Shown here in pieces: positions 1 to 64,000 of a stretch of DNA of 64,000 nucleotides. The notes under the pieces were generated by a model. That model had not been told where the DNA came from. It was given only the letters and a program-made list of their open reading frames with translations, and did no database searches. The DNA comes from Deltaproteobacteria bacterium IMCC39524 (lineage in GTDB: Bacteria > Desulfobacterota > Desulfuromonadia > Desulfuromonadales > BM103). The DNA lies in contig JARUHJ010000001.1 of assembly GCA_029667085.1 (NCBI GenBank), forward strand, positions 558,001-622,000. The letters run 5' to 3'. Within the stretch, counting starts at the first letter, position 1; the number at the start of each line of letters is the position of its first letter. The translations under genes and the position numbers were made by a program.

Positions 1-124
1 AAGGGAATGAAGCTTATTTACAACTGAGGCCAAGAAGAGCCCGTCGGCTTTATTCTTGCCAAGTGCGCCTGAGCGTGATTAAGATGCTGATATTATTGTA
101 AGGATTCCATTACAGAGAGGCTTT

Positions 125-1987
125 ATGGCTTTGATTACAGAAATGCTGCAGAAAAGCTGCCGTACACAATCCAGAAAGACTGCCCTAAGACACAAAGTTG
201 CCGGCCGCTGGGTTGAGTACAGCTACGCAACGATCTGGAGCACCTCTGACCAGATCGCCGCCGGCCTGGTCGAGTGGGGCCTAGAGTCCGGCGATCGCGT
301 TGCTTTGCTGGCACCATCATCCCCTGCCTGGGTCATGGCCTACTTCGGCATACTCAAAAGCAACGCCATCGCTGTGCCGATCGACAAAGACCTCAAGCAG
401 GGAGAGCTGCGTCATATTATTGCTGACTGCGGCGCGCGGGTTTTATTTACAGAACATTCCTACCTTGATTTGATCCTTGATGTCGCGGAGAACTTGCCCC
501 AGCTCGAGAAGATCGTCCTGCTGAACCAGGAACCAACACAAAAGGGACAGATTTCCCCAAAGGTGGAACACGCCCTTGCGTTGCTTATCAGCGAATGGCA
601 TCGACTCAGCCAGCGCTACAAGATCAAGGACGACGATATCCAGTCCTTTGAAGGCCTGGCAGAAGATTTTCAACAACTTGTCATGCCCACGGGGGTCAAA
701 CAGGGAGACAAGAAGAAAAACTTCTTTACCCGCTTGCTGCGCGACCCCGACGAAAAAACCCCTGTTTTCTCGGTAGAAAACCTTGAAGACTTCCAGAAAG
801 CGTCACCGCCACCGTTGACGAGTTGTCAGCCAAACGACCTCGCGGTCATCCTTTACACCTCTGGCACAACGGGGCGTTCCAAGGGCGCCATGCTGAGCCA
901 CCGCAACATTACCAGCAACGTGCGCACAGCGATAGAGCTCTTTGACCTTGATCCAAGCATGCACACACTGTCCTTTCTGCCGATCAACCACGTCTTTGAG
1001 CAAGTCGCAGGGATAATCCTGCCGCTCGCGGTCGGCGGCACAGTCTCCTTCGCTGAGAGCCTGCGCAAGTTGGGAGATAATCTGGGCGAGGTAAAACCCA
1101 ATTTTTTACTTGGCGTCCCGGCTGTTTTCAGACTGCTCGCAGATCGCATGTCGCGCAAAATCGAAAGCCGGCCTCTTTCCAAGGCACTCTTTAAGTTCAC
1201 TCCGACCCGCGGCCTGGTGACGAAGAAAGTCCGCGAGGCCTTCGGTGGCAGCCCTGTCTTTATCAGTGGTGGTGCGGCTCTTGATCCGGAGGTTGCAGCG
1301 ACCCTGATGGATTTGGGGTTAAACGTCTACCAAGGCTATGGCATTACCGAAACCTCGCCGGTTATCGCTGCAGAATCTCCCACCGTGAAGCGGCTGGGAA
1401 CCGTCGGCAAGCCGATACCGGGCGTCGAAGTCAAGATTCACGACGCAAACTCAGAAGGCGTCGGTGAGATCTGGGCCAAAGGGCCCAATATTATGCTCGG
1501 TTACTACAATAACCCGCAGGCGACCAAAGAAGCGATTACGGATGGTTGGTACCACACCGGGGACCTGGGTTGTCTCGAAGACGATGGGTACCTGAGAATT
1601 TGTGGCAGGCTGAAAAATCTCATCGTTACGGCAAACGGCAAGAATGTCTATCCCGAAGAGATAGAAAATGAAATACTTAACAGTCCTTTTGTTGCAGAAA
1701 TAATGGTTTACGGCCACAAGGTCAATGAAACCTCTGAAGAAGTATATGCCATGATTTACCCTGACCAGGACGCATTGGACGCTCATGCTGCCGAAGCAGG
1801 AGTGACTCATTATAAGCCAGAAGAGATCGAGAAGATAATCCGCCAGGAGGTTCTCGAACGCGGCAAGAACCTGGCCGACTACAAGAGAGTAAAACGCTTC
1901 ACCCTGCGTGAAGACGAGTTCCCGAAGACGACGACGCGCAAGATCAAGCGTTTCGTGGTTGAGGCCGACATTGACACAGAAGAATAA
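125..1987 (+). CDS. Long-chain fatty-acid--CoA ligase (AMP-forming)
   Basis: Activates a fatty acid to acyl-AMP and then acyl-CoA, feeding beta-oxidation or lipid synthesis. Seen: the AMP-binding P-loop LYTSGTTGRSKGAMLSH near residues 242-258, GYGITETSP near 403, a YHTGDLG motif near 475 and the C-terminal hinge/lysine region GRLKNLIVTANGKNVYPEE near 495-513. The length of 620 aa and the insert between the N-terminal region and the P-loop fit the long-chain (FadD15-like) branch of the ANL superfamily. AGAGAGG lies just upstream of the ATG. It is monocistronic and ends at a strong terminator. Chain-length specificity cannot be read from sequence. Confidence 0.93.
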   Translation: MALITEMLQKSCRTQSRKTALRHKVAGRWVEYSYATIWSTSDQIAAGLVEWGLESGDRVALLAPSSPAWVMAYFGILKSNAIAVPIDKDLKQGELRHIIADCGARVLFTEHSYLDLILDVAENLPQLEKIVLLNQEPTQKGQISPKVEHALALLISEWHRLSQRYKIKDDDIQSFEGLAEDFQQLVMPTGVKQGDKKKNFFTRLLRDPDEKTPVFSVENLEDFQKASPPPLTSCQPNDLAVILYTSGTTGRSKGAMLSHRNITSNVRTAIELFDLDPSMHTLSFLPINHVFEQVAGIILPLAVGGTVSFAESLRKLGDNLGEVKPNFLLGVPAVFRLLADRMSRKIESRPLSKALFKFTPTRGLVTKKVREAFGGSPVFISGGAALDPEVAATLMDLGLNVYQGYGITETSPVIAAESPTVKRLGTVGKPIPGVEVKIHDANSEGVGEIWAKGPNIMLGYYNNPQATKEAITDGWYHTGDLGCLEDDGYLRICGRLKNLIVTANGKNVYPEEIENEILNSPFVAEIMVYGHKVNETSEEVYAMIYPDQDALDAHAAEAGVTHYKPEEIEKIIRQEVLERGKNLADYKRVKRFTLREDEFPKTTTRKIKRFVVEADIDTEE

Positions 1988-2040
1988 GCAAAAGCCCGCT
2001 TAAAAAATACCGTTAATGACGAAGACGATTCCCTAACACA

Positions 2041-2068
2041 AAAAGGCCCCACTGAGGGGGCCTTTTTG
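2041..2068 (+). terminator. Rho-independent terminator after the acyl-CoA ligase
   Basis: A 10-bp stem (AAAAGGCCCC / GGGGCCTTTT) with a loop of about 6 nt is followed by a short T-run. The A-run on the other side means it could also stop the minus-strand cytochrome gene that ends at 2092, so it is probably bidirectional. Confidence 0.85.
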
Positions 2069-2091
2069 TTTAGCAAACGACCAGGGATTGA

Positions 2092-3963
2092 CTATTTCAC
2101 GCCACTCTTCATTATCCTTCGGATACCCAGGGTGTGCATCTCATCATCTGGGGCAGCCTTAATCGCTTTCTCTTCTTTCATTTTAGCCCAGAAGTCCATG
2201 TCCATACCATGACAGGCCTCACAGGTTCCGGCCCTCATGATCCTTTGTTGTTCTTCCTTGTTTAAAGGTCGAGCGCCTACGTGATTGGTTGCCTGGATTT
2301 GCTTGCCGTCTTCATCGACAATCCGCTCAAGTTCAAAATCGATCGGCGAACCTTCCGGGAAATTCTTTTCGATCATATACATGCCATTACCAAGGCCAAG
2401 GGCCTTACGCGACATGTGGCAATCTGCGCAAGTTCGGGCTTTCTTGGTGACGGTATGGGGTTGAATCGGGTTGGTCGCTATACCACTGGTGCCATCTACA
2501 GTCGTATAGGTCTTATTGAGCACGAGATTCTTTTCGCCGTCCATCTGCGTGAAGAACACCTGGCAGCCAGGAATAAAGGTGCTAATCTTGCCCTCCGGGT
2601 TCCAACCGATAATCGGTGTCTCCCAACGCAGGTAAGAACGGGATTCGTTCCAGGAATAAGCCGTTTTTTCTCGGTTATCCTTGTGGCTTGCCATACTGTC
2701 ATCACCACCCTCTTTAGAATTCAACCAATCGCCATTGGGCTTGGCGATATCCTGTTTGGCGTGACAACCATAGCACTGTGGAGCCCAGGTTGCGTGGCAA
2801 GTATAACATTCGAGTTTCTCCATGTGGACAGGGAGGTTAACCATGGCAGTATGACCCTCGGATGAGTACTTGGCCTCGGAGACCTGGGGGACTATATGCT
2901 CCTTACCCGTCATCTTGCTGGTAAGGACAATCTTACCGTCCTTTACTTTCAAATTCGTCAAAGGGTTGCCCCAAGAGCTCTTCAGCTCGGATTTCTTCTG
3001 CATGGTGCCATGGCAGTCTTCGCACTCAACCTCAACCGCTTGCCATTTCTTGGCGTAAATATTGCCGTCACCATGCAGATCCTGCTTGGTGTGGCAATCG
3101 ATGCAAGTCAAACCCTTATCGTAGTGGACATCGGCTTGAAGGTGATTGTAGTTCTTGCCGTGGAGTTTCCCCTGTTTGCCGCCAGAGCCGGTCCATGGAG
3201 TGCCGTAAGCATCACTTTCCATCGTACCGATAAAGCTGACGCCAGTTCGTCCGCCGCGGTTATGGCAGTGAATACATTGGTTCTCAGGAATCTTTGAGGT
3301 TATACGATGGAACATCGGCCGATCTTTCTGGCTCTTGTCGATCGCCTTGTCCCCTCCTTCATAGAGGCCGGCATCAGAATAAACGACATGACAAGCGGCA
3401 CAACCGCTAGCACGATAGTCGCCATCGCGCTGGTGTCCGTCGCTCCACAGGTGACAACGAAGACACTGATTACGCAGGTAATCGTCGCCTGTAGAGTTGG
3501 TTGAACTTTCCGGCTTGCTCGGGTCATAATAAGGGACTTCTGCCAACTCAGCCAAGGCATACTCACCTTCCGGGTTGTCATCCTTAACAGCGTAATTGGC
3601 ATAGATAGAAGCCCGGTCCTGAGCACCAAAATCATAACGGGTGCCGCTGATAATCCCGGCACTGGTTGAGTGCAGAGACTTCATGTTGTTTTCGACTTCC
3701 TCGGGATGACATGTGCCGCAGGTTTCTTCAATTACACGAAAGTCACTGGGATTGCCATACATGCCCGTGTGGGCCTTCTCTGCTTCGACAGCAGAAGCAT
3801 CTCCCTTGTGACAGTCCGTGCAGCTCAAATGACTCATTCCGTCGACTTCTGATATCTTCTCGATGCCATCGTGGCAGGTAATACACTTGCCATCATCAGC
3901 AAACGTATAAAAAGGAACAACCAAGAAGCTCACCAGGCAAGCCCAAAAAACCCACTTATTCAT
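2092..3963 (-). CDS. Secreted 12-heme c-type cytochrome
   Basis: Probably carries electrons in the periplasm or at the outer membrane during anaerobic respiration. Seen: an N-terminal signal peptide (hydrophobic stretch ending near FADDGK) and twelve CxxCH heme-attachment motifs spread over 623 aa (CITCH, CTDCH, CGTCH, CLRCH, CAACH, CIHCH, CIDCH, CEDCH, CYTCH, CYGCH, CADCH, CEACH). There is no transmembrane anchor after the signal peptide. AGGAG sits 6 nt before the ATG. It stands alone between terminators. Large multiheme cytochromes are typical of Geobacter-type bacteria; the electron partner is unknown. I do not assign it to a named Omc cytochrome. Confidence 0.93.
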   Translation of the reverse strand: MNKWVFWACLVSFLVVPFYTFADDGKCITCHDGIEKISEVDGMSHLSCTDCHKGDASAVEAEKAHTGMYGNPSDFRVIEETCGTCHPEEVENNMKSLHSTSAGIISGTRYDFGAQDRASIYANYAVKDDNPEGEYALAELAEVPYYDPSKPESSTNSTGDDYLRNQCLRCHLWSDGHQRDGDYRASGCAACHVVYSDAGLYEGGDKAIDKSQKDRPMFHRITSKIPENQCIHCHNRGGRTGVSFIGTMESDAYGTPWTGSGGKQGKLHGKNYNHLQADVHYDKGLTCIDCHTKQDLHGDGNIYAKKWQAVEVECEDCHGTMQKKSELKSSWGNPLTNLKVKDGKIVLTSKMTGKEHIVPQVSEAKYSSEGHTAMVNLPVHMEKLECYTCHATWAPQCYGCHAKQDIAKPNGDWLNSKEGGDDSMASHKDNREKTAYSWNESRSYLRWETPIIGWNPEGKISTFIPGCQVFFTQMDGEKNLVLNKTYTTVDGTSGIATNPIQPHTVTKKARTCADCHMSRKALGLGNGMYMIEKNFPEGSPIDFELERIVDEDGKQIQATNHVGARPLNKEEQQRIMRAGTCEACHGMDMDFWAKMKEEKAIKAAPDDEMHTLGIRRIMKSGVK

Positions 3964-4057
3964 CTCGATCTCCTCTCAAAAGTTGGAATAAAAAAAACCA
4001 GTCTAAACTTTACCAAACAACCGTGCTTTAGCAATTCTGGGGGTGAAAGTTTCCAGG

Positions 4058-4100
4058 ACAAACAAAAACAATGGCGTCAGAAGGGCCTGACGCCATTGTT
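4058..4100 (-). terminator. Terminator downstream of the ferredoxin-like gene
   Basis: A perfect 14-bp stem (AACAATGGCGTCAG with its complement, loop of 6) is followed on the minus strand by TTTTGTTTG. It lies about 50 bp beyond the stop of the small ferredoxin gene. Confidence 0.8.
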
Positions 4101-4148
4101 GAAAAAACCACTAAAATGTGAAGCACTAGACTCTTGCCGGGACGTTCG

Positions 4149-4331
4149 CTAAGCCTCTTCTGCTATACAAATTGCATCATGGGGGCAAGCAGGCAGACAA
4201 AGTCCGTCCAGATCACAGATGGCATGATCAACAACAGCCTTGCCGTCGATAACCTGTAAAGCACCATGGGGACAAGCTTTGAGGCACTCTCCCGAGCCAT
4301 GGCACTTATTCTTGTCAATATATATCTTCAT
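4149..4331 (-). CDS. Small 2x[Fe-S] ferredoxin-like protein with atypical cysteine motifs
   Basis: A 60-residue protein shaped like a bacterial 8Fe-8S ferredoxin, probably a soluble electron carrier. Seen: two motifs, CHGSGECLKACP and CDLDGLCLPACP. In each, the second cysteine of the canonical CxxCxxCxxxCP is replaced, by Ser in the first and Asp in the second. Asp at this site is known in some ferredoxins with [3Fe-4S] or Asp-ligated [4Fe-4S] clusters; Ser is a possible weak ligand. I start at the ATG at 4331 because AGGAG lies 5 nt upstream; a GTG at 4337 overlaps that Shine-Dalgarno. Monocistronic; redox partner unknown. Confidence 0.8.
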   Translation of the reverse strand: MKIYIDKNKCHGSGECLKACPHGALQVIDGKAVVDHAICDLDGLCLPACPHDAICIAEEA

Positions 4332-4389
4332 CACCACTCCTGTTTGTTACATGTTTGGACTGATCTTTTAGCAGAAATCCGGGCGTTTG

Positions 4390-5091
4390 TCAGCTGGAAG
4401 CTTTCTTGTCAGAGATTCGCAGGATTGCCTTACGAACGGCCTCGGGTAGCTTGGCAAACATGATACCGAGACCGTGTGGGTAATGTGGCTTCAAGGGGTT
4501 GGGCTTGCGGTTCAACCATGAGACTACAGCCCTGCAGCTGAGTTGGGTCCCAGGCCCATCAGGGAGCTTAAAGCTTAATTCGATTTCTGTGCCAGGGGCA
4601 AGATCAGCTTGGCTTTCAACGAACATCCCACCGCCTGACAGGTCCAAACACTTGCCGGCAAACTCTTCACCTTCAGAAAGGATGGTAACACGGAAGAAAG
4701 TGGGTTGCCGGTGCTCCCGGACTCCCGGAAGAAACTGTCTACCGAGCTGTAGGAAGCTATGCTTGTCCAAAGGTTTACTCAGCCATGCGTCACAGCCCTT
4801 CTTTCGAGCGAGTTCGGGTTGCTCAGGGGAGTCCGGATCACAGACGATAACCACAGGGATGGTACGCAATTCGGGATCTCTTTTGATCCTCTGACAGCAA
4901 TCAAGGCCTCCGGTAGGCGGCAACGAAAAGGAAAGATAGACCAGGTCCGGTCTTTCGTTGCGCACCATCGCCAAGGCTGTATCGCAATCGTCGGCCTCAA
5001 GGATTTCAGCTGGAGTTTTTTGCAGGAACTGGCTTTCTATGGCCCGGAAAAACCGAGAATCATCCGCCAGAAGGATACTTAACTTAGTCAT
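4390..5091 (-). CDS. PilZ-domain protein with degenerate response-regulator receiver
   Basis: A receiver domain (about residues 5-125) fused to a PilZ domain (about 130-225), which in other proteins binds cyclic di-GMP. Seen: the acidic pair D10-D11 and the receiver lysine in LSKPLD, but the phospho-acceptor position reads VYLSFSLPP, with Ser54 where the neighbouring paralogue has Asp55. The PilZ part keeps DLSGGGMF (D/NxSxxG), while the upstream RxxxR is weak. It probably does not accept phosphate on the usual residue. The start is the ATG at 5091, preceded by GTGGGGGG. It lies 43 bp after the intact paralogue and likely shares its transcript. Confidence 0.86.
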   Translation of the reverse strand: MTKLSILLADDSRFFRAIESQFLQKTPAEILEADDCDTALAMVRNERPDLVYLSFSLPPTGGLDCCQRIKRDPELRTIPVVIVCDPDSPEQPELARKKGCDAWLSKPLDKHSFLQLGRQFLPGVREHRQPTFFRVTILSEGEEFAGKCLDLSGGGMFVESQADLAPGTEIELSFKLPDGPGTQLSCRAVVSWLNRKPNPLKPHYPHGLGIMFAKLPEAVRKAILRISDKKASS

Positions 5092-5134
5092 TATGGCCCC
5101 CCACAATCAGACAAAAAAACACTTAACAAGCAAT

Positions 5135-5833
5135 CTATGTTCCAAAACAACGGCGCAAGGCCGTACCCACTGAGACGGCAATATCAACGAACTCAACACC
5201 ATAGCCGAGAGGAAAACCCTCTTTAATAATGGAGCCATTGGCATTCGCCCAGGCAATTCTGCCATGCACCTCGACCGGGGTTTTCTTCTCATCGGGCAAA
5301 CAGAATTTAAGCAGTAGCAACTCGCCAGTCTGAGCCGTAGGTTGACACTCCAGAAACATACCACCACTGCTGATATCAATGCAACGACCCATCATACGCC
5401 GGCCACGACAGGTATAGTCAACGATAATCTGACAGTTCCTGCGTGGTTCACGTCGATCGATACTGACCAGGAAGCGATGCCCGGAAGCTAAGAAGAGACG
5501 ACGATCGAGCGGTTTGGGCAAATAATCCTCCGCACCGGAAGCGCGCGCTTTTGCCTCATCGGTAGCAGGATCATCCCCTCCTATCAGGACAACAGGTATC
5601 TCACGCAAATCAGGGTCAGACTTAAAGGCACGGCAGCAATCGTAGCCATTCATCTCCGGCATATCAACATCCATATAGACGAGGTTGGGTTGATGTTCCC
5701 TGGCCAACAACAGGGCTTCTCTGGCAGAATCAGCGGGCAAGACCGTTGCAGGCGTATTGCGAAGGAATTGCCTCTCCAGTTCGATGAAAAACTTGGAGTC
5801 ATCAACAATCAGGATGCAAAGCGGTGTGCCCAT
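5135..5833 (-). CDS. Response regulator with receiver and PilZ domains
   Basis: Links phosphorylation to cyclic-di-GMP sensing, a combination common in delta-proteobacterial motility and surface control. Seen: receiver with D11-D12, phospho-acceptor D55 in YMDVDMPEMNG and a lysine in LPKPLD, then a PilZ domain with RREPRRN (RxxxR-type) and DISSGGMF. Length 232 aa. It is the intact paralogue of the next gene downstream (4390-5091); the two share gene structure and motif order, which points to a tandem duplication. The cognate kinase is not adjacent. Targets are unknown. Confidence 0.9.
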   Translation of the reverse strand: MGTPLCILIVDDSKFFIELERQFLRNTPATVLPADSAREALLLAREHQPNLVYMDVDMPEMNGYDCCRAFKSDPDLREIPVVLIGGDDPATDEAKARASGAEDYLPKPLDRRLFLASGHRFLVSIDRREPRRNCQIIVDYTCRGRRMMGRCIDISSGGMFLECQPTAQTGELLLLKFCLPDEKKTPVEVHGRIAWANANGSIIKEGFPLGYGVEFVDIAVSVGTALRRCFGT

Positions 5834-5854
5834 GGTGTTAAAACCTACATGTAT

Positions 5855-5889
5855 CAGTAACCAGTAATCAGTAATCAGTAATCAGTGAC
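5855..5889. repeat. Five tandem 7-bp units (CAGTAAT-type)
   Basis: CAGTAAC, three CAGTAAT and CAGTGAC follow one another without gaps in the spacer upstream of the receiver-PilZ genes, a short microsatellite. A further CCAGCCCCCAGCCTCCAGCC stretch follows near 5925-5945. Confidence 0.8.
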
Positions 5890-5945
5890 TTATTGACCTG
5901 GAAAGGGGATTGTCCTGTGGTTTGCCAGCCCCCAGCCTCCAGCCT

Positions 5946-6782
5946 CTAGATTCTAAAGGTTGAACCAACATTTGCGAAGAAAACTTTATTGGGGAGATGC
6001 ACGAACAACTGGGCAGAACGGACCTGCCCGGTGCAGTGAGAAACGCCCAGTCGATCAAAATCAAGACGCTTCAAATAGTCGACGGTTGCGGCAAACTGCT
6101 CATCACTGGCCGGGCCGAGGTGCGTACCACCAATAATCGCGTGAATACGGGGGCCGCCTAATTCGCGGCGAAAGTGCTCGACGGTATTGATCAAGCCTGA
6201 ATGTGCACAACCAAGCAGAATGACGAGACCCTTTTCTGTCTCAATGGCAAGAGCAGCGTCATCGAAAAATTCATCATCGAGCCACCCTTCACCTTTTGCA
6301 GGTCGTTGAACCAGATGCGGATCGCCTTTTTCAAGCGGCTCAAGACGTGGGATCGAGCCACTGAAATAGAGCCCTGGAGCAACCCCTGCAAAAGAATCCA
6401 GATGATGGAAGGTCGCCCCGGCAGATTCAAGCTCTGACCGGGTGTATGGAAGGCTGATATCACGTTCTTCATGCTGCCCTTGCCAGAACCGTTCGCTAAA
6501 GATCTGAGAGTGTGAATAGACAGGACGTGGCCCGATCTTCTGCAGTAACGGCAGCAACCCACCGCAGTGATCATAGTGACCATGGCTCAGTATCACGGCA
6601 TCAATCTGGCTGGCATCGATCTCCAGTACGTCAAGATTACCCAGCAGGGTTTGGCCACTGCCGGTATCAAAGAGCCAGGTCCCGGTATCCGTACGTACCA
6701 GGCAGGAAAAACCGTGCTCACCACACGCGTAAATCGGGCGTCCAACGGTATTTTCACAGACTATGGCAAGGTGTAGGGTCAT
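5946..6782 (-). CDS. MBL-fold metallo-hydrolase (aminobenzene-phosphate synthase-like)
   Basis: A metallo-beta-lactamase-fold hydrolase of the branch that includes archaeal enzymes annotated as 7,8-dihydropterin-6-methyl-4-(beta-D-ribofuranosyl)-aminobenzene-5'-phosphate synthase. Seen: the metal-binding SHGHYDHCGG near residues 67-76, a DDAAL segment, LLGCAHSGLIN with a further His, and GGTHLGPA and GVSHCTGQ in the C-terminal half. These are the features of that subgroup. The function in bacteria is generally unproven, so the substrate should be treated as unknown. It is a single gene divergent from yhbY; the spacer of about 140 bp holds both promoters. Confidence 0.82.
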   Translation of the reverse strand: MTLHLAIVCENTVGRPIYACGEHGFSCLVRTDTGTWLFDTGSGQTLLGNLDVLEIDASQIDAVILSHGHYDHCGGLLPLLQKIGPRPVYSHSQIFSERFWQGQHEERDISLPYTRSELESAGATFHHLDSFAGVAPGLYFSGSIPRLEPLEKGDPHLVQRPAKGEGWLDDEFFDDAALAIETEKGLVILLGCAHSGLINTVEHFRRELGGPRIHAIIGGTHLGPASDEQFAATVDYLKRLDFDRLGVSHCTGQVRSAQLFVHLPNKVFFANVGSTFRI

Positions 6783-6926
6783 AACAGAAAAATAATGTCA
6801 GGCTCTCTCCAGAAACAGGCTTCCACGTAATCACAACTCGATGTTATAGTGCCCGCCTCAAGCAGTCAATTTTCTTGTTTCGCCCTTATCACTGCACGGG
6901 CTGAAGCCAATATAAGGAATAAACAG

Positions 6927-7238
6927 ATGTCAGAAGCAACGAAACAACTCACCGGCAAGCAAAACCGCTTTTTGCGCGGTCTCGGTCACGGCCTGAAGCC
7001 CTTTGTCATGGTCGGCAAGCACCACCTCAGCGAAGATGTCGTTAAGGCGACCAACGAAGCTCTTGAGGCTCACGAACTGATCAAAGTAAAGATCCAGGAG
7101 GGCTGCCTGGAGGATCGCAAGGTTGTTGCTGCAGAACTCGCCGCAGAAACAGGCGCAGAGGTTGTGCAGGTGATCGGTAAGAACTTCCTTCTTTATCGTC
7201 AGAACGAAGACAAAACCATCAACCTACCAAAAGCCTGA
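6927..7238 (+). CDS. yhbY: YhbY-family RNA-binding protein (CRM domain)
   Basis: A small KH-like/CRM-domain protein that associates with pre-50S ribosomal particles in other bacteria. Seen: LTGKQNRFLRGLGHGLKP at the N-terminus, the VGKHHLSEDVV loop corresponding to the GxxG region, and VQVIGKNFLLYRQN at the end; 103 aa is the normal size. I chose the ATG at 6927 because AAGGAA precedes it by 7 nt and it gives the family N-terminus. An upstream in-frame ATG at 6849 would add 26 residues without homology. It is convergent with dgt. Confidence 0.92.
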   Translation: MSEATKQLTGKQNRFLRGLGHGLKPFVMVGKHHLSEDVVKATNEALEAHELIKVKIQEGCLEDRKVVAAELAAETGAEVVQVIGKNFLLYRQNEDKTINLPKA

Positions 7239-7246
7239 TCGTCGGC

Positions 7247-8380
7247 TCAGACCCTTTCGTAAGGGTCAAAGAGGCGTTTGTATTCGTCCAGAGCATAACG
7301 ATCGGTCATTCCGGCAATATAGTCACAGACAACTCGCTCCCGTCCATACCGCTCATACTTGTCCTGGTAGCTCGACGGCAAGAGTGTCGGGTTCTGCAAG
7401 TAGTTCTCAAAAAGCATGGTCAGGAAGCGCTCCGCCTTGATGCGCATCCGTTCCACCTTGTAATGTCTGTAGAGGTTTTTATAGAGAAACCTTTTCAATT
7501 CACGGTTACGCGCCGCTGTCTCGCTGCTGAACATCACCAGATTTCCAGAATGTGTACGCACCGCTTCCTGAGTGGTTATCCCCGCCTCTGAAATATTCTT
7601 CCTGGTCTGATCTACGAGGTCCATGATCAGATGGCCGATCAAATGACTGATCGTTTGCAGGATCTGACGATCTTCAGGTAGAGAAGGATATTTCTCTTTC
7701 ACTCTGGCATATATGTCAGCCCAGAGATCAACCTTCATCAAGGCCTCAGGCGTCAGGTAACGAGCCTTGAGGCCATCATCAATGTCATGATTATTGTAAG
7801 CAATTTCGTCGGCCAGATCGATGATCTGGGCTTCCAGTGTGGGTCTTAAGTCCGGTCGATACTCCTCGTAGCCCGAGCCATCAGGGAGATCGTAGTCAGA
7901 GGAGTGTTTGATGATCCCTTCGCGGGCCTCCCAGCTCAGGTTTAAACCGTTAAAATCAGGGTAGCGCTCTTCAAGGTTCTCAACGACCCGTAACGACTGA
8001 CGATTGTGTTCGAAGCCACCGTAGGGAGACATCAGGCGATTCAATACATCTTCGCCGGTATGGCCGAAAGGTGTATGACCAAGGTCATGAGCCAGGGCCA
8101 GGGTCTCCACCAGGTCTTCGTTGAGTTTCAAGCGCCGGGCAATACCTCGGCCGATCTGGGCGACTTCCAACGAATGAGTCAGGCGAGTTCGGTAATAATC
8201 CCCTTCATGGTTAACAAAAACCTGAGTTTTATATTCCAGACGCCTGAAGGCGGCACAATGGATGATGCGATCACGATCGCGTTCATAAGCCGGCCGATCA
8301 TCCTTATAGACCTCAGGGTATCTTCGTCCAAGTGAGGTTTCACTTTGCGCGGCATAACCTGCCAGGTCCGGTCTTTCCAT
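7247..8380 (-). CDS. dgt: dGTPase-like deoxynucleoside triphosphate triphosphohydrolase
   Basis: Hydrolyses dNTPs to deoxynucleoside plus triphosphate, a housekeeping enzyme of nucleotide balance that can also limit phage growth. Seen: an HD-domain metal site with RTRLTHSLEVAQIGR, LAHDLGHTPFGHTGE and a further ADEIAYNNHDIDDGL. At 377 aa it matches the short dGTPase-like type 2/3 subfamilies rather than the longer E. coli Dgt. GGAGG lies 5 nt upstream of the ATG. It is divergent from rsmD. Confidence 0.92.
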   Translation of the reverse strand: MERPDLAGYAAQSETSLGRRYPEVYKDDRPAYERDRDRIIHCAAFRRLEYKTQVFVNHEGDYYRTRLTHSLEVAQIGRGIARRLKLNEDLVETLALAHDLGHTPFGHTGEDVLNRLMSPYGGFEHNRQSLRVVENLEERYPDFNGLNLSWEAREGIIKHSSDYDLPDGSGYEEYRPDLRPTLEAQIIDLADEIAYNNHDIDDGLKARYLTPEALMKVDLWADIYARVKEKYPSLPEDRQILQTISHLIGHLIMDLVDQTRKNISEAGITTQEAVRTHSGNLVMFSSETAARNRELKRFLYKNLYRHYKVERMRIKAERFLTMLFENYLQNPTLLPSSYQDKYERYGRERVVCDYIAGMTDRYALDEYKRLFDPYERV

Positions 8381-8547
8381 TCAAGCCTCCAGTTGTTGAT
8401 CCATCACTGAATCAGAGTTTATTTAAGCCATGCAACCGTCCATCTGTCAAGACCGATTCCGCCTGACTTAGCTTGACCGTGTGACATGATTGTGCTAGTC
8501 CTTTTCATAGTTTACGCTATCTTAGTGGCTTTCGCAGAGGTGTTTCC

Positions 8548-9123
8548 ATGAGGGTTATTGCCGGAACTTCACGCGGCAGACGATTAACAATGTTCGAAGG
8601 CCGTGATGTGCGCCCTACACCAGACCGGGTACGTGAAGCCCTTTTCAGCATTCTGCAGAGTAAATTAGGAAGTTTTTCCGGCATTAAAGTCCTGGACCTC
8701 TTCGCAGGCTCGGGGGCATTGGCAATAGAAGCTCTCAGTCGCGGCGCTGCCTCGGCATGTCTGGTCGAAAAGGATCGTGCCGCAGAACTGGTTCTTCGAA
8801 AGAATCTAAATCTCTGCAAACTGGAAAAAAAGACAACTCTGTACATCAAGGACGCGCTACGCAGTCTGCATGAATTCACTGCAGCTTCATTTGACTTGAT
8901 TTTTCTCGACCCCCCCTACTTTCAAGGGTTGGCAGAGCAGGCATTGTTAGAGATTGAGAAGCAGGGTATCCTCAGCAATGACGGCATTATTTGCGCTGAG
9001 ACGGGTTCCAGAGAAATCTTGCCGGAGAGCGTCGGCAACCTCCAACGAATCGATCAACGCCGTTACGGCACAATTATGATAAACTTTTATGCTCATAGAC
9101 TGATGAGGGAATGTGATGAATGA
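8548..9123 (+). CDS. rsmD: 16S rRNA (guanine966-N2)-methyltransferase
   Basis: Methylates G966 of 16S rRNA using S-adenosylmethionine during 30S assembly. Seen: [13 protein letters not shown] at the N-terminus, [17 protein letters not shown], the SAM-binding [19 protein letters not shown] and the catalytic FLDPPY; 191 aa is the normal size. Its stop overlaps the coaD start by 8 bp, an rsmD-coaD pairing widespread in bacteria. Confidence 0.95.
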
Positions 9124-9598
9124 GAAAATAGCCGTATATCCAGGCTCTTTTGACCCAATTACTTACGGCCACCTCGATATCATAGAACGAGGACTGGACG
9201 TTTTCGATAAGATAATTATTGCCGTAGCCCGCAATTCAGGCAAAAAGGGACTCTTCTCCACCGAAGAACGCATCAGACACATCAGGGAGGCGCTTGGTGA
9301 TAATCCACGCGTCAAAGTCGATACCTTTGAAGGACTGTTGGTTGATTATGTGGTTTCCAAAGGGGCTAAAGTGATTCTGCGAGGTTTGCGAGCCGTGTCT
9401 GACTTCGAATACGAATTCCAGATAGCCCAGATGAATCACAACCTGAAAAGTGAAGTGGAAACAGTTTTTATGATGACATCTGTACCATACGGATACCTTA
9501 GTTCATCGATTGTCAAAGAAGTCGCCAGTCTGAAAGGTCCTGTTGAGAGCCTGGTCCCGCCCGTTGTCAGGAAAGCTTTGGCAGAGAAGTTTAGTTGA
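9116..9598 (+). CDS. coaD: Phosphopantetheine adenylyltransferase
   Basis: Penultimate step of coenzyme A synthesis: transfers AMP from ATP to 4'-phosphopantetheine. Seen: [16 protein letters not shown], containing the (T/H)xGH nucleotidyl-transfer motif, [20 protein letters not shown], and the ISSTxxK-like [11 protein letters not shown] near the end. The start is the ATG at 9116, 5 nt after GAGGGA; a GTG 3 nt earlier is unlikely. Translationally coupled to rsmD. Confidence 0.96.
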
Positions 9599-9652
9599 AG
9601 GCTGAGGCTGGGGGCTAGGGGTTGGAAGAAACTGAAAAGTTGAGGAGGTTGC

Positions 9653-9850
9653 ATGATTACACGTGAAATGATTATTTCCGACATTATCTCAAGTTATCCT
9701 CAGACAATTGAGGTCTTTCGTTCTTTTGGTTTGGATTGCATGGAATGCCAGATCGCTGATTACGAGGAGGTTGAGCATGGTGCGGGGGTCCACAATGTGG
9801 ACATTGTTAAGCTTCTCAAGGCACTGAACGATGTGATTAAACGTAAGTAA
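9653..9850 (+). CDS. DUF1858-type redox-disulfide domain protein
   Basis: A 65-aa single-domain protein of the DUF1858 / hybrid-cluster-associated disulfide family, whose function is not established. Seen: the family signature, a helical N-terminus (SDIISSYPQTIEVFRSFGLD) followed by CMEC (CxxC) and an HGAGVHNVD segment ending in a helix. The two cysteines are suited to thiol-disulfide chemistry. GAGGAGG lies 7 nt upstream of the ATG. It lies 54 bp after coaD and may be cotranscribed; no hybrid-cluster protein gene is in the window. Confidence 0.85.
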   Translation: MITREMIISDIISSYPQTIEVFRSFGLDCMECQIADYEEVEHGAGVHNVDIVKLLKALNDVIKRK

Positions 9851-9889
9851 ATTCAGGGTCAAAATGGCACTCATCTTGTGTCCCCTAAA

Positions 9890-10621
9890 TCAACAACCGG
9901 CAGGCTCAACAAATTCTTCCAATTCAACGACCAACCGTTCCAAGGCATCCACAACGACTTCTTCAATCTTCCGGCCCTTCTCCGCGCTCGCCTTACTCGG
10001 GTCTCCCCAAACAGCGCTTGGCCAATAAGCCCGCTTGTTGCGCACCAAAATATGCTTTGGAAAGGCAGGATAGGCCTCAACGGCTCCTTCTTTAACCAGG
10101 TGAGGTCTTGTGGCGAGGATTCTTGAAGCCTCAATCTCACCAGCATGTGAATCTCCGACCGTTTCGATCAACCCCTTCCCCTCCTCTGCAGCCAGATCAT
10201 ACTCGGTGACCACGGCAATTTTCGCTTCGGGAAGTCGTGACAGCAAACATTCCCCGGCATCAATAAGGACGGCATTGTGGGTCCCGCCGGCATGCCCTGA
10301 AAGAACAACAAAATTACGCAAGTTCTGTCGATAGAGAGCTTCTACGACATCCATCAGTAAACTCTTCAGGGTTTCAGTGCGGATGCTCAAGGTTCCCGGG
10401 TGCTGGGATGTAGAGCGACAGACTCCATAAGGGATTGGCGGAGCAACAAAAAGAGAGCGCCGCTCAGCCAGGCGTCGACAGACATCAAGCGCCTGGAAAC
10501 TATCTGTACCCAGCGGAAGATGCGCTCCATGCCCTTCTGTAGCACCAACCGGGACCAAGACCGTCTCGGTTTTTGTCAGGCCCTCCAGAAAGGCCTGAGA
10601 GGTTAGCTCTTCAATAATCAT
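9890..10621 (-). CDS. Creatininase-family amidohydrolase
   Basis: Metal-dependent amidohydrolase of the creatinine amidohydrolase fold. Seen: the metal-binding GATEGHGAHLPLGTDS (Glu, His, Asp ligands) near residues 27-42, SGHAGGTHNAV near 109 and GDSHAGEIEAS near 157. At 243 aa it is full length. Members include creatininase, the MftE peptidase of mycofactocin maturation and a flavin/F420-type pathway enzyme; no mycofactocin genes are nearby, so the substrate stays open. It follows the OmpA-repeat gene on the same strand after a terminator. Confidence 0.85.
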   Translation of the reverse strand: MIIEELTSQAFLEGLTKTETVLVPVGATEGHGAHLPLGTDSFQALDVCRRLAERRSLFVAPPIPYGVCRSTSQHPGTLSIRTETLKSLLMDVVEALYRQNLRNFVVLSGHAGGTHNAVLIDAGECLLSRLPEAKIAVVTEYDLAAEEGKGLIETVGDSHAGEIEASRILATRPHLVKEGAVEAYPAFPKHILVRNKRAYWPSAVWGDPSKASAEKGRKIEEVVVDALERLVVELEEFVEPAGC

Positions 10622-10637
10622 CCTGACCTCAAAAGAA

Positions 10638-10659
10638 AAGAGCGGCTTTCGCCGCTCTT
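10638..10659 (-). terminator. Terminator of the AMIN-OmpA repeat gene
   Basis: A perfect 9-bp stem AAGAGCGGC / GCCGCTCTT with a 4-nt loop. On the minus strand it is followed by TTCTTTT, 20 bp after the OmpA-gene stop. Confidence 0.85.
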
Positions 10660-10678
10660 AATGGGTTAGAAATTGCAT

Positions 10679-13189
10679 TTAGTTAGTGGCTACAATGTCT
10701 CTTTCAGCAGGGCTTAGACCCGTTATCTCATTGCGTTGAACGGCATCCGTGTCTTTTGCTAACTCCTGCTGGTTTGTTGTGTTAACTGGTTCGGTGATCA
10801 AAGAAACTTCAACGCGGCGATTAAGCGCTCTACCGGCTTCAGTAGAATTGTCAGCCATTGGCATGCTATCGCCAAGGCCACGCAAGTTGATGACTTCAGG
10901 CGGCACTCCAAGCTGATTTTGCAAGTACTCGACGACATTGCGGGCTCGAGCCTCGGACAAGGCGAGATTGTCGGCAAAGATATGTCGACTTCGTTCGACG
11001 ATCGGCAGATTGTCGGAATGCCCGACTACGTCAACTCTGGCCAATTTCTGTGATTTAAGTTGCTCGGCGAGTTGTTCAAGCATCGCCAGATCAGACGCCT
11101 GTAGTGTCGCGTCGAATGAGGGGAAGCGCGGGGACAGACGAATCTCTTGTTTGCCCTCTTCTTCCGCAGCATGTTGAATTTGAGCCGCAACCTTTTCAGC
11201 TTCGGCTTGCTCAGCAGCCAGCTTAGCGGCAGCAACCTTATCAGCTTCGGCTTTCTCAGCAGCCAGTTTAGCAGCAGCAACCTTATCAGCTTCGGCTTTC
11301 TCAGCAGCCAGTTTAGCAGCAGCAACCTTGTCAGCTTTTGCTTTCTCAGCAGCCAGTTTAGCAGCAGCAACCTTGTCAGCTTCGGCTTGCTCAGCAGCCA
11401 GTTTAGCAGCAGCAACCTTGTCAGCTTCGGCTTGCTCAGCAGCCATTTTAGCAGCCGCAACCTTGTCAGCTTCGGCTTGCTCAGCAGCCAGTTTAGCAGC
11501 AGCAACCTTGTCAGCTTCGGCTTTCTCAGCCGCCAGTTTAGCAGCAGCAACCTTATCAGCTTCGGCTTGCTCAGCAGCCAGCTTAGCGGCAGCAACCTTG
11601 TCAGCTTCGGCTTTCTCAGCCGCCAGTTTAGCAGCCGCAACCTTGTCAGCTTCGGCTTGCTCAGCAGCCAGCTTAGCGGCAGCAACCTTGTCAGCTTCGG
11701 CTTGCTCTTCAGCCAGGTTAACAGCCGCAACCTTGTCAGCTTCGGCTTGCTCTGGTTCTGAATTATCAATGACAACAGCCTGTGCTTCGGCAATTAAAGT
11801 CGATTCTGGTTCATCCCAAGAGACAACGATGCCCTCTGGACGATTTTCAACTTTATATTCCGGTAATGTTGATTCACTTGCATCAAACACCACCCGAACC
11901 TTATTGGCGTGTGTTCCAAGGCGTATTTGATTGAAGCCATTAATGGCATAAAATGTGCGCTCATCAAAGGAAGGTTCCAGGTTGTAAATATCAACAACCA
12001 ATCGCGGTGGATCTGTAAGGGTAAAATACTGAAACGTCTCAATTAAGCCATCAGATTCGATTACAACCCTACCGGGCGTCGTTTCAACTTGTTGTACGAC
12101 AGAAGCTTTCTGCAAAGTCTCAGCAGCAAGTTTCTCAGCAGCAAGTTTCTCAGCAGCAAGTTTCTCAGCAGCAAGTTTCTCAGCAGCAAGTTTCTCAGCA
12201 GCAAGTTTCTCAGCAGCAAGTTTCTCAGCAGCAAGTTTCTCAGCAGCAAGTTGCTCAGCTGCAAGTTGCTCAGCTGCAAGTTTCTCAGCTGCAAGCTTCT
12301 CAGCTGCAAGCTTCTCAGCTGCAAGCTTCTCAGCTGCAAGCTTCTCAGCTGCAAGCTTCTCAGCTGCAAGTTTCTCAGCAGCAAGTTGCTCAGCAGCAAG
12401 TTGCTCAGCAGCAAGTTGCTCAGCTGCAAGTTGCTCAGCTGCAAGTTGCTCAGCTGCAAGTTGCTCGGCGGCAAGTTGCTCGGCGGCAAGTTGCTCGGCT
12501 GCAAGTTGCTCAGCTGCAAGTTGCTCAGCTGCAAGTTGCTCAGCTGCAAGTTGCTCAGCTGCAAGTTGCTCAGCTGCAAGGTTCTCAGATGCAAGTTTCT
12601 CAAATGCAAGTTTCTCGGCTGCAAGTTTCTCGGCTGCAAGTTTCTCGGCTGCAAGTTTCTCGGCTGCAAGTTTCTCGGCTGCAAGTTTCTCGGCTGCAAG
12701 TTGCTCAGCTGCAAGTTGCTCGGCTGCAAGTTGCTCAGCTGCAAGTTGCTCAGCTGCAAGTTGCTCAGCTGCAAGTTGCTCAGCTGCAAGTTGCTCAGCT
12801 GCAAGTTGCTCAGCTGCAAGTTGCTCAGCTGCAAGTTGCTCAGCTGCATCATCCTTCTTCACGTCAGGTTGTGCGATATATGAAGGAGCCATACGAGGAT
12901 TTATGCAGGTCGGCGTTTCAAGATAGGCAGGATAATCTCGATAAACTTTTTTTGCACGCCTCTTGGCTGTGGATTCTTCTGCCGCAGCCACTTCAGGAGA
13001 ATGGTTCCTCGCGGCAGGTTGATTAACAACGTCAGGAGCTTTTTCGGGCTTTCTACAGGTTGGGGATTCGATATAACCGGGATAATCACGGTAAACTTTT
13101 GCGAGCAGGGTTTCCTCGGCAACAATAAACGGTGCGAGGAATATACAGAGAACCGAAAGGGAAGCGATCCGCCATTTAGAAAATTTCAT
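10679..13189 (-). CDS. Repeat-rich AMIN / OmpA-C envelope protein
   Basis: An 836-aa exported protein likely binding peptidoglycan through two different modules. Seen in order: signal peptide (1-25); two copies of a KVYRDYPxYxExPTC motif (about 30-45 and 81-95); about 48 tandem 5-residue units of AEQLA/AEKLA type (about 116-356); an AMIN-like beta domain (about 365-465); twelve 15-residue units of AEADKVAAAKLAAEQ type (about 480-665); and an OmpA-C domain (about 680-800) with VDVVGHSDN and a LSEARARNVVEYL helix. AMIN domains target other proteins to peptidoglycan or division sites, and OmpA-C binds diaminopimelate. Between them the Ala/Leu/Glu/Lys repeats should form long helices, perhaps a periplasm-spanning ruler. 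Monocistronic, with its own terminator. Confidence 0.88.
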   Translation of the reverse strand: MKFSKWRIASLSVLCIFLAPFIVAEETLLAKVYRDYPGYIESPTCRKPEKAPDVVNQPAARNHSPEVAAAEESTAKRRAKKVYRDYPAYLETPTCINPRMAPSYIAQPDVKKDDAAEQLAAEQLAAEQLAAEQLAAEQLAAEQLAAEQLAAEQLAAEQLAAEQLAAEKLAAEKLAAEKLAAEKLAAEKLAAEKLAFEKLASENLAAEQLAAEQLAAEQLAAEQLAAEQLAAEQLAAEQLAAEQLAAEQLAAEQLAAEQLAAEQLAAEQLAAEKLAAEKLAAEKLAAEKLAAEKLAAEKLAAEKLAAEQLAAEQLAAEKLAAEKLAAEKLAAEKLAAEKLAAEKLAAEKLAAEKLAAETLQKASVVQQVETTPGRVVIESDGLIETFQYFTLTDPPRLVVDIYNLEPSFDERTFYAINGFNQIRLGTHANKVRVVFDASESTLPEYKVENRPEGIVVSWDEPESTLIAEAQAVVIDNSEPEQAEADKVAAVNLAEEQAEADKVAAAKLAAEQAEADKVAAAKLAAEKAEADKVAAAKLAAEQAEADKVAAAKLAAEKAEADKVAAAKLAAEQAEADKVAAAKMAAEQAEADKVAAAKLAAEQAEADKVAAAKLAAEKAKADKVAAAKLAAEKAEADKVAAAKLAAEKAEADKVAAAKLAAEQAEAEKVAAQIQHAAEEEGKQEIRLSPRFPSFDATLQASDLAMLEQLAEQLKSQKLARVDVVGHSDNLPIVERSRHIFADNLALSEARARNVVEYLQNQLGVPPEVINLRGLGDSMPMADNSTEAGRALNRRVEVSLITEPVNTTNQQELAKDTDAVQRNEITGLSPAERDIVATN
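11187..11757. repeat. 45-bp tandem repeat array inside the OmpA-family gene (12 copies)
   Basis: Twelve near-identical 45-bp units plus a partial one, each coding 15 residues (AEADKVAAAKLAAEQ or ...EK). Variation is mostly Q/K swaps and synonymous changes. Unit length is a multiple of three, so copy-number change keeps the frame. Confidence 0.93.
12121..12840. repeat. 15-bp tandem repeat array inside the OmpA-family gene (48 copies)
   Basis: Exactly 720 bp read as 48 contiguous 15-bp units of the form CAGCWGCAAGTTKCT (plus strand), each coding AEQLA or AEKLA on the minus strand. Sub-blocks of identical variants (CAGCAG, CAGCTG, CGGCTG; TTTCT versus TTGCT) suggest recent block duplications. 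No unit is out of phase. Confidence 0.95.
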
Positions 13190-13406
13190 TGAGGGCCTCC
13201 TGAAGCAATAATCAAGGTAAACATTTAATATCCGTCACAACACTGACAGTGAGAAAAGCCAGAGCCTTCGAAAACGCTAACGACTCGCGCTACATTGGCA
13301 ATCAGACTATTCTATGCAAGCTGAAAGTAATAAATCTTTAGTATCGGTAGTTTACTTATTTATTAATAATATACGATTAAAGCAGGAGGTCAAGAGAGAG
13401 GAAGTT

Positions 13407-14162
13407 TTAATCGACACCCAACCAAGGGTGGATTTGAGGGATAATACGAACGTCCCGATGCTCTGCAGATGCAAGGACCTGTAATTTCATCAGGGCTGTA
13501 CCATCCAGGACAGGATTTGAAGCGATTGTGCGTGGCTGCAGGACAAAGGGTGTTGTCGGAGCATGGCGATTAACGAGCCTTGCAGCTTCCAGCAGTTCGT
13601 CCTCTGTCGTGCTTTGGTCGATGACAAACTTCACATGACACAATCGATCGCCAGAGATTGACAAAAAATCTGCATGGTCAGCCCAAGGGGTCGGCACTCC
13701 TGTCACAGCAGACCCTTTGATGTCCATTGAGATCCAATCTAACAGCGGCAGAATCTTCTCAAGCTCCGCAGGCAGAGTCCCATTGGTTTCAAGAAAGACA
13801 GGAAGGATAGAGATAACAACAGGAAGCCAGTGTTTTAGAAGGTCAGCATGAAGAAGTGGCTCGCCGCCGGTGAGCGCAAGGGAGTGGTGCACATTGTTGG
13901 TGACATGCTGCCAATGTGAGATCAACCGGGTGATTTCGGCCATACAGACCGGGTTGTCATGGCTATTGAATTGACCTGAACCCGGCACCGCCTCGATCTG
14001 GCAGGTCGGGCCGCCATGAAAAGGCGTGTCGCAGTACTCGCAGGCCAGGTTGCATTCAGCAAAGCGTACGAAAATCTGGCGACAACCGATCATTACGCCC
14101 TCCCCTTGCATAGAAGAGAAGACTTCGATTAATGGGGCATTAATCGAGGGAGTAACTGGCAC
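13407..14162 (-). CDS. queE: 7-carboxy-7-deazaguanine synthase (radical SAM)
   Basis: Converts 6-carboxytetrahydropterin to 7-carboxy-7-deazaguanine in queuosine/7-deazaguanine synthesis. Seen: IEVFSSMQGEG near the N-terminus, the radical-SAM cluster motif CNLACEYCD (CxxxCxxC), LTGGEPLLH, and ETNGTLP. The start is uncertain: a GTG at 14162 follows GGAG by 7 nt and gives the family-like N-terminus, whereas ATGs at 14186 or 14198 would overlap queD more deeply. It is the last gene of a yacG-queD-queE operon, overlapping queD by 23 bp. Confidence 0.93.
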   Translation of the reverse strand: MPVTPSINAPLIEVFSSMQGEGVMIGCRQIFVRFAECNLACEYCDTPFHGGPTCQIEAVPGSGQFNSHDNPVCMAEITRLISHWQHVTNNVHHSLALTGGEPLLHADLLKHWLPVVISILPVFLETNGTLPAELEKILPLLDWISMDIKGSAVTGVPTPWADHADFLSISGDRLCHVKFVIDQSTTEDELLEAARLVNRHAPTTPFVLQPRTIASNPVLDGTALMKLQVLASAEHRDVRIIPQIHPWLGVD

Positions 14163-14511
14163 AGGCGTTCTCCGATTCCCAGACATTAATCTTCTCAACG
14201 GCGATGTTTTCGTTATTTAAGGTCTCGCTTAGACGCTCAAAAAGATAGCGACTAATATTCTCCGATGAAGGGCTGTCGTTTTGGAAGGGGGTCAGGTCGT
14301 TCAGGTATTTGTGGTCCAACTCGTCGAGCAGGCTATTGGTTTGCTTCTTGAGAATTTTGAAGTCGATGCCGAGGCCGGCCTTATCAAGCTCTTTTGCAGC
14401 AACAACAACTTCGACGCGCCAGTTGTGGCCATGCAGATTCTCGCAATCACCTTGGTAGTTGATGAGATTGTGAGCGGCGGCGAAAGAAGTTTTTATCATC
14501 AAGCGATACAT
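14140..14511 (-). CDS. queD: 6-carboxy-5,6,7,8-tetrahydropterin synthase
   Basis: Makes 6-carboxytetrahydropterin from 7,8-dihydroneopterin triphosphate, the step before QueE. Seen: zinc-binding histidines in FAAAHNL and NLHGHNWRVEV, plus ELDHKYLNDL and PSSENISRYLFERL, all diagnostic of the PTPS/QueD family; 123 aa is normal. It starts 3 bp after yacG stops and overlaps queE, so the three genes are translated together. Confidence 0.95.
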   Translation of the reverse strand: MYRLMIKTSFAAAHNLINYQGDCENLHGHNWRVEVVVAAKELDKAGLGIDFKILKKQTNSLLDELDHKYLNDLTPFQNDSPSSENISRYLFERLSETLNNENIAVEKINVWESENACASYSLD

Positions 14512-14514
14512 TGA

Positions 14515-14727
14515 TTATGACCTTTCAATCGATTGTTTTTCTTTATAAAAGTCGATGACATTGTCCTCGGACAAAGTCTCCTGTGATGGCCCTTTAATAC
14601 GGTAGGATTCATCAGCCCACTGCCCGAGATCAATCAACCGACAGCGCTCGGAACAGAACGGCCGGTCAGGATTGTCTTGCCAGGCCACTGGTTGGCGACA
14701 CTGCGGGCATTTAATTTCTGGACACAT
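14515..14727 (-). CDS. yacG: DNA gyrase inhibitor YacG (zinc protein)
   Basis: A 70-aa zinc-finger protein; in E. coli it binds GyrB and inhibits gyrase. Seen: four cysteines in CPQC ... [20 protein letters not shown], the exact family pattern. I chose the ATG at 14727 ([10 protein letters not shown]), with GGAG 8 nt upstream; extension to 14766 adds 13 unrelated residues. It is the first gene of the queD-queE operon. Confidence 0.9.
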
Positions 14728-14806
14728 AGAAAAACTCCGTATAGTCAAATTACCACGGCGCCGCAAAAGCAGGCAACCGCAGGTGGATAATAAAGCAGAT
14801 AAAGAG

Positions 14807-14836
14807 ACAGGATTCCAGTTAAAACTGGAATCCTGT
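14807..14836. terminator. Strong hairpin between yacG and pqiC (likely terminator)
   Basis: A perfect 14-bp inverted repeat ACAGGATTCCAGTT / AACTGGAATCCTGT separated by 2 nt. There is no long T-run on either side, so termination of the pqi operon (minus strand) is an inference from position. Confidence 0.55.
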
Positions 14837-14902
14837 TCTACACTCTCCCCCTGGTAAGGTTTTAATACGTACGCCCAGAAAGATAACAGTAGAGGTTCTC
14901 TC

Positions 14903-15520
14903 CTACCGCCCCTTAAGCAGGTCGTTAATCTCTCCTGCGACCTTATTGCTTAATTCAGCGACCAAGAGACTCTCCGCCTTAACCAGGGCAGCATAGTCAG
15001 ATCCCTGCAGAGGTAGACGATAATCGCTTTTACCACCGGCAAGAAACTCTTTACCGTCGGAATCAGCCACCGCCCAGCGTGCACTTAAAACGGCTTCGCC
15101 ATCAAGAGCACCATCCAACCGCACCACATCAACAACAACCCGATAAGTCGGTTTGAAATAATGCATCCAAGGGAAATGACCGACCTTCTCGACCCCAAGC
15201 AAGTCACCGAGGTTGTCACCCAGCACTGAAGTCAAATCCTTCTCCAGCACTCCGGCCCAACGGTTGAACTCATCAAAGGCATGCTGATTACCATGCTGAC
15301 GGGTTGCGATCTGTGAACGCTTCAGACTCTCCGGGATTGTAACAGGGCCAACTCCCAGCCTTAGCTCTGGATGAGAGGCTATCGCCTGCACTTCGCCCAA
15401 CTGCTCCATGGTCAAAAGGCTATAGTAGGTGACCTCTGGAGACTTGCGCCCGATACAACCGGCCAGCAAGAGCAAGCAACAAACCAAAAGCGTCCATTTA
15501 TTCATAGTCTTACCGATCAT
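14903..15520 (-). CDS. pqiC: PqiC-like outer-membrane lipoprotein
   Basis: Outer-membrane lipoprotein partner of the PqiB tube in inter-membrane lipid transport. Seen: a lipoprotein signal with lipobox LLAGC (Cys near residue 22), [11 protein letters not shown] and [20 protein letters not shown], as in the ABC-type transport auxiliary lipoprotein (YmbA/PqiC) family; 205 aa. Its ATG overlaps the pqiB stop by 4 bp (ATGA). It is the last gene of pqiA-pqiA-pqiB-pqiC. Confidence 0.88.
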
Positions 15521-17193
15521 TTCTTGTCTCCCTCTTTGCCAAGGAGCAATGCTTGTGGGTCACGCTCCAGATACTCCAGCAACGATCGAATGGATCGGAT
15601 CGCCATCGATAGTTCATTGGTGACCTGCCGAGCGTTGTAGCTCAACGCAGAGTCCGGCCCCAGGGTTGATTCCACGCCCTCCATTGCTTCCTGCATTTGG
15701 TCAAGCGCAGTGTTGATTTTGGGAATCGTCTCCTGGTTGATGTTCCCCGACATATCCTTGATCTCATCGAGGGTTTTGGTCAACGAGTTGACAGCGACCT
15801 GCAAATCCATGCCAATCTTGTCAAAGGGTACCTTCTCAACCTTTTTAAGGATATTATCAACCCGGTTGACAATCTGCTCAAACGGCGCGGGGATTGTCGG
15901 GAAAACCGTATAGCCTTCTTCAGTCCTTAACTCTTTCGGCGGCGCATCAGGATAACTCGCGAGGTCGACATAAAGCTGACCGGTCAAAAGGTTCCCTGTT
16001 TTTAGTTGGGCACGGAAGCCTCTTGCGACCAACTCCTTTACCACCTTGTTCTCCCCCTGCTTGTCCTTTTTATTCGCTTCAATTTCATCAGCTTTGGCTG
16101 TACCCCGGACAACTTTACCCTCTTCTGTTATCAGAAGGTTCAAACGCTCAGGCTCAAGATACACCAGAACAGGAATCAGGAATTCGAGAGTGGTCTGATC
16201 AAACTGCAGTTCAACCTTGACCACTTCGCCAACCTTGATCCCAAGGATTTCGACCGGGGCTCCTGGCGACAGGCCACGGACGCTCTGCTCAAAATACATC
16301 AGGTAATATTGCCTGATGTTGTAGGTCACTTCGTTACTGGCTACCCGGTCCTCGTAAAGCAAAAAATCCTTGTCCTCTTCGGCCGGTTCCCCCTGTTTCG
16401 CATGTTCAGGCAGGTCGAAGGCGACCCCTCCCAACATGATCGAAACCAGGGATTGCGTATCCATCTTAATGCCGGTAGCGTCCATAGTAAAATCGACGCC
16501 ACTGGCGTTCCAGAAGCGTGTATTGTTCGTTACCTTCTTGTCAAAAGGGTCGCTAATGAAAATTTTAAAGAGAACAGCCTCGGCCGTTTCATCAAAATCG
16601 TAGTCAACCACTTGGCCAACCTTGATGCCACGGTAGTAAATTGGCGAGCCTAGATCAAGTGATCCGAGTTCTTTTGATTTAAGGACAAAATGACGACCAG
16701 GAAGATCTGCGGTCAAAATCGGTGGTTTTTCCAGCCCCTTGTAATGAGTTTGCTTCTTTCCTTCGGTTGACGGGTTGCAACCGATATAAGCTCCAGACAA
16801 GAGAGTCCCCAGCCCAGAGATTTCACCAGCAGCCACCTTGGCGCGGACCACCCAGAATTGGGTTTTGTCGGTCAGATAAGAACTGGCATTATTGGCCATC
16901 TCAACGGTAGCGACAACCCCGCTTGCATCGTCATTCAGTTCGAGGTTGGTCACTTTGCCAACGTCGACATCCTTGAATTTAACCGTGGTCTTTCCCGCCA
17001 CAAGGCCATCGGCAGTTTCAAAGGTGATTGTAATCTCGGGACCTTTTTCAGACATTGCCTTGAAGGTCAGCCAACCGCCAATCAGCAGGGCGATAATCGG
17101 CACCACCCAGATGATCGAAAAACTGCGCTTGGTCTGCACCTGTGCTTCAGGCGCTCGTTCTACATGGTTCACCCCAGAATCCCCTTCACTCAT
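15517..17193 (-). CDS. pqiB: PqiB, three-MCE-domain lipid-transport protein
   Basis: Forms a hexameric periplasm-spanning tube of stacked MCE rings carrying lipids between inner and outer membrane. Seen: one N-terminal membrane anchor (IIWVVPIIALLIGGWLTF, about 27-45), three MCE domains with G-[ILV]-KVG-type signatures (DVGKVTNLEL, YRGIKVGQVVDYD, ILGIKVGEVVKVEL) and a C-terminal helical region (about 440-540) expected to form the tube's coiled coil. At 558 aa it matches E. coli PqiB in size. 4-bp overlaps on both sides show tight coupling. Confidence 0.93.
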   Translation of the reverse strand: MSEGDSGVNHVERAPEAQVQTKRSFSIIWVVPIIALLIGGWLTFKAMSEKGPEITITFETADGLVAGKTTVKFKDVDVGKVTNLELNDDASGVVATVEMANNASSYLTDKTQFWVVRAKVAAGEISGLGTLLSGAYIGCNPSTEGKKQTHYKGLEKPPILTADLPGRHFVLKSKELGSLDLGSPIYYRGIKVGQVVDYDFDETAEAVLFKIFISDPFDKKVTNNTRFWNASGVDFTMDATGIKMDTQSLVSIMLGGVAFDLPEHAKQGEPAEEDKDFLLYEDRVASNEVTYNIRQYYLMYFEQSVRGLSPGAPVEILGIKVGEVVKVELQFDQTTLEFLIPVLVYLEPERLNLLITEEGKVVRGTAKADEIEANKKDKQGENKVVKELVARGFRAQLKTGNLLTGQLYVDLASYPDAPPKELRTEEGYTVFPTIPAPFEQIVNRVDNILKKVEKVPFDKIGMDLQVAVNSLTKTLDEIKDMSGNINQETIPKINTALDQMQEAMEGVESTLGPDSALSYNARQVTNELSMAIRSIRSLLEYLERDPQALLLGKEGDKK

Positions 17194-17825
17194 GATTTGT
17201 CCTCCACAACATCCCAGATCAGCCGCGGGTCAAAACTCTCTGCAGCGATCATGGTGGTTACAACAACAGCGGCAAAATAGATGGCAGCCGGGCCGGCTTC
17301 GATATCTGCCAGAAAGCCGAGTTTAACCAAGGCAACCAGAATGGTTACAACATAGATATCAAGCATCGACCAACGGCCTATTGCTTCCGTAAATCGGTAA
17401 AGTCGGGTGCGATCTTTAGGCCGCTTTATCGACTTGAACTGCACCGAAAGCAACAGGTAGATAAGGATACCAAACTTCAAAAATGGTACAAAAACACTCG
17501 CAGTGAAAATCACCAGGGCGATTTCCCAGGAGCCGTGCTGCATGAAATAGATTACACCGCTCATAATAGTATCAGCCGACACGCTGCCTAAAGCTGAAGT
17601 AATCGTCATCGGCAAGACGTTAGCCGGGACGTAGAAAACCATGGCAGCAATCACAAGGGCCCAGGTCCGCAGGAGGCTGTTCGGCTTGCGTGGGTGCAAT
17701 TCCTCGCCACAGCGTGGGCAATAAGCGGCTTCATGAGAACGTGTTTTTGGTGTACGACTGAGCAGGTGGCAGGCCTGGCAACTGACCAGCCCTAGTTTAC
17801 GGGCCGAGGAGTGAGTTATATTCAT
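17190..17825 (-). CDS. PqiA-domain membrane protein (second half-unit)
   Basis: Inner-membrane component of the Pqi lipid-transport system. Seen: an N-terminal zinc-ribbon-like CQACHLL ... CPRCGEEL followed by about four transmembrane segments; 211 aa. E. coli PqiA has two such halves in one chain of about 417 aa, while here they are separate genes with 4-bp overlap. This one immediately precedes pqiB. Together the two products presumably reconstitute a full PqiA. Confidence 0.88.
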   Translation of the reverse strand: MNITHSSARKLGLVSCQACHLLSRTPKTRSHEAAYCPRCGEELHPRKPNSLLRTWALVIAAMVFYVPANVLPMTITSALGSVSADTIMSGVIYFMQHGSWEIALVIFTASVFVPFLKFGILIYLLLSVQFKSIKRPKDRTRLYRFTEAIGRWSMLDIYVVTILVALVKLGFLADIEAGPAAIYFAAVVVTTMIAAESFDPRLIWDVVEDKS

Positions 17826-18424
17826 GATTCCCCTCCCAGTTTCTCCCAGACCATATGCTCATCCACAGCAGAAAGCGCAAAATTCAGAACAAAGATCAGT
17901 ATGCCGAAAGCGATAACGGCCAACCCCGGCACGATCGTTGCCATCTTGCCCAACTTGACAATGGAGACCAGAATCCCAAGCATGTAAATCTCCATCATGC
18001 TCCATGGCTTGATATGTTTAAATAAACGAAAGACGGGGATCGCGTACTTGACTCGAAAGTTGAGTTTCAGGGGGATAAAAATATAGAGAAGACCGAGCAT
18101 CTGGATCAGTGGTATCAGAATGCAAGTCAGCAGGACCAGAGCGGCGAGAGGGATCATTCCCTGGCGATAGAGAAACTCAATCCCGGTAAGAAGCCCTGTT
18201 TCATTACCAATCGGGCCATTTTTCATAGCAAGGAACGGAAAACTGACGGCGACGGAATAAAGGACCAATCCAGCGAATGTCCAGGCAAGGGTACGGTCGA
18301 TGCTGTCATTTTTAGCTCGGAACAATACACAACCACAACGGACACAGACCGCTGCCGCGCGGCTTGGCATGGGGGGAATTTCGTGAATCAGGTCACATTC
18401 ATGGCAGGCGATTTGATGCATCAC
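17822..18424 (-). CDS. PqiA-domain membrane protein (first half-unit)
   Basis: The first gene of the pqi operon. Seen: a zinc ribbon CHECDLIHEI ... CVRCGCVLF, then about four hydrophobic helices including WSMMEIYMLGILVSIVKLG, a segment conserved in PqiA. At 200 aa it is half the size of E. coli PqiA and pairs with the following gene (17190-17825), which it overlaps by 4 bp. The spacer of 239 bp upstream must hold the promoter; I see no strong consensus there. Confidence 0.88.
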   Translation of the reverse strand: MMHQIACHECDLIHEIPPMPSRAAAVCVRCGCVLFRAKNDSIDRTLAWTFAGLVLYSVAVSFPFLAMKNGPIGNETGLLTGIEFLYRQGMIPLAALVLLTCILIPLIQMLGLLYIFIPLKLNFRVKYAIPVFRLFKHIKPWSMMEIYMLGILVSIVKLGKMATIVPGLAVIAFGILIFVLNFALSAVDEHMVWEKLGGES

Positions 18425-18663
18425 AACCTATGTGTCTGGAAAACAAAAAAGATTACAAAAGTGAACGAAGAAAAACGTCAAATGCCCTGCGAGACGGCTC
18501 AACTCCAAGCATATTAAGTATTTGTGACATTTTCATATTAACAAAATACAGCAAAGATACAATCAAGGATCATAAGTTCCGGGACACAATTTCATGCTGA
18601 TGCGCCCTTTAATTTCTATAATCAAGAAGGTCTACAGCTTAGACAAAATGAAGTTATGATTGA

Positions 18664-19068
18664 TTAGTAATTTAAAAGGCTTGAATCCTGCAAATGCGCT
18701 ATCACAGACCCAGACGGAAGAAGGATGTATGTCAGGCTCATGGTTCTTTCTGCTTTCGCTGCGGTAGTATCGTAGGGGATGTCCAGTACGTCACTTCTGT
18801 TCTGACCTTGGCCATCAACCCAGCGAATCATTGCTCTATCTGCTAGCAGCGGTTGTTTGGGGAAGCCTATATCCAGAGATTCCTGTGGCAGGATGGCTCT
18901 CACTGCTCCGATTCTATTGGTCGGAATATGTTGAACTTTAACCTCTGTAACCTTCCAATCAGAATCATTTTTAACAAGCACACGATCTGCCATCACAGGG
19001 GTTTTCGAGCACCCGGACAAAGCGACAAACAAAATGAACAGGACACTAACGAAAAGGTTTTTCTTCAT
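18664..19068 (-). CDS. Putative lipoprotein of unknown function
   Basis: 134 aa, not recognised. Seen: MKKNLFVSVLFILFVALSGC, a lipoprotein signal with lipobox ALSGC, followed by a beta-rich domain containing RVLVKNDSDWKVTEVKV and an ILPQESLDIGF segment. The start is the ATG at 19068 with AGGAG 9 nt upstream; a TTG at 19077 is less likely. Single gene between the pqi operon and a tRNA-Gly. A cell-envelope location is the only safe inference. Confidence 0.75.
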   Translation of the reverse strand: MKKNLFVSVLFILFVALSGCSKTPVMADRVLVKNDSDWKVTEVKVQHIPTNRIGAVRAILPQESLDIGFPKQPLLADRAMIRWVDGQGQNRSDVLDIPYDTTAAKAERTMSLTYILLPSGSVIAHLQDSSLLNY

Positions 19069-19153
19069 TGAAGACAACTCCTGGTGGAGGATTAATCAGG
19101 CGCATAAAAGGTAACAGGACGAGACCGCTTGTCAATCCTGAAAGACGAACAAA

Positions 19154-19188
19154 AAGGGTTAGGTCAACAGACCTAACCCTTCGTTTTT
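19154..19188. terminator. Hairpin terminator between tRNA-Gly and the lipoprotein gene
   Basis: A perfect 12-bp stem AAGGGTTAGGTC / GACCTAACCCTT with a 4-nt loop. T-rich tracts exist on both sides (CGTTTTT on the plus strand, TTTTTGTTCG on the minus strand). It directly follows the minus-strand tRNA-Gly, so it most likely ends that transcript. Confidence 0.85.
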
Positions 19189-19190
19189 AC

Positions 19191-19265
<75 letters not shown>

Positions 19266-19300
19266 GAATCAAGCACGATTATTTATAGAAGACAAAACAA

Positions 19301-20491
19301 TCAAAGAACAGCTTTAACGGCTTCACAGAGACGATCCATATTGTCATGCGTCAGCCCAGCGACATTGATACGTCCAGAGTCTACAATATAGATAGAGTAT
19401 TTCTCGCGCAGCTCTTTAACCTGCTCCTTGGTCAGACGTGTAACACTGAACATGCCACACTGCTCTATGATCGGCGAGAAATCCTCTTTAAGACCCTTTT
19501 CCTTAAGGGTCTTGACCAACAGATGGCGCATCTCGTTGATCCGATTGCGAATATCGGCGACTTCCTCGATCCACCTGGCTTTGAGTTCTTTGTCGCTCAA
19601 TACGGTGGCCACAATCTGCCCGCCATGAGAGGGTGGATTCGAATAGTTGTAGCGGATGCGAAGCTTAACCTGGCTCATGACCGTAGCAGCCTGATCAGCG
19701 CTATCGGCAACCACTGTCAGGGCCCCGGTTCTTTCGCGGTAGAGGCCAAAGTTTTTCGAGAAGCTCGAACAGATGAGCATCTGTTTGACTTTCTTGGTCA
19801 GTTCGAGCAACCCGGCGCGGTCTTGCTCTATGCCAGCGCCTAAACCCTGATAAGCGAAATCGACCAGAGGCAACACACCCTGCTCCGCCAGCAGATCACC
19901 CAACAGAGCCCACTGCTCAACGGTGGGATCGATGCCGGTCGGGTTGTGGCAGCAACCGTGCAGAAGAATAATATCCCCTTTCGGGATGGTCTTGATCGAC
20001 TCACACATAGCGTCGAAATCGAGCCCATTGGTTACGGGATCACGATAGTCGTATTTTTCGCAGGTAAGACCAGCCGCCGCGAAGATGGTGTTGTGGTTAG
20101 CCCAGGTCGGATTACTCAGCCATATTTTGGCCCCGGGATGCAGTGTGTGCAGGTAGTCGCCGGCCACTCGCAAAGCACCCGTGCCGCCGGGGCATTGTGC
20201 CGTCGCGGCACGTTTGGTGGCGATGATTTCGTGCCCTTCACCAAACAGCAGTTCCTGAACCTGCGCGCAGTATGCCGGCTCACCGGTCATTGGCAGATAG
20301 CCCTTAGATTTTTCCTGTTCAAGGATTCTTTTTTCAGCCTCTTTCACCGTAGCCAGAACCGGAGTCTCGCCATTAGCATCTTGATAAACGCCGACGGTAA
20401 GATTGATCTTGTCAGGATTGGGGTCGGCCTTGAACATTTCGGTCAAACCGAGAATCGGATCGGGGGGAGCAATTTGTACCTTCTCGAACAT
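19301..20491 (-). CDS. Aspartate/aromatic aminotransferase (class I, AspC/TyrB type)
   Basis: PLP-dependent transamination between aspartate or aromatic amino acids and 2-oxoglutarate. Seen: INLTVGVYQDANGETPVL and GYLPMTGEPAY (AspC/TyrB signatures), HGCCHNPTGIDPT, and the PLP-binding lysine in SSFSKNFGLYRERTG near residue 245; 396 aa is full length. It is enclosed by two identical tRNA-Gly genes in the same orientation, so it may be read with them. Substrate choice between Asp and aromatic acids is not resolved. Confidence 0.93.
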   Translation of the reverse strand: MFEKVQIAPPDPILGLTEMFKADPNPDKINLTVGVYQDANGETPVLATVKEAEKRILEQEKSKGYLPMTGEPAYCAQVQELLFGEGHEIIATKRAATAQCPGGTGALRVAGDYLHTLHPGAKIWLSNPTWANHNTIFAAAGLTCEKYDYRDPVTNGLDFDAMCESIKTIPKGDIILLHGCCHNPTGIDPTVEQWALLGDLLAEQGVLPLVDFAYQGLGAGIEQDRAGLLELTKKVKQMLICSSFSKNFGLYRERTGALTVVADSADQAATVMSQVKLRIRYNYSNPPSHGGQIVATVLSDKELKARWIEEVADIRNRINEMRHLLVKTLKEKGLKEDFSPIIEQCGMFSVTRLTKEQVKELREKYSIYIVDSGRINVAGLTHDNMDRLCEAVKAVL

Positions 20492-20554
20492 TCCGGATAA
20501 CCTCTCTTGATGGAGTCTAAAGAGCCAGGAGTCAACCTAACCCTTTGTTATTAG

Positions 20555-20629
<75 letters not shown>

Positions 20630-20641
20630 AAACAGGGCGTG

Positions 20642-20671
20642 ATTATAGGGCGTTAAAAATCGGGTTGTCAA
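20642..20671 (-). promoter_or_regulatory. Sigma70-type promoter of tRNA-Gly copy 2
   Basis: Minus strand TTGACA, 18-nt spacer, TATAAT: both hexamers match consensus. The -10 lies 12 bp before the tRNA 5' end. The -35 overlaps the end of the tRNA nucleotidyltransferase gene. Confidence 0.85.
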
Positions 20672-21972
20672 TCCATATTCTTATAATGACGAAGGAGCAG
20701 ATTATGGGCTTCCCCCTCACTCTTGACCTCGCCTGAAATCTCAGCCTCTCTAACCAGAGAAAGAGCCCTCGTCATTTCAGGGCCATCCTGTATGCCTAAT
20801 TCTGCACGCAACCAATGACCATTTACATAGTCATCCGGTGACTTTCCTTCTAAAGAATCAACGAAAGGAACCCACGAAGCGATTAAATCCATAGGATGAT
20901 CAGATCCCAGAACAGCAAGGGTCAACAATAATAATTTGGGGTCAACACGAGTTTTGCAAGCCCACCGGGCAAAAGCGCGTCCACTATGATAGACACTAGC
21001 AAGACCATCCAAACTTCTGGCGTCAATTACGGCAAGCCCCCTGATATTTGTCTGGGCTCTTCGGCTCAACATCCACTCATCGGCAAGCCTGGCAGGCAAA
21101 CTTTGATCGATTTTGGCAAGCATCAATGTCCACAAAATAAGGGTTTCACAACTCAGCCCCTGCTCAACTTCACTGGCAAGCCAGCCGTCAACAATGGGGC
21201 ATTCTCGTTTTAAAGCCTGCCACCGAACACGACAGGACTCAAAGCGATCTACCACATCCTCAGTTACGGTTGAATAGTTTTTGCTAAACAGGTAGTTGCC
21301 AACCAGACTTGAAGAAAGAAGTCGAAGGCCCCGAGAAACATTTTTGCTGGCAAGAATGCCCCAAATCTCCTGCCTGATACGCTCATCGGCAATCCGATAG
21401 AGACCAGTCACCTCGCGCTGCATACTGCATAGAGTCTCTTGCTCCGGCTCGACACCAAGAACGGTTGCATGACGAATGCCTTTGATAATGCGCAAAGGAT
21501 CACTTGTAAACGTCCTGCTGCCAACCATGCGCAGCACGTTATTTCGCAAATCATCCACTCCACATAAGGGGTCTACGAGTTCATTTTCTATGCAATCTGC
21601 TGTTAAAGAAATGGCCATCGCGTTGATAGTGAAGTCACGATCAAGCAGGTCCCGGCCAAGGGTTGGAGCTCGAAAAGGAGCAAAATCGAAATCAGGGCTG
21701 TTCACATCAGCATTGAAGACAACTCTACTTTGCCTACGGTCTTTATCCAGCCAAAACCAGCTGCCACTCAACTGCCTGGCAAAGCTCTTCGCAAGCTCGG
21801 TCGGGTCTTCAGGAAAGATAATGTCCACATCTTTAATCGGGTGTTCAAGCAGAGCGTCACGAATAGCTCCGCCAACAATATATGCGCCACGGTTCCGGCA
21901 TAATGAAGCGAGCCTTTTGACGTGAGGCAAACCCAGCAGGGCGGCATGGACGTGATCGGCATCAACAAGCAT
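20668..21972 (-). CDS. CCA tRNA nucleotidyltransferase / poly(A) polymerase family
   Basis: Class II nucleotidyltransferase that adds or repairs the 3'-CCA of tRNAs, or adds poly(A). Seen: GGAIRDALLEHPIKDVDIIF with the catalytic GG and DxD, RVVFNADVNSPDFDFAPFR, RDFTINAMAISL, and RIIKGIRHATVLG; about 434 aa. I start at the ATG at 21972; a TTG at 22014 is unlikely. CCA-adding and poly(A) activity cannot be separated by sight. It is divergent from the AEC transporter. Confidence 0.88.
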   Translation of the reverse strand: MLVDADHVHAALLGLPHVKRLASLCRNRGAYIVGGAIRDALLEHPIKDVDIIFPEDPTELAKSFARQLSGSWFWLDKDRRQSRVVFNADVNSPDFDFAPFRAPTLGRDLLDRDFTINAMAISLTADCIENELVDPLCGVDDLRNNVLRMVGSRTFTSDPLRIIKGIRHATVLGVEPEQETLCSMQREVTGLYRIADERIRQEIWGILASKNVSRGLRLLSSSLVGNYLFSKNYSTVTEDVVDRFESCRVRWQALKRECPIVDGWLASEVEQGLSCETLILWTLMLAKIDQSLPARLADEWMLSRRAQTNIRGLAVIDARSLDGLASVYHSGRAFARWACKTRVDPKLLLLTLAVLGSDHPMDLIASWVPFVDSLEGKSPDDYVNGHWLRAELGIQDGPEMTRALSLVREAEISGEVKSEGEAHNLLLRHYKNMD

Positions 21973-22079
21973 ATCGGCTCTCTGGCAGGCGTTGCTTTTG
22001 TGTGTTAGGGTCAATCACTATCAATGGTAAATTCGCAGAAGTTGACGAACCCACGTTTACCCTTTTCAGGTCATTATAT

Positions 22080-22973
22080 ATGCTTTTTGTACAAGTCATA
22101 CTACCTGTTTTCCTGATCACAGCAGCAGGTTTTGTCTTTGCGCGAAAATCCGGCGCCGACCTGCAGTCGTTAGCCAACAGCGTACTCTACCTTTTTGCCC
22201 CGTCATTGGTTTTTTCTGCATTGATGAAAAGCCACGTCGAGAGTGGCCTGTTGGGTCGCCTGGCGCTCTTTATGGCTCTCTATACGGCACTTCTCTGCCT
22301 GCTGGCGTTTTTCACATCCCGATGGTGTAAATTCGACAGCGACACAACCCGCGCCTTCACCTTGACCACATCGATGGTGAACATCGGAAACTTTGGTTTG
22401 CCACTCGTCTTCTTTGCCTACGGAGAAGCCTCTCTCGATGTTTCCATAGTCTTGTTTGTTCTCTTCAATATCCCGCTGGGCACCCTGGCGATCCTGATTG
22501 CCCAGGGTCAAGGGGTCAAATGGCAGACAGCTCTCAACAACACCCTGAAAATACCAATTTTTTACGGTGTTGCTCTTGCGATCCTATGCAAGGTATTCCA
22601 CTTGCAGCCACCGGAATTCATCCTGCGCACCACAGGGCTGCTAGGGCAGGCCGCCATACCTCTTATGCTGGTACTGCTCGGCATGCAACTTTCACGCGTA
22701 AAAATCCATGAGAACTGGGGCTTCTTCGGCCTTTCAACAGCCATTCGCCTGCTGATTGGCCCCCTGCTGGCTGTTGCTCTCGTCGGCCTTCTCGGACTCG
22801 ACGGACTGACGCGCAAAATCGTAATCTTGCAGACCAGCACCCCCTCTGCGGTTTTACCGCTTCTCTACACCATCCGCTTCGGTACCCGTCCGGATTTGGT
22901 TTCGGGCACAATCCTTTTCAGCACACTCTGTAGCGCGTTCACCTTAACCGCTTTGCTTTACTGGTTGGCTTGA
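22080..22973 (+). CDS. AEC-family (auxin efflux carrier-like) transporter
   Basis: A secondary transporter of the AEC family, members of which carry malate, other organic acids or unknown solutes. Seen: about ten hydrophobic segments in 297 aa arranged in two halves, with SMVNIGNFGLPL in the middle and TSTPSAVLPLL near the end, both typical of the family. The start at 22080 places the first membrane helix at the N-terminus; an upstream ATG at 22002 adds a hydrophilic 26 residues. Substrate unknown. Confidence 0.87.
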   Translation: MLFVQVILPVFLITAAGFVFARKSGADLQSLANSVLYLFAPSLVFSALMKSHVESGLLGRLALFMALYTALLCLLAFFTSRWCKFDSDTTRAFTLTTSMVNIGNFGLPLVFFAYGEASLDVSIVLFVLFNIPLGTLAILIAQGQGVKWQTALNNTLKIPIFYGVALAILCKVFHLQPPEFILRTTGLLGQAAIPLMLVLLGMQLSRVKIHENWGFFGLSTAIRLLIGPLLAVALVGLLGLDGLTRKIVILQTSTPSAVLPLLYTIRFGTRPDLVSGTILFSTLCSAFTLTALLYWLA

Positions 22974-22988
22974 GGCTCTGCAACGAAA

Positions 22989-23945
22989 TTAACGGACAAC
23001 ACTGGAGGCAACAGAGAGGGTCTGGAATGGGACATTGATGTTGTAACGATTGGCGGCTTTGAGATTGACAATAAACTCGACCTTGCGCGGTTTGTACATT
23101 TGTATCTCTTCAGCTTTTTTCCCTGCAAGGATAGCTTTCGCCATTTCAGCGACCTTCTCTCCTTGTTCAGCGGCACTGGTTTGCAGAACCATGAATGCAC
23201 CAATTTTTGCAGCTCCTGCGCGTTGCGTAAACACCGGGATCTGAAGTTCATCTGCAAGACCTATGACGCGCTCAAAATAGGATTCACTATGTTCACTATC
23301 TGCGAGAAAAAGACCATCAACGCCTTCAGGCAAATTTTGTAATGTCGCGTCGTGGTCTTTAAAGTCAACCACTGGAAAAAACTTCACATTAACCCCTCTT
23401 TTCGCACCATAATCTTGCAGAATAATCTTCTGCCGATTGGCTTCGGGACTGGCATCATCGTAAAGGACAGCAAGGTTGTTCGCCTTGGTCGCTTCGAGAA
23501 AATATTTTAAAAGCGCCTGCAGAGGAGCGTCGCCCCGAACGCCAGTCATATTAAGGCCGGTCATCTTGTCAGCAGAAACGATTTCAAGGGCGACAGGATC
23601 GTAAACATCGGCGAAGAGTGTTGTAGTTGAGAGTGATTCAGCCTGCGCAGCAAGAGTTGCAGAAGGACCATAAGTGACAATCAGTTTGGCACCTAAGGCA
23701 ACAGCCTTACGCACACTGTTACGCAAAGACATGGTGTCAGCATTGGGAGTTTGTACATAGATACGGCAATCAGAACCGCAGGCAGGCTGGAGAGATTCAG
23801 CAAAGGCGGAATGAACATCCTGATAACGTGGATGCGAATCCGTCATTATAACGGCGATCAGTCGTTCCTCTAGTGCAAGGGCTTCTGGAGCACTCAAAAG
23901 CCAACAACAAAGAACGATTATCCCAAGAGCAACAAAACGCTTCAC
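22989..23945 (-). CDS. ABC transporter substrate-binding-like lipid/amino-acid sensor protein (ABC_sub_bind family)
   Basis: A periplasmic binding-protein-fold protein of the ABC_sub_bind (DUF534) family, 318 aa. Seen: signal peptide (VKRFVALGIIVLCCWLLSAPEALA), then ALGAKLIVTYGPSATLAAQAE, MTGLNMTGVRGDAPLQALLKYF and NLAVLYDDASPEANRQK, the usual arrangement of that family. I use the GTG at 23945 because GGGGGG lies about 5 nt upstream and it opens a clean signal peptide. The ligand is unknown, and no permease or ATPase of its own type lies beside it. Confidence 0.82.
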   Translation of the reverse strand: MKRFVALGIIVLCCWLLSAPEALALEERLIAVIMTDSHPRYQDVHSAFAESLQPACGSDCRIYVQTPNADTMSLRNSVRKAVALGAKLIVTYGPSATLAAQAESLSTTTLFADVYDPVALEIVSADKMTGLNMTGVRGDAPLQALLKYFLEATKANNLAVLYDDASPEANRQKIILQDYGAKRGVNVKFFPVVDFKDHDATLQNLPEGVDGLFLADSEHSESYFERVIGLADELQIPVFTQRAGAAKIGAFMVLQTSAAEQGEKVAEMAKAILAGKKAEEIQMYKPRKVEFIVNLKAANRYNINVPFQTLSVASSVVR

Positions 23946-24110
23946 GAAGTCCCCCCAGACTCGAAGTAGTGGAGCGAATGACATCATAGCAACTGATGCT
24001 GTTATAACCATTGCCAAGGTCCGCGATAAGACGAGAAACAGCGAAAAAGCAACGGTTAATATAAGCCCATGCAATAACCGTGTGAAAGCTACAATGGTTC
24101 CTGTGTTTTT

Positions 24111-25199
24111 CTAAAAAAGAGTTCCGAGCACAACACCAAGCGCAGAGAGAGGCCCCGTATCACTGAGGCCGTCAACCGACTTTTCAACCTTGTGCAAGGT
24201 CGTCTTGGCATCACGGTAGAGGTCGTCTTCGTTCACCAGGCGCCCCAGGGTGCCCTTCCCGTCGTCAATTTTAGCTGCAATGCTGTTGATCCGAGCCATA
24301 CTATCACTGACATTGACATAGAGATCGTCATCATGAACAAGCTTGCCAAGCGTACCCTTCCCTTGATTAATTTTGCCTGAGATATTGTTAAGGTTACTCA
24401 TGGTTTCGGTAACCTCTTCATACAGGCGATCATCAGCCAACAACTTCCCCAAAGTCCCCTGTCCTGAGTTGATCTGATCTGACAGTTCGACAAGGTTAAT
24501 CATGGTGTGGTTGAGGTTATCGTACAAAGAGGGGTCGTTCATAAGCTTACCCAGGGTTCCCTCGCCATCATCGAGCCGCGACAAAAGCAGGTTCAGCTTA
24601 GCAGACACACCTGTTATTTCATCATAAAGAGCAGGATTGTTGACCAATCGCCCCAAAGTCCCCTCGCCTTCGTCAATCTTGGCCATGATACGTTCGAGGC
24701 GGTTGATCGCATCAGTCAATGGTTGCCGACTGTCCTCAACGATATCGCCTAATGGGCTTAAAATACGATCCTGGTTACGGTCTATATTCGTAATCAACTG
24801 GTCGATATTAGAATTCTCATCCGTAAGAACTTCACTGCCGGGTTCGAGAACTTTACTCTGAGCAGAACCAAAGTCCAGACCAAGAAAAGTTCCTCCCAGC
24901 ATGTTCGTCTGTCTGATCTGCGCCCTGGAGTCTTCGCGGACGCTGTCAACACGATTGACATAGAAGTCAACGCGGACCTTTTGGCTGTCGATAACGATCA
25001 ACTTGACCTTGCCGACATTAACCCCGGCAACCCGGACAGGATCTCCCGCCTTTAAGCCAACAACTGAGTCGAATCGCGCAACATAAGAGTATTGATCCTC
25101 AAAGGGACGCCAGTCCTCGACCAGCTCTATCATTACGGCCAGCAAGATCAGCGCTGCCAGAAAAAACAGCCCGACTTTCTGTTCGGTTGACATGCCCAT
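24111..25199 (-). CDS. mlaD: MlaD-like MCE-domain protein with repeated C-terminal tail
   Basis: Periplasmic MCE ring of a phospholipid ABC transporter, anchored in the inner membrane. Seen: an anchor (VGLFFLAALILLAVMIELV, about 8-26), an MCE domain (about 35-120) with VVGLKAGDPVRVAGVNVGKV, then a long tail of about five repeats of roughly 37 residues centred on GEGTLGRLVNxPxLYD (about 165-345). The tail is probably helical and may lengthen the tube. The start ATG at 25199 follows AGAAGGGGA. It lies 1 bp after mlaF in the mlaE-mlaF-mlaD order. Confidence 0.9.
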   Translation of the reverse strand: MGMSTEQKVGLFFLAALILLAVMIELVEDWRPFEDQYSYVARFDSVVGLKAGDPVRVAGVNVGKVKLIVIDSQKVRVDFYVNRVDSVREDSRAQIRQTNMLGGTFLGLDFGSAQSKVLEPGSEVLTDENSNIDQLITNIDRNQDRILSPLGDIVEDSRQPLTDAINRLERIMAKIDEGEGTLGRLVNNPALYDEITGVSAKLNLLLSRLDDGEGTLGKLMNDPSLYDNLNHTMINLVELSDQINSGQGTLGKLLADDRLYEEVTETMSNLNNISGKINQGKGTLGKLVHDDDLYVNVSDSMARINSIAAKIDDGKGTLGRLVNEDDLYRDAKTTLHKVEKSVDGLSDTGPLSALGVVLGTLF

Positions 25200-25200
25200 A

Positions 25201-26079
25201 CTAATCCCCTTCTCCCTGAATACCTTTGGTCGTTGTATAAATAAAATTTCGTACAATCGGATTCTGGCTCTTCTTGATCTCTTCAGGCGTGCCAAGAGCG
25301 ATGACTTTACCATCGTGCATCATGGCAACGCGGTCGGAGAGATAGAGTGCAAAGTTAAGGTCATGACTGACTATGATAGTCGTCAGCTTGACCTTGTCCT
25401 TAAGTGACATGATAACCCGAGCCAATTCGTCCGAAGTCACCGGGTCGAGCTCAGCAGTGGGCTCATCATAAAGGATCAAGTCAGGGTTCATGGCCAGCGA
25501 CCTCGCAATGGCCACCCTTTTCTTCATGCCACCGGAAAGTTCTGAGGTGCGCAGCTCTTCTTTCCCCTCCAGCCCAACCAGGCGCAACTTTTCCTGGATA
25601 ATGCGCCGGATTCGAACTTCGGCACAGATACGCTTCTCACGCAACCAGAGGCCGACGTTCTCACCAACGGTCAATGAGTTAAAAAGCGCCGAGGACTGAA
25701 AGACCATACTATATCGAAAATCACTGGAACCATTTCTCGCCTCAGGATCTTCAATGTCGTGACCGTTGATGATAATCCGACCAGAGTCAGCCTCAATCAG
25801 TTTAACGATATGCTTGAGCAACAGACTTTTGCCGGTGCCGGAAGGACCGATAATCGAGAAAGTCTCCCCTGGTTTAATCGACAGGTCGATATCCTTAAGG
25901 ACATGATGGTCACCGAAGGATTTGTTGAGCTTTTCGATTTCTATACTGACCCCATTTGAACCCTCATGGTAAATTTGGCAGGTTTCGCCTTCTATAATGG
26001 CGGGAGAGAACCCGTGGGCTACCTTCGTCCAGAAGTTTCCCAAAAAACTACCGTCACTTGATTTATCGTCAGAGAACAT
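25201..26079 (-). CDS. mlaF: MlaF-like ABC transporter ATPase
   Basis: Energises MCE-based phospholipid transport. Seen: Walker A GPSGTGKSLLLKHIV near 92-106, signature LSGGMKKRVAIARSLAMNPDLILYDEPTAELDP (read in parts) with Walker B, and an H-loop in VSHDL. The N-terminal extension of about 45 residues before VSIEIEKLNK is unusual for MlaF (about 270 aa normally). AAGGA lies 10 nt upstream of the ATG, so the extension may be real. It lies between mlaE and mlaD. Confidence 0.92.
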   Translation of the reverse strand: MFSDDKSSDGSFLGNFWTKVAHGFSPAIIEGETCQIYHEGSNGVSIEIEKLNKSFGDHHVLKDIDLSIKPGETFSIIGPSGTGKSLLLKHIVKLIEADSGRIIINGHDIEDPEARNGSSDFRYSMVFQSSALFNSLTVGENVGLWLREKRICAEVRIRRIIQEKLRLVGLEGKEELRTSELSGGMKKRVAIARSLAMNPDLILYDEPTAELDPVTSDELARVIMSLKDKVKLTTIIVSHDLNFALYLSDRVAMMHDGKVIALGTPEEIKKSQNPIVRNFIYTTTKGIQGEGD

Positions 26080-26092
26080 AGAATCTGGGTCC

Positions 26093-26866
26093 TTAAATCA
26101 TGAATCGTGTCAGAAGGTAGTTGGCGATCATGATTAACAGAAAGGAGAGGACAACAGATCGAGTCGTCGACTCGCCGATGCCCCTGGCGCCACCACTCGT
26201 TTTGAATCCAACATAACACCCGACGTGAGCGATAATGCCACCGAAGACCATTGATTTAAAGAGACCTTTGACAATATCTTTATAGTTAATCGCGCGCGTC
26301 ATGTTGTCGTAATAAACATTAAAGGGGACATCAATTTTCGGGTTAACCTCAGCGACAACACCACCCCCGATGATACCGACAACCATGGCGAAAGCAACCA
26401 GGGCAGGGACAGCGAAAAGGCAGGCAATCAGCCGCGGCATGGCCAGATAACGCACCGGGTTGATTTCCAGGGTCTTGAGGGCGTCAATCTCTTCGTAAAC
26501 CTGCATTGCGCCGATCTCAGCTGCCATCGACGAGCCAACGCGTCCGGCAACCAGGAGGCTGGTCATCACCGGACCAAGCTCCTTAACCATGGAGAGGCCG
26601 ACAATGGCGCCGATAGCCTCTTGCGTGCCGTAAAGCGCGAGCTCAGAGCCTGTTTGCACCGACAGAACCATACCGACAAAGAGAGCGACCAGCATCGCAA
26701 TCGGCAAAGTCTCAATACCGACAATACTCATCTGACGGAAGATGCTGGTCAGGTTGCGGGGCGCTTCCTTGAAGAAGTAGAGCATCTCGCACAAAAGAGC
26801 GATCATCTCACCGACTGTCTGCCCTACATAAAGAACACTATTTCCTATGGGCTTTAGAATTTGCAT
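26093..26866 (-). CDS. mlaE: MlaE-like permease of the phospholipid ABC transporter
   Basis: Inner-membrane permease of the MCE system. Seen: 257 aa with about five to six membrane segments and the conserved VAGRVGSSMAAEIGAMQVYEEIDAL core (about 110-134) typical of MlaE/YrbE. First gene of mlaE-mlaF-mlaD, 13 bp before mlaF. mlaC and mlaB were not found alongside. Confidence 0.94.
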   Translation of the reverse strand: MQILKPIGNSVLYVGQTVGEMIALLCEMLYFFKEAPRNLTSIFRQMSIVGIETLPIAMLVALFVGMVLSVQTGSELALYGTQEAIGAIVGLSMVKELGPVMTSLLVAGRVGSSMAAEIGAMQVYEEIDALKTLEINPVRYLAMPRLIACLFAVPALVAFAMVVGIIGGGVVAEVNPKIDVPFNVYYDNMTRAINYKDIVKGLFKSMVFGGIIAHVGCYVGFKTSGGARGIGESTTRSVVLSFLLIMIANYLLTRFMI

Positions 26867-26919
26867 TAAATGCGTCTCTTTGCTCGATATTTACAAACAG
26901 GCCAAAAGACTTAAGAGTC

Positions 26920-28359
26920 TCATCCTGCATCACGGCCCCATTGGATGCCCCATGGCAGATAAAAGAGGTTGAGCTTCTTGCCGTCAAGGTCTTTACGGTA
27001 GCGAACTAAGCCCTTAAGGAAGCTGATATCACTTTCAGCTTGCGAGTCCTTGCGGTACTGGATAACAGGGAAGAGCTCCCAGGCTAAACGATCACCCTGT
27101 TTCTCGCTCCAATAGAGATTCCAGAGCAAGCTGACAACACGATTTCCCTGCTGATCCCATTTCTGCTGATAAACACGCCACAATGGCGACCATAATCTTT
27201 CGATCGACTGGTTGTTGGGGAAAAACGGTTCAACCAGCGACAATACATGCAGATGGCTCACACCGTTGACGTTTTTATAACCGAAAAAAGGCCAGAAGTC
27301 GATTCGGCGCAATGAATCGCCCGTTTCATACTTAACTTCCCTCAGATCGGAGTAGAGGAAAAAAAGGACGCGATCCCGTCGTCGCATTATCAGTTCTGAA
27401 TTCATCTCTTCGATTTTATATACCGGCCAAAGATACCATCTCTCTCTTTTAACATCCATGGTTTCATCGGAAAAGAAGGGCAGTATTTTAAGACCGTGAT
27501 ATTTGTCGCCCTTGGTCACGCGCACCAGTGGCCAGGGAGCGTTCCAGGTCACGTATTCTTTTTCACGGTTTTCTACTTTTGAAAAGAAAGGCCACAGAAC
27601 TGTCCGGGAAGATTTCTTGGGAGAGTCTTTCCTGATATAGAATGGCCACGCCGCACGCACCTCTTGTGGATTATCAGTATTCAGTCTGAGCGACTCTGAA
27701 AAGAAGACCGGCCAGAGGAAAAACTTTTTGCGATAAACACCCTCTTTCTGACTTTGCCCATAAATTGGCCAGGCTTTGAAGCCAGATTCATTCTCACCGG
27801 AGATGCGCGCAAAAAAGGGCCAAAGGACATTGTCAATACGAGTCCCTTTGCGCTCGGTGCGACCATAGAGAGGAAAAAGGGTAAAGGATATGCGGTCGCG
27901 GCCAAACCAGTTATAGAGTGTCCCGTGAATGGGAAAGAAAGCCTTGTATTTGCCCTGCTCTTCTTCACCATAAAAGAAGAAAGGGAAAAGGTAAGAACGG
28001 TTGCGGCTACCCGATGCCGGGCTACCATGGTCAAAACTCAAAAGGCGCAGGACATGAAAACTGCTCGAGTCCTGTTCTTTTTTGAGGCCAAAGAGTGGAT
28101 AAAGGACGTCCGTCTCAGAGACACCCTCATCGTCAACCGCTCGATAAAAGAGTGGTCGTAGTGCATATTCCGTTTCGAAACCCTTGGTTTCATACTTCAG
28201 TAACGGACCAAGCAGGTGGGTACTTTTATAGTCGGCAGCGTCAGAAGCACGATAATCCCATAGCGGCCACAGTGTGGACAGGGTGGCATCGTATGCCAAC
28301 GCGGACGATGCACACCATAAAATGGTGAGCATTAAAAGAAATGAGAAGCCTTGTTTCAT
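26920..28359 (-). CDS. Exported protein of repeated WPF/LFPLYG beta motifs
   Basis: 479 aa, not recognised. Seen: a signal peptide (ending SSALA near residue 22), then about 16-18 repeats of an aromatic motif with a spacing near 25 residues: STLWPLWDY, ALRPLFYR, VLYPLFGL, TLFPLYGR, VLWPFFAR, AWPIYGQ, LWPVFF, AWPFYIR, VLWPFFSK, ILPFFSD, YLWPVYK, FWPFFGY. Each repeat resembles a beta strand followed by a polar turn. An outer-membrane beta barrel or a long beta sheet is the simplest reading. It lies 53 bp upstream of mlaE on the same strand, so it may be its outer-membrane partner; this is inference. Confidence 0.75.
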   Translation of the reverse strand: MKQGFSFLLMLTILWCASSALAYDATLSTLWPLWDYRASDAADYKSTHLLGPLLKYETKGFETEYALRPLFYRAVDDEGVSETDVLYPLFGLKKEQDSSSFHVLRLLSFDHGSPASGSRNRSYLFPFFFYGEEEQGKYKAFFPIHGTLYNWFGRDRISFTLFPLYGRTERKGTRIDNVLWPFFARISGENESGFKAWPIYGQSQKEGVYRKKFFLWPVFFSESLRLNTDNPQEVRAAWPFYIRKDSPKKSSRTVLWPFFSKVENREKEYVTWNAPWPLVRVTKGDKYHGLKILPFFSDETMDVKRERWYLWPVYKIEEMNSELIMRRRDRVLFFLYSDLREVKYETGDSLRRIDFWPFFGYKNVNGVSHLHVLSLVEPFFPNNQSIERLWSPLWRVYQQKWDQQGNRVVSLLWNLYWSEKQGDRLAWELFPVIQYRKDSQAESDISFLKGLVRYRKDLDGKKLNLFYLPWGIQWGRDAG

Positions 28360-28468
28360 TTATAAAACCAGGTAGTTGGTTGCAAGCTGAAATAAGTTGC
28401 CAATCATAGCACGAGGAATGAAGAGGAACAACAACTAGAGAGCGTCATCAAAGACAGGAGGATAACAT

Positions 28469-28600
28469 TTACGAATGCTCAGAATCATCCTCAGATGAAG
28501 AATTCCGCTTCCGGCTTGAGGAGACAAGATGCATGATGCCATGAACAACACCAAGGATCAGGATGATAAAAATGACATCGCCTAAACCAATATTTTGCAT
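28469..28600 (-). CDS. 43-aa single-span membrane peptide
   Basis: A very small gene: one hydrophobic helix (LGDVIFIILILGVVHGIMHLV, about 6-26, given here as one 20-residue core plus V) followed by a Ser/Arg then acidic C-terminal tail (SSSEDDSEHS). A clear Shine-Dalgarno (TGGAG) sits 5 nt before the ATG. It lies between the TPR gene and the WPF-repeat gene, all on the minus strand. No family recognised. Confidence 0.6.
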   Translation of the reverse strand: MQNIGLGDVIFIILILGVVHGIMHLVSSSRKRNSSSEDDSEHS

Positions 28601-28667
28601 AAAAACTCCACGCCTTACGCGTTAAATATTCATTGCCTGCCTTAACAACGGTCAAGAGATTTGACCT

Positions 28668-29627
28668 TTAGACTGACTCAAGCACAACTCTGGCCTGGTC
28701 GTGTTCCGAGTCCATTTCCAGGGCCTGGCTCAAGGCATCAAAGGCTCCGGAGCTATCTTCCATCTTGAGACGACACATGCCCAGCAGACAGAGAAAATCT
28801 GCCGATTTAAGTTCAGACATGAAATAAGCGTCTTCTTCCAGACGCTCCAGCAACTCTGTCGCTAAAGCATAGTCCTCAGCCGAGTAAAGCTGCATCGCAT
28901 GCCCGATACACTCCAGGTCATCCATCAATGGGTGATCCGGAAAGCCGATTTCGACGCATCTCTCGAGGCGAGCCTTTACCTTTGTGATTGTTGCTTCATC
29001 AGTAAGCAGATCCAAAAGCTTTCGCAGGCGGTTCATTGCGGTCGGATAATCACCGAACAGGATATCAATGTCTGCCAGCAAGCTGAGCGCCGCGGGATCC
29101 TCAGGGTTAAGTTTTAACAGATTCTGACCGAAGCGCATGGCATCAAGCAAATTGCGGCGAACTTGGGGGAGCTCAATAAAGGTTAATGCCAGAGCGTAAA
29201 ACCCTTGCGCCAGTTGCCACACGAGTCCGGCATTGTCAGGCTCGAGCAGACGTAGAATCTTGAGATAGGTGAGCTTGCGAAAAACATAGGCAGGATCAAC
29301 TTCTTTTTTATCAAGCATGACAACGTGAGCAGCCAGGTCGGCCAGAAAGTGCGAATAGCCGTCGCGCAGAAGCTCAGCATATTCCTGATTGTTGAGACAC
29401 TCCGGAAATTGGCGGAGATAATCATAAACGCCCTCCCCTATGGCGTTGTCACCGGGCAGATTCTCTGCAGCGCCTAACGCCTCCATGTCTGCAATCTTGA
29501 TCGGCAACGGAATCTGCGGCAAGGCAACAGGCTGCTGCTCGGGCCCGACATGAATCATGTGTCCTTCAGGCGGCAGCCAAAAAACAAATTGCTGCGGGTT
29601 GAGATTGTTTCTATCAAGTTCAGTCAA
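28668..29627 (-). CDS. TPR-repeat protein of unknown role
   Basis: 319 aa. Seen: a proline-rich N-terminus (PEGHMIHVGPEQQP), then tetratricopeptide-like helices, most clearly LLKLNPEDPAALSLLADIDI, DYPTAMNRLRKLLDLL and the C-terminal pair FLCLLGMCRLKMEDSSGAF with DALSQALEMDSEHDQARVV. TPRs mediate protein-protein contacts; in Gram-negatives similar short TPR proteins (e.g. type III chaperones) exist but nothing here proves that. The start is a TTG at 29627 with AGGAG 7 nt upstream; extension to 29711 adds 28 residues of no clear kind. Confidence 0.72.
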   Translation of the reverse strand: MTELDRNNLNPQQFVFWLPPEGHMIHVGPEQQPVALPQIPLPIKIADMEALGAAENLPGDNAIGEGVYDYLRQFPECLNNQEYAELLRDGYSHFLADLAAHVVMLDKKEVDPAYVFRKLTYLKILRLLEPDNAGLVWQLAQGFYALALTFIELPQVRRNLLDAMRFGQNLLKLNPEDPAALSLLADIDILFGDYPTAMNRLRKLLDLLTDEATITKVKARLERCVEIGFPDHPLMDDLECIGHAMQLYSAEDYALATELLERLEEDAYFMSELKSADFLCLLGMCRLKMEDSSGAFDALSQALEMDSEHDQARVVLESV

Positions 29628-29767
29628 AATGTAGCTCCTGCAGGAAGGGCTGATGACTCTTAAATATCGATACGCCAAGTAAGTTTTACTAGAGAGGCTG
29701 GTGCAGGTCAATCAGGATTTAAGGAACTGTGAATAAGGGCAGAGGCAAGGAGCCAGCGGGCTTAAAA

Positions 29768-29803
29768 ACAAAAACCCCGCAACTCTAAAGAGCTACGGGG
29801 TTC
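29768..29803 (-). terminator. Terminator after tRNA-Glu
   Basis: On the minus strand AACCCCGTAGCTC / GAGTTGCGGGGTT forms a stem with one mismatch, followed by TTTGTTTTT, a few bases after the tRNA-Glu 3' end. Confidence 0.85.
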
Positions 29804-29808
29804 CTGAA

Positions 29809-29886
29809 TGGTACGCCCTAGGGGATTCGAACCCCTGTCGCCGCCGTGAAAGGGCGGTGTCCTAGGCCAGGCTAGACGAAGAGCGC
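29809..29886 (-). tRNA. tRNA-Glu (TTC)
   Basis: 78 nt with encoded CCA. Anticodon stem CCGCC / GGCGG with loop CTTTCAC (anticodon TTC); T-loop TTCGAAT. The first acceptor pair is G-U rather than G-C. It lies downstream of tRNA-Gln and about 0.7 kb from gltX, its cognate synthetase. Confidence 0.94.
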
Positions 29887-29932
29887 ATATAAACTATGCT
29901 CTCACGGGGAAAATGTTCCCCTGTTGAATCTG

Positions 29933-30007
29933 TGGCTGGGGTGGGAGGATTTGAACCCCCGAATGACGGGATCAGAACCCGTTGCCTTACCACTTGGCGA
30001 CACCCCA
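29933..30007 (-). tRNA. tRNA-Gln (CTG)
   Basis: 75 nt with encoded CCA. Acceptor TGGGGTG / CACCCCA, anticodon stem ACGGG / CCCGT with loop TTCTGAT (anticodon CTG), T-loop TTCAAAT. Probably one transcript with the tRNA-Glu 46 bp downstream. Confidence 0.95.
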
Positions 30008-30250
30008 CTGTAATGTAACCTTAATGCTATGTGGTCAAATGTGCCACCATGTGCAGCTCTCTCAATTTCAAGATCGCATCAGGTTGTACGTTATGATAAA
30101 TCTCCGTCAATTGAGAGGCGTAACATACTAAAAGGAGTCCTGCCTTGGCAAGAGAAAAAATCAAATACTGACACTTTTTTTGCAACTCAAGCCATGAAGC
30201 CTAAAGCTCAGTCTTTCTGAGTGGTTGAAGTCAGAGAATGAGCAAGGGGA

Positions 30251-30454
30251 TCAGGACTCTTTCGAACGACGAACGGTTACGGACTCCCCACCAATTCCCC
30301 AGCTGTCGGTATCGACTTCTTCGATAACAACCACCGTTGTCGCCGGGTTCTTGTCAAGGGTTTCGACCAGTAAATCAGTGACGCCCTTGATGAGCCGAGC
30401 CTTTTGTTCAGAAGTTGCTCCGTCTTTAGTAATCTTGATGTTTACAAAGGGCAT
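30251..30454 (-). CDS. 4-oxalocrotonate tautomerase-family protein
   Basis: A 67-aa tautomerase-superfamily protein; classical members isomerise 2-hydroxymuconate. Seen: MPFVNIKITKDG, giving catalytic Pro1 after Met removal, and a small beta-alpha-beta fold with VIEEVDTDSWGIGG near the end, as in the family. AGGAGG lies upstream of the ATG. No aromatic-degradation genes surround it, so the physiological substrate is open. Confidence 0.88.
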   Translation of the reverse strand: MPFVNIKITKDGATSEQKARLIKGVTDLLVETLDKNPATTVVVIEEVDTDSWGIGGESVTVRRSKES

Positions 30455-30567
30455 CTTTTATTCCCTCCTCAGTCAGCATAGCAGTCTTGCCCTGCTGTTG
30501 ATGAGTGTGCGTAACGAATCCCCCCCACCGACACGGCGGGGAGGAAGAAATTAAAATCCGCATGGGC

Positions 30568-31962
30568 TTAATCGAGGAACAGAAGGGCCTTATTCAGTCG
30601 TGCCATGACAGCGTCCTGACCCAGCACACTGACAACGTCATAGATACTTGGGCTGACAGTACCACCCGTAAGCGCGACACGTACGACCGGGCCAATCTTG
30701 CCCAGCTTCAATCCACTCTCTTCCATCAACGCTTTGAAAGCGGTCTCAACATCGGCCAACGCGAAAGACGACAGCGAACCCAGATGCTTGATCAGTAACT
30801 CCAAAACCGGTCGTTGCTCGAGGTTAAGGAACTTCTCTGCCGCGGCTTCTTCATAAGTCTCCGGAGCAACAAAATAGAAGTGAGCGCCCTCCGCCATCTC
30901 TACCAGCGTCTTGGCACGGTCCTGGAGGGTTTTAACAACAGCTGTCAAATCAGGGCCGTTTTCAATATCAACGCCCTGTTTCTCAATCAGTTCTGCGACC
31001 AAACCTGCAAGGCGCTGCGGATCACCGGTCTTGATATAATGCTCATTCAGCCACAACAGCTTGTCCGGGTTAAAAACTCCCGCTGATCGGCCAACGTTAT
31101 CGAGGCTGAACTTTTCGATCAAGTCATCCATTGAGAAGATCTCTTCATCACCGAACGACCAGCCAAGGCGCACCAGGTAGTTAACCATAGCCTCGGGAAG
31201 AAAGCCCATCTCCCTGTAAACCATAACGGAGGTTGCACCATGTCGCTTGGAGAGACGTTTCTTGTCGGCCCCCAGGATCATCGGCACATGGGCAAACTCC
31301 GGGACTTCGTAGCCAAGAGCTTTATACATGGGAATCTGGCGTACTGTGTTGTTGACATGATCATCACCACGAATAACGAGGTTGATGCCCATCTCGGCAT
31401 CATCGATCACCACAACGAAGTTATAGGTCGGGTTGCCATCGGTGCGCTGGATAATCAGATCATCAAGCTCATCGTTTTCAACCGAGATCGTGCCCTTGAT
31501 ACGATCGACAAAAGCAGTATTGCCATCACGAGGCGTTTTGAAACGAACAACAAAGGGGGCCTCAGGCTGATCAGTACGCTCGCGGCAGGTGCCGTCGTAA
31601 CGCGGCTTGCCACCGGACTTCATTGCGGCTTCACGTTTGGCGTTCAATTCGTCGGAGCTGCAGTAACAACGATAAGCGAGCCCCTTGTTGAGCAGGTCAG
31701 AGACTTTACTCTTGTAGAGATCGTAACGTTCCGACTGGTAAAAAGGGCCCTCATCGTAACTGAGACCCAGCCAGTCCATAGCCTGCAAGATCGCATCGAC
31801 AGATTCCTGGGTAGATCTTTCCACATCCGTGTCCTCGATCCTCAGCACGAAGGTGCCCTGCTCTTTCTTGGCCAGCAGGTAATTAAACAGGGCCGTCCGG
31901 GCGCCACCAATGTGCAGGTAACCGGTTGGACTCGGGGCAAAACGAACTCGCAAATCAGACAT
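30568..31962 (-). CDS. gltX: Glutamate--tRNA ligase
   Basis: Charges tRNA-Glu (class I synthetase). Seen: [21 protein letters not shown] (HIGH motif as HIGG, quoted in part), the KMSKS motif as [11 protein letters not shown] near residue 240, and a helical anticodon-binding C-terminal half; 464 aa. The start is the ATG at 31962 with GGAG 6 nt upstream. tRNA-Glu and tRNA-Gln genes follow on the same strand. With both tRNAs present, the enzyme may also mischarge tRNA-Gln in a GatCAB route; not shown here. Confidence 0.97.
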
Positions 31963-31985
31963 CAAAAACTCCTGAGACTATGAAT

Positions 31986-32045
31986 TCAACGCGGAGACGC
32001 AGAGGCGCTGAAAAAAATTCCCGCAACTCCATGCCTCCGCGTTGA
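31986..32045. repeat. Inverted repeat of the CAACGCGGAG intergenic family
   Basis: TCAACGCGGAG at 31986-31996 and CTCCGCGTTGA at 32035-32045 form an 11-bp inverted pair around GACGCAGAGGCGCTG. Related AACGC-AAGGCGC and GACGCAGAGG fragments occur near 43870 and 54980. Confidence 0.6.
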
Positions 32046-32128
32046 TAATTTTCAAAATAAAGAGGCCACTTCTTAAGTGACCCGCTTTATACCGGAATTC
32101 ATGGTGAGTGGCAAGCCTGTCACGACAT

Positions 32129-32929
32129 TCAAAAGACACGCACGCCGGCATAGCCGACGACGGAAGACTGGTCTCCGGTCACATCACCGGAATTACTGTA
32201 TGCAACCAACTCTGCTTGCGTGGCACCAAGAGCAAGCGCAGCCCTGAGCATAACGACTGTCGGCAAGACGCCGCACATGGAGATCTTGTTCTCGTATACG
32301 ACCTCGTAAAGCCCTACAGGATCGAGAGCCAAAGCCCTTTCCAAAGCAAGGGAATCCTTCTTACGGGCAACCTCCCCTGCTTCGTAATGAGTCATATCAG
32401 TACTGGCCACAATCAGCGGGGGCTCCTCACAGGAGGAGATGACGCGTGCCAGACCATCGCCAAGGGCCAGAAGCGTATCCAGGGGCAGACGATCGATGCA
32501 AAGCGGAACAATTTGCAGACCGGGAGACGCGTATTGCAGGAAAGGAACTTGCACCTCGAGAGAATGTTCATCCATGTGAGCCGTAACATCATCAGCGGCC
32601 ATAGAACATTCTGCCAACAAACGCCCGGCCAGAGGTGAAGCGATCTCCACTCGCCCGAGGGGAGTCTCCCAAGCGCCATTTGCGTAGACCGCAGCGGCAT
32701 GTCCGCGACCGTGATGGTTGGGCCCGAGGAGGATGACTTGTTTAGGGACTTTCACATGTGAGAAGGTTTTGCCGGCCACGGCTCCAGAGTACACATAGCC
32801 AGCATGGGGTGACATCACCGCAATAGAGGGCTCGGGCGTCGCGGAGACCATCAAGGCTTCGACATCACTCAGAAGTCGTTCTTTATTTCCGGAGTAAAAT
32901 TGCCCTGCAACAACAGCTGAACGTAACAT
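32129..32929 (-). CDS. amrB: AmmeMemoRadiSam system protein B (MEMO1 family)
   Basis: MEMO1-like dioxygenase-fold protein; its AMMECR1 and radical-SAM partners are often neighbours but are absent here. Seen: LRSAVVAGQFYSG at the N-terminus, MSPHAGYVYSGAVA, ILLGPNHHGRG, MDEHSLEVQVPFLQY and ASTDMTHYE, the conserved metal-site histidines of the family; 266 aa. The start is the ATG at 32929 with GGGAG about 6 nt upstream; the ORF extends to 32965 without support. It follows a TauE/SafE gene by 19 bp. Its biochemical role is still debated. Confidence 0.9.
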   Translation of the reverse strand: MLRSAVVAGQFYSGNKERLLSDVEALMVSATPEPSIAVMSPHAGYVYSGAVAGKTFSHVKVPKQVILLGPNHHGRGHAAAVYANGAWETPLGRVEIASPLAGRLLAECSMAADDVTAHMDEHSLEVQVPFLQYASPGLQIVPLCIDRLPLDTLLALGDGLARVISSCEEPPLIVASTDMTHYEAGEVARKKDSLALERALALDPVGLYEVVYENKISMCGVLPTVVMLRAALALGATQAELVAYSNSGDVTGDQSSVVGYAGVRVF

Positions 32930-32948
32930 GCGCTCTCCCGTCTTGGAG

Positions 32949-33773
32949 TTATGCAAACCATGCACGATAGATCATGCGCAAACCAACCATGACCAATAGA
33001 CCCGCGAAGGCCTTAAGAAGTTTATCATGGGTTGTACGACTGGCAACACGGACACCGATACGCGCCATTCCAATCGTAAAAGGTGCAACCAGGGCCAGAA
33101 CCAGGCAATTGACATAGCCAAGAGAGAATGGTGGTAAGAGGTTGGATTCCCAGCCATGGAACATGTACGACAGGGCTCCGAACAGAGAAGACACAACGAT
33201 CAGAGCGCTCGAGTTGCCGACAGCAAGGTGAATCGGAAAGCACAAAGCTATAACCATGAGTGGCACGGCAATGACACCTCCGCCGACACCGAAAAAAGAG
33301 CTGAAGACGCCGCCGGCAAAACCGACCAGAGCCAAGGCCCAGCGTGAGACATGGTTACTTCGTTCCGGCGGGAGGCGTGGATTAAAAATCAGAAGTTGGA
33401 CGGCAACCAGAATCTGCATCGTACCAAACAACCCTTTAAGCCATTCGCCACTGAGCAGTGAAGCCAGCCAGGCGCCACTGAGCGCACCAAGAGCCCCACC
33501 CAAGCAAAGAAAAGCGACCTGGTACCATTCGACATTGCCTCGTTTACGATGACCAAAGGTGCTGCTGAGGGCCGTTGGGATAATAATTGCGAGACTGGTA
33601 CCAAAAGCGGTATGAACCATGATCTCCGGAGCGAAGCCCGAGGCGTCAAAGGCCCACAGAAAAAGAGGCACGAGAATGATGCCACCACCAATACCAAGAA
33701 GCCCGGCCAAAAAGCCTGCCAGACAACCCAGAACAACGAAGAGGACGATGGTCGCAATACTGAAGGTGCCCAT
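32949..33773 (-). CDS. TauE/SafE-family membrane permease
   Basis: Inner-membrane protein of the TauE/SafE family, linked elsewhere to export of sulfite, sulfoacetate or other anions. Seen: about eight membrane segments in 274 aa arranged as two similar halves, each with a GIGGG-type motif (GLLGIGGGIILVPLF near 24 and FFGVGGGVIAVPL near 165). Substrate not determinable. Likely cotranscribed with the MEMO1-family gene. Confidence 0.9.
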   Translation of the reverse strand: MGTFSIATIVLFVVLGCLAGFLAGLLGIGGGIILVPLFLWAFDASGFAPEIMVHTAFGTSLAIIIPTALSSTFGHRKRGNVEWYQVAFLCLGGALGALSGAWLASLLSGEWLKGLFGTMQILVAVQLLIFNPRLPPERSNHVSRWALALVGFAGGVFSSFFGVGGGVIAVPLMVIALCFPIHLAVGNSSALIVVSSLFGALSYMFHGWESNLLPPFSLGYVNCLVLALVAPFTIGMARIGVRVASRTTHDKLLKAFAGLLVMVGLRMIYRAWFA

Positions 33774-33786
33774 AAACTAGCCGAAA

Positions 33787-33821
33787 ACAAAACAGGCCAG
33801 CCGCAAAGCGACTGACCTGTT
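33787..33821 (-). terminator. Terminator after tRNA-Cys
   Basis: On the minus strand AACAGGTCAGTCGC / GCGGCTGGCCTGTT (stem with two mismatches, 4-nt loop) is followed by TTGTTTT. Confidence 0.85.
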
Positions 33822-33826
33822 GATTT

Positions 33827-33900
33827 TGGAGGCTCCGACCAGATTCGAACTGGTGATGGAGATTTTGCAGACCTCTGCCTTACCACTTGGCGACGGAGCC
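33827..33900 (-). tRNA. tRNA-Cys (GCA)
   Basis: 74 nt with encoded CCA. Acceptor GGCTCCG / CGGAGCC, anticodon stem GAGGT / ATCTC with loop CTGCAAA (anticodon GCA), T-loop TTCGAAT. A good promoter lies just upstream. Confidence 0.96.
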
Positions 33901-33918
33901 ATCAAAAAAAGAGTGTCT

Positions 33919-33947
33919 TGAATACCAAAGGGCACGTAATGTGTCAA
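33919..33947 (-). promoter_or_regulatory. Promoter of tRNA-Cys
   Basis: Minus strand TTGACA, 17-nt spacer, TATTCA; the -10 lies 18 bp before the tRNA 5' end. Confidence 0.7.
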
Positions 33948-33971
33948 GCTCAAATTCCTTATTGCAGAAGA

Positions 33972-34283
33972 TCAGGAGTCGCTTTTCAGCTTATCCAGAA
34001 CGGAATCAATCTTACCTTGCAAGCCATGACTCCCCTGGTCACGACGATCGTCAATTTTGATCAGCGTCGAAACCCGTTCGGCGCCTTGGTCAAAAGGGAC
34101 TTCATGCATTTTGCGCAAGAGCGGGAAGAGCTCATCCATATCACCTTCAATGACCGTTCCCATGGGGGTCAGCTGGTAAACCAGACCCGAGGCAGTCACA
34201 AGCTCAACACAAGCTGCCACATAGCGGGAAACGCCAGGGGTCGCGGTACCAAGAGGTGCGACACTGATCTCAACAACAGCCAT
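33972..34283 (-). CDS. MTH1187-family thiamine-binding-type protein
   Basis: A 103-aa ferredoxin-like-fold protein of the MTH1187/YkoF-related family (formerly DUF77), some members of which bind thiamine. Seen: VVEISVAPLGTATPGVSRYVA at the N-terminus (quoted in part), YQLTPMGTVIEGDMDELFPLL, and a polar helix at the end, matching the usual length and order. No thiamine genes are adjacent, so ligand binding is inferred from family only. Confidence 0.85.
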   Translation of the reverse strand: MAVVEISVAPLGTATPGVSRYVAACVELVTASGLVYQLTPMGTVIEGDMDELFPLLRKMHEVPFDQGAERVSTLIKIDDRRDQGSHGLQGKIDSVLDKLKSDS

Positions 34284-34336
34284 ACACTGCTCCTTCTACA
34301 GGTTGGACAAAAGACCTAACGGGTCTTGTCTGACAG

Positions 34337-35242
34337 TTACTCTGTCTCGACTTTTATACGGACCGAAGAGCCGTTCTGTGCACTCCCCCTGCCCGCACCT
34401 AAAATCTCACGGCTCAGGCCATCCTGAGTCTGTACATGACCACCGAGCTCGTACCACGCACCCACAGGGGCATTGACCTTTGTTGCCAGTTCATGAAAAA
34501 CAATTTGCTGTGGGTTGTCTCGATCAAAGAAAGCCATAAAAGGCCTGACTTCCATCTCTACCATGCCATTATACAAGGTCGGCAGGATTTCAAACCCTGT
34601 ATCCACTTTCTCGTAGGAGGTCGTCGCAATAAAGCCTGGATGCTGCCTGCAGTAAGTCAGCATCTGGATTGTAAAGGGTACCGCGCGACCGACGCTGACA
34701 AGTGCAGGTTCGCCTTCCAGCACTGAGACAAATTGGCTGACCTGCCGGCTCTCACGGTAACGACTGTCAGTGCCACGAACCTTGAGTCGATTCTGACCGG
34801 AATCGACAATGATTGTCGAGCTGCCTGCAGGAGATTTATTTCCCGAAGGATCAAAAACAATACGACTATCGTCATTTTGAAGACGCCCGGAGGTGCTGAC
34901 ACCACGTTCATGACCTGAAAAGGTTTTGCCCTGTTCAATAGTGACACGAAGCATCTGTTTGGAACGATCATAAGAATCAACCAGACGAGCAACCTCATCA
35001 AGCGCCGAAGGTGACGCATTGACAACCAAAGTGTTTCGGTATGCAGCGACTCTGGCCTCCTCACCTAGCAAGTTGCGAACCATCTCTGCAAGTTCACCAA
35101 CCGGACGGTGCTGAAGTTCAAAGAGGCGCATCTCAGCCGAGGCTGGATCAGGGAAGGCACCACAGGCGAACAAAGCAAAAAACAGGACAAGTAAGAGTTG
35201 CAACCGATATCGAACGATCATAACGGGAGTTAATGTCTCCAT
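34337..35242 (-). CDS. Orphan secretin-like (N1/secretin domain) protein
   Basis: 301 aa, exported (signal peptide ending PASA near residue 36). Seen: an N1-type secretin domain (MRLFELQHRPVGELAEMVRN, then TLVVNASPSALDEVARLVDS) followed by a C-terminal part with GFEILPTLYNGMVEMEVRPFM, which resembles the start of a secretin barrel strand. True secretins are 450-700 aa, so this is a short or partial relative and no type II/IV assembly genes are near. The start codon is uncertain (35242 or 35221). It may be a periplasmic or minor outer-membrane protein. Confidence 0.75.
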   Translation of the reverse strand: METLTPVMIVRYRLQLLLVLFFALFACGAFPDPASAEMRLFELQHRPVGELAEMVRNLLGEEARVAAYRNTLVVNASPSALDEVARLVDSYDRSKQMLRVTIEQGKTFSGHERGVSTSGRLQNDDSRIVFDPSGNKSPAGSSTIIVDSGQNRLKVRGTDSRYRESRQVSQFVSVLEGEPALVSVGRAVPFTIQMLTYCRQHPGFIATTSYEKVDTGFEILPTLYNGMVEMEVRPFMAFFDRDNPQQIVFHELATKVNAPVGAWYELGGHVQTQDGLSREILGAGRGSAQNGSSVRIKVETE

Positions 35243-35317
35243 AAAAGTATGAACAAGCAGATTTTTCCCAAAGCACTGATAATAGAATACCAGAGAACTA
35301 CCTGCAACGCCGAAGAG

Positions 35318-36562
35318 TTAAATCAGCAGTCCAACCACCGCTCCAGTCATGCAGGTTGCCATGGTGCCACTGAGAATCGACTTAAAGCCCAGCGAAACGA
35401 TCTCTTCGCGCCGCTCCGGGGCCATCGACCCCAACCCTCCCAGCATGATCCCCAGGCTGCCAAGGTTCGCAAAGCCACAGAGTGCGTAGGTCATGATGAG
35501 CCGACTTCGTTCACTCAAATCTTCAATCCCGAGAGCTGACAAGTCCAGGTATGCGACCAGCTCATTGAGAATGGTTTTGGTACCAAGCAGACTGCCGGCA
35601 ACCGCTGATTCGTGCCAGGGGATGCCAATAGCCCAGGCTAAAGGGGCAAAGATCCAGCCAAGAAGGCGCTGCAATGTAAGCGCTGCACCATCAACAAAAG
35701 GCAAGATGCCGAGACAGCTATTGACGATACTAACCATTGCAATAAAGACAATTAACAAAGAGATAATATTAAGTAAAAGCTTCAGACCTTCAAGTGTTCC
35801 ATGAACAATTGCGTCCATGGAACTTTTCGCCTGAAGTGAGGGTTTCAGAGTGCCTGCGGTCAGCTCTCCGGAGTGAGGAACCATCAGCAAAGCGACGGAC
35901 AGGGCAGCAGGTGCGCTGATCAGGGACGCCGTCAGAATATGTCCCAACGCATCCGGTATCACAGGCTGCAGGATTGAAGCATAAAGAACAAGTACGGTAC
36001 CGGCGATTGTGCTCATACCACAGGTCATGACCGCAAACAGCTCTCCACGAGTCATCTGCAGAAGATAGGGCCTGACCAGCAATGGAGCCTCGACCATGCC
36101 GACAAAAACATTCGCTGCAGCGCTGACGCCAAGAGCCCCACCTATCCCTAGAGTCCTCTGTAACAGGGCGCTACAACCCTTAACAACCAACGGCAGAACC
36201 CGCCAGTAAAAAAGCAGAGAAGAGAGTGCGCTGATCACAAGAACCAGGGGCAAGGCCCGAAACGCAAGAACGAAAGAACTCCCCGGGAAGGGCTCCTCAA
36301 AAGGCAATGGTGCGCCGCCAAGGTAGCCAAAAACAACAGAGGTGCCGGCCATGGTTGCCTGTTCAATCGCCAACACACCATTGTTCAGCCATACAAAAAG
36401 CAACCGGCTGACCGGTAGCTCAACAAGGATCAAAGCCAGAACAAGCTGCAGGAGAAGGCCTGTGACCACCGTTCTCCAATTGATGTCCTTGCGGCTTTCA
36501 GAAAGACCCCATGCCAGGGCGACCAGAAAGAAGAGGCCGACAAGGCCTTGTAACTGCTGCAT
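35318..36562 (-). CDS. Concentrative nucleoside transporter (CNT, NupC-like)
   Basis: Na+ or H+-coupled nucleoside uptake across the inner membrane. Seen: 414 aa with about ten membrane segments, GSSFVLAFRALPLVLVISAL, NVFVGMVEAPLLVRPYL (the conserved CNT motif near 150), MTCGMSTIAGTVLVLYA and LIMTYALCGFANLGSLGIM, all typical. No purine-riboswitch or nucleoside-operon neighbours seen. A hairpin terminator-like element lies upstream at 36599-36626. Confidence 0.92.
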   Translation of the reverse strand: MQQLQGLVGLFFLVALAWGLSESRKDINWRTVVTGLLLQLVLALILVELPVSRLLFVWLNNGVLAIEQATMAGTSVVFGYLGGAPLPFEEPFPGSSFVLAFRALPLVLVISALSSLLFYWRVLPLVVKGCSALLQRTLGIGGALGVSAAANVFVGMVEAPLLVRPYLLQMTRGELFAVMTCGMSTIAGTVLVLYASILQPVIPDALGHILTASLISAPAALSVALLMVPHSGELTAGTLKPSLQAKSSMDAIVHGTLEGLKLLLNIISLLIVFIAMVSIVNSCLGILPFVDGAALTLQRLLGWIFAPLAWAIGIPWHESAVAGSLLGTKTILNELVAYLDLSALGIEDLSERSRLIMTYALCGFANLGSLGIMLGGLGSMAPERREEIVSLGFKSILSGTMATCMTGAVVGLLI

Positions 36563-36598
36563 AGAAACGACTCCTCTACGACACTAGAACAAGTAAAA

Positions 36599-36626
36599 AG
36601 GGGTTGGCCCGTTCAGGCCAACCCCT
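36599..36626 (-). terminator. Hairpin in the 36.6-kb gap (terminator-like)
   Basis: A perfect 11-bp stem AGGGGTTGGCC / GGCCAACCCCT with a 6-nt loop, followed on the minus strand by TTTTTACTTG. It lies between the second cytochrome gene and the transporter gene. Confidence 0.7.
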
Positions 36627-36821
36627 CAGGGTGCGTATTACAAATCAACGGTGATCACGACTTAACCGGCAGACAGGTCTAACAATGCGGAAATATTTTC
36701 AACGGTTTCTTGTTATGGGTCTCACCATGGCACTAGCCACACTCTACCGGTTGCTGCGGAGTCGGGGTCACATCAAAAGGGTTGAATCAACCTGTGGCAA
36801 ATGACGCTTGGCAGCAGAAAC
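36627..36821. other. Gap between two hairpins, no convincing gene
   Basis: About 195 bp between the hairpins at 36599-36626 and 36822-36850. A 39-codon plus-strand reading frame (36685-36804) with a weak AGG upstream is the only coding possibility and I do not consider it supported. No riboswitch-like structure was recognised. Confidence 0.5.
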
Positions 36822-36850
36822 AAACCCTGGCTGGAAAAATCCAGCCAGGG
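36822..36850 (-). terminator. Terminator of the second 12-heme cytochrome gene
   Basis: A perfect 11-bp stem CCCTGGCTGGA / TCCAGCCAGGG with a 4-nt A-loop, followed on the minus strand by TTTGTTTC; 46 bp after the cytochrome stop. Confidence 0.85.
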
Positions 36851-36895
36851 CGATAAAAAAACAACTTTAAATTACAAGGCCTTAGCTCTTCTTGC

Positions 36896-37687
36896 TTACT
36901 TGGCAGGCCAGTTGTTGAGATCGTGAGCAACGTTATGGCACTCACCACATGTCGGGAAACGCTTGTGCATGCTGTCAGCGTGGGGCAGACCGTGGCAATC
37001 AGTACACTCAGGAACCGTCATGTGCTTGTCAGCGTGACAGGTAGCGCAAGAGATCTGGCTGTGCTTGGCCTGGCTCGCGGTAAGAGTTGCAAAAGCCGTG
37101 TCATGACAAGAGGCACAGAGCTGCGAATCAGTCGTTGCAGGATAAGTCAGACCAAGCGGTTTGTGGGCCTGGTGACAAGTGGCGCAATCAGCCTGAGTCA
37201 TCAACTCGCTGTGAGGCTCGTGACAATCAACACAGTTCGGGATATTGCCGTGGGTGTCTGCATGGCAGAAGTTACAAGCGAAAGTTGCGTGCTTGCTCGG
37301 GCTTGCAACCATCTCCTGGTTAGGACCAGAGTGACAGGAAACGCAAACGACTTTGTGCTCGCCTTCCAAGGTCACGTTGAGAGGCTGATGCGGGTTGTGG
37401 CAGCTCAAGCAAGGAGTCACTATCTCATAGTGGTCACTTCCTTCATGGCAGTTACTACAAGCAGGGATGTTTTCAGGTGAGCTGGGACGATGTTCTTCAT
37501 GACAGGCCTGGCAATCAATTTCCGTTTTATGCGACGCGCCATCTGCGGCGATTTGAGCTGGCTGCTCACTGTGGCACTTGACACAGTCAGACACGGAAAG
37601 AACAGCTTCTTGAGCAATGGCAACAGAGCCAAGACAGGCAACTATGGCCAAGGCAAAAGTTGCAACCAACAGTTTCTTCATCATCAT
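36896..37687 (-). CDS. Small 12-heme periplasmic c-type cytochrome
   Basis: A 263-aa exported cytochrome packed with hemes, about one per 20 residues, likely a periplasmic electron shuttle or wire. Seen: a signal peptide (LLVATFALAIVACLGSVAIA) and twelve CxxCH motifs (CVKCH, CQACH, CSNCH, CLSCH, CVSCH, CNFCH, CVDCH, CATCH, CASCH, CATCH, CTDCH, CGECH), with many additional histidines available for bis-His ligation as in cytochrome c3/c7-type domains. The start follows AGGAGGAG directly; three consecutive ATGs (37687, 37684, 37681) make the exact one uncertain. Monocistronic with its own terminator. Confidence 0.93.
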   Translation of the reverse strand: MMMKKLLVATFALAIVACLGSVAIAQEAVLSVSDCVKCHSEQPAQIAADGASHKTEIDCQACHEEHRPSSPENIPACSNCHEGSDHYEIVTPCLSCHNPHQPLNVTLEGEHKVVCVSCHSGPNQEMVASPSKHATFACNFCHADTHGNIPNCVDCHEPHSELMTQADCATCHQAHKPLGLTYPATTDSQLCASCHDTAFATLTASQAKHSQISCATCHADKHMTVPECTDCHGLPHADSMHKRFPTCGECHNVAHDLNNWPAK

Positions 37688-37934
37688 TCTCCTCCTCAAA
37701 AGAAAAACCCTAAAGATATGTTTGAATACACAAACGGCATATAAATAAAATCAGATAAACAGAACTGCTTTTTTAACTTTTCGGGCCGTCGAGTGTCAAT
37801 AACAAAATGGGACAAGCCAATCATTTTAAAAGCTGAATACCTTAATCAATTAGCGGGTTTCCAGAGGGATTGAAGCGTACCGATTCATTTTCAGAAGTGG
37901 GTTTTTTTCTGTTTGGATTGCAGACAAAATAAAA

Positions 37935-37960
37935 GCCCCATGGCTATGAAGCCATGGGGC
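37935..37960 (-). terminator. Terminator after tRNA-Gly (GCC)
   Basis: A perfect 11-bp stem GCCCCATGGCT / AGCCATGGGGC with a 4-nt loop, followed on the minus strand by TTTTATTTTGTC, just after the tRNA. Confidence 0.88.
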
Positions 37961-37969
37961 ATTATTTTA

Positions 37970-38044
37970 TGGAGCGGGACACGAGATTCGAACTCGCGAC
38001 TTCGACCTTGGCAAGGTCGCACTCTACCACTGAGTTAGTCCCGC
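37970..38044 (-). tRNA. tRNA-Gly (GCC)
   Basis: 75 nt with encoded CCA. Acceptor GCGGGAC / GTCCCGC, anticodon loop TTGCCAA (anticodon GCC) on stem CGACC / GGTCG, T-loop TTCGAAT. Complements the CCC-reading tRNA-Gly pair near 20 kb. Confidence 0.96.
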
Positions 38045-38077
38045 AAAATTGTCGGCGGTCAGTGCCAACGGATGCAC

Positions 38078-38107
38078 TTTATAGCAAAAGCCCTCCGAAC
38101 AAGTCAA
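38078..38107 (-). promoter_or_regulatory. Promoter of tRNA-Gly (GCC)
   Basis: Minus strand TTGACT, 18-nt spacer, TATAAA; the -10 is about 33 bp from the tRNA 5' end, so a short leader is cut off by processing. Confidence 0.65.
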
Positions 38108-38134
38108 CCGAAATTTTCAACCTTCTGAAAAAGA

Positions 38135-38722
38135 TTAGCGAGCAAAGACACGGAAAAACTTCTGCAGGTAATCAATTCCGGACCAGAGGGTTAAGACAAA
38201 GGCAATCGCAAAGAAGAAAATACCGAAGTTATGCATATTTACGTGGAAGACCCCCCACTCCAGACCGAAGAACCAGTAGTAGTCGTAATGTAGCATCAGG
38301 CCGGGAATGGCGATCATCTGGTAAATCGTCTTGTACTTGCCGAGATCGCTGGCATCGATAACGATACCTTCTGACGAAGCGATTGAACGCAAGCCAGTAA
38401 CAATCATTTCACGCGCAAGAATCACAAACACCGCCCATGCTGGAACCCGGTCAAGGGGAATCAGCATGATCAGGGCCGCCATAACAATCAGCTTGTCTGC
38501 GAGGGGGTCGAGAAATTTCCCGAGGACGGTAACAACTCCCCACTTGCGCGCCAGCCAGCCATCGATAAAATCGGTCACGGCAGCCAGCCCAAAGATTGCC
38601 GCCGCCCACATGCTGGAGAAACGACTATCTGAGAGTAACAGGATAACCAGAACCGGCACAGCGGCAACGCGTGCGAGGGTTAACAGGTTAGGCAGGTTAA
38701 GTAGGCCGGTGCGCAGATTCAT
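38135..38722 (-). CDS. pgsA: CDP-diacylglycerol--glycerol-3-phosphate 3-phosphatidyltransferase
   Basis: Commits CDP-diacylglycerol to phosphatidylglycerol synthesis in the inner membrane. Seen: NLPNLLTLARVAAVPV at the N-terminus and the CDP-alcohol phosphotransferase motif D-G-x2-A-R-x8-G-x3-D-x3-D as DGWLARKWGVVTVLGKFLDPLAD, spread over residues 54-76, plus about five membrane segments; 195 aa. Its ATG overlaps the transglycosylase stop by 4 bp. Confidence 0.95.
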   Translation of the reverse strand: MNLRTGLLNLPNLLTLARVAAVPVLVILLLSDSRFSSMWAAAIFGLAAVTDFIDGWLARKWGVVTVLGKFLDPLADKLIVMAALIMLIPLDRVPAWAVFVILAREMIVTGLRSIASSEGIVIDASDLGKYKTIYQMIAIPGLMLHYDYYWFFGLEWGVFHVNMHNFGIFFFAIAFVLTLWSGIDYLQKFFRVFAR

Positions 38723-39309
38723 AAGAGGGGGTCACCGGCTTGACGATAATAGTCAAGATAGCGCTTAACTTTTTTGACATATTTCTGGGTTTCATCGTAA
38801 GGAGGGATACCGCCGTAGCGCTTGACCGTGCTCGGTCCCGAGTTATAGGCAGCCAGGGCCAATTCAACATCATTATTAAACAGGTCAAGCATCATGCGCA
38901 GGTACTCACTTCCACCGCGGATGTTTTCATAAGGGTCGAAAGGGTTTGAGACCTTGAGATCCTTCGCTGTTTCCGGAATCAACTGCATCAGGCCCTGAGC
39001 ACCCTTGCGGGAGACAACCCTCGGTTGGTAATCACTTTCGACCTTGATCACGGCCTTAACCAGGGCTTCTTCAAGTTGATACGACGTGGCGTGGCGACGA
39101 ATAATATCAAGATAGGAACGATTGGAAGCTTTAACCGGGGCCTCTTCTTTCATGTACATATCATAGCGACCGTGAGTCGGCGTATCGGTAAAATGCACGC
39201 GACCACTGGCGTCCACATAACGATAAATGTCAGCATCAGCAGGTGGAATCACCACAAATAGCGACATGAGGAGCACCACAACTAAAGCTATGTTACGCAC
39301 GAGAATCAT
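38719..39309 (-). CDS. Lytic transglycosylase with DUF4124 N-terminal region
   Basis: Cleaves peptidoglycan glycan strands. Seen: signal peptide (about 1-27), a DUF4124-like DIYRYVDASGRVHFTDTP segment, then an SLT domain with catalytic Glu in VIKVESDYQP, GAQGLMQLIPETAKDL, and LALAAYNSGPSTVKRYGGIPP; 196 aa, a normal size for this short type. It is upstream of and overlaps pgsA. Divergent from nadB. Confidence 0.92.
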   Translation of the reverse strand: MILVRNIALVVVLLMSLFVVIPPADADIYRYVDASGRVHFTDTPTHGRYDMYMKEEAPVKASNRSYLDIIRRHATSYQLEEALVKAVIKVESDYQPRVVSRKGAQGLMQLIPETAKDLKVSNPFDPYENIRGGSEYLRMMLDLFNNDVELALAAYNSGPSTVKRYGGIPPYDETQKYVKKVKRYLDYYRQAGDPLL

Positions 39310-39373
39310 CAAAAGGGACCTTTCATCACTCCTGTATATATGAAAAACCTCTGTATTTCAACAAGTTTAGGTC

Positions 39374-39402
39374 TTGACAGGGACCTGTTGCGCTCGGATA
39401 AT
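39374..39402 (+). promoter_or_regulatory. Promoter upstream of nadB
   Basis: Plus strand TTGACA, 17-nt spacer, GATAAT, 69 bp before the nadB ATG. The only strong candidate in the divergent spacer. Confidence 0.7.
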
Positions 39403-39471
39403 GAGTTTCCCTGAAAAGAGCCGTGATTTAACATTATTGATTCACATTGCAAACCACAGGCCATCTCCCAT

Positions 39472-41070
39472 ATGAAGATAACATCTGATTTCCTCGTAGT
39501 CGGCAGCGGCATCGCCGGCCTCTGCTACGCCCTGACAGTAGCAGAACATGGCCAGGTTGCGTTGATTACAAAGAGGGATATCTCGACAACCGCAACCAGA
39601 CTCGCTCAAGGCGGCATCGCAGCTGTATCCAATGCTGACGACTCTTTTGAGCAACATATTAAGGATACCATGGAAGCCGGAGCATGGCTCCCCGACGATG
39701 AAATCGTCCGCATGGTGGTCGAAAATGGTCCGAAAGCGATAGAAGACCTGATCAAATGGGGCGTCAACTTCTCCCGTAAAGAAGACCAGTCCTACGATTT
39801 GACCAGAGAAGGTGGTCACAGCCAACGACGCATCTACCACTCCAAGGACGAAACCGGCAAAGAGATCGAACGGGCCCTGGTAGAAGCGGTCCAGGCTCAT
39901 CCGAACATCACGATCTACGAAAATCATGTCGCCGTAGATCTGATCACGGAAGCCAAGGTTACCAGGCGTCGCCTCAAGCCCGATCGCTGCCTGGGCGTTT
40001 ATGCCCTCAACCGTGAATTGGGCCAGGTCGGAACCTTCGAGGCCCCCATAACAGTGCTTGCAACCGGAGGTGCTGGCAAAGTCTACCTCTACACCTGCAA
40101 TCCTGACATTGCGACCGGTGATGGCATCGCCATGGCTTACCGGGCCGGTGCAACCATCGCCAACATGGAATTCATGCAGTTCCATCCCACGACCCTCTAT
40201 CATCCTCACGCCAAGAGTTTTCTGATCTCAGAGGCGGTCAGGGGTGAAGGTGCCATCTTAAGGCGCAGCGACGGCACCGCCTTTATGGAGAACTACCACC
40301 CGCTGAAAGACCTGGCTCCGCGAGACATCGTCGCCCGGGCCATCGACCATGAGATGAAGGTCCACGGAGATGACTGCGCCTTCCTCGATATTACGCACAT
40401 GGACCCGGAGTTCATCAAGGATCGTTTCCCGCATATCTACGAAACCTGTCTCTCCTATGGGATAGACATGACAAAAGAGGCGATCCCGGTGGTCCCTGCC
40501 GCTCATTATCTCTGCGGCGGTATCAAGGTGGATTCCTGGGGAGAAACCGATATCGACAATCTCTTTGCCATTGGCGAAGTTTCCTGCAGCGGCCTGCATG
40601 GAGCCAATCGGTTGGCCAGCAACAGCCTGCTGGAAGGGATTGTATTTGCCCAGCGTGCGGCAGAGAAGTCACTGGAGCTTGCCAGCAAGCCCATCCCCCC
40701 CTGCCCCACTATCGACCCATGGGACTCAGGGAGTGCAAAAGACAGCGATGAAGAGGTGGTAGTTGCCCACAACTGGGATGAAATTCGACTCTGTATGTGG
40801 AACTATGTCGGCATAGTACGCTCCGACAAGCGATTGATCAGGGCCCTGCGTCGCGTCCAGATGATTCAGGAAGAGATTACAGATTATTACTGGGACTTCC
40901 TGATTACTCCAGACCTTATCGAGTTGCGCAACATCGCCACAGTGGCCGAGCTGATCATCCGCTGTGCCTTGCGTCGCAAAGAAAGCCGCGGTCTGCACTA
41001 CAATATCGACTACCTGGAAAAGGATGATATCCACTGGAAGCAGTACACCCTGATCCGTAAAACATTCTAG
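39472..41070 (+). CDS. nadB: L-aspartate oxidase
   Basis: Oxidises L-aspartate to iminoaspartate for NAD synthesis, using fumarate or oxygen. Seen: the FAD-binding VVGSGIAGLCYAL (GxGxxG) near residue 8, TRLAQGGIAAV, EGGHSQRRIYH near 125, ATGGAGKVY, EFMQFHPTTLY, RGEGAILRR and GLHGANRLASNSLLEG, all NadB/SdhA-family signatures; 532 aa. nadA and nadC are not in the window. Starts a plus-strand run with chorismate mutase. Confidence 0.96.
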   Translation: MKITSDFLVVGSGIAGLCYALTVAEHGQVALITKRDISTTATRLAQGGIAAVSNADDSFEQHIKDTMEAGAWLPDDEIVRMVVENGPKAIEDLIKWGVNFSRKEDQSYDLTREGGHSQRRIYHSKDETGKEIERALVEAVQAHPNITIYENHVAVDLITEAKVTRRRLKPDRCLGVYALNRELGQVGTFEAPITVLATGGAGKVYLYTCNPDIATGDGIAMAYRAGATIANMEFMQFHPTTLYHPHAKSFLISEAVRGEGAILRRSDGTAFMENYHPLKDLAPRDIVARAIDHEMKVHGDDCAFLDITHMDPEFIKDRFPHIYETCLSYGIDMTKEAIPVVPAAHYLCGGIKVDSWGETDIDNLFAIGEVSCSGLHGANRLASNSLLEGIVFAQRAAEKSLELASKPIPPCPTIDPWDSGSAKDSDEEVVVAHNWDEIRLCMWNYVGIVRSDKRLIRALRRVQMIQEEITDYYWDFLITPDLIELRNIATVAELIIRCALRRKESRGLHYNIDYLEKDDIHWKQYTLIRKTF

Positions 41071-41117
41071 CCACTAATATTACCAATGGTTGAGAGTGCA
41101 TAGAACGGGAGAAGATT

Positions 41118-41390
41118 GTGACAATTGACGATTACCGTAAGGAGATTAACCGGCTTGACGGCGAACTGCTGCGCATATTCAACGAGCGCGCGGCGCTGGC
41201 TTTAAAGATCGGTGAGATCAAAAAAGAGATGAGTATTCCGGTTTACGATCCGGCGAGAGAAAAGCGGATCTTTGATGCCATGTCCAAGGACAACCCCGGA
41301 CCACTGGAAAACGAGGCCATCATCCGCCTTTTTGAACGTGTTATTGACGAGTCACGCCGCCTCGAGCGGATTCGCACGAAAGGTCTGTAA
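41118..41390 (+). CDS. Chorismate mutase (AroQ class), stand-alone
   Basis: Converts chorismate to prephenate for Phe/Tyr synthesis. 90 aa. Seen by alignment to the E. coli P-protein mutase domain: Arg7, Arg24, Lys35, Asp44, Arg47, Glu48 and a C-terminal DESRRLE with Glu where E. coli has Gln88 (Glu occurs naturally in yeast-type enzymes). No prephenate dehydratase or dehydrogenase is fused. The start is a GTG with GGGAGAAG upstream. The next gene follows after 3 bp. Confidence 0.92.
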   Translation: MTIDDYRKEINRLDGELLRIFNERAALALKIGEIKKEMSIPVYDPAREKRIFDAMSKDNPGPLENEAIIRLFERVIDESRRLERIRTKGL

Positions 41391-41393
41391 AAT

Positions 41394-41603
41394 ATGCTGA
41401 TTGTCATGAGAAAAAATGCCCACGAGAGTGAACTTGAAGACGTGAAACAATACCTGGTCGATCACGACTTCGACTTCCATCAGTCGACCGGAGCTAACCG
41501 TACCATCATCGGAGTTATCGGCAACCCCGACACGGCCAACCGGGCAGAACTGGAAAGCAAGAGCGGTGTTCACGTGATTTTTAAAATTCCCGATGAAACG
41601 TAA
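41394..41603 (+). CDS. Isolated DAHP-synthase N-terminal (ferredoxin-like) regulatory domain
   Basis: 69 aa. Seen: MLIVMRKNAHESELEDVKQYL, HQSTGANRTIIGVIGNPDT, and GVHVIFKIPDET before a TAA. This is the FL-type allosteric domain that precedes the barrel in DAHP synthases (aroF/aroG type I-beta), in normal length. The catalytic barrel that should follow is missing; at the stop the sequence changes into the repeat element at 41604-42134. It is 3 bp after chorismate mutase, so it may either be a truncated synthase gene or a stand-alone regulator that acts on that mutase or on a barrel encoded elsewhere. Confidence 0.8.
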   Translation: MLIVMRKNAHESELEDVKQYLVDHDFDFHQSTGANRTIIGVIGNPDTANRAELESKSGVHVIFKIPDET

Positions 41604-42134
41604 AGGATGATTGCTGAACAGCTTCGCTGTCGCCGAAAGGCCGCCTCAAGTTGCTGGCAGAGTTTGGTTTTGTTTAGAGACAAAAAGCAAAACCGTCGGG
41701 GTTGCCCGACAGCAACGTCATTTTCTTTGTAGCGACAAAGACAACGGAGCAAAAGAAAGCTTGGCGCTGCGCTAGGCGTGTCTGGCTCGCTATCTCAGCA
41801 ACCGCAATTCAGAGAAGTGGATCCGACAACCATGCAACAGATTCCCCCTTCTTGACGAGGCCCTTGAGAACCGCTACCTCGGCAATAGAACCGAAGCCTC
41901 TGCTGTTACGTTTTTTGCTACTGGAAAGCAACACAGACAGGCCCCCTGAAACGGGCCTGAATGCAATATCTTCTCCCTGTAAACAACTCAGAAAGATGGC
42001 AAAGGAATATGCCCTCCGCTTGGAGCTAGGCTTTTTTGCTTACTTTTGTCACCGTCTGGACAAAAGTAAGACGTTTGGCGGGACGCGACCCGCCGGTTTT
42101 GCCTTTAGCCTTTCAAAACACAAAAGGGCAGAGG
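41604..42134. repeat. Structured inverted-repeat element, probably non-coding
   Basis: A 531-bp gap with four clear hairpins: GTCGGG-GTTG-CCCGAC (41696-41711), TCTTTGT-AGCG-ACAAAGA (about 41722-41742), TTACTTTTGTC / GACAAAAGTAA (about 42037-42069) and GGCGGG-ACGCGA-CCCGCC (about 42077-42095). Its outer ends carry GCAAAACCGTCGGG (41687-41700) and CCCGCCGGTTTTGC (42089-42102), inverted with one mismatch. This looks like a small non-autonomous element or extragenic repeat. A 162-codon frame inside (41702-42190) runs through the hairpins and into the next gene and is taken as spurious. Confidence 0.7.
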
Positions 42135-43220
42135 TCAATCAGCCCACACTCTTAAAACCCTCTCAACAACATCCCTGCCCTGCTCCATAACTCGCTCTTT
42201 CCAAGCATCGTCATCGGGGTAGAACGCTCTCAAAAGGGCTTCTTTTATCTCATCGGCATGACGGGACCCTAAGTCACCATGATGATGCAGCCAGTTCTCC
42301 GCTCTAAGGGCTTTAAACACAGTCATCGTTGGCAAAGTTCCGAATTCAAGACCGACAGCAGTGACTTCAGAAGTTGGCAGCATATCGACAAAGGCCTGGT
42401 TGATCGTACCAACCAGACGGCTTGACACTGAGGCCCCTGCAATCGTTGATTTGACTCGCTCAACGCCCCAGATTGAGACCGAGCGCCCAAACACAGGGTC
42501 ATCCTCCGCAGCATCCACAACCACCTCGCCCTTGCCATACGACCCAAGGCCGGTATGCAGGTCAACGACCGTAACACGGGAGCAGTTTGTCAGATGCTTT
42601 TTTGTGAGACTACGCAGGAGCTGGTTCGACCAGACCTCAAAATGACCGCCGTAAAAAAGTCCCTGAGGGTGCGAGTACTGGCCATGCGTCACAGCGTGTT
42701 GCAACCTGGAGCGACCATGGCAGAGACGGTACCAGAGGATTTTCAGTTGAGCTGACAGTTCAGTGACACGGGAGATAGAGCGGGGAGCAATTGCCGTTGC
42801 CAGCTGGTCATAATCATAATTATTCGGTCCGGAGCTGGTATGATCGATAAAGTTTCGGTTTAAATCAACATTGTCTTCGTTAAACCTTCTCTTCTCGGCA
42901 AAGCCGTAAGGATTCAGGGCGTGGATTATGATGACTTTAACATCAGGACACAGTTGACGAAAAACTCCTTCAAGCAACAAACCTGTTTGAATACCGGAGC
43001 CGGCAAACCCTTCGACACCATGAGTGCCGGAGATCATGACCAAAGCGTTTACAGAATCGGCCTGGCCAAGGGCTGCGACGTCTGTAAAGAGTTCCTCACC
43101 TTTTTCTGAAAGTGCCGGAGCCATAAAACTCTCTATTTCAGCACCGCAAGCGTGAGCCGCAGCGAGAAAAGATTGTCGTGCAGAGCTATAATCAGGAGGG
43201 AAATATTGTGCTGCTTGCAT
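42135..43220 (-). CDS. DUF2817-type M14-like carboxypeptidase-family protein
   Basis: 361 aa, zinc-peptidase-like. Seen: SGTHGVEGFAGSGIQ near residue 65, HALNPYGFAEKRRFNEDNVDLNRNF and VVDLHTGLGSYGKGEVV, the metal-binding H..E and downstream His of the M14/DUF2817 group, and LEFGTLPTMTVFKALRAENWLHHH near the end. Substrate unknown. The start at 43220 gives the family N-terminus; the ORF runs 24 residues further upstream into a hydrophobic, unlikely extension. Confidence 0.85.
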   Translation of the reverse strand: MQAAQYFPPDYSSARQSFLAAAHACGAEIESFMAPALSEKGEELFTDVAALGQADSVNALVMISGTHGVEGFAGSGIQTGLLLEGVFRQLCPDVKVIIIHALNPYGFAEKRRFNEDNVDLNRNFIDHTSSGPNNYDYDQLATAIAPRSISRVTELSAQLKILWYRLCHGRSRLQHAVTHGQYSHPQGLFYGGHFEVWSNQLLRSLTKKHLTNCSRVTVVDLHTGLGSYGKGEVVVDAAEDDPVFGRSVSIWGVERVKSTIAGASVSSRLVGTINQAFVDMLPTSEVTAVGLEFGTLPTMTVFKALRAENWLHHHGDLGSRHADEIKEALLRAFYPDDDAWKERVMEQGRDVVERVLRVWAD

Positions 43221-43249
43221 AGCACTCTCATTTGCCAGGCATAAGATTG

Positions 43250-43301
43250 AACAAAAAAAACCGGGAGAAACATAGCGACCAAACTGTTTCAATCCCGGCC
43301 T
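43250..43301 (-). terminator. Terminator of the gene at 43324-43740
   Basis: On the minus strand CCGGGATTGAAACA pairs with TGTTTCTCCCGG (small internal loop) and is followed by a run of eight T, 30-70 bp after the stop. Confidence 0.8.
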
Positions 43302-43323
43302 TCAGCCCCGTGCTTTCAGATTT

Positions 43324-43740
43324 TCAGTGACTCATACTTCCGAATATATCTCTAACTTCCTGGTCAAGTTGTGAGCAGGGAGTTACCACAACCTCTTTCC
43401 CTGCCACATTGGTCTTGAAACGCTGTGCATCCATATTGTGCATGTACGCATCGCGAAGTTGATCATTCAACTTTTGAATCTGAGCTTGATCAAGGCCCTT
43501 CTCTTTGGCTGCAGCTATAAAACTCTTTACAGCACCATCCTGAATCATAGCGACACCAAACTTCTTCGGTGGTTTACCAATAAATACGTAGGCATGATCT
43601 TGCGCCGGGACAACTTCAAGTGGGTCTTTGACCTGCCCCATGAGGTCCTGCAACTGATCTTCAAATTCGTGAACTTGTTCAGCAGCAGGATTGCCCGAAT
43701 CAAGCTTAGGGTACTCCAACTTCTTACTGAAAAATCCCAT
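43324..43740 (-). CDS. Hypothetical protein (about 138 aa)
   Basis: Not recognised. Seen: a hydrophilic protein without signal peptide; a helical middle (VKSFIAAAKEKGLDQAQIQKL and LNDQLRDAYMHNMDAQRF) and a C-terminal PCSQLDQEVRDIFGSMSH. A strand-rich segment AYVFIGKPPKKFGVAMIQDG precedes it. AGGAG lies 6 nt before the ATG at 43740. It ends at a good terminator, so it is probably expressed on its own. Confidence 0.75.
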   Translation of the reverse strand: MGFFSKKLEYPKLDSGNPAAEQVHEFEDQLQDLMGQVKDPLEVVPAQDHAYVFIGKPPKKFGVAMIQDGAVKSFIAAAKEKGLDQAQIQKLNDQLRDAYMHNMDAQRFKTNVAGKEVVVTPCSQLDQEVRDIFGSMSH

Positions 43741-43927
43741 CATTAACTCCTTCCTTGAATTAACGGGGCTAACTACATGTTTTTAGACTAGCAGGGAATT
43801 GAGACAATTCAAGTTGCTGATAAATATAGCCTTTATCCTAAAAAAACGGGCTTGCAGCCGAAACAAAAGTTTAACGCAAAGGCGCAAACAGGTCGTGCTC
43901 CCTATTGTTCAGCTTATAGAGGCTCGG

Positions 43928-44416
43928 TTATTTCTTCAAAGGAAGCAGCCAGAAACTCATCTGGCCGTCCTGTTCCGTGACCTGCCCGGAGTAGCCAAAG
44001 GAGAGTGCTTTGGTCCCATCTGGAATTTCATAAGAACGCCTAAAAGTCACGGCCTCTTGCGTACTACCCCGAGATGATCGATCCAGAGGTTGCGTCAACA
44101 GGACCCGGGAATCATGATCCAGAAAAAAGATGTAGATATCCAATGAACGAACACGGTTATAAACCATTTTCTGGTGATCGCCCAGTTCTGTTTGACCTGA
44201 GATGTCTAGATTTTGACCGTTAACAACAAATTCGTAGGCAATCTTGAGATCGAAAGTTTCCCAGGTGCCCACCTGGGGGGCGTCTTTCCTCAATTCAACC
44301 TTTTCAGCCGTCACCTTGTTGCCGATATAAAGTTCCTGCGTCTGCAAACACCCGGAAACAAGCAAGACCAGAAGACATGAAAAAATCAATAGAGAAGTTC
44401 TCATAAATTTATTCAT
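43928..44416 (-). CDS. Putative lipoprotein (162 aa)
   Basis: Not recognised. Seen: a lipoprotein signal (SCLLVLLVSGC lipobox) followed by a beta-rich domain, with a conserved-looking LYIGNKVTAEKVELRKDAPQ at the mature N-terminus and a GYSGQVTEQDGQMSFWLLPL end. Cell-envelope location is the safe call. Confidence 0.75.
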   Translation of the reverse strand: MNKFMRTSLLIFSCLLVLLVSGCLQTQELYIGNKVTAEKVELRKDAPQVGTWETFDLKIAYEFVVNGQNLDISGQTELGDHQKMVYNRVRSLDIYIFFLDHDSRVLLTQPLDRSSRGSTQEAVTFRRSYEIPDGTKALSFGYSGQVTEQDGQMSFWLLPLKK

Positions 44417-44454
44417 CGACAGGCTCCTTATCTTTTTGAGTCATTATAACGCAA

Positions 44455-44481
44455 AACGGGGATGCAGCACGCATCCCCGTT
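44455..44481 (-). terminator. Terminator of pyrE
   Basis: A perfect 11-bp stem AACGGGGATGC / GCATCCCCGTT with a 5-nt loop, followed on the minus strand by TTTTGCG. Confidence 0.82.
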
Positions 44482-44506
44482 CAAGTAATCAAGATTATTT
44501 TTGATT

Positions 44507-45067
44507 TCAACCAACAACCTCAGTCCTCGTAAAAACAGACTTCAGGATCTGCCCCTGCGCTTCAATATTCTCACGAGCACCCTCCTCGCGATCAACCAGG
44601 GTAATAATACCCAACACCTCGAGACCTTCCTGCTGAGCGCGATCCACAGCTTTCAAGGACGAATCGCCTGTAGTCGTAACATCTTCAACAATCACAACTC
44701 GGGAGCCTGGCGGCAGGCTCTTGCGTCCTTCCAGCCATTGACCGGTGCCGTGCCCTTTGGGCTCTTTACGAATTATGAAGGCATGGACAGGCTGGCCATC
44801 GAGAGTCGCGGCGATAGACGTTGCCGTTGCGATCGGATCGGCACCCATGGTCAAGCCCCCGACGCCATGAATCGGCCCGTCAAAGGTTTTAACAATCTCC
44901 CAGAAAGCCTTACCCGTCAACAAACCACCTTTGCAATGAAGAGCCGTCTGCTTACCATCAAAATAAAAATTGCTCTTACGTCCGGAAGCCAGAGTCACTT
45001 CACGTTCCTCGTAAGACAGCTCACGTACAATCTGCATCAATTCATTACGTTCCTGCTCTGTCATCAT
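44507..45067 (-). CDS. pyrE: Orotate phosphoribosyltransferase
   Basis: Joins orotate and PRPP to give OMP in pyrimidine synthesis. Seen: ASGRKSNFYFDGKQT, GGLTMGADPIATATS, IIRKEPKGHGTGQWLEG and the PRPP motif VVIVEDVTTTGDSSLKA; 186 aa. Lies downstream of purF and separated from it by about 100 bp of repeat-like DNA (45070-45160). Confidence 0.96.
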   Translation of the reverse strand: MMTEQERNELMQIVRELSYEEREVTLASGRKSNFYFDGKQTALHCKGGLLTGKAFWEIVKTFDGPIHGVGGLTMGADPIATATSIAATLDGQPVHAFIIRKEPKGHGTGQWLEGRKSLPPGSRVVIVEDVTTTGDSSLKAVDRAQQEGLEVLGIITLVDREEGARENIEAQGQILKSVFTRTEVVG

Positions 45068-45166
45068 TCTCTCCTTAAAACTTGTTTAACAGGTTCAAGG
45101 AAAAGGGTTATGGGCTCAAGGTTAACCCTTAACCCTGAACCTTTCTCCCTTAACCGTATATTTTTA

Positions 45167-46576
45167 TCAAAAAAGTCCAAGCTGACTATCAGACTTTAAC
45201 CTGGGGAACTTGACCGGATATTCGCCGCTGAAACAGGCGTCGCAAAAACGCTTGCCTTCACAGCCTTGCGGGACTCCCGCCGCAGACAACATGCCTTCTC
45301 GGCTCAGGTAGCCAATGGAATCAGCGGTAATGTATCGGGCAATCTCTTCAATGGTATGCGACGAGGAGATCAATTCCTTACGGGACGGCGTATCTATCCC
45401 GTAGTAGCAGGGAAAACTGGTCGGTGGACTGGAAAGGCGCACATGAACTTCTCGAGCACCTGCGTTGCGAATCATTTTGACGATCTTGCGCGCCGTGGTG
45501 CCGCGCACCAGAGAGTCGTCAACAACGACAACACGCTTACCCTCAATCACAGCACGGACAGGATTGAGCTTGAGCTTGACGCCGAAGTGGCGAATCGACT
45601 GCTGCGGCTCAATAAAGGTTCGACCGACGTAATGATTGCGAATCAACCCCAACTCGAAGGGGATTCCCGATTCTTCGGCATAACCCATTGTCGCCGGTAC
45701 GCCGGAGTCCGGCACTGCAAGCACGACATCAGCGTCGACATGATGTTCGCGGGCCAGTTGGCGACCGAGCTCTTTACGGACCGTGTAGACCTGTTCACCA
45801 AAGATCGTGCTGTCCGGACGTGCAAAGTAGACAAATTCGAAGATACAGGGGGATGGCGCGGTTTCTTTAAAGGGCCGGTAAGACGTCATGCCGTCCTTAT
45901 CAATAACAACCATCTCGCCCGGATCGATTTCACGGATAAACTCCGCCTCGATCAGGTCAAAGGCACAAGTCTCGGAGGCGACAACATAAGCACCGTTGAG
46001 TCGGCCGAGAGCAAGAGGACGGAAACCGTTCGGGTCACGAACTGCGACCATGCGCGTTTCAGTGAGAAAGACGATGCTGTAGGCTCCCTTAACCGACATT
46101 AAAGCTTCAGCAACACGTTCCGCTAATGAATCGCTCTGCGATTTTGCCAGCAAGTGAATCAGAACTTCCGTGTCAGAGGTCGTGGAGAAGATCGAGCCTG
46201 TATGCTCCAGACCATTCCTCACTTCCTGAGCGTCAACCAGGTTGCCGTTATGAGCAACGGCGATGCTACCGCGGGCATAATCAACCATGATCGGCTGAAC
46301 ATTTTTGAAGTCGCTGCTGCCTGCGGTTGAATAGCGCACATGGCCGATCGCGTTGCGGCCGGGCAATTCGTCAAAAATCGAGTCCCGTTTGAAGCGGTCG
46401 GACACCAGCCCCATACCTTTATAGGAGTGCAACCTCTTCCCATCGCCGGAGACAATGCCACAACTCTCCTGACCGCGATGCTGCAAAGCATAAAGACCGA
46501 GGTAGGTCAGGTTGGAGGCCTCCGGATGGCCGAAGATACCGAAGACACCGCATTCATCATGGAACTTGTCAGGCAT
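45167..46576 (-). CDS. purF: Amidophosphoribosyltransferase
   Basis: First committed step of purine synthesis: PRPP plus glutamine gives phosphoribosylamine. Seen: after an 8-residue propeptide, nucleophile Cys9 in [11 protein letters not shown]; the PRPP loop [18 protein letters not shown]; and Fe-S cysteines in [16 protein letters not shown] and [10 protein letters not shown], so it is the Fe-S-containing B. subtilis-type enzyme; 469 aa. It follows purQ on the same strand; the three purine genes form a cluster. Confidence 0.97.
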
Positions 46577-46665
46577 GATTTAAAAATCTCCGCCGCTGGA
46601 GACCAGCGTTGTTTATTGCTTTTGGTTTTACCAGGTACCGCGTCCCACGAACTGCGCCCCTGGTC

Positions 46666-47499
46666 TTAAAGTAATTTCTCACGAATGTACTTGACTGCAT
46701 TGATATAAAACCACAAACCCATACCCTCTTCCGGCAACTCTGGCTCCCGGGTCCAGCGGGGATGATGAGTTCTGTGAATATAAGCTTCCGGGTGCGGCAT
46801 CAAGCCAAAGAGCCTGCCGGATTCGTCGCAGACACCGGCAATTGCGGCCACAGAACCGTTCGGATTCAACGGATACTCCATAACCGGTGCCCGGTAATCT
46901 GCGTTGCAGTATTTGACAACAGACAAGTGCTTTTCCTCAATCTGCTGCAACAGCTCGTCGTTCTCGACAACAAACTTGCCTTCACCGTGGCGCACCGGCA
47001 GATAAACGCCGTCGAGGCCGCGGGTAAAAACACAGGGCGACTCCTGGTCAACCTTGAGGTAGCACCAGCGATCTTCGAAGCGGCCGCCATCATTGAAGGT
47101 TAAGGTCGCCGACTGTCTCTGGTAATCTCCACCAATAGCCGGGAGCAAGCCCATCTTGGTCATCAACTGGAAACCGTTGCAGACGCCCATAACCAGCTTG
47201 CCGTCAGCAATAAAGCGCTGCAACTGATCGCTCAGGGTCTCCTCACTGCCTTTAACCGCGGCATGAGTCAACCGATTCGCTCCGGCCTTGGCGCTACCCA
47301 GGTCGTCGCCATCCAGAAAGCCGCCAGCCAGGTTGAGAAAATGATAATCATCCAGCCGGGCCCGGCCGGAGATCAGTTCGGCAACATGGACAATATCAAC
47401 AACTTCAGCTCCAGCCACGCGGCAAGCGTTAGCGACTTCACGTTCACAGTTGGTGCCATTACCGGAGATGACAACAGCCCGTACTTGTTTAGACATCAT
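46666..47499 (-). CDS. purQ: Phosphoribosylformylglycinamidine synthase glutaminase subunit
   Basis: Supplies ammonia from glutamine to PurL. Seen: RAVVISGNGTNCEREVANAC, the nucleophile elbow GVCNGFQLMTKMG, and catalytic His/Glu in LMPHPEAYIH. At about 277 aa it is longer than the usual 220-230 aa. The start ATG at 47499 overlaps the purL TAA by one base (TAATG), with GGGAG upstream, so it is translationally coupled. Confidence 0.94.
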   Translation of the reverse strand: MMSKQVRAVVISGNGTNCEREVANACRVAGAEVVDIVHVAELISGRARLDDYHFLNLAGGFLDGDDLGSAKAGANRLTHAAVKGSEETLSDQLQRFIADGKLVMGVCNGFQLMTKMGLLPAIGGDYQRQSATLTFNDGGRFEDRWCYLKVDQESPCVFTRGLDGVYLPVRHGEGKFVVENDELLQQIEEKHLSVVKYCNADYRAPVMEYPLNPNGSVAAIAGVCDESGRLFGLMPHPEAYIHRTHHPRWTREPELPEEGMGLWFYINAVKYIREKLL

Positions 47500-50480
47500 T
47501 ACATCTCCCGCAGCGGGCTCTGCCACGCTTCCTTGAGATCATCAATAGTGCTTCGAATCAGAACTTCACCCTGCAGACCTGTAATCGTCAGGTCCTCATC
47601 AGCAGTCACTTCGCCGATGCATGCGAAAATCTGGCCGGCGAAAAGCTTCTCGAACGGCTCACTGTTCTCTTCTTTAACCGTCACCAAGAGTCGACTGGCC
47701 GATTCACTGTAGAGCACCCGATCGTCTCTCATGGCGGCATCAACGGGGACATCGTGCAGATCAACGGAGATGCCGAAGCCACCGGCAAATGCGGTTTCCG
47801 CAAGAGCGACCGCGAGGCCACCGTCAGAGAGGTCGTGACAGGAAGCGACCAACCCCTCTTCCTGAGCAGCATTAAGTGTACGATAACGCTGCATGGCGCT
47901 CTCTGCGTCAACCTTCGGGACGTTGGCCCCGATCTGGTCATGCAGAGCATAATACTCGGAGCCACCGAGCTCGTTCCGGGTTTCACCAAGCAGGTAAACC
48001 AGGTCACCGGGTGCCTTGGCATCCATAGTGACCGCCTTGCGCAAGTCCTCGATTTTGCCAATCACGGAAAAAAGCACGGTCGGCGGAATCGAGATCTTGG
48101 TATCGCCGATCATGTAGTCGTTCTTCATGGAGTCTTTACCGGAGATCAGGGGAACGCCAAAAGCCAGGCAGTAATCGTAGAGAGCCTGGTTGGCGCGAAC
48201 GAGCTGGGCTGCCTTGTATTCCCCGTCCGGCGTTTTGGCGCTGATCACAGGGTCGCACCAGCAGAAGTTGTCCAGGCCTGCCACATGCTCGATATTCCCC
48301 CCAACGGCCACGTAATTACGCAAGCCCTCATCCACCGCGTTGGCCATCATATGATAGGTATCGATATCGCTGTAACTCGGGCAGATTCCGTGGGCGACCA
48401 CCACACCTTCGAAGGAGTCAAAGAGAGGCTTAACGACTGCAGCATCGGAAGGCCCGTCATTGGCTACACCAACCAGCGGCTTAATAACCGTTCCAGCCTG
48501 AACTTCGTGGTCGTAACGACGCACAACCGATTCCTTTGAGCAGATATCGAGACGGCCCAGCATCTGACGCAGGGTCGCATCCATATCAAGAGGCTGAGAA
48601 AAGTCAGGCTCCTGCAACAAAGGCGGTGTCCAGCGCGCCGGCAGGACCATCTGCGGCACTCCGTCGTGGATAAACTCCATCGGCAGATATGAGGCGGTTT
48701 CACCTTCGTAGAGACAGTGGAAATAACCGGAATCGGTAAACTGACCAAGATCGGTGATTTCAACACCCATTTCATCAGCCAGGGTTGAAAACTCTTCCAG
48801 CTTCTCAGGTGGCACAGCCATGGTCATGCGCTCCTGGGCTTCAGAGATCAGAATCTCCCAGGGTTGCAGGCCACTGTACTTGAGAGGCGCACGGTCGAGG
48901 TGCATCTCGAAGCCATTGGTGAATTCAGCCATCTCACCAACCGACGAAGAGAGACCGCCGGCGCCGTTGTCGGTAATCGCGTTATAAAGACCGCGATCAC
49001 GGGCAATGATCAAGAAATCAAACATGCGGCGCTGGGTGATCGGATCACCGATCTGCACTGCGGTTACCGGTGAACCTTCGTGAAGCTCTTCCGAGGAGAA
49101 AGTGGCACCGTGAATGCCATCCTTGCCAACGCGGCCGCCAGCCATAACGATGCGGTCGCCAACTTTGGCTTCTTTCTCATGACCGGGCTGGCCATTGAGA
49201 ACACGCGGCATAATCGCGCCCGTACCGCAGTAGACCAATGGCTTGCCGGCAAAGCGCTCATCAAAGACGAGCGAACCATTGACTGTGGGGATGCCGCTCT
49301 TGTTGCCGCCGTGCTCAACACCCTCAACAACACCTTCGAAAATCCGGCGAGGGTGAAGCAGGCGCGGAGGCAGAGGCTTGTCGTAAAAAGGAGAGGCAAA
49401 ACAAAAAACATCGGTGTTAAACATCAGGCGAGCGCCCATGCCGGTGCCAAAGGGGTCCCGGTTGCAACCGACGATACCTGTCAGCGCGCCACCGTAAGGA
49501 TCAAGGGCGCTCGGCGAGTTGTGCGTTTCAACCTTGAAGACCAGGCTCCAGTCATCGTTAAACTTGATGACTCCGGCGTTATCCTTGAAAACAGAGAGGC
49601 AGATATCGTCCTTGCCCCGTGCTTTACGAACATCAGCCGTCACCTGCATGATGTAGCTCTTGAAGAGCGAGTTGATGACTTCCTGGTTGCCCTGATCATC
49701 CTCGTACTCAATGCGCGCGGAGAAGATCTTGTGTTTGCAGTGCTCGCTCCAGGTCTGGGCCAGTGCTTCAAGTTCGACATCAGTGGGCATAGCGCCAAGG
49801 CCGACAGCCTTGCGCGAAGCGATCACATCGTCCTGGCGGAAGTAGGACTGGATCGCCAGCATCTCCTCGAGGGTCAAGGCAAGCATGCCGCTGCGGCTGA
49901 TCTCTATCAGAGCGTCGTCACTGACTTCGAGGCTGATCGGCCTGACTGCCGGTTTCGCTGTACTGGTCACCTTGGGGACAGTCACCGCGACGCCCCTGCT
50001 GCCATCGAAATCGGCACGTGAGACAATGTCCCAACGTTGGATCAAGCCATTACCGAGAAAATCCTTGGCGATTCTCTCAGCGTCCTCAACAGAGATAGCG
50101 CCGGAGAGGAGGTACTGGACCGAGGTATAGACGCCCTCCTCCGAGGTAAAAACTCTCCCTGTCTGGTATTGGATCGCTTCACGTGCAGTTCGCCCAACAT
50201 TATCGGTTACGCCAGGGCGATAACCAACCTCGACCAAAACGTCGAAGTCGTGAGCCAGAGGCTGGTTGATTGCATAGTCCTGGATCACCGGATCACTGAA
50301 CGGCCCAGCGGCAGCAGCGGCAACCTCATCTTCTGAAAGTTGCGCGTCGACGGTATAAACATCAATCGTTCGCACCGATTGCAATTCAATACCGAGATGC
50401 TCACGAATCTCGCGCCGCACACGCTCACCTCGAGCATCACGAACATTCTCTTTGAGACCGACTACTATTCGCCAGGCCAT
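47499..50480 (-). CDS. purL: Phosphoribosylformylglycinamidine synthase, PurS-PurL fusion
   Basis: ATP-dependent amidation of FGAR to FGAM. 993 aa. Seen: PurS-like ferredoxin folds at the N-terminus (WRIVVGLKENVRDARGE and FDVLVEVGYRPGVTDNVGRT, about 1-165), then two AIRS-type ATP-binding halves with TWSEHCKHKIF, VFKVETHNSPSALDPYGGA, GDRIVMAGGRVGKDGIHGAT and SCHDLSDGGLAVALAE. The glutaminase is the separate purQ next door. The start is the ATG at 50480, 7 nt after AAGGAG; a TTG 6 nt earlier is not needed. Confidence 0.96.
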   Translation of the reverse strand: MAWRIVVGLKENVRDARGERVRREIREHLGIELQSVRTIDVYTVDAQLSEDEVAAAAAGPFSDPVIQDYAINQPLAHDFDVLVEVGYRPGVTDNVGRTAREAIQYQTGRVFTSEEGVYTSVQYLLSGAISVEDAERIAKDFLGNGLIQRWDIVSRADFDGSRGVAVTVPKVTSTAKPAVRPISLEVSDDALIEISRSGMLALTLEEMLAIQSYFRQDDVIASRKAVGLGAMPTDVELEALAQTWSEHCKHKIFSARIEYEDDQGNQEVINSLFKSYIMQVTADVRKARGKDDICLSVFKDNAGVIKFNDDWSLVFKVETHNSPSALDPYGGALTGIVGCNRDPFGTGMGARLMFNTDVFCFASPFYDKPLPPRLLHPRRIFEGVVEGVEHGGNKSGIPTVNGSLVFDERFAGKPLVYCGTGAIMPRVLNGQPGHEKEAKVGDRIVMAGGRVGKDGIHGATFSSEELHEGSPVTAVQIGDPITQRRMFDFLIIARDRGLYNAITDNGAGGLSSSVGEMAEFTNGFEMHLDRAPLKYSGLQPWEILISEAQERMTMAVPPEKLEEFSTLADEMGVEITDLGQFTDSGYFHCLYEGETASYLPMEFIHDGVPQMVLPARWTPPLLQEPDFSQPLDMDATLRQMLGRLDICSKESVVRRYDHEVQAGTVIKPLVGVANDGPSDAAVVKPLFDSFEGVVVAHGICPSYSDIDTYHMMANAVDEGLRNYVAVGGNIEHVAGLDNFCWCDPVISAKTPDGEYKAAQLVRANQALYDYCLAFGVPLISGKDSMKNDYMIGDTKISIPPTVLFSVIGKIEDLRKAVTMDAKAPGDLVYLLGETRNELGGSEYYALHDQIGANVPKVDAESAMQRYRTLNAAQEEGLVASCHDLSDGGLAVALAETAFAGGFGISVDLHDVPVDAAMRDDRVLYSESASRLLVTVKEENSEPFEKLFAGQIFACIGEVTADEDLTITGLQGEVLIRSTIDDLKEAWQSPLREM

Positions 50481-50517
50481 GTACAAACTCCTTAAGAACT
50501 AACTTTAAGTTTTTAAC

Positions 50518-50562
50518 CACGAAGAACACGAAGAACACGAAGAACACGAAGAACACGAAGAA
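50518..50562. repeat. Five tandem 9-bp units (CACGAAGAA)
   Basis: Five exact copies of CACGAAGAA in the spacer just upstream of purL, preceded by TTAACCA. The same phrase is a widespread intergenic motif type in related genomes, from memory. Confidence 0.9.
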
Positions 50563-50736
50563 CAATCAGCCACCACTTTTAAACATAACTCTTAATCATG
50601 ATGGACTACTGGAGCTAAAGCTAAAAACTCTATTTAAGGCTTAAAAACACTGCTGAGAAGAAACACAGACGTCACAATATCCTCTTCGTGCTCTTCTTGC
50701 TCAAAGCCTTACCTGGTTAAACTACGGCAGCAACTT

Positions 50737-51504
50737 CTATGCAGCCCAAAGTACCGGCAGATGCTGTTTGCCGAGGAGAACCTGCGGTTCACAAATATTT
50801 TGTTTCTCCAGGACCTCGCGAACAACCTCTACAGCGAGATCCGGTCGATTGTTGGTTTCACTCAGATGACCCAGGAAAACTGTTTCAAGCCCGTTCCAGA
50901 GGAGACTCTGCAACAAATTGCCAGCGGCGTTATTGGAGAGATGGCCGTGATTACTGCGTACACGTTGCTTCAACTTCCAGGGGTAAGGCCCGTCGCGCAA
51001 AAGTTCTTCGTCGTGATTGGTTTCAAGCACCAGAGCGCGGCACTCTTGCAGGCACTCAGTCACCAGGCGCGTCACAATCCCAAGGTCCGTGGCCACACCC
51101 ACTTTGCCCCGTTCGCCGTCCAGCGTAAAGCCAACCGGAGCCACACAATCGTGTGTGATCGCAAAAGGCCTGATCGTCAGGTCTTTGATCGTAAATTCCT
51201 CGCCATCAACAAACTCCTGAACACAGTCAGGCTTGCCAACGTCCGGCAATTTCCTGGCCAGATCTGCTTGCAGATAGACCGGCAGGTCAAGTTGGCGGAC
51301 CAGGGGGCCGAGACCGCGAACATGGTCGCCATGCTCATGAGTAATCAGCAGAGCGTCGAGGCTCTCTGCTTCGACACCAATGGAATCAAGACGTTTGCGC
51401 AACTCTCGAGCAGAAAGTCCGGCGTCTATCAAGAGCCGTGTTTTACCGCTTTCAACAAGGATCGAGTTGCCTTTGCTGCCACTGGCGAGAAGGCAGATTT
51501 TCAT
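50737..51504 (-). CDS. MBL-fold metallohydrolase, YycJ-like
   Basis: Metallo-beta-lactamase-fold enzyme of the YycJ/WalJ group, in B. subtilis linked to double-strand DNA exonuclease activity. Seen: MKICLLASGSKGNSILVES, RLLIDAGLSARELRKRL, THEHGDHVRGLGPL (HxHxDH), ETNHDEELLRDGPYPWKLKQR and GHLSETNNRPDLA; 255 aa. Lies upstream of purL on the same strand; the spacer between them is about 250 bp, so it is probably separately expressed. Confidence 0.92.
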   Translation of the reverse strand: MKICLLASGSKGNSILVESGKTRLLIDAGLSARELRKRLDSIGVEAESLDALLITHEHGDHVRGLGPLVRQLDLPVYLQADLARKLPDVGKPDCVQEFVDGEEFTIKDLTIRPFAITHDCVAPVGFTLDGERGKVGVATDLGIVTRLVTECLQECRALVLETNHDEELLRDGPYPWKLKQRVRSNHGHLSNNAAGNLLQSLLWNGLETVFLGHLSETNNRPDLAVEVVREVLEKQNICEPQVLLGKQHLPVLWAA

Positions 51505-51607
51505 AGTTCACCTTCTGCCATGAATCGATGAATCTGATGGTGACCAAAGAATGTTTTTGTGGGCGGATACATAACGCAAGAGAGCCAATGATGCAAGTGG
51601 GAATATT

Positions 51608-53641
51608 CTAAGCATTCGGGTCAATCACAGGAAGCAGGATGTAGAAAGTACTCCCGGGCATTCTATCCGGATCGTGACCCGGGCTCTCCACCCAAACGGT
51701 CCCGCCGTGAAGATCAACGATTCCTTTCACGATACTCAAGCCCAGACCTGCACCACGACTCTGGAATGCCACCTTACCCGAGGAGTGCTCTGACACTTCG
51801 CCAACTTCGTGAAATTTGTCGAAGACAGCCTCCTGCTCCGTTTCAGCAATGCCAATACCTTTATCGCAGATAGAAATCTCTACGTAAGGGATCTGTCCAT
51901 TGCTTAGACTGCAGGCGCCGTCAATTCCCCCGGAAGCGAACTTCTCAGCTTTGCGCGGGGTATGGACAAGCTTGGTCTGGACAATAATCGTGCCCCTGTC
52001 CGGCGTAAACTTGATGGCATTACCCAAAACATTACCAAGAGCCTGGATCATGCGATCAACGTCACACCTGACAAGGGGTAAGTCACTCGACAGTTCCAGT
52101 TTAAGATTTTGCTGGCGTTGCTTGATATGGGGTTCAGCCTTATCAAAAGCACGTTGCACCAGAATATTGACGTCAACGTCCTGGCTGATGAGGTCGATCG
52201 TCTGGCCGTCGATCAGAGAGACATCGACCATATCCCTGACGATTTCGGAGAGCCTGTCACTTGCCTTGGAGATATGACGAATCAGCCCGAGGGTATCTTC
52301 ATCAAAAGGCTCTTCACGTTCCGAGAGCAATAGCTCTACATAGCCCATAATAATCGTCAAAGGAGTCTTCAGTTCGTGGGAGGCCAAACCAAGGAAGGAG
52401 TTTTTCATCTGGTTGAGGCGTTCCATCTCAGTTGCTGTGCGCTCGAGATTTTGCCTGATTTCCTCCTCTTTCGTCGCATCACGGATAACGATCTGAATCA
52501 GACGCTTGGACTTGCTGACAACAACTGAGTTGGTTGCTTTCCCCAGAATGATGCTTTGATCCGAGGCCCTCCAGAAGCGGAGGTTCGATTCCGTGGATTT
52601 CTGGGGTTGAGCTAACTGATGCTTCTCGAACTGTTCTTCAAGATTATGGCATTTGATCGACTGAAGGAACGAAAAGTAGTTCTTGTTCTCCATTCGCGAC
52701 TTGGGAAGGCCAAAGAAGGCCTCGGCCGCTTTATTGGCGATGATCAGAGTATCACCTTCATCGCAAACGAGAATGGCATCGCTGGCGTCATCAAGTAGCG
52801 AACGATACATCTCGCGGCTACGCCCCAACTCGGCGCTGATATTTTCCAGATGCTCATAAGATGTTTTCAACTCGAGGTTGGTCGATTCCAGCTCTTGATA
52901 GTTGCGGCTTAATTCTTCGTCACGTTCTTGAAGAGACTTGGCCAAACCGGTCATCGTACTGCCCAGCATGTCCAGCTCACGAGTGTTCAGTTGAGGGGCC
53001 TTGGTCTCGAACCTGCCGGCAGCCAGAGCTTCTGCCATTCCACAAAGGCGACGGATCGGCAGGACCAGATCGTAACGGGTAAAAATCACAATCAGGGCAA
53101 AAGCCGCCACAAAAGCAGCAATCAGGACAAGGACGGTGGAACCGAGATGATCCAGAACCAGCTGATTGAGAATCTGGTCCTGAAAGCCGATTCGGACGCG
53201 CCCAACGACCTTGTCGTTATAATCGTAGAGGGGAGAGGCATGATCATAGATCTTGCCCATAGTTTTCGACTCAAGGATTGAAACCTCGGGAGAGAGGTTG
53301 CCTACATATGTAACTTCGCTTGTCTGTGGGTGTTCCTGATTATTGTAGAGGATGATTCCGGAGGAGTCTTCAACGAGACAATAGCTGATCTGATGGTCGT
53401 TGTTAACGATCTCCTGGCAACGCTCAGAAATGCCATCGATCTCGTCGAGGGGAAGGCCCAGAAGAACGACGGCCTCTACCTGGCTTTTCAAGGCGGCAGC
53501 AAAGGTATGTGCACGGTGAAGAATGCCGTCACGATAACTGCGCCGGAAACTTTCGACATTGAAGCCGGTATTTACAGCGATAGAGAGGGTCAGCGCCAAC
53601 AAGCTGAAGACCAGGATGCGTCTTTCCAGAGAATTTTTCAT
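51608..53641 (-). CDS. Membrane sensor histidine kinase with HAMP and PAS domains
   Basis: Two-component sensor. Seen in order: TM1 (about 8-28), a periplasmic/extracytoplasmic sensor region (about 35-160), TM2 (LVLIAAFVAAFALIVIF, about 167-183), HAMP (about 185-235), a helical linker, PAS (about 275-385), HisKA with H-box ASHELKTPL near 417, and HATPase with NVLGNAIKFT, DKGIGI and GAGLGLSIVKGI. The start is unclear; I use the ATG at 53641 (MKNSLERRI), with alternatives at 53671 (ATG) and 53716 (GTG). The regulator is not adjacent; the signal is unknown. Confidence 0.9.
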   Translation of the reverse strand: MKNSLERRILVFSLLALTLSIAVNTGFNVESFRRSYRDGILHRAHTFAAALKSQVEAVVLLGLPLDEIDGISERCQEIVNNDHQISYCLVEDSSGIILYNNQEHPQTSEVTYVGNLSPEVSILESKTMGKIYDHASPLYDYNDKVVGRVRIGFQDQILNQLVLDHLGSTVLVLIAAFVAAFALIVIFTRYDLVLPIRRLCGMAEALAAGRFETKAPQLNTRELDMLGSTMTGLAKSLQERDEELSRNYQELESTNLELKTSYEHLENISAELGRSREMYRSLLDDASDAILVCDEGDTLIIANKAAEAFFGLPKSRMENKNYFSFLQSIKCHNLEEQFEKHQLAQPQKSTESNLRFWRASDQSIILGKATNSVVVSKSKRLIQIVIRDATKEEEIRQNLERTATEMERLNQMKNSFLGLASHELKTPLTIIMGYVELLLSEREEPFDEDTLGLIRHISKASDRLSEIVRDMVDVSLIDGQTIDLISQDVDVNILVQRAFDKAEPHIKQRQQNLKLELSSDLPLVRCDVDRMIQALGNVLGNAIKFTPDRGTIIVQTKLVHTPRKAEKFASGGIDGACSLSNGQIPYVEISICDKGIGIAETEQEAVFDKFHEVGEVSEHSSGKVAFQSRGAGLGLSIVKGIVDLHGGTVWVESPGHDPDRMPGSTFYILLPVIDPNA

Positions 53642-53793
53642 ATCTTTGTGGGAAAGCCCCCGAGCATCCATAAAATGGTAGGAAAACAAGGCTTTGATGT
53701 GTTGATTAGATGACACATGAAAGCCAGTTGTTTTTTTAACACAAATCTGCGCATCAGAGCAACTGACATTGTTCCTAAAACGATTAAAAACGG

Positions 53794-53822
53794 TTGACCC
53801 TCAGCAGTCGATTCGTTATCAT
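53794..53822 (+). promoter_or_regulatory. Promoter of gapA
   Basis: TTGACC, 17-nt spacer, TATCAT, 85 bp before the gapA ATG and upstream of the leader hairpin. Confidence 0.75.
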
Positions 53823-53842
53823 CCCTGCGTCTAAAATATTTC

Positions 53843-53880
53843 TGCCTGAACGGCTCTCCGTCAGGCATCTTTCTTTTTTT
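53843..53880 (+). terminator. Terminator-like hairpin in the gapA leader
   Basis: TGCCTGA-A-CGG / CCG-TCAGGCA, a 10-bp stem with one bulge and a 4-nt loop, followed by TCTTTCTTTTTTT. It lies between the promoter and the ATG, so it can act as an attenuator; upstream there is no plus-strand gene for it to end. Confidence 0.75.
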
Positions 53881-53882
53881 AA

Positions 53883-54908
<1,026 letters not shown>

Positions 54909-54921
54909 ACGGATACATCAA

Positions 54922-54951
54922 GGGCAGGTTTATAACCTGCCCTGTTTTTTT
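54922..54951 (+). terminator. Terminator of gapA
   Basis: A perfect 9-bp stem GGGCAGGTT / AACCTGCCC with a 3-nt loop, then TGTTTTTTT; 14 bp after the stop. Confidence 0.9.
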
Positions 54952-55100
54952 AACGCAACAGCGCCATGAGAATCTGACAAAGACGCAGAGGGTAAAACGT
55001 GCCCCTTAAACAGTTTATTTCTCTTTAGCGTTAACCCTTATGCGGCTTTTGATCAGGGTGCCCAGTTAAGAAACCTCAGCGATTTCAGTAAGGCGAACAG

Positions 55101-56291
55101 ATGTTAAATAAGCTCTCTATTAAAGATATCGATTTCCAAGGCAAGCGGGTTTTCTGTCGCGTCGACTTTAACGTCCCGCTCGACGACAAAAACCAGATCA
55201 CCGATGATACTCGCATCAATGCATCGATGCCGACGATCCGTCACATCATCAACAACGGCGGCCGCCTGATTCTCGCGTCACACCTTGGTCGGCCCAAGAA
55301 TGGTCCCGAGGCCAAGTTCAGCCTCGCATCCGTTGCTCCCTGTCTCTCGCAACATCTCGGCACCTCTGTAAAAATGGCGCCGGATTGCGTTGGCCCGGAT
55401 GTAAAACGGATGGTCGACCAGATGAAGGATGGCGATGTTCTGTTGCTGGAGAACGTTCGCTTCCATGCCGGCGAGACCAAAAACGACCCTGAGTTTGCCA
55501 AAGAATTGGCCGCCAACGCTGATATCTACGTCAACAATGCCTTCGGCACAGCTCACCGAGCCCACGCATCGACGGTAGGCGTCACCAAGTATCTGCAACC
55601 TTCGGCCGCCGGCTTCCTGCTCGAAAAAGAGATCAAGTACCTGGGCCTGGCCCTTGCCTACCCTGACCATCCGTTTGTTGCTGTTATCGGCGGCGCCAAG
55701 GTCAGCGACAAGATTGCTGTCATTGAGAACCTGCTGGACAAGGTCGACACACTGATCATCGGTGGCGGTATGGCTTATACGTTTCTGCAGGCCAAAGGTC
55801 GTCCTACCGGAAAATCACTCGTTGAAGCCGACAAAATCAGCCTTGCAAAAGAACTGATCAAAAAAGCTGCAGAGAAGGGTGTCAACCTGCTCCTGCCACA
55901 AGACCACATCGTCGCCGCCGAGTTCAGTCCAACGGCCGACCACAGGGTCTGCAGCGACGCCAACTTCCCGGCTGACTGGATGGCCCTCGATATCGGCCCG
56001 GCAACAATCGCGACTTATACCGGCGCCTTGCGCAATGCCCGCATGGTGGTCTGGAACGGCCCCATGGGCGTGTTTGAGTTTGACAACTTCGCCAAAGGCA
56101 CCATGGCGGTTGCCGAAACTTTGGCTGACTCAAAGGCCCGCTCGATTGTCGGTGGCGGTGATTCTGTTGCCGCGGTCAAGAAAGCCGGCGTCGAATCGAA
56201 GATGACTCACATATCGACCGGCGGTGGCGCATCTCTTGAGTTTCTTGAAGGCAAAGAGTTGCCAGGCCTTGCGGCACTGACGGATGCATAA
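55101..56291 (+). CDS. pgk: Phosphoglycerate kinase
   Basis: ATP-generating glycolytic kinase. Seen: [73 protein letters not shown] and [33 protein letters not shown] near the end; 396 aa. AAGG precedes the ATG. It follows gapA and its terminator. Confidence 0.98.
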
Positions 56292-56415
56292 TCTTTAAAC
56301 TTTCAGTTTAAAGATTAAAGCTGTAGAGCTATAAGCTGTAAAGCTGTAATGTTTAGAAGCTTCAAGCTCGTTGCCCTACAAACTTACAACCCTATAGCCT
56401 TACAGCCTTATAGCT
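56291..56415. repeat. Hairpin-rich pgk-tpiA spacer
   Basis: Two inverted repeats: a perfect 10-bp stem ATCTTTAAAC / GTTTAAAGAT (56291-56315), and AGCTATAAGCTGTAA (56327-56341) with TTACAGCCTTATAGCT (56400-56415), which differ by one bulged base. The second ends 1 bp before the tpiA Shine-Dalgarno, so it may affect tpiA translation. Confidence 0.7.
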
Positions 56416-56427
56416 TAGGAGATTGAA

Positions 56428-57189
56428 ATGCGTAAACCAATGATCGCTGGCAACTGGAAACTGCATAAAACCATCAGCGAAGCAACCAGCCTGGTCTCAG
56501 AACTCATACCGGCTGTTGCCTCAAACCGAAACGTCGAAATTGTTGTTGCGCCTGTTTACACAGCCCTAGCCAAAGTGGCTGAAGCTCTCGCCGGCAGCAA
56601 CATCAAACTCGCTGCCCAGAACTGCTACCCGGAGCCTCAGGGTGCATTTACCGGCGAAGTCTCTCCGCCGTTACTCAAAGACGCCGGCTGCGAATATGTC
56701 ATCATAGGTCACTCCGAGCGTCGTCAACTCTTTGCGGAAACCGATGAGTCGGTCAACAGCAAAGCGCTGGCACTCGCAGAATCCGGCCTTGGTACCATTT
56801 TCTGCATTGGTGAAACCCTAGAAGAGCGGGAAAGCGGCAAGATGTTCGATGTTCTCCGTCAACAGGTTACCGCTGGCCTGAAGGACCTCACAGCCAGACA
56901 GATGCAAACTGTCGTGGTCGCTTACGAGCCTGTGTGGGCGATCGGCACCGGGAAAGTCGCAACCGACGAGCAGGCCCAGGAAGTCCACGCCTTCATCCGC
57001 GGACTCTTGGCTGAACTCTACGATCCTCAAACCGCGGCAGCAACGCGCATCCTCTATGGCGGCAGCGTGAAGCCCGGCAATGTTGACGGTCTTATGACTC
57101 AACCTGATGTCGACGGAGCCCTGGTTGGTGGTGCCAGCCTTAACGCTGATGATTTTGCCCGCATCGCTAACTTCGAAGCCGTTGCCTGA
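56428..57189 (+). CDS. tpiA: Triosephosphate isomerase
   Basis: Interconverts DHAP and G3P. Seen: MIAGNWKLHKTISEA, AQNCYPEPQGAFTGEVSPPL, the catalytic His in IIGHSERRQLF, the catalytic Glu in YEPVWAIGTGK and ILYGGSVKPGN; 253 aa. AGGAG lies 6 nt before the ATG. Confidence 0.98.
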   Translation: MRKPMIAGNWKLHKTISEATSLVSELIPAVASNRNVEIVVAPVYTALAKVAEALAGSNIKLAAQNCYPEPQGAFTGEVSPPLLKDAGCEYVIIGHSERRQLFAETDESVNSKALALAESGLGTIFCIGETLEERESGKMFDVLRQQVTAGLKDLTARQMQTVVVAYEPVWAIGTGKVATDEQAQEVHAFIRGLLAELYDPQTAAATRILYGGSVKPGNVDGLMTQPDVDGALVGGASLNADDFARIANFEAVA

Positions 57190-57287
57190 ATCTTTGAGAA
57201 ACATGTAATTTCAGGCTTTTCTCGCAAAAATTATTATGATAGAGTGCCGTTCTTCAAAAACAGAGATCGACACCTTAAGGGGACAAC

Positions 57288-57635
57288 ATGAATTTCATAC
57301 TCTTGACAATACACATTCTGGTCTGCCTCTCGCTGATCGGCATCGTTCTGATTCAGGGCGGCAAAGGCGCTGAAGTTGGCGCAGCCTTCGGAGCCGGCGG
57401 CAGCGGCACTGTTTTCGGTGCAACGGGCGGCCAGTCCTTCCTGAGCAAATTGACCACAGGCGCAGCCGTTATCTTCATGCTGACCAGCCTTGCCCTGGCA
57501 ATTTTCTGGGGCCAGCAAGGTTCATCCAGTGTCATGCCAGACCAGGTTACCCCGACCTCTGCACCGGCTTCCATGCCGGTACAAGATGCGGCACCTGCAG
57601 CACCTGCAGCAGCACCGGCAGAAGAAGCAAAATAA
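57288..57635 (+). CDS. secG: Preprotein translocase subunit SecG
   Basis: Accessory subunit of SecYEG. Seen: two membrane helices (HILVCLSLIGIVLIQ and AAVIFMLTSLALAIFWG), between them GKGAEVGAAFGAGGSGTVFGATGG, and an Ala/Pro-rich C-terminal tail ending in EEAK; 115 aa, longer than E. coli SecG because of that tail. AAGGGGA precedes the ATG. Confidence 0.95.
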   Translation: MNFILLTIHILVCLSLIGIVLIQGGKGAEVGAAFGAGGSGTVFGATGGQSFLSKLTTGAAVIFMLTSLALAIFWGQQGSSSVMPDQVTPTSAPASMPVQDAAPAAPAAAPAEEAK

Positions 57636-57648
57636 CGCGTCAATTTTA

Positions 57649-57677
57649 TTGACAGCGACGCCTCATATCAGTATAAA
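57649..57677 (+). promoter_or_regulatory. Promoter of tRNA-Leu (GAG)
   Basis: TTGACA, 17-nt spacer, TATAAA; the -10 is 10 bp before the tRNA 5' end. Confidence 0.88.
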
Positions 57678-57687
57678 TACATCGCTT

Positions 57688-57774
57688 GCCGAAGTGGTGG
57701 AATTGGTAGACACGCACGCTTGAGGGGCGTGTGTTCGAAAGGACGTGCGAGTTCGAGTCTCGCCTTCGGCACCA
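57688..57774 (+). tRNA. tRNA-Leu (GAG)
   Basis: 87 nt with a long variable arm and encoded CCA. Acceptor GCCGAAG / CTTCGGC, anticodon stem CACGC / GCGTG with loop TTGAGGG (anticodon GAG), T-loop TTCGAGT. It is the last core-genome feature before the AT-richer defence region, a usual position for a mobile-element attachment site. Confidence 0.95.
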
Positions 57775-57850
57775 ATACTTAGAACACTTGGTTTAACAGC
57801 TAGTTACAGAGTCACACAATCAGTTGGTACACCAGGTGGTACACCGATAT

Positions 57851-57883
57851 AGAGCTCTAAGGCTAGTCCTTAGGGCTCTTTTC
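57851..57883 (+). terminator. Terminator after tRNA-Leu
   Basis: AGAGCTCTAAGG / CCTTAGGGCTCT, a 12-bp stem with one mismatch and a 5-nt loop, then TTTTCT. It lies 77 bp past the tRNA. Confidence 0.75.
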
Positions 57884-57997
57884 TATTAGTGCTAACCATC
57901 CTATACCCTCGCACATCCCTGTTCAACAAAAAGAGGAGCAGCCTAAGTGGCAACTCCTCTGGTAATGGTTGAGTAATAATAGGTTTGAAGAACCTCT

Positions 57998-58273
57998 TTA
58001 AAGGCACCATTCGTCAGGATCAAAATCCTCCGCAAAACTCATGTATGTTATTGAAGCACGACCGTACTTCATCGTATGCCCGTGAAGCAGCAAGTATTTG
58101 TACTTTCCCGCAGCTAGCATAGACAAAATCGAAGGGTATACATCAGCAGGTACCGATCCGTAATATTCAGAGTTACTTCCTCTTGAGGTAATCCCACCTA
58201 CGGCTATAGGATCCTTCTCATAAACATCATCACTCGTCATGGCTAAAGCCTTCTGGCGATCAGCAAAGATCAT
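57998..58273 (-). CDS. Small hypothetical protein in the defence region
   Basis: 91 aa, not recognised, no membrane segments. Seen: IAVGGITSRGSNSEYYGSV, KYKYLLLHGHTMKYGRASI and an acidic end FAEDFDPDEWCL. The internal ATG 11 codons later is an alternative start. It lies last in a minus-strand run after the UvrD-like helicase. Confidence 0.55.
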   Translation of the reverse strand: MIFADRQKALAMTSDDVYEKDPIAVGGITSRGSNSEYYGSVPADVYPSILSMLAAGKYKYLLLHGHTMKYGRASITYMSFAEDFDPDEWCL

Positions 58274-58282
58274 TACGTCTAT

Positions 58283-58474
58283 CTAGCGACCAGCTAACTT
58301 TTTAGGGCCAAGGAGCTGACCGTCTATTTTGAGTGTATTGTGTTCTGAGTATGGACCGATACTGAAGCGCCTATTCGTGTCGAGACCAATTGAATAGTTT
58401 GGTGTCCAGTTGAGTATCTTGATGAGATATGAGGAGTATTCCTGAACAGCTTTTGTGGTCTTTTTTTGAGGCAT
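58283..58474 (-). CDS. Small hypothetical protein (63 aa)
   Basis: Not recognised. Seen: a Lys-rich N-terminus (MPQKKTTKAVQEYSSY) and a central ILNWTPNYSIGLDTNRRFSI. The ATG at 58474 follows GAGG by 5 nt; a GTG at 58480 is the alternative. It lies 22 bp after the helicase stop and 9 bp before the next small gene, so the three are probably one transcript. Confidence 0.55.
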   Translation of the reverse strand: MPQKKTTKAVQEYSSYLIKILNWTPNYSIGLDTNRRFSIGPYSEHNTLKIDGQLLGPKKLAGR

Positions 58475-58496
58475 ACTCACCTCACAATGCTTGTGT

Positions 58497-60611
58497 TTAT
58501 CTCTGCTTTATCTTTCGCAAATAAGTCTGGTAAAGAAACTCTTTCTCGCCAAGAGAAACCTCTGATGAAACTACGCCATCGTACAACTCTTTACAAACTT
58601 GTCTTGCACGGGACAACCCTGATTCATACAAAAACCGACTAGCTGTAATTTCTCGCTTTTGAGGTGAGCCAAAAAAGCCATTGTTAAGCCATGACATAAG
58701 ATACTCATCTTCAGGGGCAATGAGATTCACTCTTTCTACAGCTCTTGTAATCGCGACATAAAACAATCTGCGTTCTTGCTCAACACTGTCCTCGTCAGGC
58801 TTTTCATCTAAATGAGGGAATCTACCCTCTTCCAGCTTAGGTACAATGACCATAGGCCATTCACAGCCCTTGGCTTTGTGTACAGATGTAATCAAGACCG
58901 CATCTCTTTGGCCGTGTTCTGCACTCTTTGTGCTACTTAACTCATCATATAGTTTCGCAAGAGTAAGACCACGGCTTCTTGCATGCTCCATTAAAATCTC
59001 AATGGTCCTGACAGCATCGTTAGCTGCCTGCTTATTAATATGTCCTTTACGAACGCGTTCTTTAAAATCAGCAATATGGTTAATTTGCACTAGAGCTGAA
59101 CAGGCGTCCATATCATCACATAGAGTATCGGCAAGAGATGTCCATTGTTTTGAGACAGCAAGGAGTTGTCCTTTTACTTTAGCTGTCACGCCCCCACTGG
59201 AAGCCGCTTCTTCAAGTATCAACTTATAAGAAGTGGGGTTCTCTGTCAGTAAGGATATCAGCTCTTTTCGTTGTGCTCTCTTCAGATAGAGTTCCACATA
59301 CCTGAGCATTGACTTAAATAGATCGTTACGTCTATTCAAGTTGTCGATTGATGCTAACCCTTCAGGCAAAGCTAAGGCCATGAAACCAACAAGGGCCTGA
59401 ATTTCAGGACGTGATTTATATGATTTATTTTTATCGCCCACAATACACGGGATACCAGCAGCAAGAAGTTCCATCTCGGGCTCAAGTGCCATAGCCCAAC
59501 TCCGCACAAGAATAACAGACTCTTTATGCTTCCTACCCTTTTGTACCCATTGTCTAACAAGCTTTGTTATGAGGCCGTTACTATCACCATCAGGCTGTTG
59601 ATAAAACTTCACTTTCGTTTGAGGTGTAGTATTCCAAGACAAGCAGAGTTTCTTTGTCCTCTTCTTGTTTTGATACATAACTGAATTAGCAACACAGGAA
59701 AGTGTGTGACCGAATCGGTATGTATTCGACAAGGTATATCGCTTGGCCCCCACAAAGAACTGTTCAAAAAGACCTGTCATATAGTCGGGACGCGAACCAC
59801 GCCATTCATATATGCATTGGTCTTCATCCCCAACGGCCATGACCTCTGCTTTTGTTCCAGCGACACTTTGAAGCAGCTCCTGCTGAGACATGTTGATGTC
59901 TTGATATTCATCAATAAGAACATGCTGATAACGATTACCAACCCAATTATCTATACGTGGTGTCTCTCTTATCGCCATAGCAGGGTCATATATCATGTCT
60001 GCAAATGTTCTGAACCCATCTGCTAGCCGTAGTTCCTCAAAATATCGGTAAGCATCCTTAAAGACTTGGCGGATCTCTTCATAATCTACAGAGTTAACGA
60101 CTTCTTTCGGATGTAGCAAGTCACCTTTCCAGCGGTCGATCAATCCCAGGAATTCAGAGATAAACTCGTTGTCTTTATAGGCAACTTCCTTATCTTCACT
60201 ATCCTCTGCAGCCTTTTCTAAGGCATGCATCAAATGATTACGGTAAAGAAGGTTGTCAGTCCTATAAACTGCGCGTTCAAGGTCCCCTCGCTCAACCAAC
60301 CGATCACAGATACTTTTACCAAGCCCATGGTAGGTAAATACTTTAGGAGGGACAAACCCGTAAGGTTTACAAGCTTTTTCAAGTCGAGCAGAAAAGCTTT
60401 CCTTGATGTCTCGGTTGTACATAACAACCAGAATCTTGTCCTTGTTGACACCATCATTAAGAAGATACAGGACTCTTTGGATGAGTGTTTGAGTTTTACC
60501 AGAGCCCGCTACAGCAGAAACTAGTGCATGACCTTTTTTATGGGTGACAACAGCACGTTGTTCTTTGCTAAGCGGATCAAGAATCGAAATTAGGTTTTTT
60601 GTAGATGACAT
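58497..60611 (-). CDS. SF1 UvrD/Rep-like helicase
   Basis: 704-aa DNA helicase with all SF1A motifs: Walker A AVAGSGKTQTLIQRV (about 33-47), Walker B VLIDEYQDIN, motif III AVGDEDQCIYEWRGS, motif IV LSNTYRFG, motif V VLITSVHKAKGCEWP and motif VI QERRLFYVAITRA. Distinctive C-terminus after that with no PD-(D/E)XK fusion seen. Its ATG overlaps the stop of the CoiA-like gene by one base (TGATG), so the two are coupled. UvrD-like helicases occur in several defence systems (for example as GajB of Gabija), but no GajA-like ATPase/TOPRIM gene is next to it. Confidence 0.92.
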   Translation of the reverse strand: MSSTKNLISILDPLSKEQRAVVTHKKGHALVSAVAGSGKTQTLIQRVLYLLNDGVNKDKILVVMYNRDIKESFSARLEKACKPYGFVPPKVFTYHGLGKSICDRLVERGDLERAVYRTDNLLYRNHLMHALEKAAEDSEDKEVAYKDNEFISEFLGLIDRWKGDLLHPKEVVNSVDYEEIRQVFKDAYRYFEELRLADGFRTFADMIYDPAMAIRETPRIDNWVGNRYQHVLIDEYQDINMSQQELLQSVAGTKAEVMAVGDEDQCIYEWRGSRPDYMTGLFEQFFVGAKRYTLSNTYRFGHTLSCVANSVMYQNKKRTKKLCLSWNTTPQTKVKFYQQPDGDSNGLITKLVRQWVQKGRKHKESVILVRSWAMALEPEMELLAAGIPCIVGDKNKSYKSRPEIQALVGFMALALPEGLASIDNLNRRNDLFKSMLRYVELYLKRAQRKELISLLTENPTSYKLILEEAASSGGVTAKVKGQLLAVSKQWTSLADTLCDDMDACSALVQINHIADFKERVRKGHINKQAANDAVRTIEILMEHARSRGLTLAKLYDELSSTKSAEHGQRDAVLITSVHKAKGCEWPMVIVPKLEEGRFPHLDEKPDEDSVEQERRLFYVAITRAVERVNLIAPEDEYLMSWLNNGFFGSPQKREITASRFLYESGLSRARQVCKELYDGVVSSEVSLGEKEFLYQTYLRKIKQR

Positions 60612-61585
60612 CAGGACCTATGTATGGAGAAATCGCGGCAACGAAAAGCTTCGCTTGAAGTTATTTTTTTGTGATGTTTATTACATCGGAGATGGCCTTG
60701 AGTGCTTAATGGCTGAGACTCAACACAGACAATACAATTCCGAAGTTGAACACCATCATTGATGGCTGCTATCAAAAAAGACTTAAATTCTAGATGAGTA
60801 TTATCTCTTTCCCTACAGGGCGCTGAATAAACTACTGCCTCTCCAGTGACATCTCGCACCAAATTAGCAGGAGTTGAGCTTATAATTGATGCTCGGCCTT
60901 TACGGTCTACAACAAAGTAGTTAAAAGTGTGCTCGCAGCTTCCCTTACAAAGATCTCCAAGCTTAGGTTTTGGATTGAAATTTAATATTTCAACACCTGG
61001 AGTGCTGTCAGTAAGAGATGTCTTTTTAAGTATTGGAACATCGTCTTCTGTCTCAAGTAGATATTCAATAATCCTACGCCCACTTCCAATTTTCTCCTCA
61101 GATGATTTGTGGAACACAGCTATCTCTATATATAGAGCATCACCGGTCGTACTCGAGCTAAGCAGGACGTCCGGGCGGAAGCCATCGTGCCACATCTCTT
61201 CTTCGACCTTATCGAAATACCTAGTAAGGTCGTATTCCTCGACTTGACTATAGCGGCATGGATAACCTAAGAAGTCTTGATAATGTGTGCACTCAAAATT
61301 CGTTTCTAATGCGACAATAAAAGGTTTCTTTGCCTTGATGCAATTTGTATAAGTTTCTATGAACACACGCTTTCCAAGGCGATGTAGGTAGGTTTCGCCA
61401 CCACAGCCCTCGCCCGATACGTGAGCAAAGTGTTTAATATTCTTTTGTCCAAGTCTGGAGACAAGAGATGCCCCACAACCCACACATAAAAAAGGACCAA
61501 GGTCTGAGACGTTGGCCTTTTCCATCAAGGTGACATCCTGAACATCACCGAATCTATTAAATGCGTATCTATATGTAGCTGGCAT
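60611..61585 (-). CDS. CoiA-like nuclease with two cysteine clusters
   Basis: 324 aa. Seen: an N-terminal zinc-finger-like CVGCGASLVSRLGQKNIKHFAH (read as CxxC...H/H), a nuclease-like core with FRPDVLLSS and LYIEIAVFHKSSEEKIGSGR (an IEIAVxH...K pattern found in CoiA-type PD-(D/E)XK proteins), and a second cluster CIVC ... LRCNKHH at the C-terminus. CoiA is a competence-linked nuclease-like protein; here the neighbour is a UvrD-like helicase, coupled by TGATG. Possibly a DNA-processing partner in defence; that is inference. Confidence 0.72.
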   Translation of the reverse strand: MPATYRYAFNRFGDVQDVTLMEKANVSDLGPFLCVGCGASLVSRLGQKNIKHFAHVSGEGCGGETYLHRLGKRVFIETYTNCIKAKKPFIVALETNFECTHYQDFLGYPCRYSQVEEYDLTRYFDKVEEEMWHDGFRPDVLLSSSTTGDALYIEIAVFHKSSEEKIGSGRRIIEYLLETEDDVPILKKTSLTDSTPGVEILNFNPKPKLGDLCKGSCEHTFNYFVVDRKGRASIISSTPANLVRDVTGEAVVYSAPCRERDNTHLEFKSFLIAAINDGVQLRNCIVCVESQPLSTQGHLRCNKHHKKITSSEAFRCRDFSIHRS

Positions 61586-61635
61586 AGTAAGGACTTATAG
61601 CGTTTATTTGTATGATAAAAGTTTACTCGTGATAA

Positions 61636-62169
61636 TCATCGAATCAAATGGGCAGGCTCTGTTACGGCACGGTGCCAAAGGATATTTACATTCTGTAGGT
61701 CTATCTCGTTATTGACACATTCATCTCTGAGCGTCATAACATTCTGCATTATTCGTCCAATATCACCATCACCATAAATCAGTAATATCGCGACTGCGTA
61801 GCCTGCATAATTTGTGAAAGCAGACAGAGTTTCTAGGTCCTTTTTGATACCCGCCCTTGTAGCTATAATCGGTTTCACTTCTATAACAGCAAAATTGCCT
61901 CCCATATCACCAGGGATATGAACTAAAAAGTCTGGTTTTGTATTATCTAAACCGTTGTCCCTAATTAATGGATGACCTGCCTTGTCGACTTCTCCACTCA
62001 ATGTAAAGTGGCTCTGAGGAGGCCATAAAGACCTCATCTGATGATAGAGCTCATAACAATAAACACGCTCTCGATATAGAGGCTCCTCAGCACCATCAAT
62101 AGGAAGCTGAAAATATTCTTCAGGTACATTTCTTGTGGCTTGAATCAATATCTCTTGAAACTCATCCAT
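61636..62169 (-). CDS. Small PD-(D/E)XK-like protein
   Basis: 177 aa. Seen: LYRERVYCYELYHQMRSLWP at the N-terminus, a GEVDKAGHPLIRDNG loop and KPDFLVHIPGDMG then FAVIEVKPI, where D plus E-V-K make a PD-(D/E)XK-type metal site. The helix-rich C-terminus ends in LWHRAVTEPAHLIR. It is 3 bp after the helicase-nuclease gene and 50 bp before the CoiA-like gene. I take it as a restriction-type nuclease or an accessory subunit; no family name can be given with confidence. Confidence 0.7.
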   Translation of the reverse strand: MDEFQEILIQATRNVPEEYFQLPIDGAEEPLYRERVYCYELYHQMRSLWPPQSHFTLSGEVDKAGHPLIRDNGLDNTKPDFLVHIPGDMGGNFAVIEVKPIIATRAGIKKDLETLSAFTNYAGYAVAILLIYGDGDIGRIMQNVMTLRDECVNNEIDLQNVNILWHRAVTEPAHLIR

Positions 62170-62172
62170 GAG

Positions 62173-64000
62173 CTATGCCTTCCCCAATTCCTGCATGAGT
62201 GACGAATGCCATCCATCTATCTTGTCATTGCGGATTTGGTCAAAGAAGCCAACATAGTCTTCTGGAGAGAGGAAATAAAAATGGTACTGCCAAGGCTTCC
62301 CTGCTTCAACCAATGCTGCATTGAGTGCTTTAAAGTGTGCCATTCCATCACGGAACTTAGCCTTATTGCGATTGCCATCATCACCCTCTTGCTTAATTTC
62401 AACGATGAGAATTATTTTCGAATCCTTTAATTGGATTGCAAAGTCAGGGTTGAACTGTTCATTCACGGTATGTGTCTTGCCAGTTTTTGCTGGTTTATAC
62501 GAATAAGGAAATGAGTACACACCCCTATCAGGGATCTTAGTAAACCTCTCGACAAGCTCACTGTTCTCAAATAGAAGATCACTGAACTTACGTTCTGGTT
62601 CATGGCTGGCGTAGTGAATGTTGTTTGGTGACTTATACTTCGCAGCATCTATTTGATGGATGCGCTTAGCAATTTCACGTGCGCTATCGTTTAGACCGCT
62701 CTCATCTATCTGAGCTATTTGCACCCATTTACTGTATTGATCCCAAAGAAGTGATTCATCCTTATCAAAAGAGTTATCATCTCCAGTCACATGATAAACA
62801 GCACCGTGCTCCTTCATTCGGCTCTCAGAGAAAGACTGACGAGGTGCATTGCGGTAATCCACATCAACTAACTCTTTTGCGACTTGCGTCATCCTAGGAT
62901 GCTCACGACCTACAGGACGGAACAAAGGGCCAAAGGCTTGCTGGACCAACGTTAGATTCTCTCGGCTCAAATAATCCGTGTCATAACCGCCTTTTTTAAG
63001 AGCATCTTCGATAAACTTCTTGATCTTACTTTTAGGCCATTTAGTAGCTAGAACCTCATCCTTGTCACGAATGAACAATCGCAACATGCGAACAGCATCA
63101 TCAATCGCAACTAAATTATTATGTGTAATTTCGACGGCTAATTTACCGGTTTCTGAGAAGGTCGCATATTCAGTACTCTTCCGGCTCTGAGGCTTGAGAG
63201 TCAACGTAATCTTTGTCGCCTTCTCTTTCTTTGTCTCAACTGTTTGCTGAGCAGGCTCGTATTTCAGATTGTGCAATGGAATAACAAACTCTTCACGACG
63301 GCTGTCATAACCCCAAGAGAGCGTATTTTCAACTTCAAGGACCTCCTTAATGAGATTGGCTATCTCCTCTGACCATGCTTCGTGGTTAGTGATTTTAACA
63401 AGTGGCTGTACGTCCAGCTCAGAGGGAACTCGAAGTCCACGACCGAGCACTTGAGATATAAGTAGTTTTGACGCAAAGGCTCGAGATTCATGTGGGACAA
63501 TTTGAAATACATTTTTTACGTCCCATCCTTCAGTTAGCATGCTTACTGAAACGATCCACTCCACAGAGCTAGAAGGTTCGTCGACTTTCTTTAACGCTGC
63601 CAGGTTTTCCTTTCTACGCTTATCAGGGGAGTCTTTGTCACCACGAGGTTCGTATGCTGATTCGACTCGCGCCTTGGCTGCTTTAGCTGAAGGGATTCCT
63701 GAAGTTACCCAAATTGCCTTTTCCTCTGCTTCTTCAGGGCTGATTTTTTCTTTCTTAACAAGATAATCAATTAGCTCTTTCCAGACTTCTACACAGCCAG
63801 CAATGTCTTGAGTGATGATAATAGAAATTGGGCGAAGCTTTGTACCGTAATCTTTCCAGTTTTGTTGATGGACAGCGTAGGTCTTATCCCAGCTCTGCGC
63901 CTTATGTGTATCTTCAGTAACATAGTCAGGCTTTTTAACAACTTTCAATTCAATAGCCTGTTTGATCCCAAAGCGATAGATCACATCAGGAAAGTATTCA
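62173..64000 (-). CDS. Type III-restriction-like DEAD/DEAH helicase-nuclease (5' part missing)
   Basis: Partial gene: the frame stays open to the right edge (the last window codons read EYFPDV-IYRFGI), so the N-terminal helicase half is outside. Seen: SF2 motifs V and VI (VSMLTEGWDVKNVFQIVPHE, SQVLGRGLRVP) near the left half and a C-terminal PD-(D/E)XK core FNPDFAIQL ... IILIVEIKQEG. This matches Res subunits of type III-like systems and the large helicase-nuclease restriction proteins sometimes found without a Mod partner. No methyltransferase is visible in the window. It is the first gene visible of the minus-strand defence operon. Confidence 0.87.
   Translation of the reverse strand, partial: EYFPDVIYRFGIKQAIELKVVKKPDYVTEDTHKAQSWDKTYAVHQQNWKDYGTKLRPISIIITQDIAGCVEVWKELIDYLVKKEKISPEEAEEKAIWVTSGIPSAKAAKARVESAYEPRGDKDSPDKRRKENLAALKKVDEPSSSVEWIVSVSMLTEGWDVKNVFQIVPHESRAFASKLLISQVLGRGLRVPSELDVQPLVKITNHEAWSEEIANLIKEVLEVENTLSWGYDSRREEFVIPLHNLKYEPAQQTVETKKEKATKITLTLKPQSRKSTEYATFSETGKLAVEITHNNLVAIDDAVRMLRLFIRDKDEVLATKWPKSKIKKFIEDALKKGGYDTDYLSRENLTLVQQAFGPLFRPVGREHPRMTQVAKELVDVDYRNAPRQSFSESRMKEHGAVYHVTGDDNSFDKDESLLWDQYSKWVQIAQIDESGLNDSAREIAKRIHQIDAAKYKSPNNIHYASHEPERKFSDLLFENSELVERFTKIPDRGVYSFPYSYKPAKTGKTHTVNEQFNPDFAIQLKDSKIILIVEIKQEGDDGNRNKAKFRDGMAHFKALNAALVEAGKPWQYHFYFLSPEDYVGFFDQIRNDKIDGWHSSLMQELGKA

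What the first reader, a model, noticed from the sequence alone, without database searches (positions are those of the whole stretch)
57775..64000. Candidate defence operon behind tRNA-Leu: Res-type helicase-nuclease, PD-(D/E)XK protein, CoiA-like nuclease, UvrD-like helicase
Seen: six minus-strand genes in close order (gaps of 3 and 50 bp, a 1-bp overlap, 22 and 9 bp) in DNA that looks AT-richer than the rest, starting directly after a tRNA-Leu. Two different helicase classes (SF2 and SF1) and at least three likely nucleases stand together. Known: Res-type and UvrD-type helicases and PD-(D/E)XK nucleases are staple parts of phage-defence loci. Inference: this gene set does not match a named system I can recall, such as Gabija, Hachiman, Zorya or type III RM, since GajA, HamA and Mod are not visible. 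It could be one composite system or two neighbouring ones.
Basis: partly seen in the sequence, partly recalled or inferred. Interest (0 to 1): 0.75.

Follow-up and report, generated by a model that had tools for sequence, protein, structure and literature searches.

The report
Mobile island with restriction and nuclease–helicase genes
A mobile DNA element sitting in a tRNA gene carries a restriction–modification pair whose second half lay just outside the window, plus a separate nuclease–helicase gene pair that also travels on many plasmids and may be an undescribed phage-defence module.

Summary
The six minus-strand genes are real. They are one end of a 20,954-bp element inserted in tRNA-Leu: an 89-bp perfect repeat of the whole tRNA flanks it, and in 6 of 7 congeners that keep the site both flanks meet round one tRNA. 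Mod-Res is a stand-alone type III-like restriction pair: of 14 other Res loci, 12 show Mod, and none of the 12 with room downstream shows the 177-aa, CoiA or this UvrD gene. The rest is separable cargo. The 177-aa PD-(D/E)XK protein occurs in nine other places without CoiA. CoiA-like nuclease plus UvrD-like helicase recurs as a two-gene cassette: 13 of 80 CoiA loci, 785 of 72,556 plasmid records. So this is a composite defence island, not one new system. The interesting residue is the CoiA-UvrD pair: no paper held contains both names, and one CoiA-domain protein is experimentally anti-phage (PMC9519451). That the pair is a defence, and that this copy shares its origin with the plasmid cassette, is not shown.

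The parts
57686..57774 (+). tRNA-Leu(gag) and left copy of the 89-bp repeat; the right copy is at G000:C1:636640-636728 (window-equivalent 78640-78728)
   Evidence: ARAGORN; 89 of 89 bases identical; one copy in the stretches of 7 congeners
57998..58273 (-). 91-aa ORF, no relatives found in what was searched
   Evidence: no plasmid match at E 0.01
58283..58480 (-). 65-aa ORF, no family match
   Evidence: collections not searched with it
58497..60611 (-). UvrD-like SF1 helicase, 704 aa, second gene of the CoiA-UvrD pair
   Evidence: PF00580 5.3e-48; GSGKT, DEYQD, motifs III, V and VI; closest solved structure by sequence PcrA 1pjr, 9.6e-49
60611..61585 (-). CoiA-like predicted nuclease, 324 aa: Cys/His cluster at the N-terminus (C34, C37, H52, H55, C61), core residues E64, D139, E154, H159, K165, C-terminal cysteines C284, C287, C301, C316; its end overlaps the UvrD start by 1 bp
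   Evidence: CoiA_N PF25164 34.6 bits over cut-off 26.3; conservation in 44 sequences; model pLDDT 88.7; residues 61-206 align with restriction-endonuclease-like 3ijm at Z 8.4
61636..62169 (-). 177-aa predicted PD-(D/E)XK protein (E34, D80, E97-V-K99)
   Evidence: 5-row alignment; model pLDDT 74.5, best VIA row BamHI, Z 8.2; no match in Pfam, PADLOC, NCBIfam, PHROGs
62173..64000 (-). Res subunit of a type III-like restriction-modification pair (continues to 64773; 866 aa): SF2 helicase plus C-terminal PD...EIK; overlaps Mod (64770-67205) by 4 bp
   Evidence: ResIII PF04851 and RE_endonuc PF19778; DEAH, QVLGRGLR, PD...EIK; ATGAGKS read by eye in the translation

Best explanation
The region is the cargo end of a 20.95-kb integrative mobile element in tRNA-Leu. 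Its cargo is a stack of separable genes, transcribed one way: an AAA_13 ATPase, a 330-aa PD-(D/E)XK-type protein, a type III-like Mod-Res pair, a small PD-(D/E)XK protein, and a CoiA-like nuclease gene overlapping a UvrD-like helicase gene. Shown by sequence: the element, its empty site in congeners, the gene order, the domains and catalytic-type residues, and the separate occurrence of the parts elsewhere. Inferred: Mod protects the element's and host's DNA by methylation while Res cuts unmodified incoming DNA; the UvrD protein tracks along and unwinds DNA (3'-5', as PcrA/Rep do) and exposes strands to the CoiA nuclease, so that the pair degrades foreign or cut DNA. Beside Mod-Res this would act as a clean-up of restricted ends; on plasmids without restriction genes it would act alone.
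For: Element: 89-bp perfect repeat, integrase at the far end, GC about 0.42 against about 0.51, flanks meeting round one tRNA in 6 of 7 congeners. Mod: N6_N4_Mtase 1.5e-44 with DPPF (120) before FCGGG (375). Mod-Res apart from the rest: of 14 other Res loci 12 have a Mod relative (in 11 the two matches lie within 170 bp; in L171 two genes lie between), the other two are cut by contig ends; the 177-aa, CoiA, 330-aa and AAA_13 genes match in 0 of 14, and 12 of 14 show at least 2.9 kb downstream of Res; likewise on two plasmids. CoiA-UvrD pair: 13 of 80 genome loci have a UvrD relative directly behind CoiA on the same strand; 785 of 72,556 plasmid records hold at least 80% of the pHCM1 pair; 115 of 5,426 E. 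coli genomes do, 122 of all 123 places being on plasmids; surroundings differ. CoiA core: invariant E64, D139, E154, K165 in 44 sequences, restriction-type fold, agreeing with the published assignment of CoiA to PD-(D/E)XK (PMC1189080, passages). Defence link: a CoiA-domain protein belongs to one of 21 validated E. coli anti-phage systems (PMC9519451, section 7 and passages); CoiA relatives without UvrD stand within two called genes of type I (three loci), type IIG, type III, BREX and HKD-Snf2 genes (one each) in seven loci picked by eye.
Against: No activity was measured. A near/far control did not show restriction genes to cluster at CoiA: 6 of 80 loci within 3 kb (427 kb) against 4 of 80 beyond 5 kb (442 kb), self matches left out, queries taken mostly from the neighbours themselves. 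CoiA relatives were not found in 50,697 phage records nor confirmed in viral contigs. 67 of 80 CoiA relatives have no UvrD relative directly behind them (some loci end soon after the gene; L044 has one on the opposite strand). This UvrD scores higher against four UvrDs without CoiA (374, 354, 321 and 307 bits) than against the best paired one (304.5) (no CoiA match beside any of the eight unpaired ones checked). The trees do not settle common descent of the pair: one clade in 16% of bootstraps for UvrD, 18% for CoiA (AU p 0.517, not rejected). The nine-gene close order (gaps -4 to 68 bp) would also fit one operon with a joint function in this one genome.
Confidence: 0.75

Rival explanations
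1. One functional multi-gene system: AAA_13 ATPase, 330-aa protein, Mod-Res, 177-aa protein, CoiA and UvrD act together, e.g. a type III-like core with obligate accessory nucleases and a helicase.
For: Near-continuous same-strand order with overlaps of 4 and 1 bp and gaps of 3-68 bp. CoiA also follows a type III MTase-REase pair at 71 bp in Phaeocystidibacter (L015), the first row of the CoiA scan. The 177-aa relative follows a nuclease/UvrD-type operon in two Rhizobium plasmids, in one of which (L009) a BPTD_3080-type endonuclease and a methyltransferase lie 3-9 kb away on the other strand.
Against: No second genome with the set: 0 of 14 Res loci, 0 of 80 CoiA loci with the 177-aa, 330-aa or AAA_13 gene, no CoiA, 330-aa or AAA_13 gene at any of nine 177-aa relatives, and no Mod, Res, 177-aa, CoiA or UvrD at the five phylum relatives of the 330-aa protein. 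All these samples are capped.
Confidence: 0.1
2. CoiA-UvrD is not a defence but a DNA-processing module of mobile elements: it helps establishment, recombination or end-processing of the element's own DNA.
For: CoiA is known from competence and recombination (PMC1189080, passages). In pHCM1 the pair lies among conjugation genes between trhN and trhI. Some other pairs lie near integrase or transposase genes. The near/far control gave no clustering with restriction genes.
Against: Defence genes also ride in such places; a CoiA-domain protein is experimentally anti-phage; here and in several loci picked by eye CoiA stands with restriction genes.
Confidence: 0.3
3. The close pairing of CoiA and UvrD here is stacking of two cargo genes, or a pairing that arose separately, not the same module as the gammaproteobacterial cassette.
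For: The window UvrD scores higher against four UvrDs without CoiA than against any paired one; pairs form one clade in only 16-18% of bootstraps; the window rows are long branches in both trees.
Against: Same order, same strand and overlapping ends as in the 12 other pairs printed; the window CoiA falls in one supported set (99/90) with the paired CoiAs and two without UvrD; a C-terminal block shared with the paired UvrDs, not compared there with unpaired ones.
Confidence: 0.3

Closest known systems
Type III restriction-modification (Mod-Res)
   Same: Adjacent Mod (DPPF before FxGxG) and Res (SF2 helicase with C-terminal PD-(D/E)XK)
   Different: Distant from characterised Res proteins: no PDB relative at E 0.1, NCBIfam BPTD_3080 91.9 bits against a cut-off of 800, PADLOC REase_III only a short stretch, and Mod's best PADLOC model is a type II MTase
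Gabija (GajA-GajB)
   Same: A nuclease gene followed by a UvrD-like helicase gene; the UvrD matches PADLOC GajB models at 3e-52
   Different: The partner is CoiA-like, without a recognised ATPase or TOPRIM domain
CoiA-domain anti-phage system of E. coli (Vassallo et al. 2022, PMC9519451; section 7 and passages seen)
   Same: CoiA domain in a defence gene
   Different: The text seen names no helicase partner and does not tell which system it is; supplements could not be read, so homology was not tested
CoiA-UvrD pair of pHCM1 and similar plasmids
   Same: Same two genes, order and overlapping ends
   Different: CoiA 27% and UvrD 32% identical; in pHCM1 it sits among conjugation genes, not beside restriction genes; no function found in print
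PrrC/RloC-type AAA_13 ATPases
   Same: AAA_13 127.6 bits (cut-off 36), CPFC motif, invariant R675, E679 and H733/H734 in four sequences
   Different: Only a weak PADLOC PrrC match (0.0031); best PADLOC match is the candidate family PDC-S06; likeness to the PrrC triad is recalled

Membership tests
Type III restriction-modification | Mod with N6_N4_Mtase domain, DPPY/F motif before FxGxG | tested here: met
   PF01555 1.5e-44; DPPF 120, FCGGG 375
Type III restriction-modification | Res with SF2 helicase motifs and PD-(D/E)XK nuclease | tested here: met
   PF04851 53.4 bits and PF19778 24.3 bits, both over cut-off; DEAH, QVLGRGLR, PD...EIK
Type III restriction-modification | Mod and Res adjacent and conserved as a pair | tested here: met
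   4-bp overlap here; Mod relative in 12 of 14 other Res loci
Type III restriction-modification | Methylates and cuts DNA at an asymmetric site | not testable with these tools
   needs enzyme or methylome data
BPTD_3080 restriction endonuclease (NCBIfam NF046055) | Score above the curated cut-off of 800 bits | tested here: not met
   91.9 bits
Gabija | GajB-like UvrD helicase | tested here: met
   PADLOC GajB 3.3e-52, though PcrA and Rep models score as well
Gabija | GajA (ATPase plus TOPRIM nuclease) next to it | tested here: not met
   CoiA partner matched only a weak DruB model (0.029); no GajA among the PADLOC rows shown for nine genes (for UvrD and Mod only the best 25 of 58 and 66 rows are shown)
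CoiA family | CoiA_N domain (PF25164) | tested here: met
   34.6 bits, cut-off 26.3
CoiA family | CoiA nuclease domain | tested here: inconclusive
   no Pfam row for it at E up to 1, but restriction-like fold and conserved D139/E154
CoiA family | role in competence | not testable with these tools
   needs experiment
PrrC/RloC anticodon nuclease | AAA_13 domain | tested here: met
PrrC/RloC anticodon nuclease | R-E-H nuclease triad (recalled) | tested here: inconclusive
   R675, E679, H733/H734 invariant in 4 sequences, E-to-H spacing unlike the recalled PrrC one

The most novel reading that the evidence does not exclude
CoiA-UvrD is an undescribed two-gene immune module, a nuclease-helicase pair that works like Gabija with an unrelated nuclease: the helicase loads on invading DNA and the CoiA nuclease destroys it. 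It is carried by hundreds of enterobacterial plasmids and by chromosomal mobile elements, and in this element it backs up a type III-like restriction pair by degrading cut DNA.
Probability: 0.38. Interest if true: 0.6.

Novelty: new variant of a known kind. Interest (0 to 1): 0.4.

Why it matters
As a whole the region is an ordinary composite defence island. If the pair does protect against phage, two genes held by about 1% of the plasmid records searched (785 of 72,556, many near-identical), mostly labelled 'hypothetical protein' or 'competence protein CoiA family protein' and 'ATP-dependent helicase' in the rows listed, would gain a function, and the 2022 finding of a CoiA domain in an anti-phage system would gain a testable mechanism.

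Tried and rejected
Single-system reading: rejected because the parts occur apart. Gabija: rejected, no GajA seen. A phage origin of the pair: no CoiA relative in phage records and none confirmed in viral contigs. CoiA in the window's family: own copy only, 1 of 22 genomes. Clustering of restriction genes round CoiA: near/far 6 against 4 of 80 loci, so not claimed. Proof that the window pair and the gammaproteobacterial pair share an origin: unresolved; trees held 24 UvrD and 40 CoiA rows chosen from those at hand; UvrDs without CoiA outscore paired ones. Because of that last fact, noticed on recheck, I lowered the novel-case odds by 0.02 and raised the third rival by 0.05. The search is partly circular: three of the five paired genomes supplied rows of the query A2. 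Foldseek on the CoiA and 177-aa models gave nothing below E 0.001; only the second-look aligner gave middling restriction-fold rows (Z 8.4 and 8.2), for the 177-aa protein among rows of unrelated folds. Solved structures by sequence: none for CoiA at E 1 or Res at E 0.1. Promoter and terminator scans were no better than shuffles. Searches of print, open PubMed Central papers only: CoiA+UvrD 0, with 'defence' or 'defense' 0, CoiA-like+'phage defense' 0, 'competence protein CoiA'+'defense island' 0, CoiA+nuclease+helicase+antiphage 3, CoiA+anti-phage 8, type III restriction+CoiA 3, IncHI+CoiA 25, 20 listed, none opened (the word also matches a surname), IncHI1+UvrD+helicase+R27 1, not opened. 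In some searches only three candidates per genome were scored, so 2 of 345 and 7 of 321 genomes with a match at E 1e-90 are lower bounds. That most of the plasmids are of the IncHI kind is recalled; only pHCM1's transfer genes were viewed, and an Enterobacter IncC plasmid carries the pair too.


Full report
What is there. Read in its genome (window = G000:C1:558001-622000), the region is one end of an insertion between two copies of tRNA-Leu(gag). The copies are part of an 89-bp repeat without a mismatch, 20,954 bp apart start to start. Of ten other genomes of the genus searched, seven match secG and this tRNA. All seven stretches hold a single tRNA-Leu. In six of them the sequence continues past the tRNA into the window genome's right flank (matches of 133-142 bases that include the repeat; in L135 also the SRAP gene further on); in the seventh, L138, only the repeat itself matches, so there only the single tRNA is shown. 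GC of the element is about 0.42.

Gene content, in window-equivalent numbers, all minus strand: integrase 77219-78559 (Phage_integrase, DUF6538), 431-aa protein with a weak replication-O match 75930-77225, D5-type primase-helicase 73002-74366, ArdC-like 71637-72548, RadC-like 71064-71588, AAA_13 ATPase 68327-70621, 330-aa protein with PD...ENE 67266-68258, Mod 64770-67205, Res 62173-64773, 177-aa protein 61636-62169, CoiA-like 60611-61585, UvrD-like 58497-60611, and two small ORFs. Gaps from the ATPase to the end are 68, 60, -4, 3, 50, -1, 16 and 9 bp. No capsid or relaxase gene was recognised among the genes scanned; a few short ORFs in the integrase half were not scanned.

Mod-Res. Mod has the N6_N4_Mtase domain with DPPF before FCGGG; Res has DEAH, QVLGRGLR, a Walker A (ATGAGKS, read by eye) and a C-terminal PD...EIK. 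In 395 genomes of the phylum 15 including the window's have a Res relative at E 1e-40. Of the 14 others, 12 have a Mod relative; in 11 the Mod and Res matches lie within 170 bp, in L171 two genes lie between; L170 and L177 are cut by contig ends. The 177-aa, CoiA, 330-aa and AAA_13 genes match in 0 of 14, and the one UvrD match (L167, 6e-5, 74 residues) is to a large different helicase. Twelve of the 14 show at least 2.9 kb downstream of Res, where the window has the 177-aa gene, CoiA and UvrD; L167 and L172 show under 0.4 kb. Two plasmids carry Mod-Res without the other genes. This is a self-contained type III-like restriction pair, distant from those with structures.

The 177-aa protein. Relatives: 2 other of 395 phylum genomes, 4 of 72,556 plasmids, 3 viral contigs. 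E34, D80, E97 and K99 are kept in both alignments (one viral row is partial). All nine places were searched with all element proteins: no CoiA, 330-aa or AAA_13 relative at any; L009 and L132 have distant Mod-type matches, L009 a distant Res-type one, L132 a weak UvrD one (2e-4), and L104 an integrase match. The gene stands beside an integrase or recombinase in two viral contigs (L131, L129) and behind a PD-(D/E)XK/UvrD operon in two Rhizobium plasmids. It looks like a portable accessory gene.

CoiA-UvrD. In 80 genome loci found with a CoiA profile (99 relatives, best 80 kept), 13 have a UvrD relative directly behind CoiA on the same strand, all gammaproteobacteria by name, none with a Mod, Res, 177-aa, 330-aa or AAA_13 match in the locus. 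In the 12 pairs printed (nine of these and three plasmids) the two ORFs overlap with starts as called, as here. Surroundings differ: chromosomes, some near integrase fragments, conjugation genes, pHCM1 between trhN and trhI. The pHCM1 pair is at least 80% covered in 785 of 72,556 plasmid records and in 115 of 5,426 E. coli genomes. Five genomes with the pair hold it as their top UvrD of this kind (three of them supplied query rows; one, G416, has a second UvrD at 4e-109), and five genomes with CoiA but no pair hold none at E 1e-60. The 44-row alignment keeps E64, H68, K72, E130, D139, E154, K165 and, in at least 90%, H159 and cysteines at both ends. The model is confident (pLDDT 88.7) and its core is restriction-endonuclease-like, including a DUF820 protein among the best rows, in line with the published relation of CoiA to COG4636 (PMC1189080, passages).

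Does the window pair belong with the others? The CoiA tree puts it in one supported set (99/90) with the paired CoiAs, a Verrucomicrobiales CoiA and a Sulfurimonas one without UvrD; a single clade of pairs is neither shown (18% of bootstraps) nor rejected (AU p 0.517). The UvrD tree is likewise open (16%), and by score the window UvrD is nearer to four UvrDs without CoiA (374 to 307 bits) than to the best paired one (304.5). Either the pair is old and diverged, or the pairing arose more than once; the data do not choose.

Function. Shown by others: a CoiA domain occurs in one of 21 validated E. coli anti-phage systems (PMC9519451, section 7 and passages; which system, and its partners, are not in the text seen). 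Seen here: seven CoiA loci without UvrD, picked by eye, lie within two called genes of type I, IIG, III, BREX or HKD-Snf2 genes, among them a type III pair followed by CoiA in Phaeocystidibacter. Against: the near/far control shows no clustering. The proposed mechanism, unwinding by UvrD and strand destruction by CoiA, with a clean-up role beside Res, is inference.

Verdict. The finding is real but is a composite mobile defence island seen through a window edge. Its restriction core is an ordinary, distant type III-like pair. The CoiA-UvrD cassette is the part worth an experiment.

Noticed in passing
window-equivalent 68327-70621 (L002:12327-14621): AAA_13 ATPase with CPFC motif and invariant R675, E679 and H733/H734 in four relatives, recalling PrrC/RloC nucleases; relatives in 37 of 72,556 plasmids at E 1e-20; in the three viewed, next to a DUF262 HNH gene, a DNA methyltransferase two genes on, or a restriction S subunit and helicase.
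   Followed up: partly
window-equivalent 67266-68258 (L002:11266-12258): 330-aa protein of two halves: the N-terminal PD...ENE half has relatives in four phylum genomes, the C-terminal half in one phylum genome and in two plasmid genes annotated as GIY-YIG nucleases.
   Followed up: partly
L074, L075, L077-L082, L087, L090: In these ten loci, mostly Bacteroidales, CoiA is preceded, within about 10 bp or overlapping, by a similar-looking gene of about 155-195 aa (M...KNLKKFM... in several), another possible CoiA partner (whose output was cut for part of the loci).
   Followed up: no
L009:1663-9939 and L132:483-7931: Rhizobium plasmids with ThiF-like genes (in L009 also a multiubiquitin protein) before a PD-(D/E)XK and UvrD operon, followed by the 177-aa relative.
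   Followed up: no
L135:809-1453: In the closest congener about 645 bp of other DNA lie between the sequence just after tRNA-Leu and the SRAP gene, perhaps a second small insertion at the same spot.
   Followed up: no
L042:8154-9969: The Motilimonas CoiA-UvrD pair lies next to what reads by eye like a YifB/ComM fragment, perhaps an insertion in that gene.
   Followed up: no
window 57998-58480: Two small ORFs at the element's end without family matches; possibly element-specific or remnants.
   Followed up: partly
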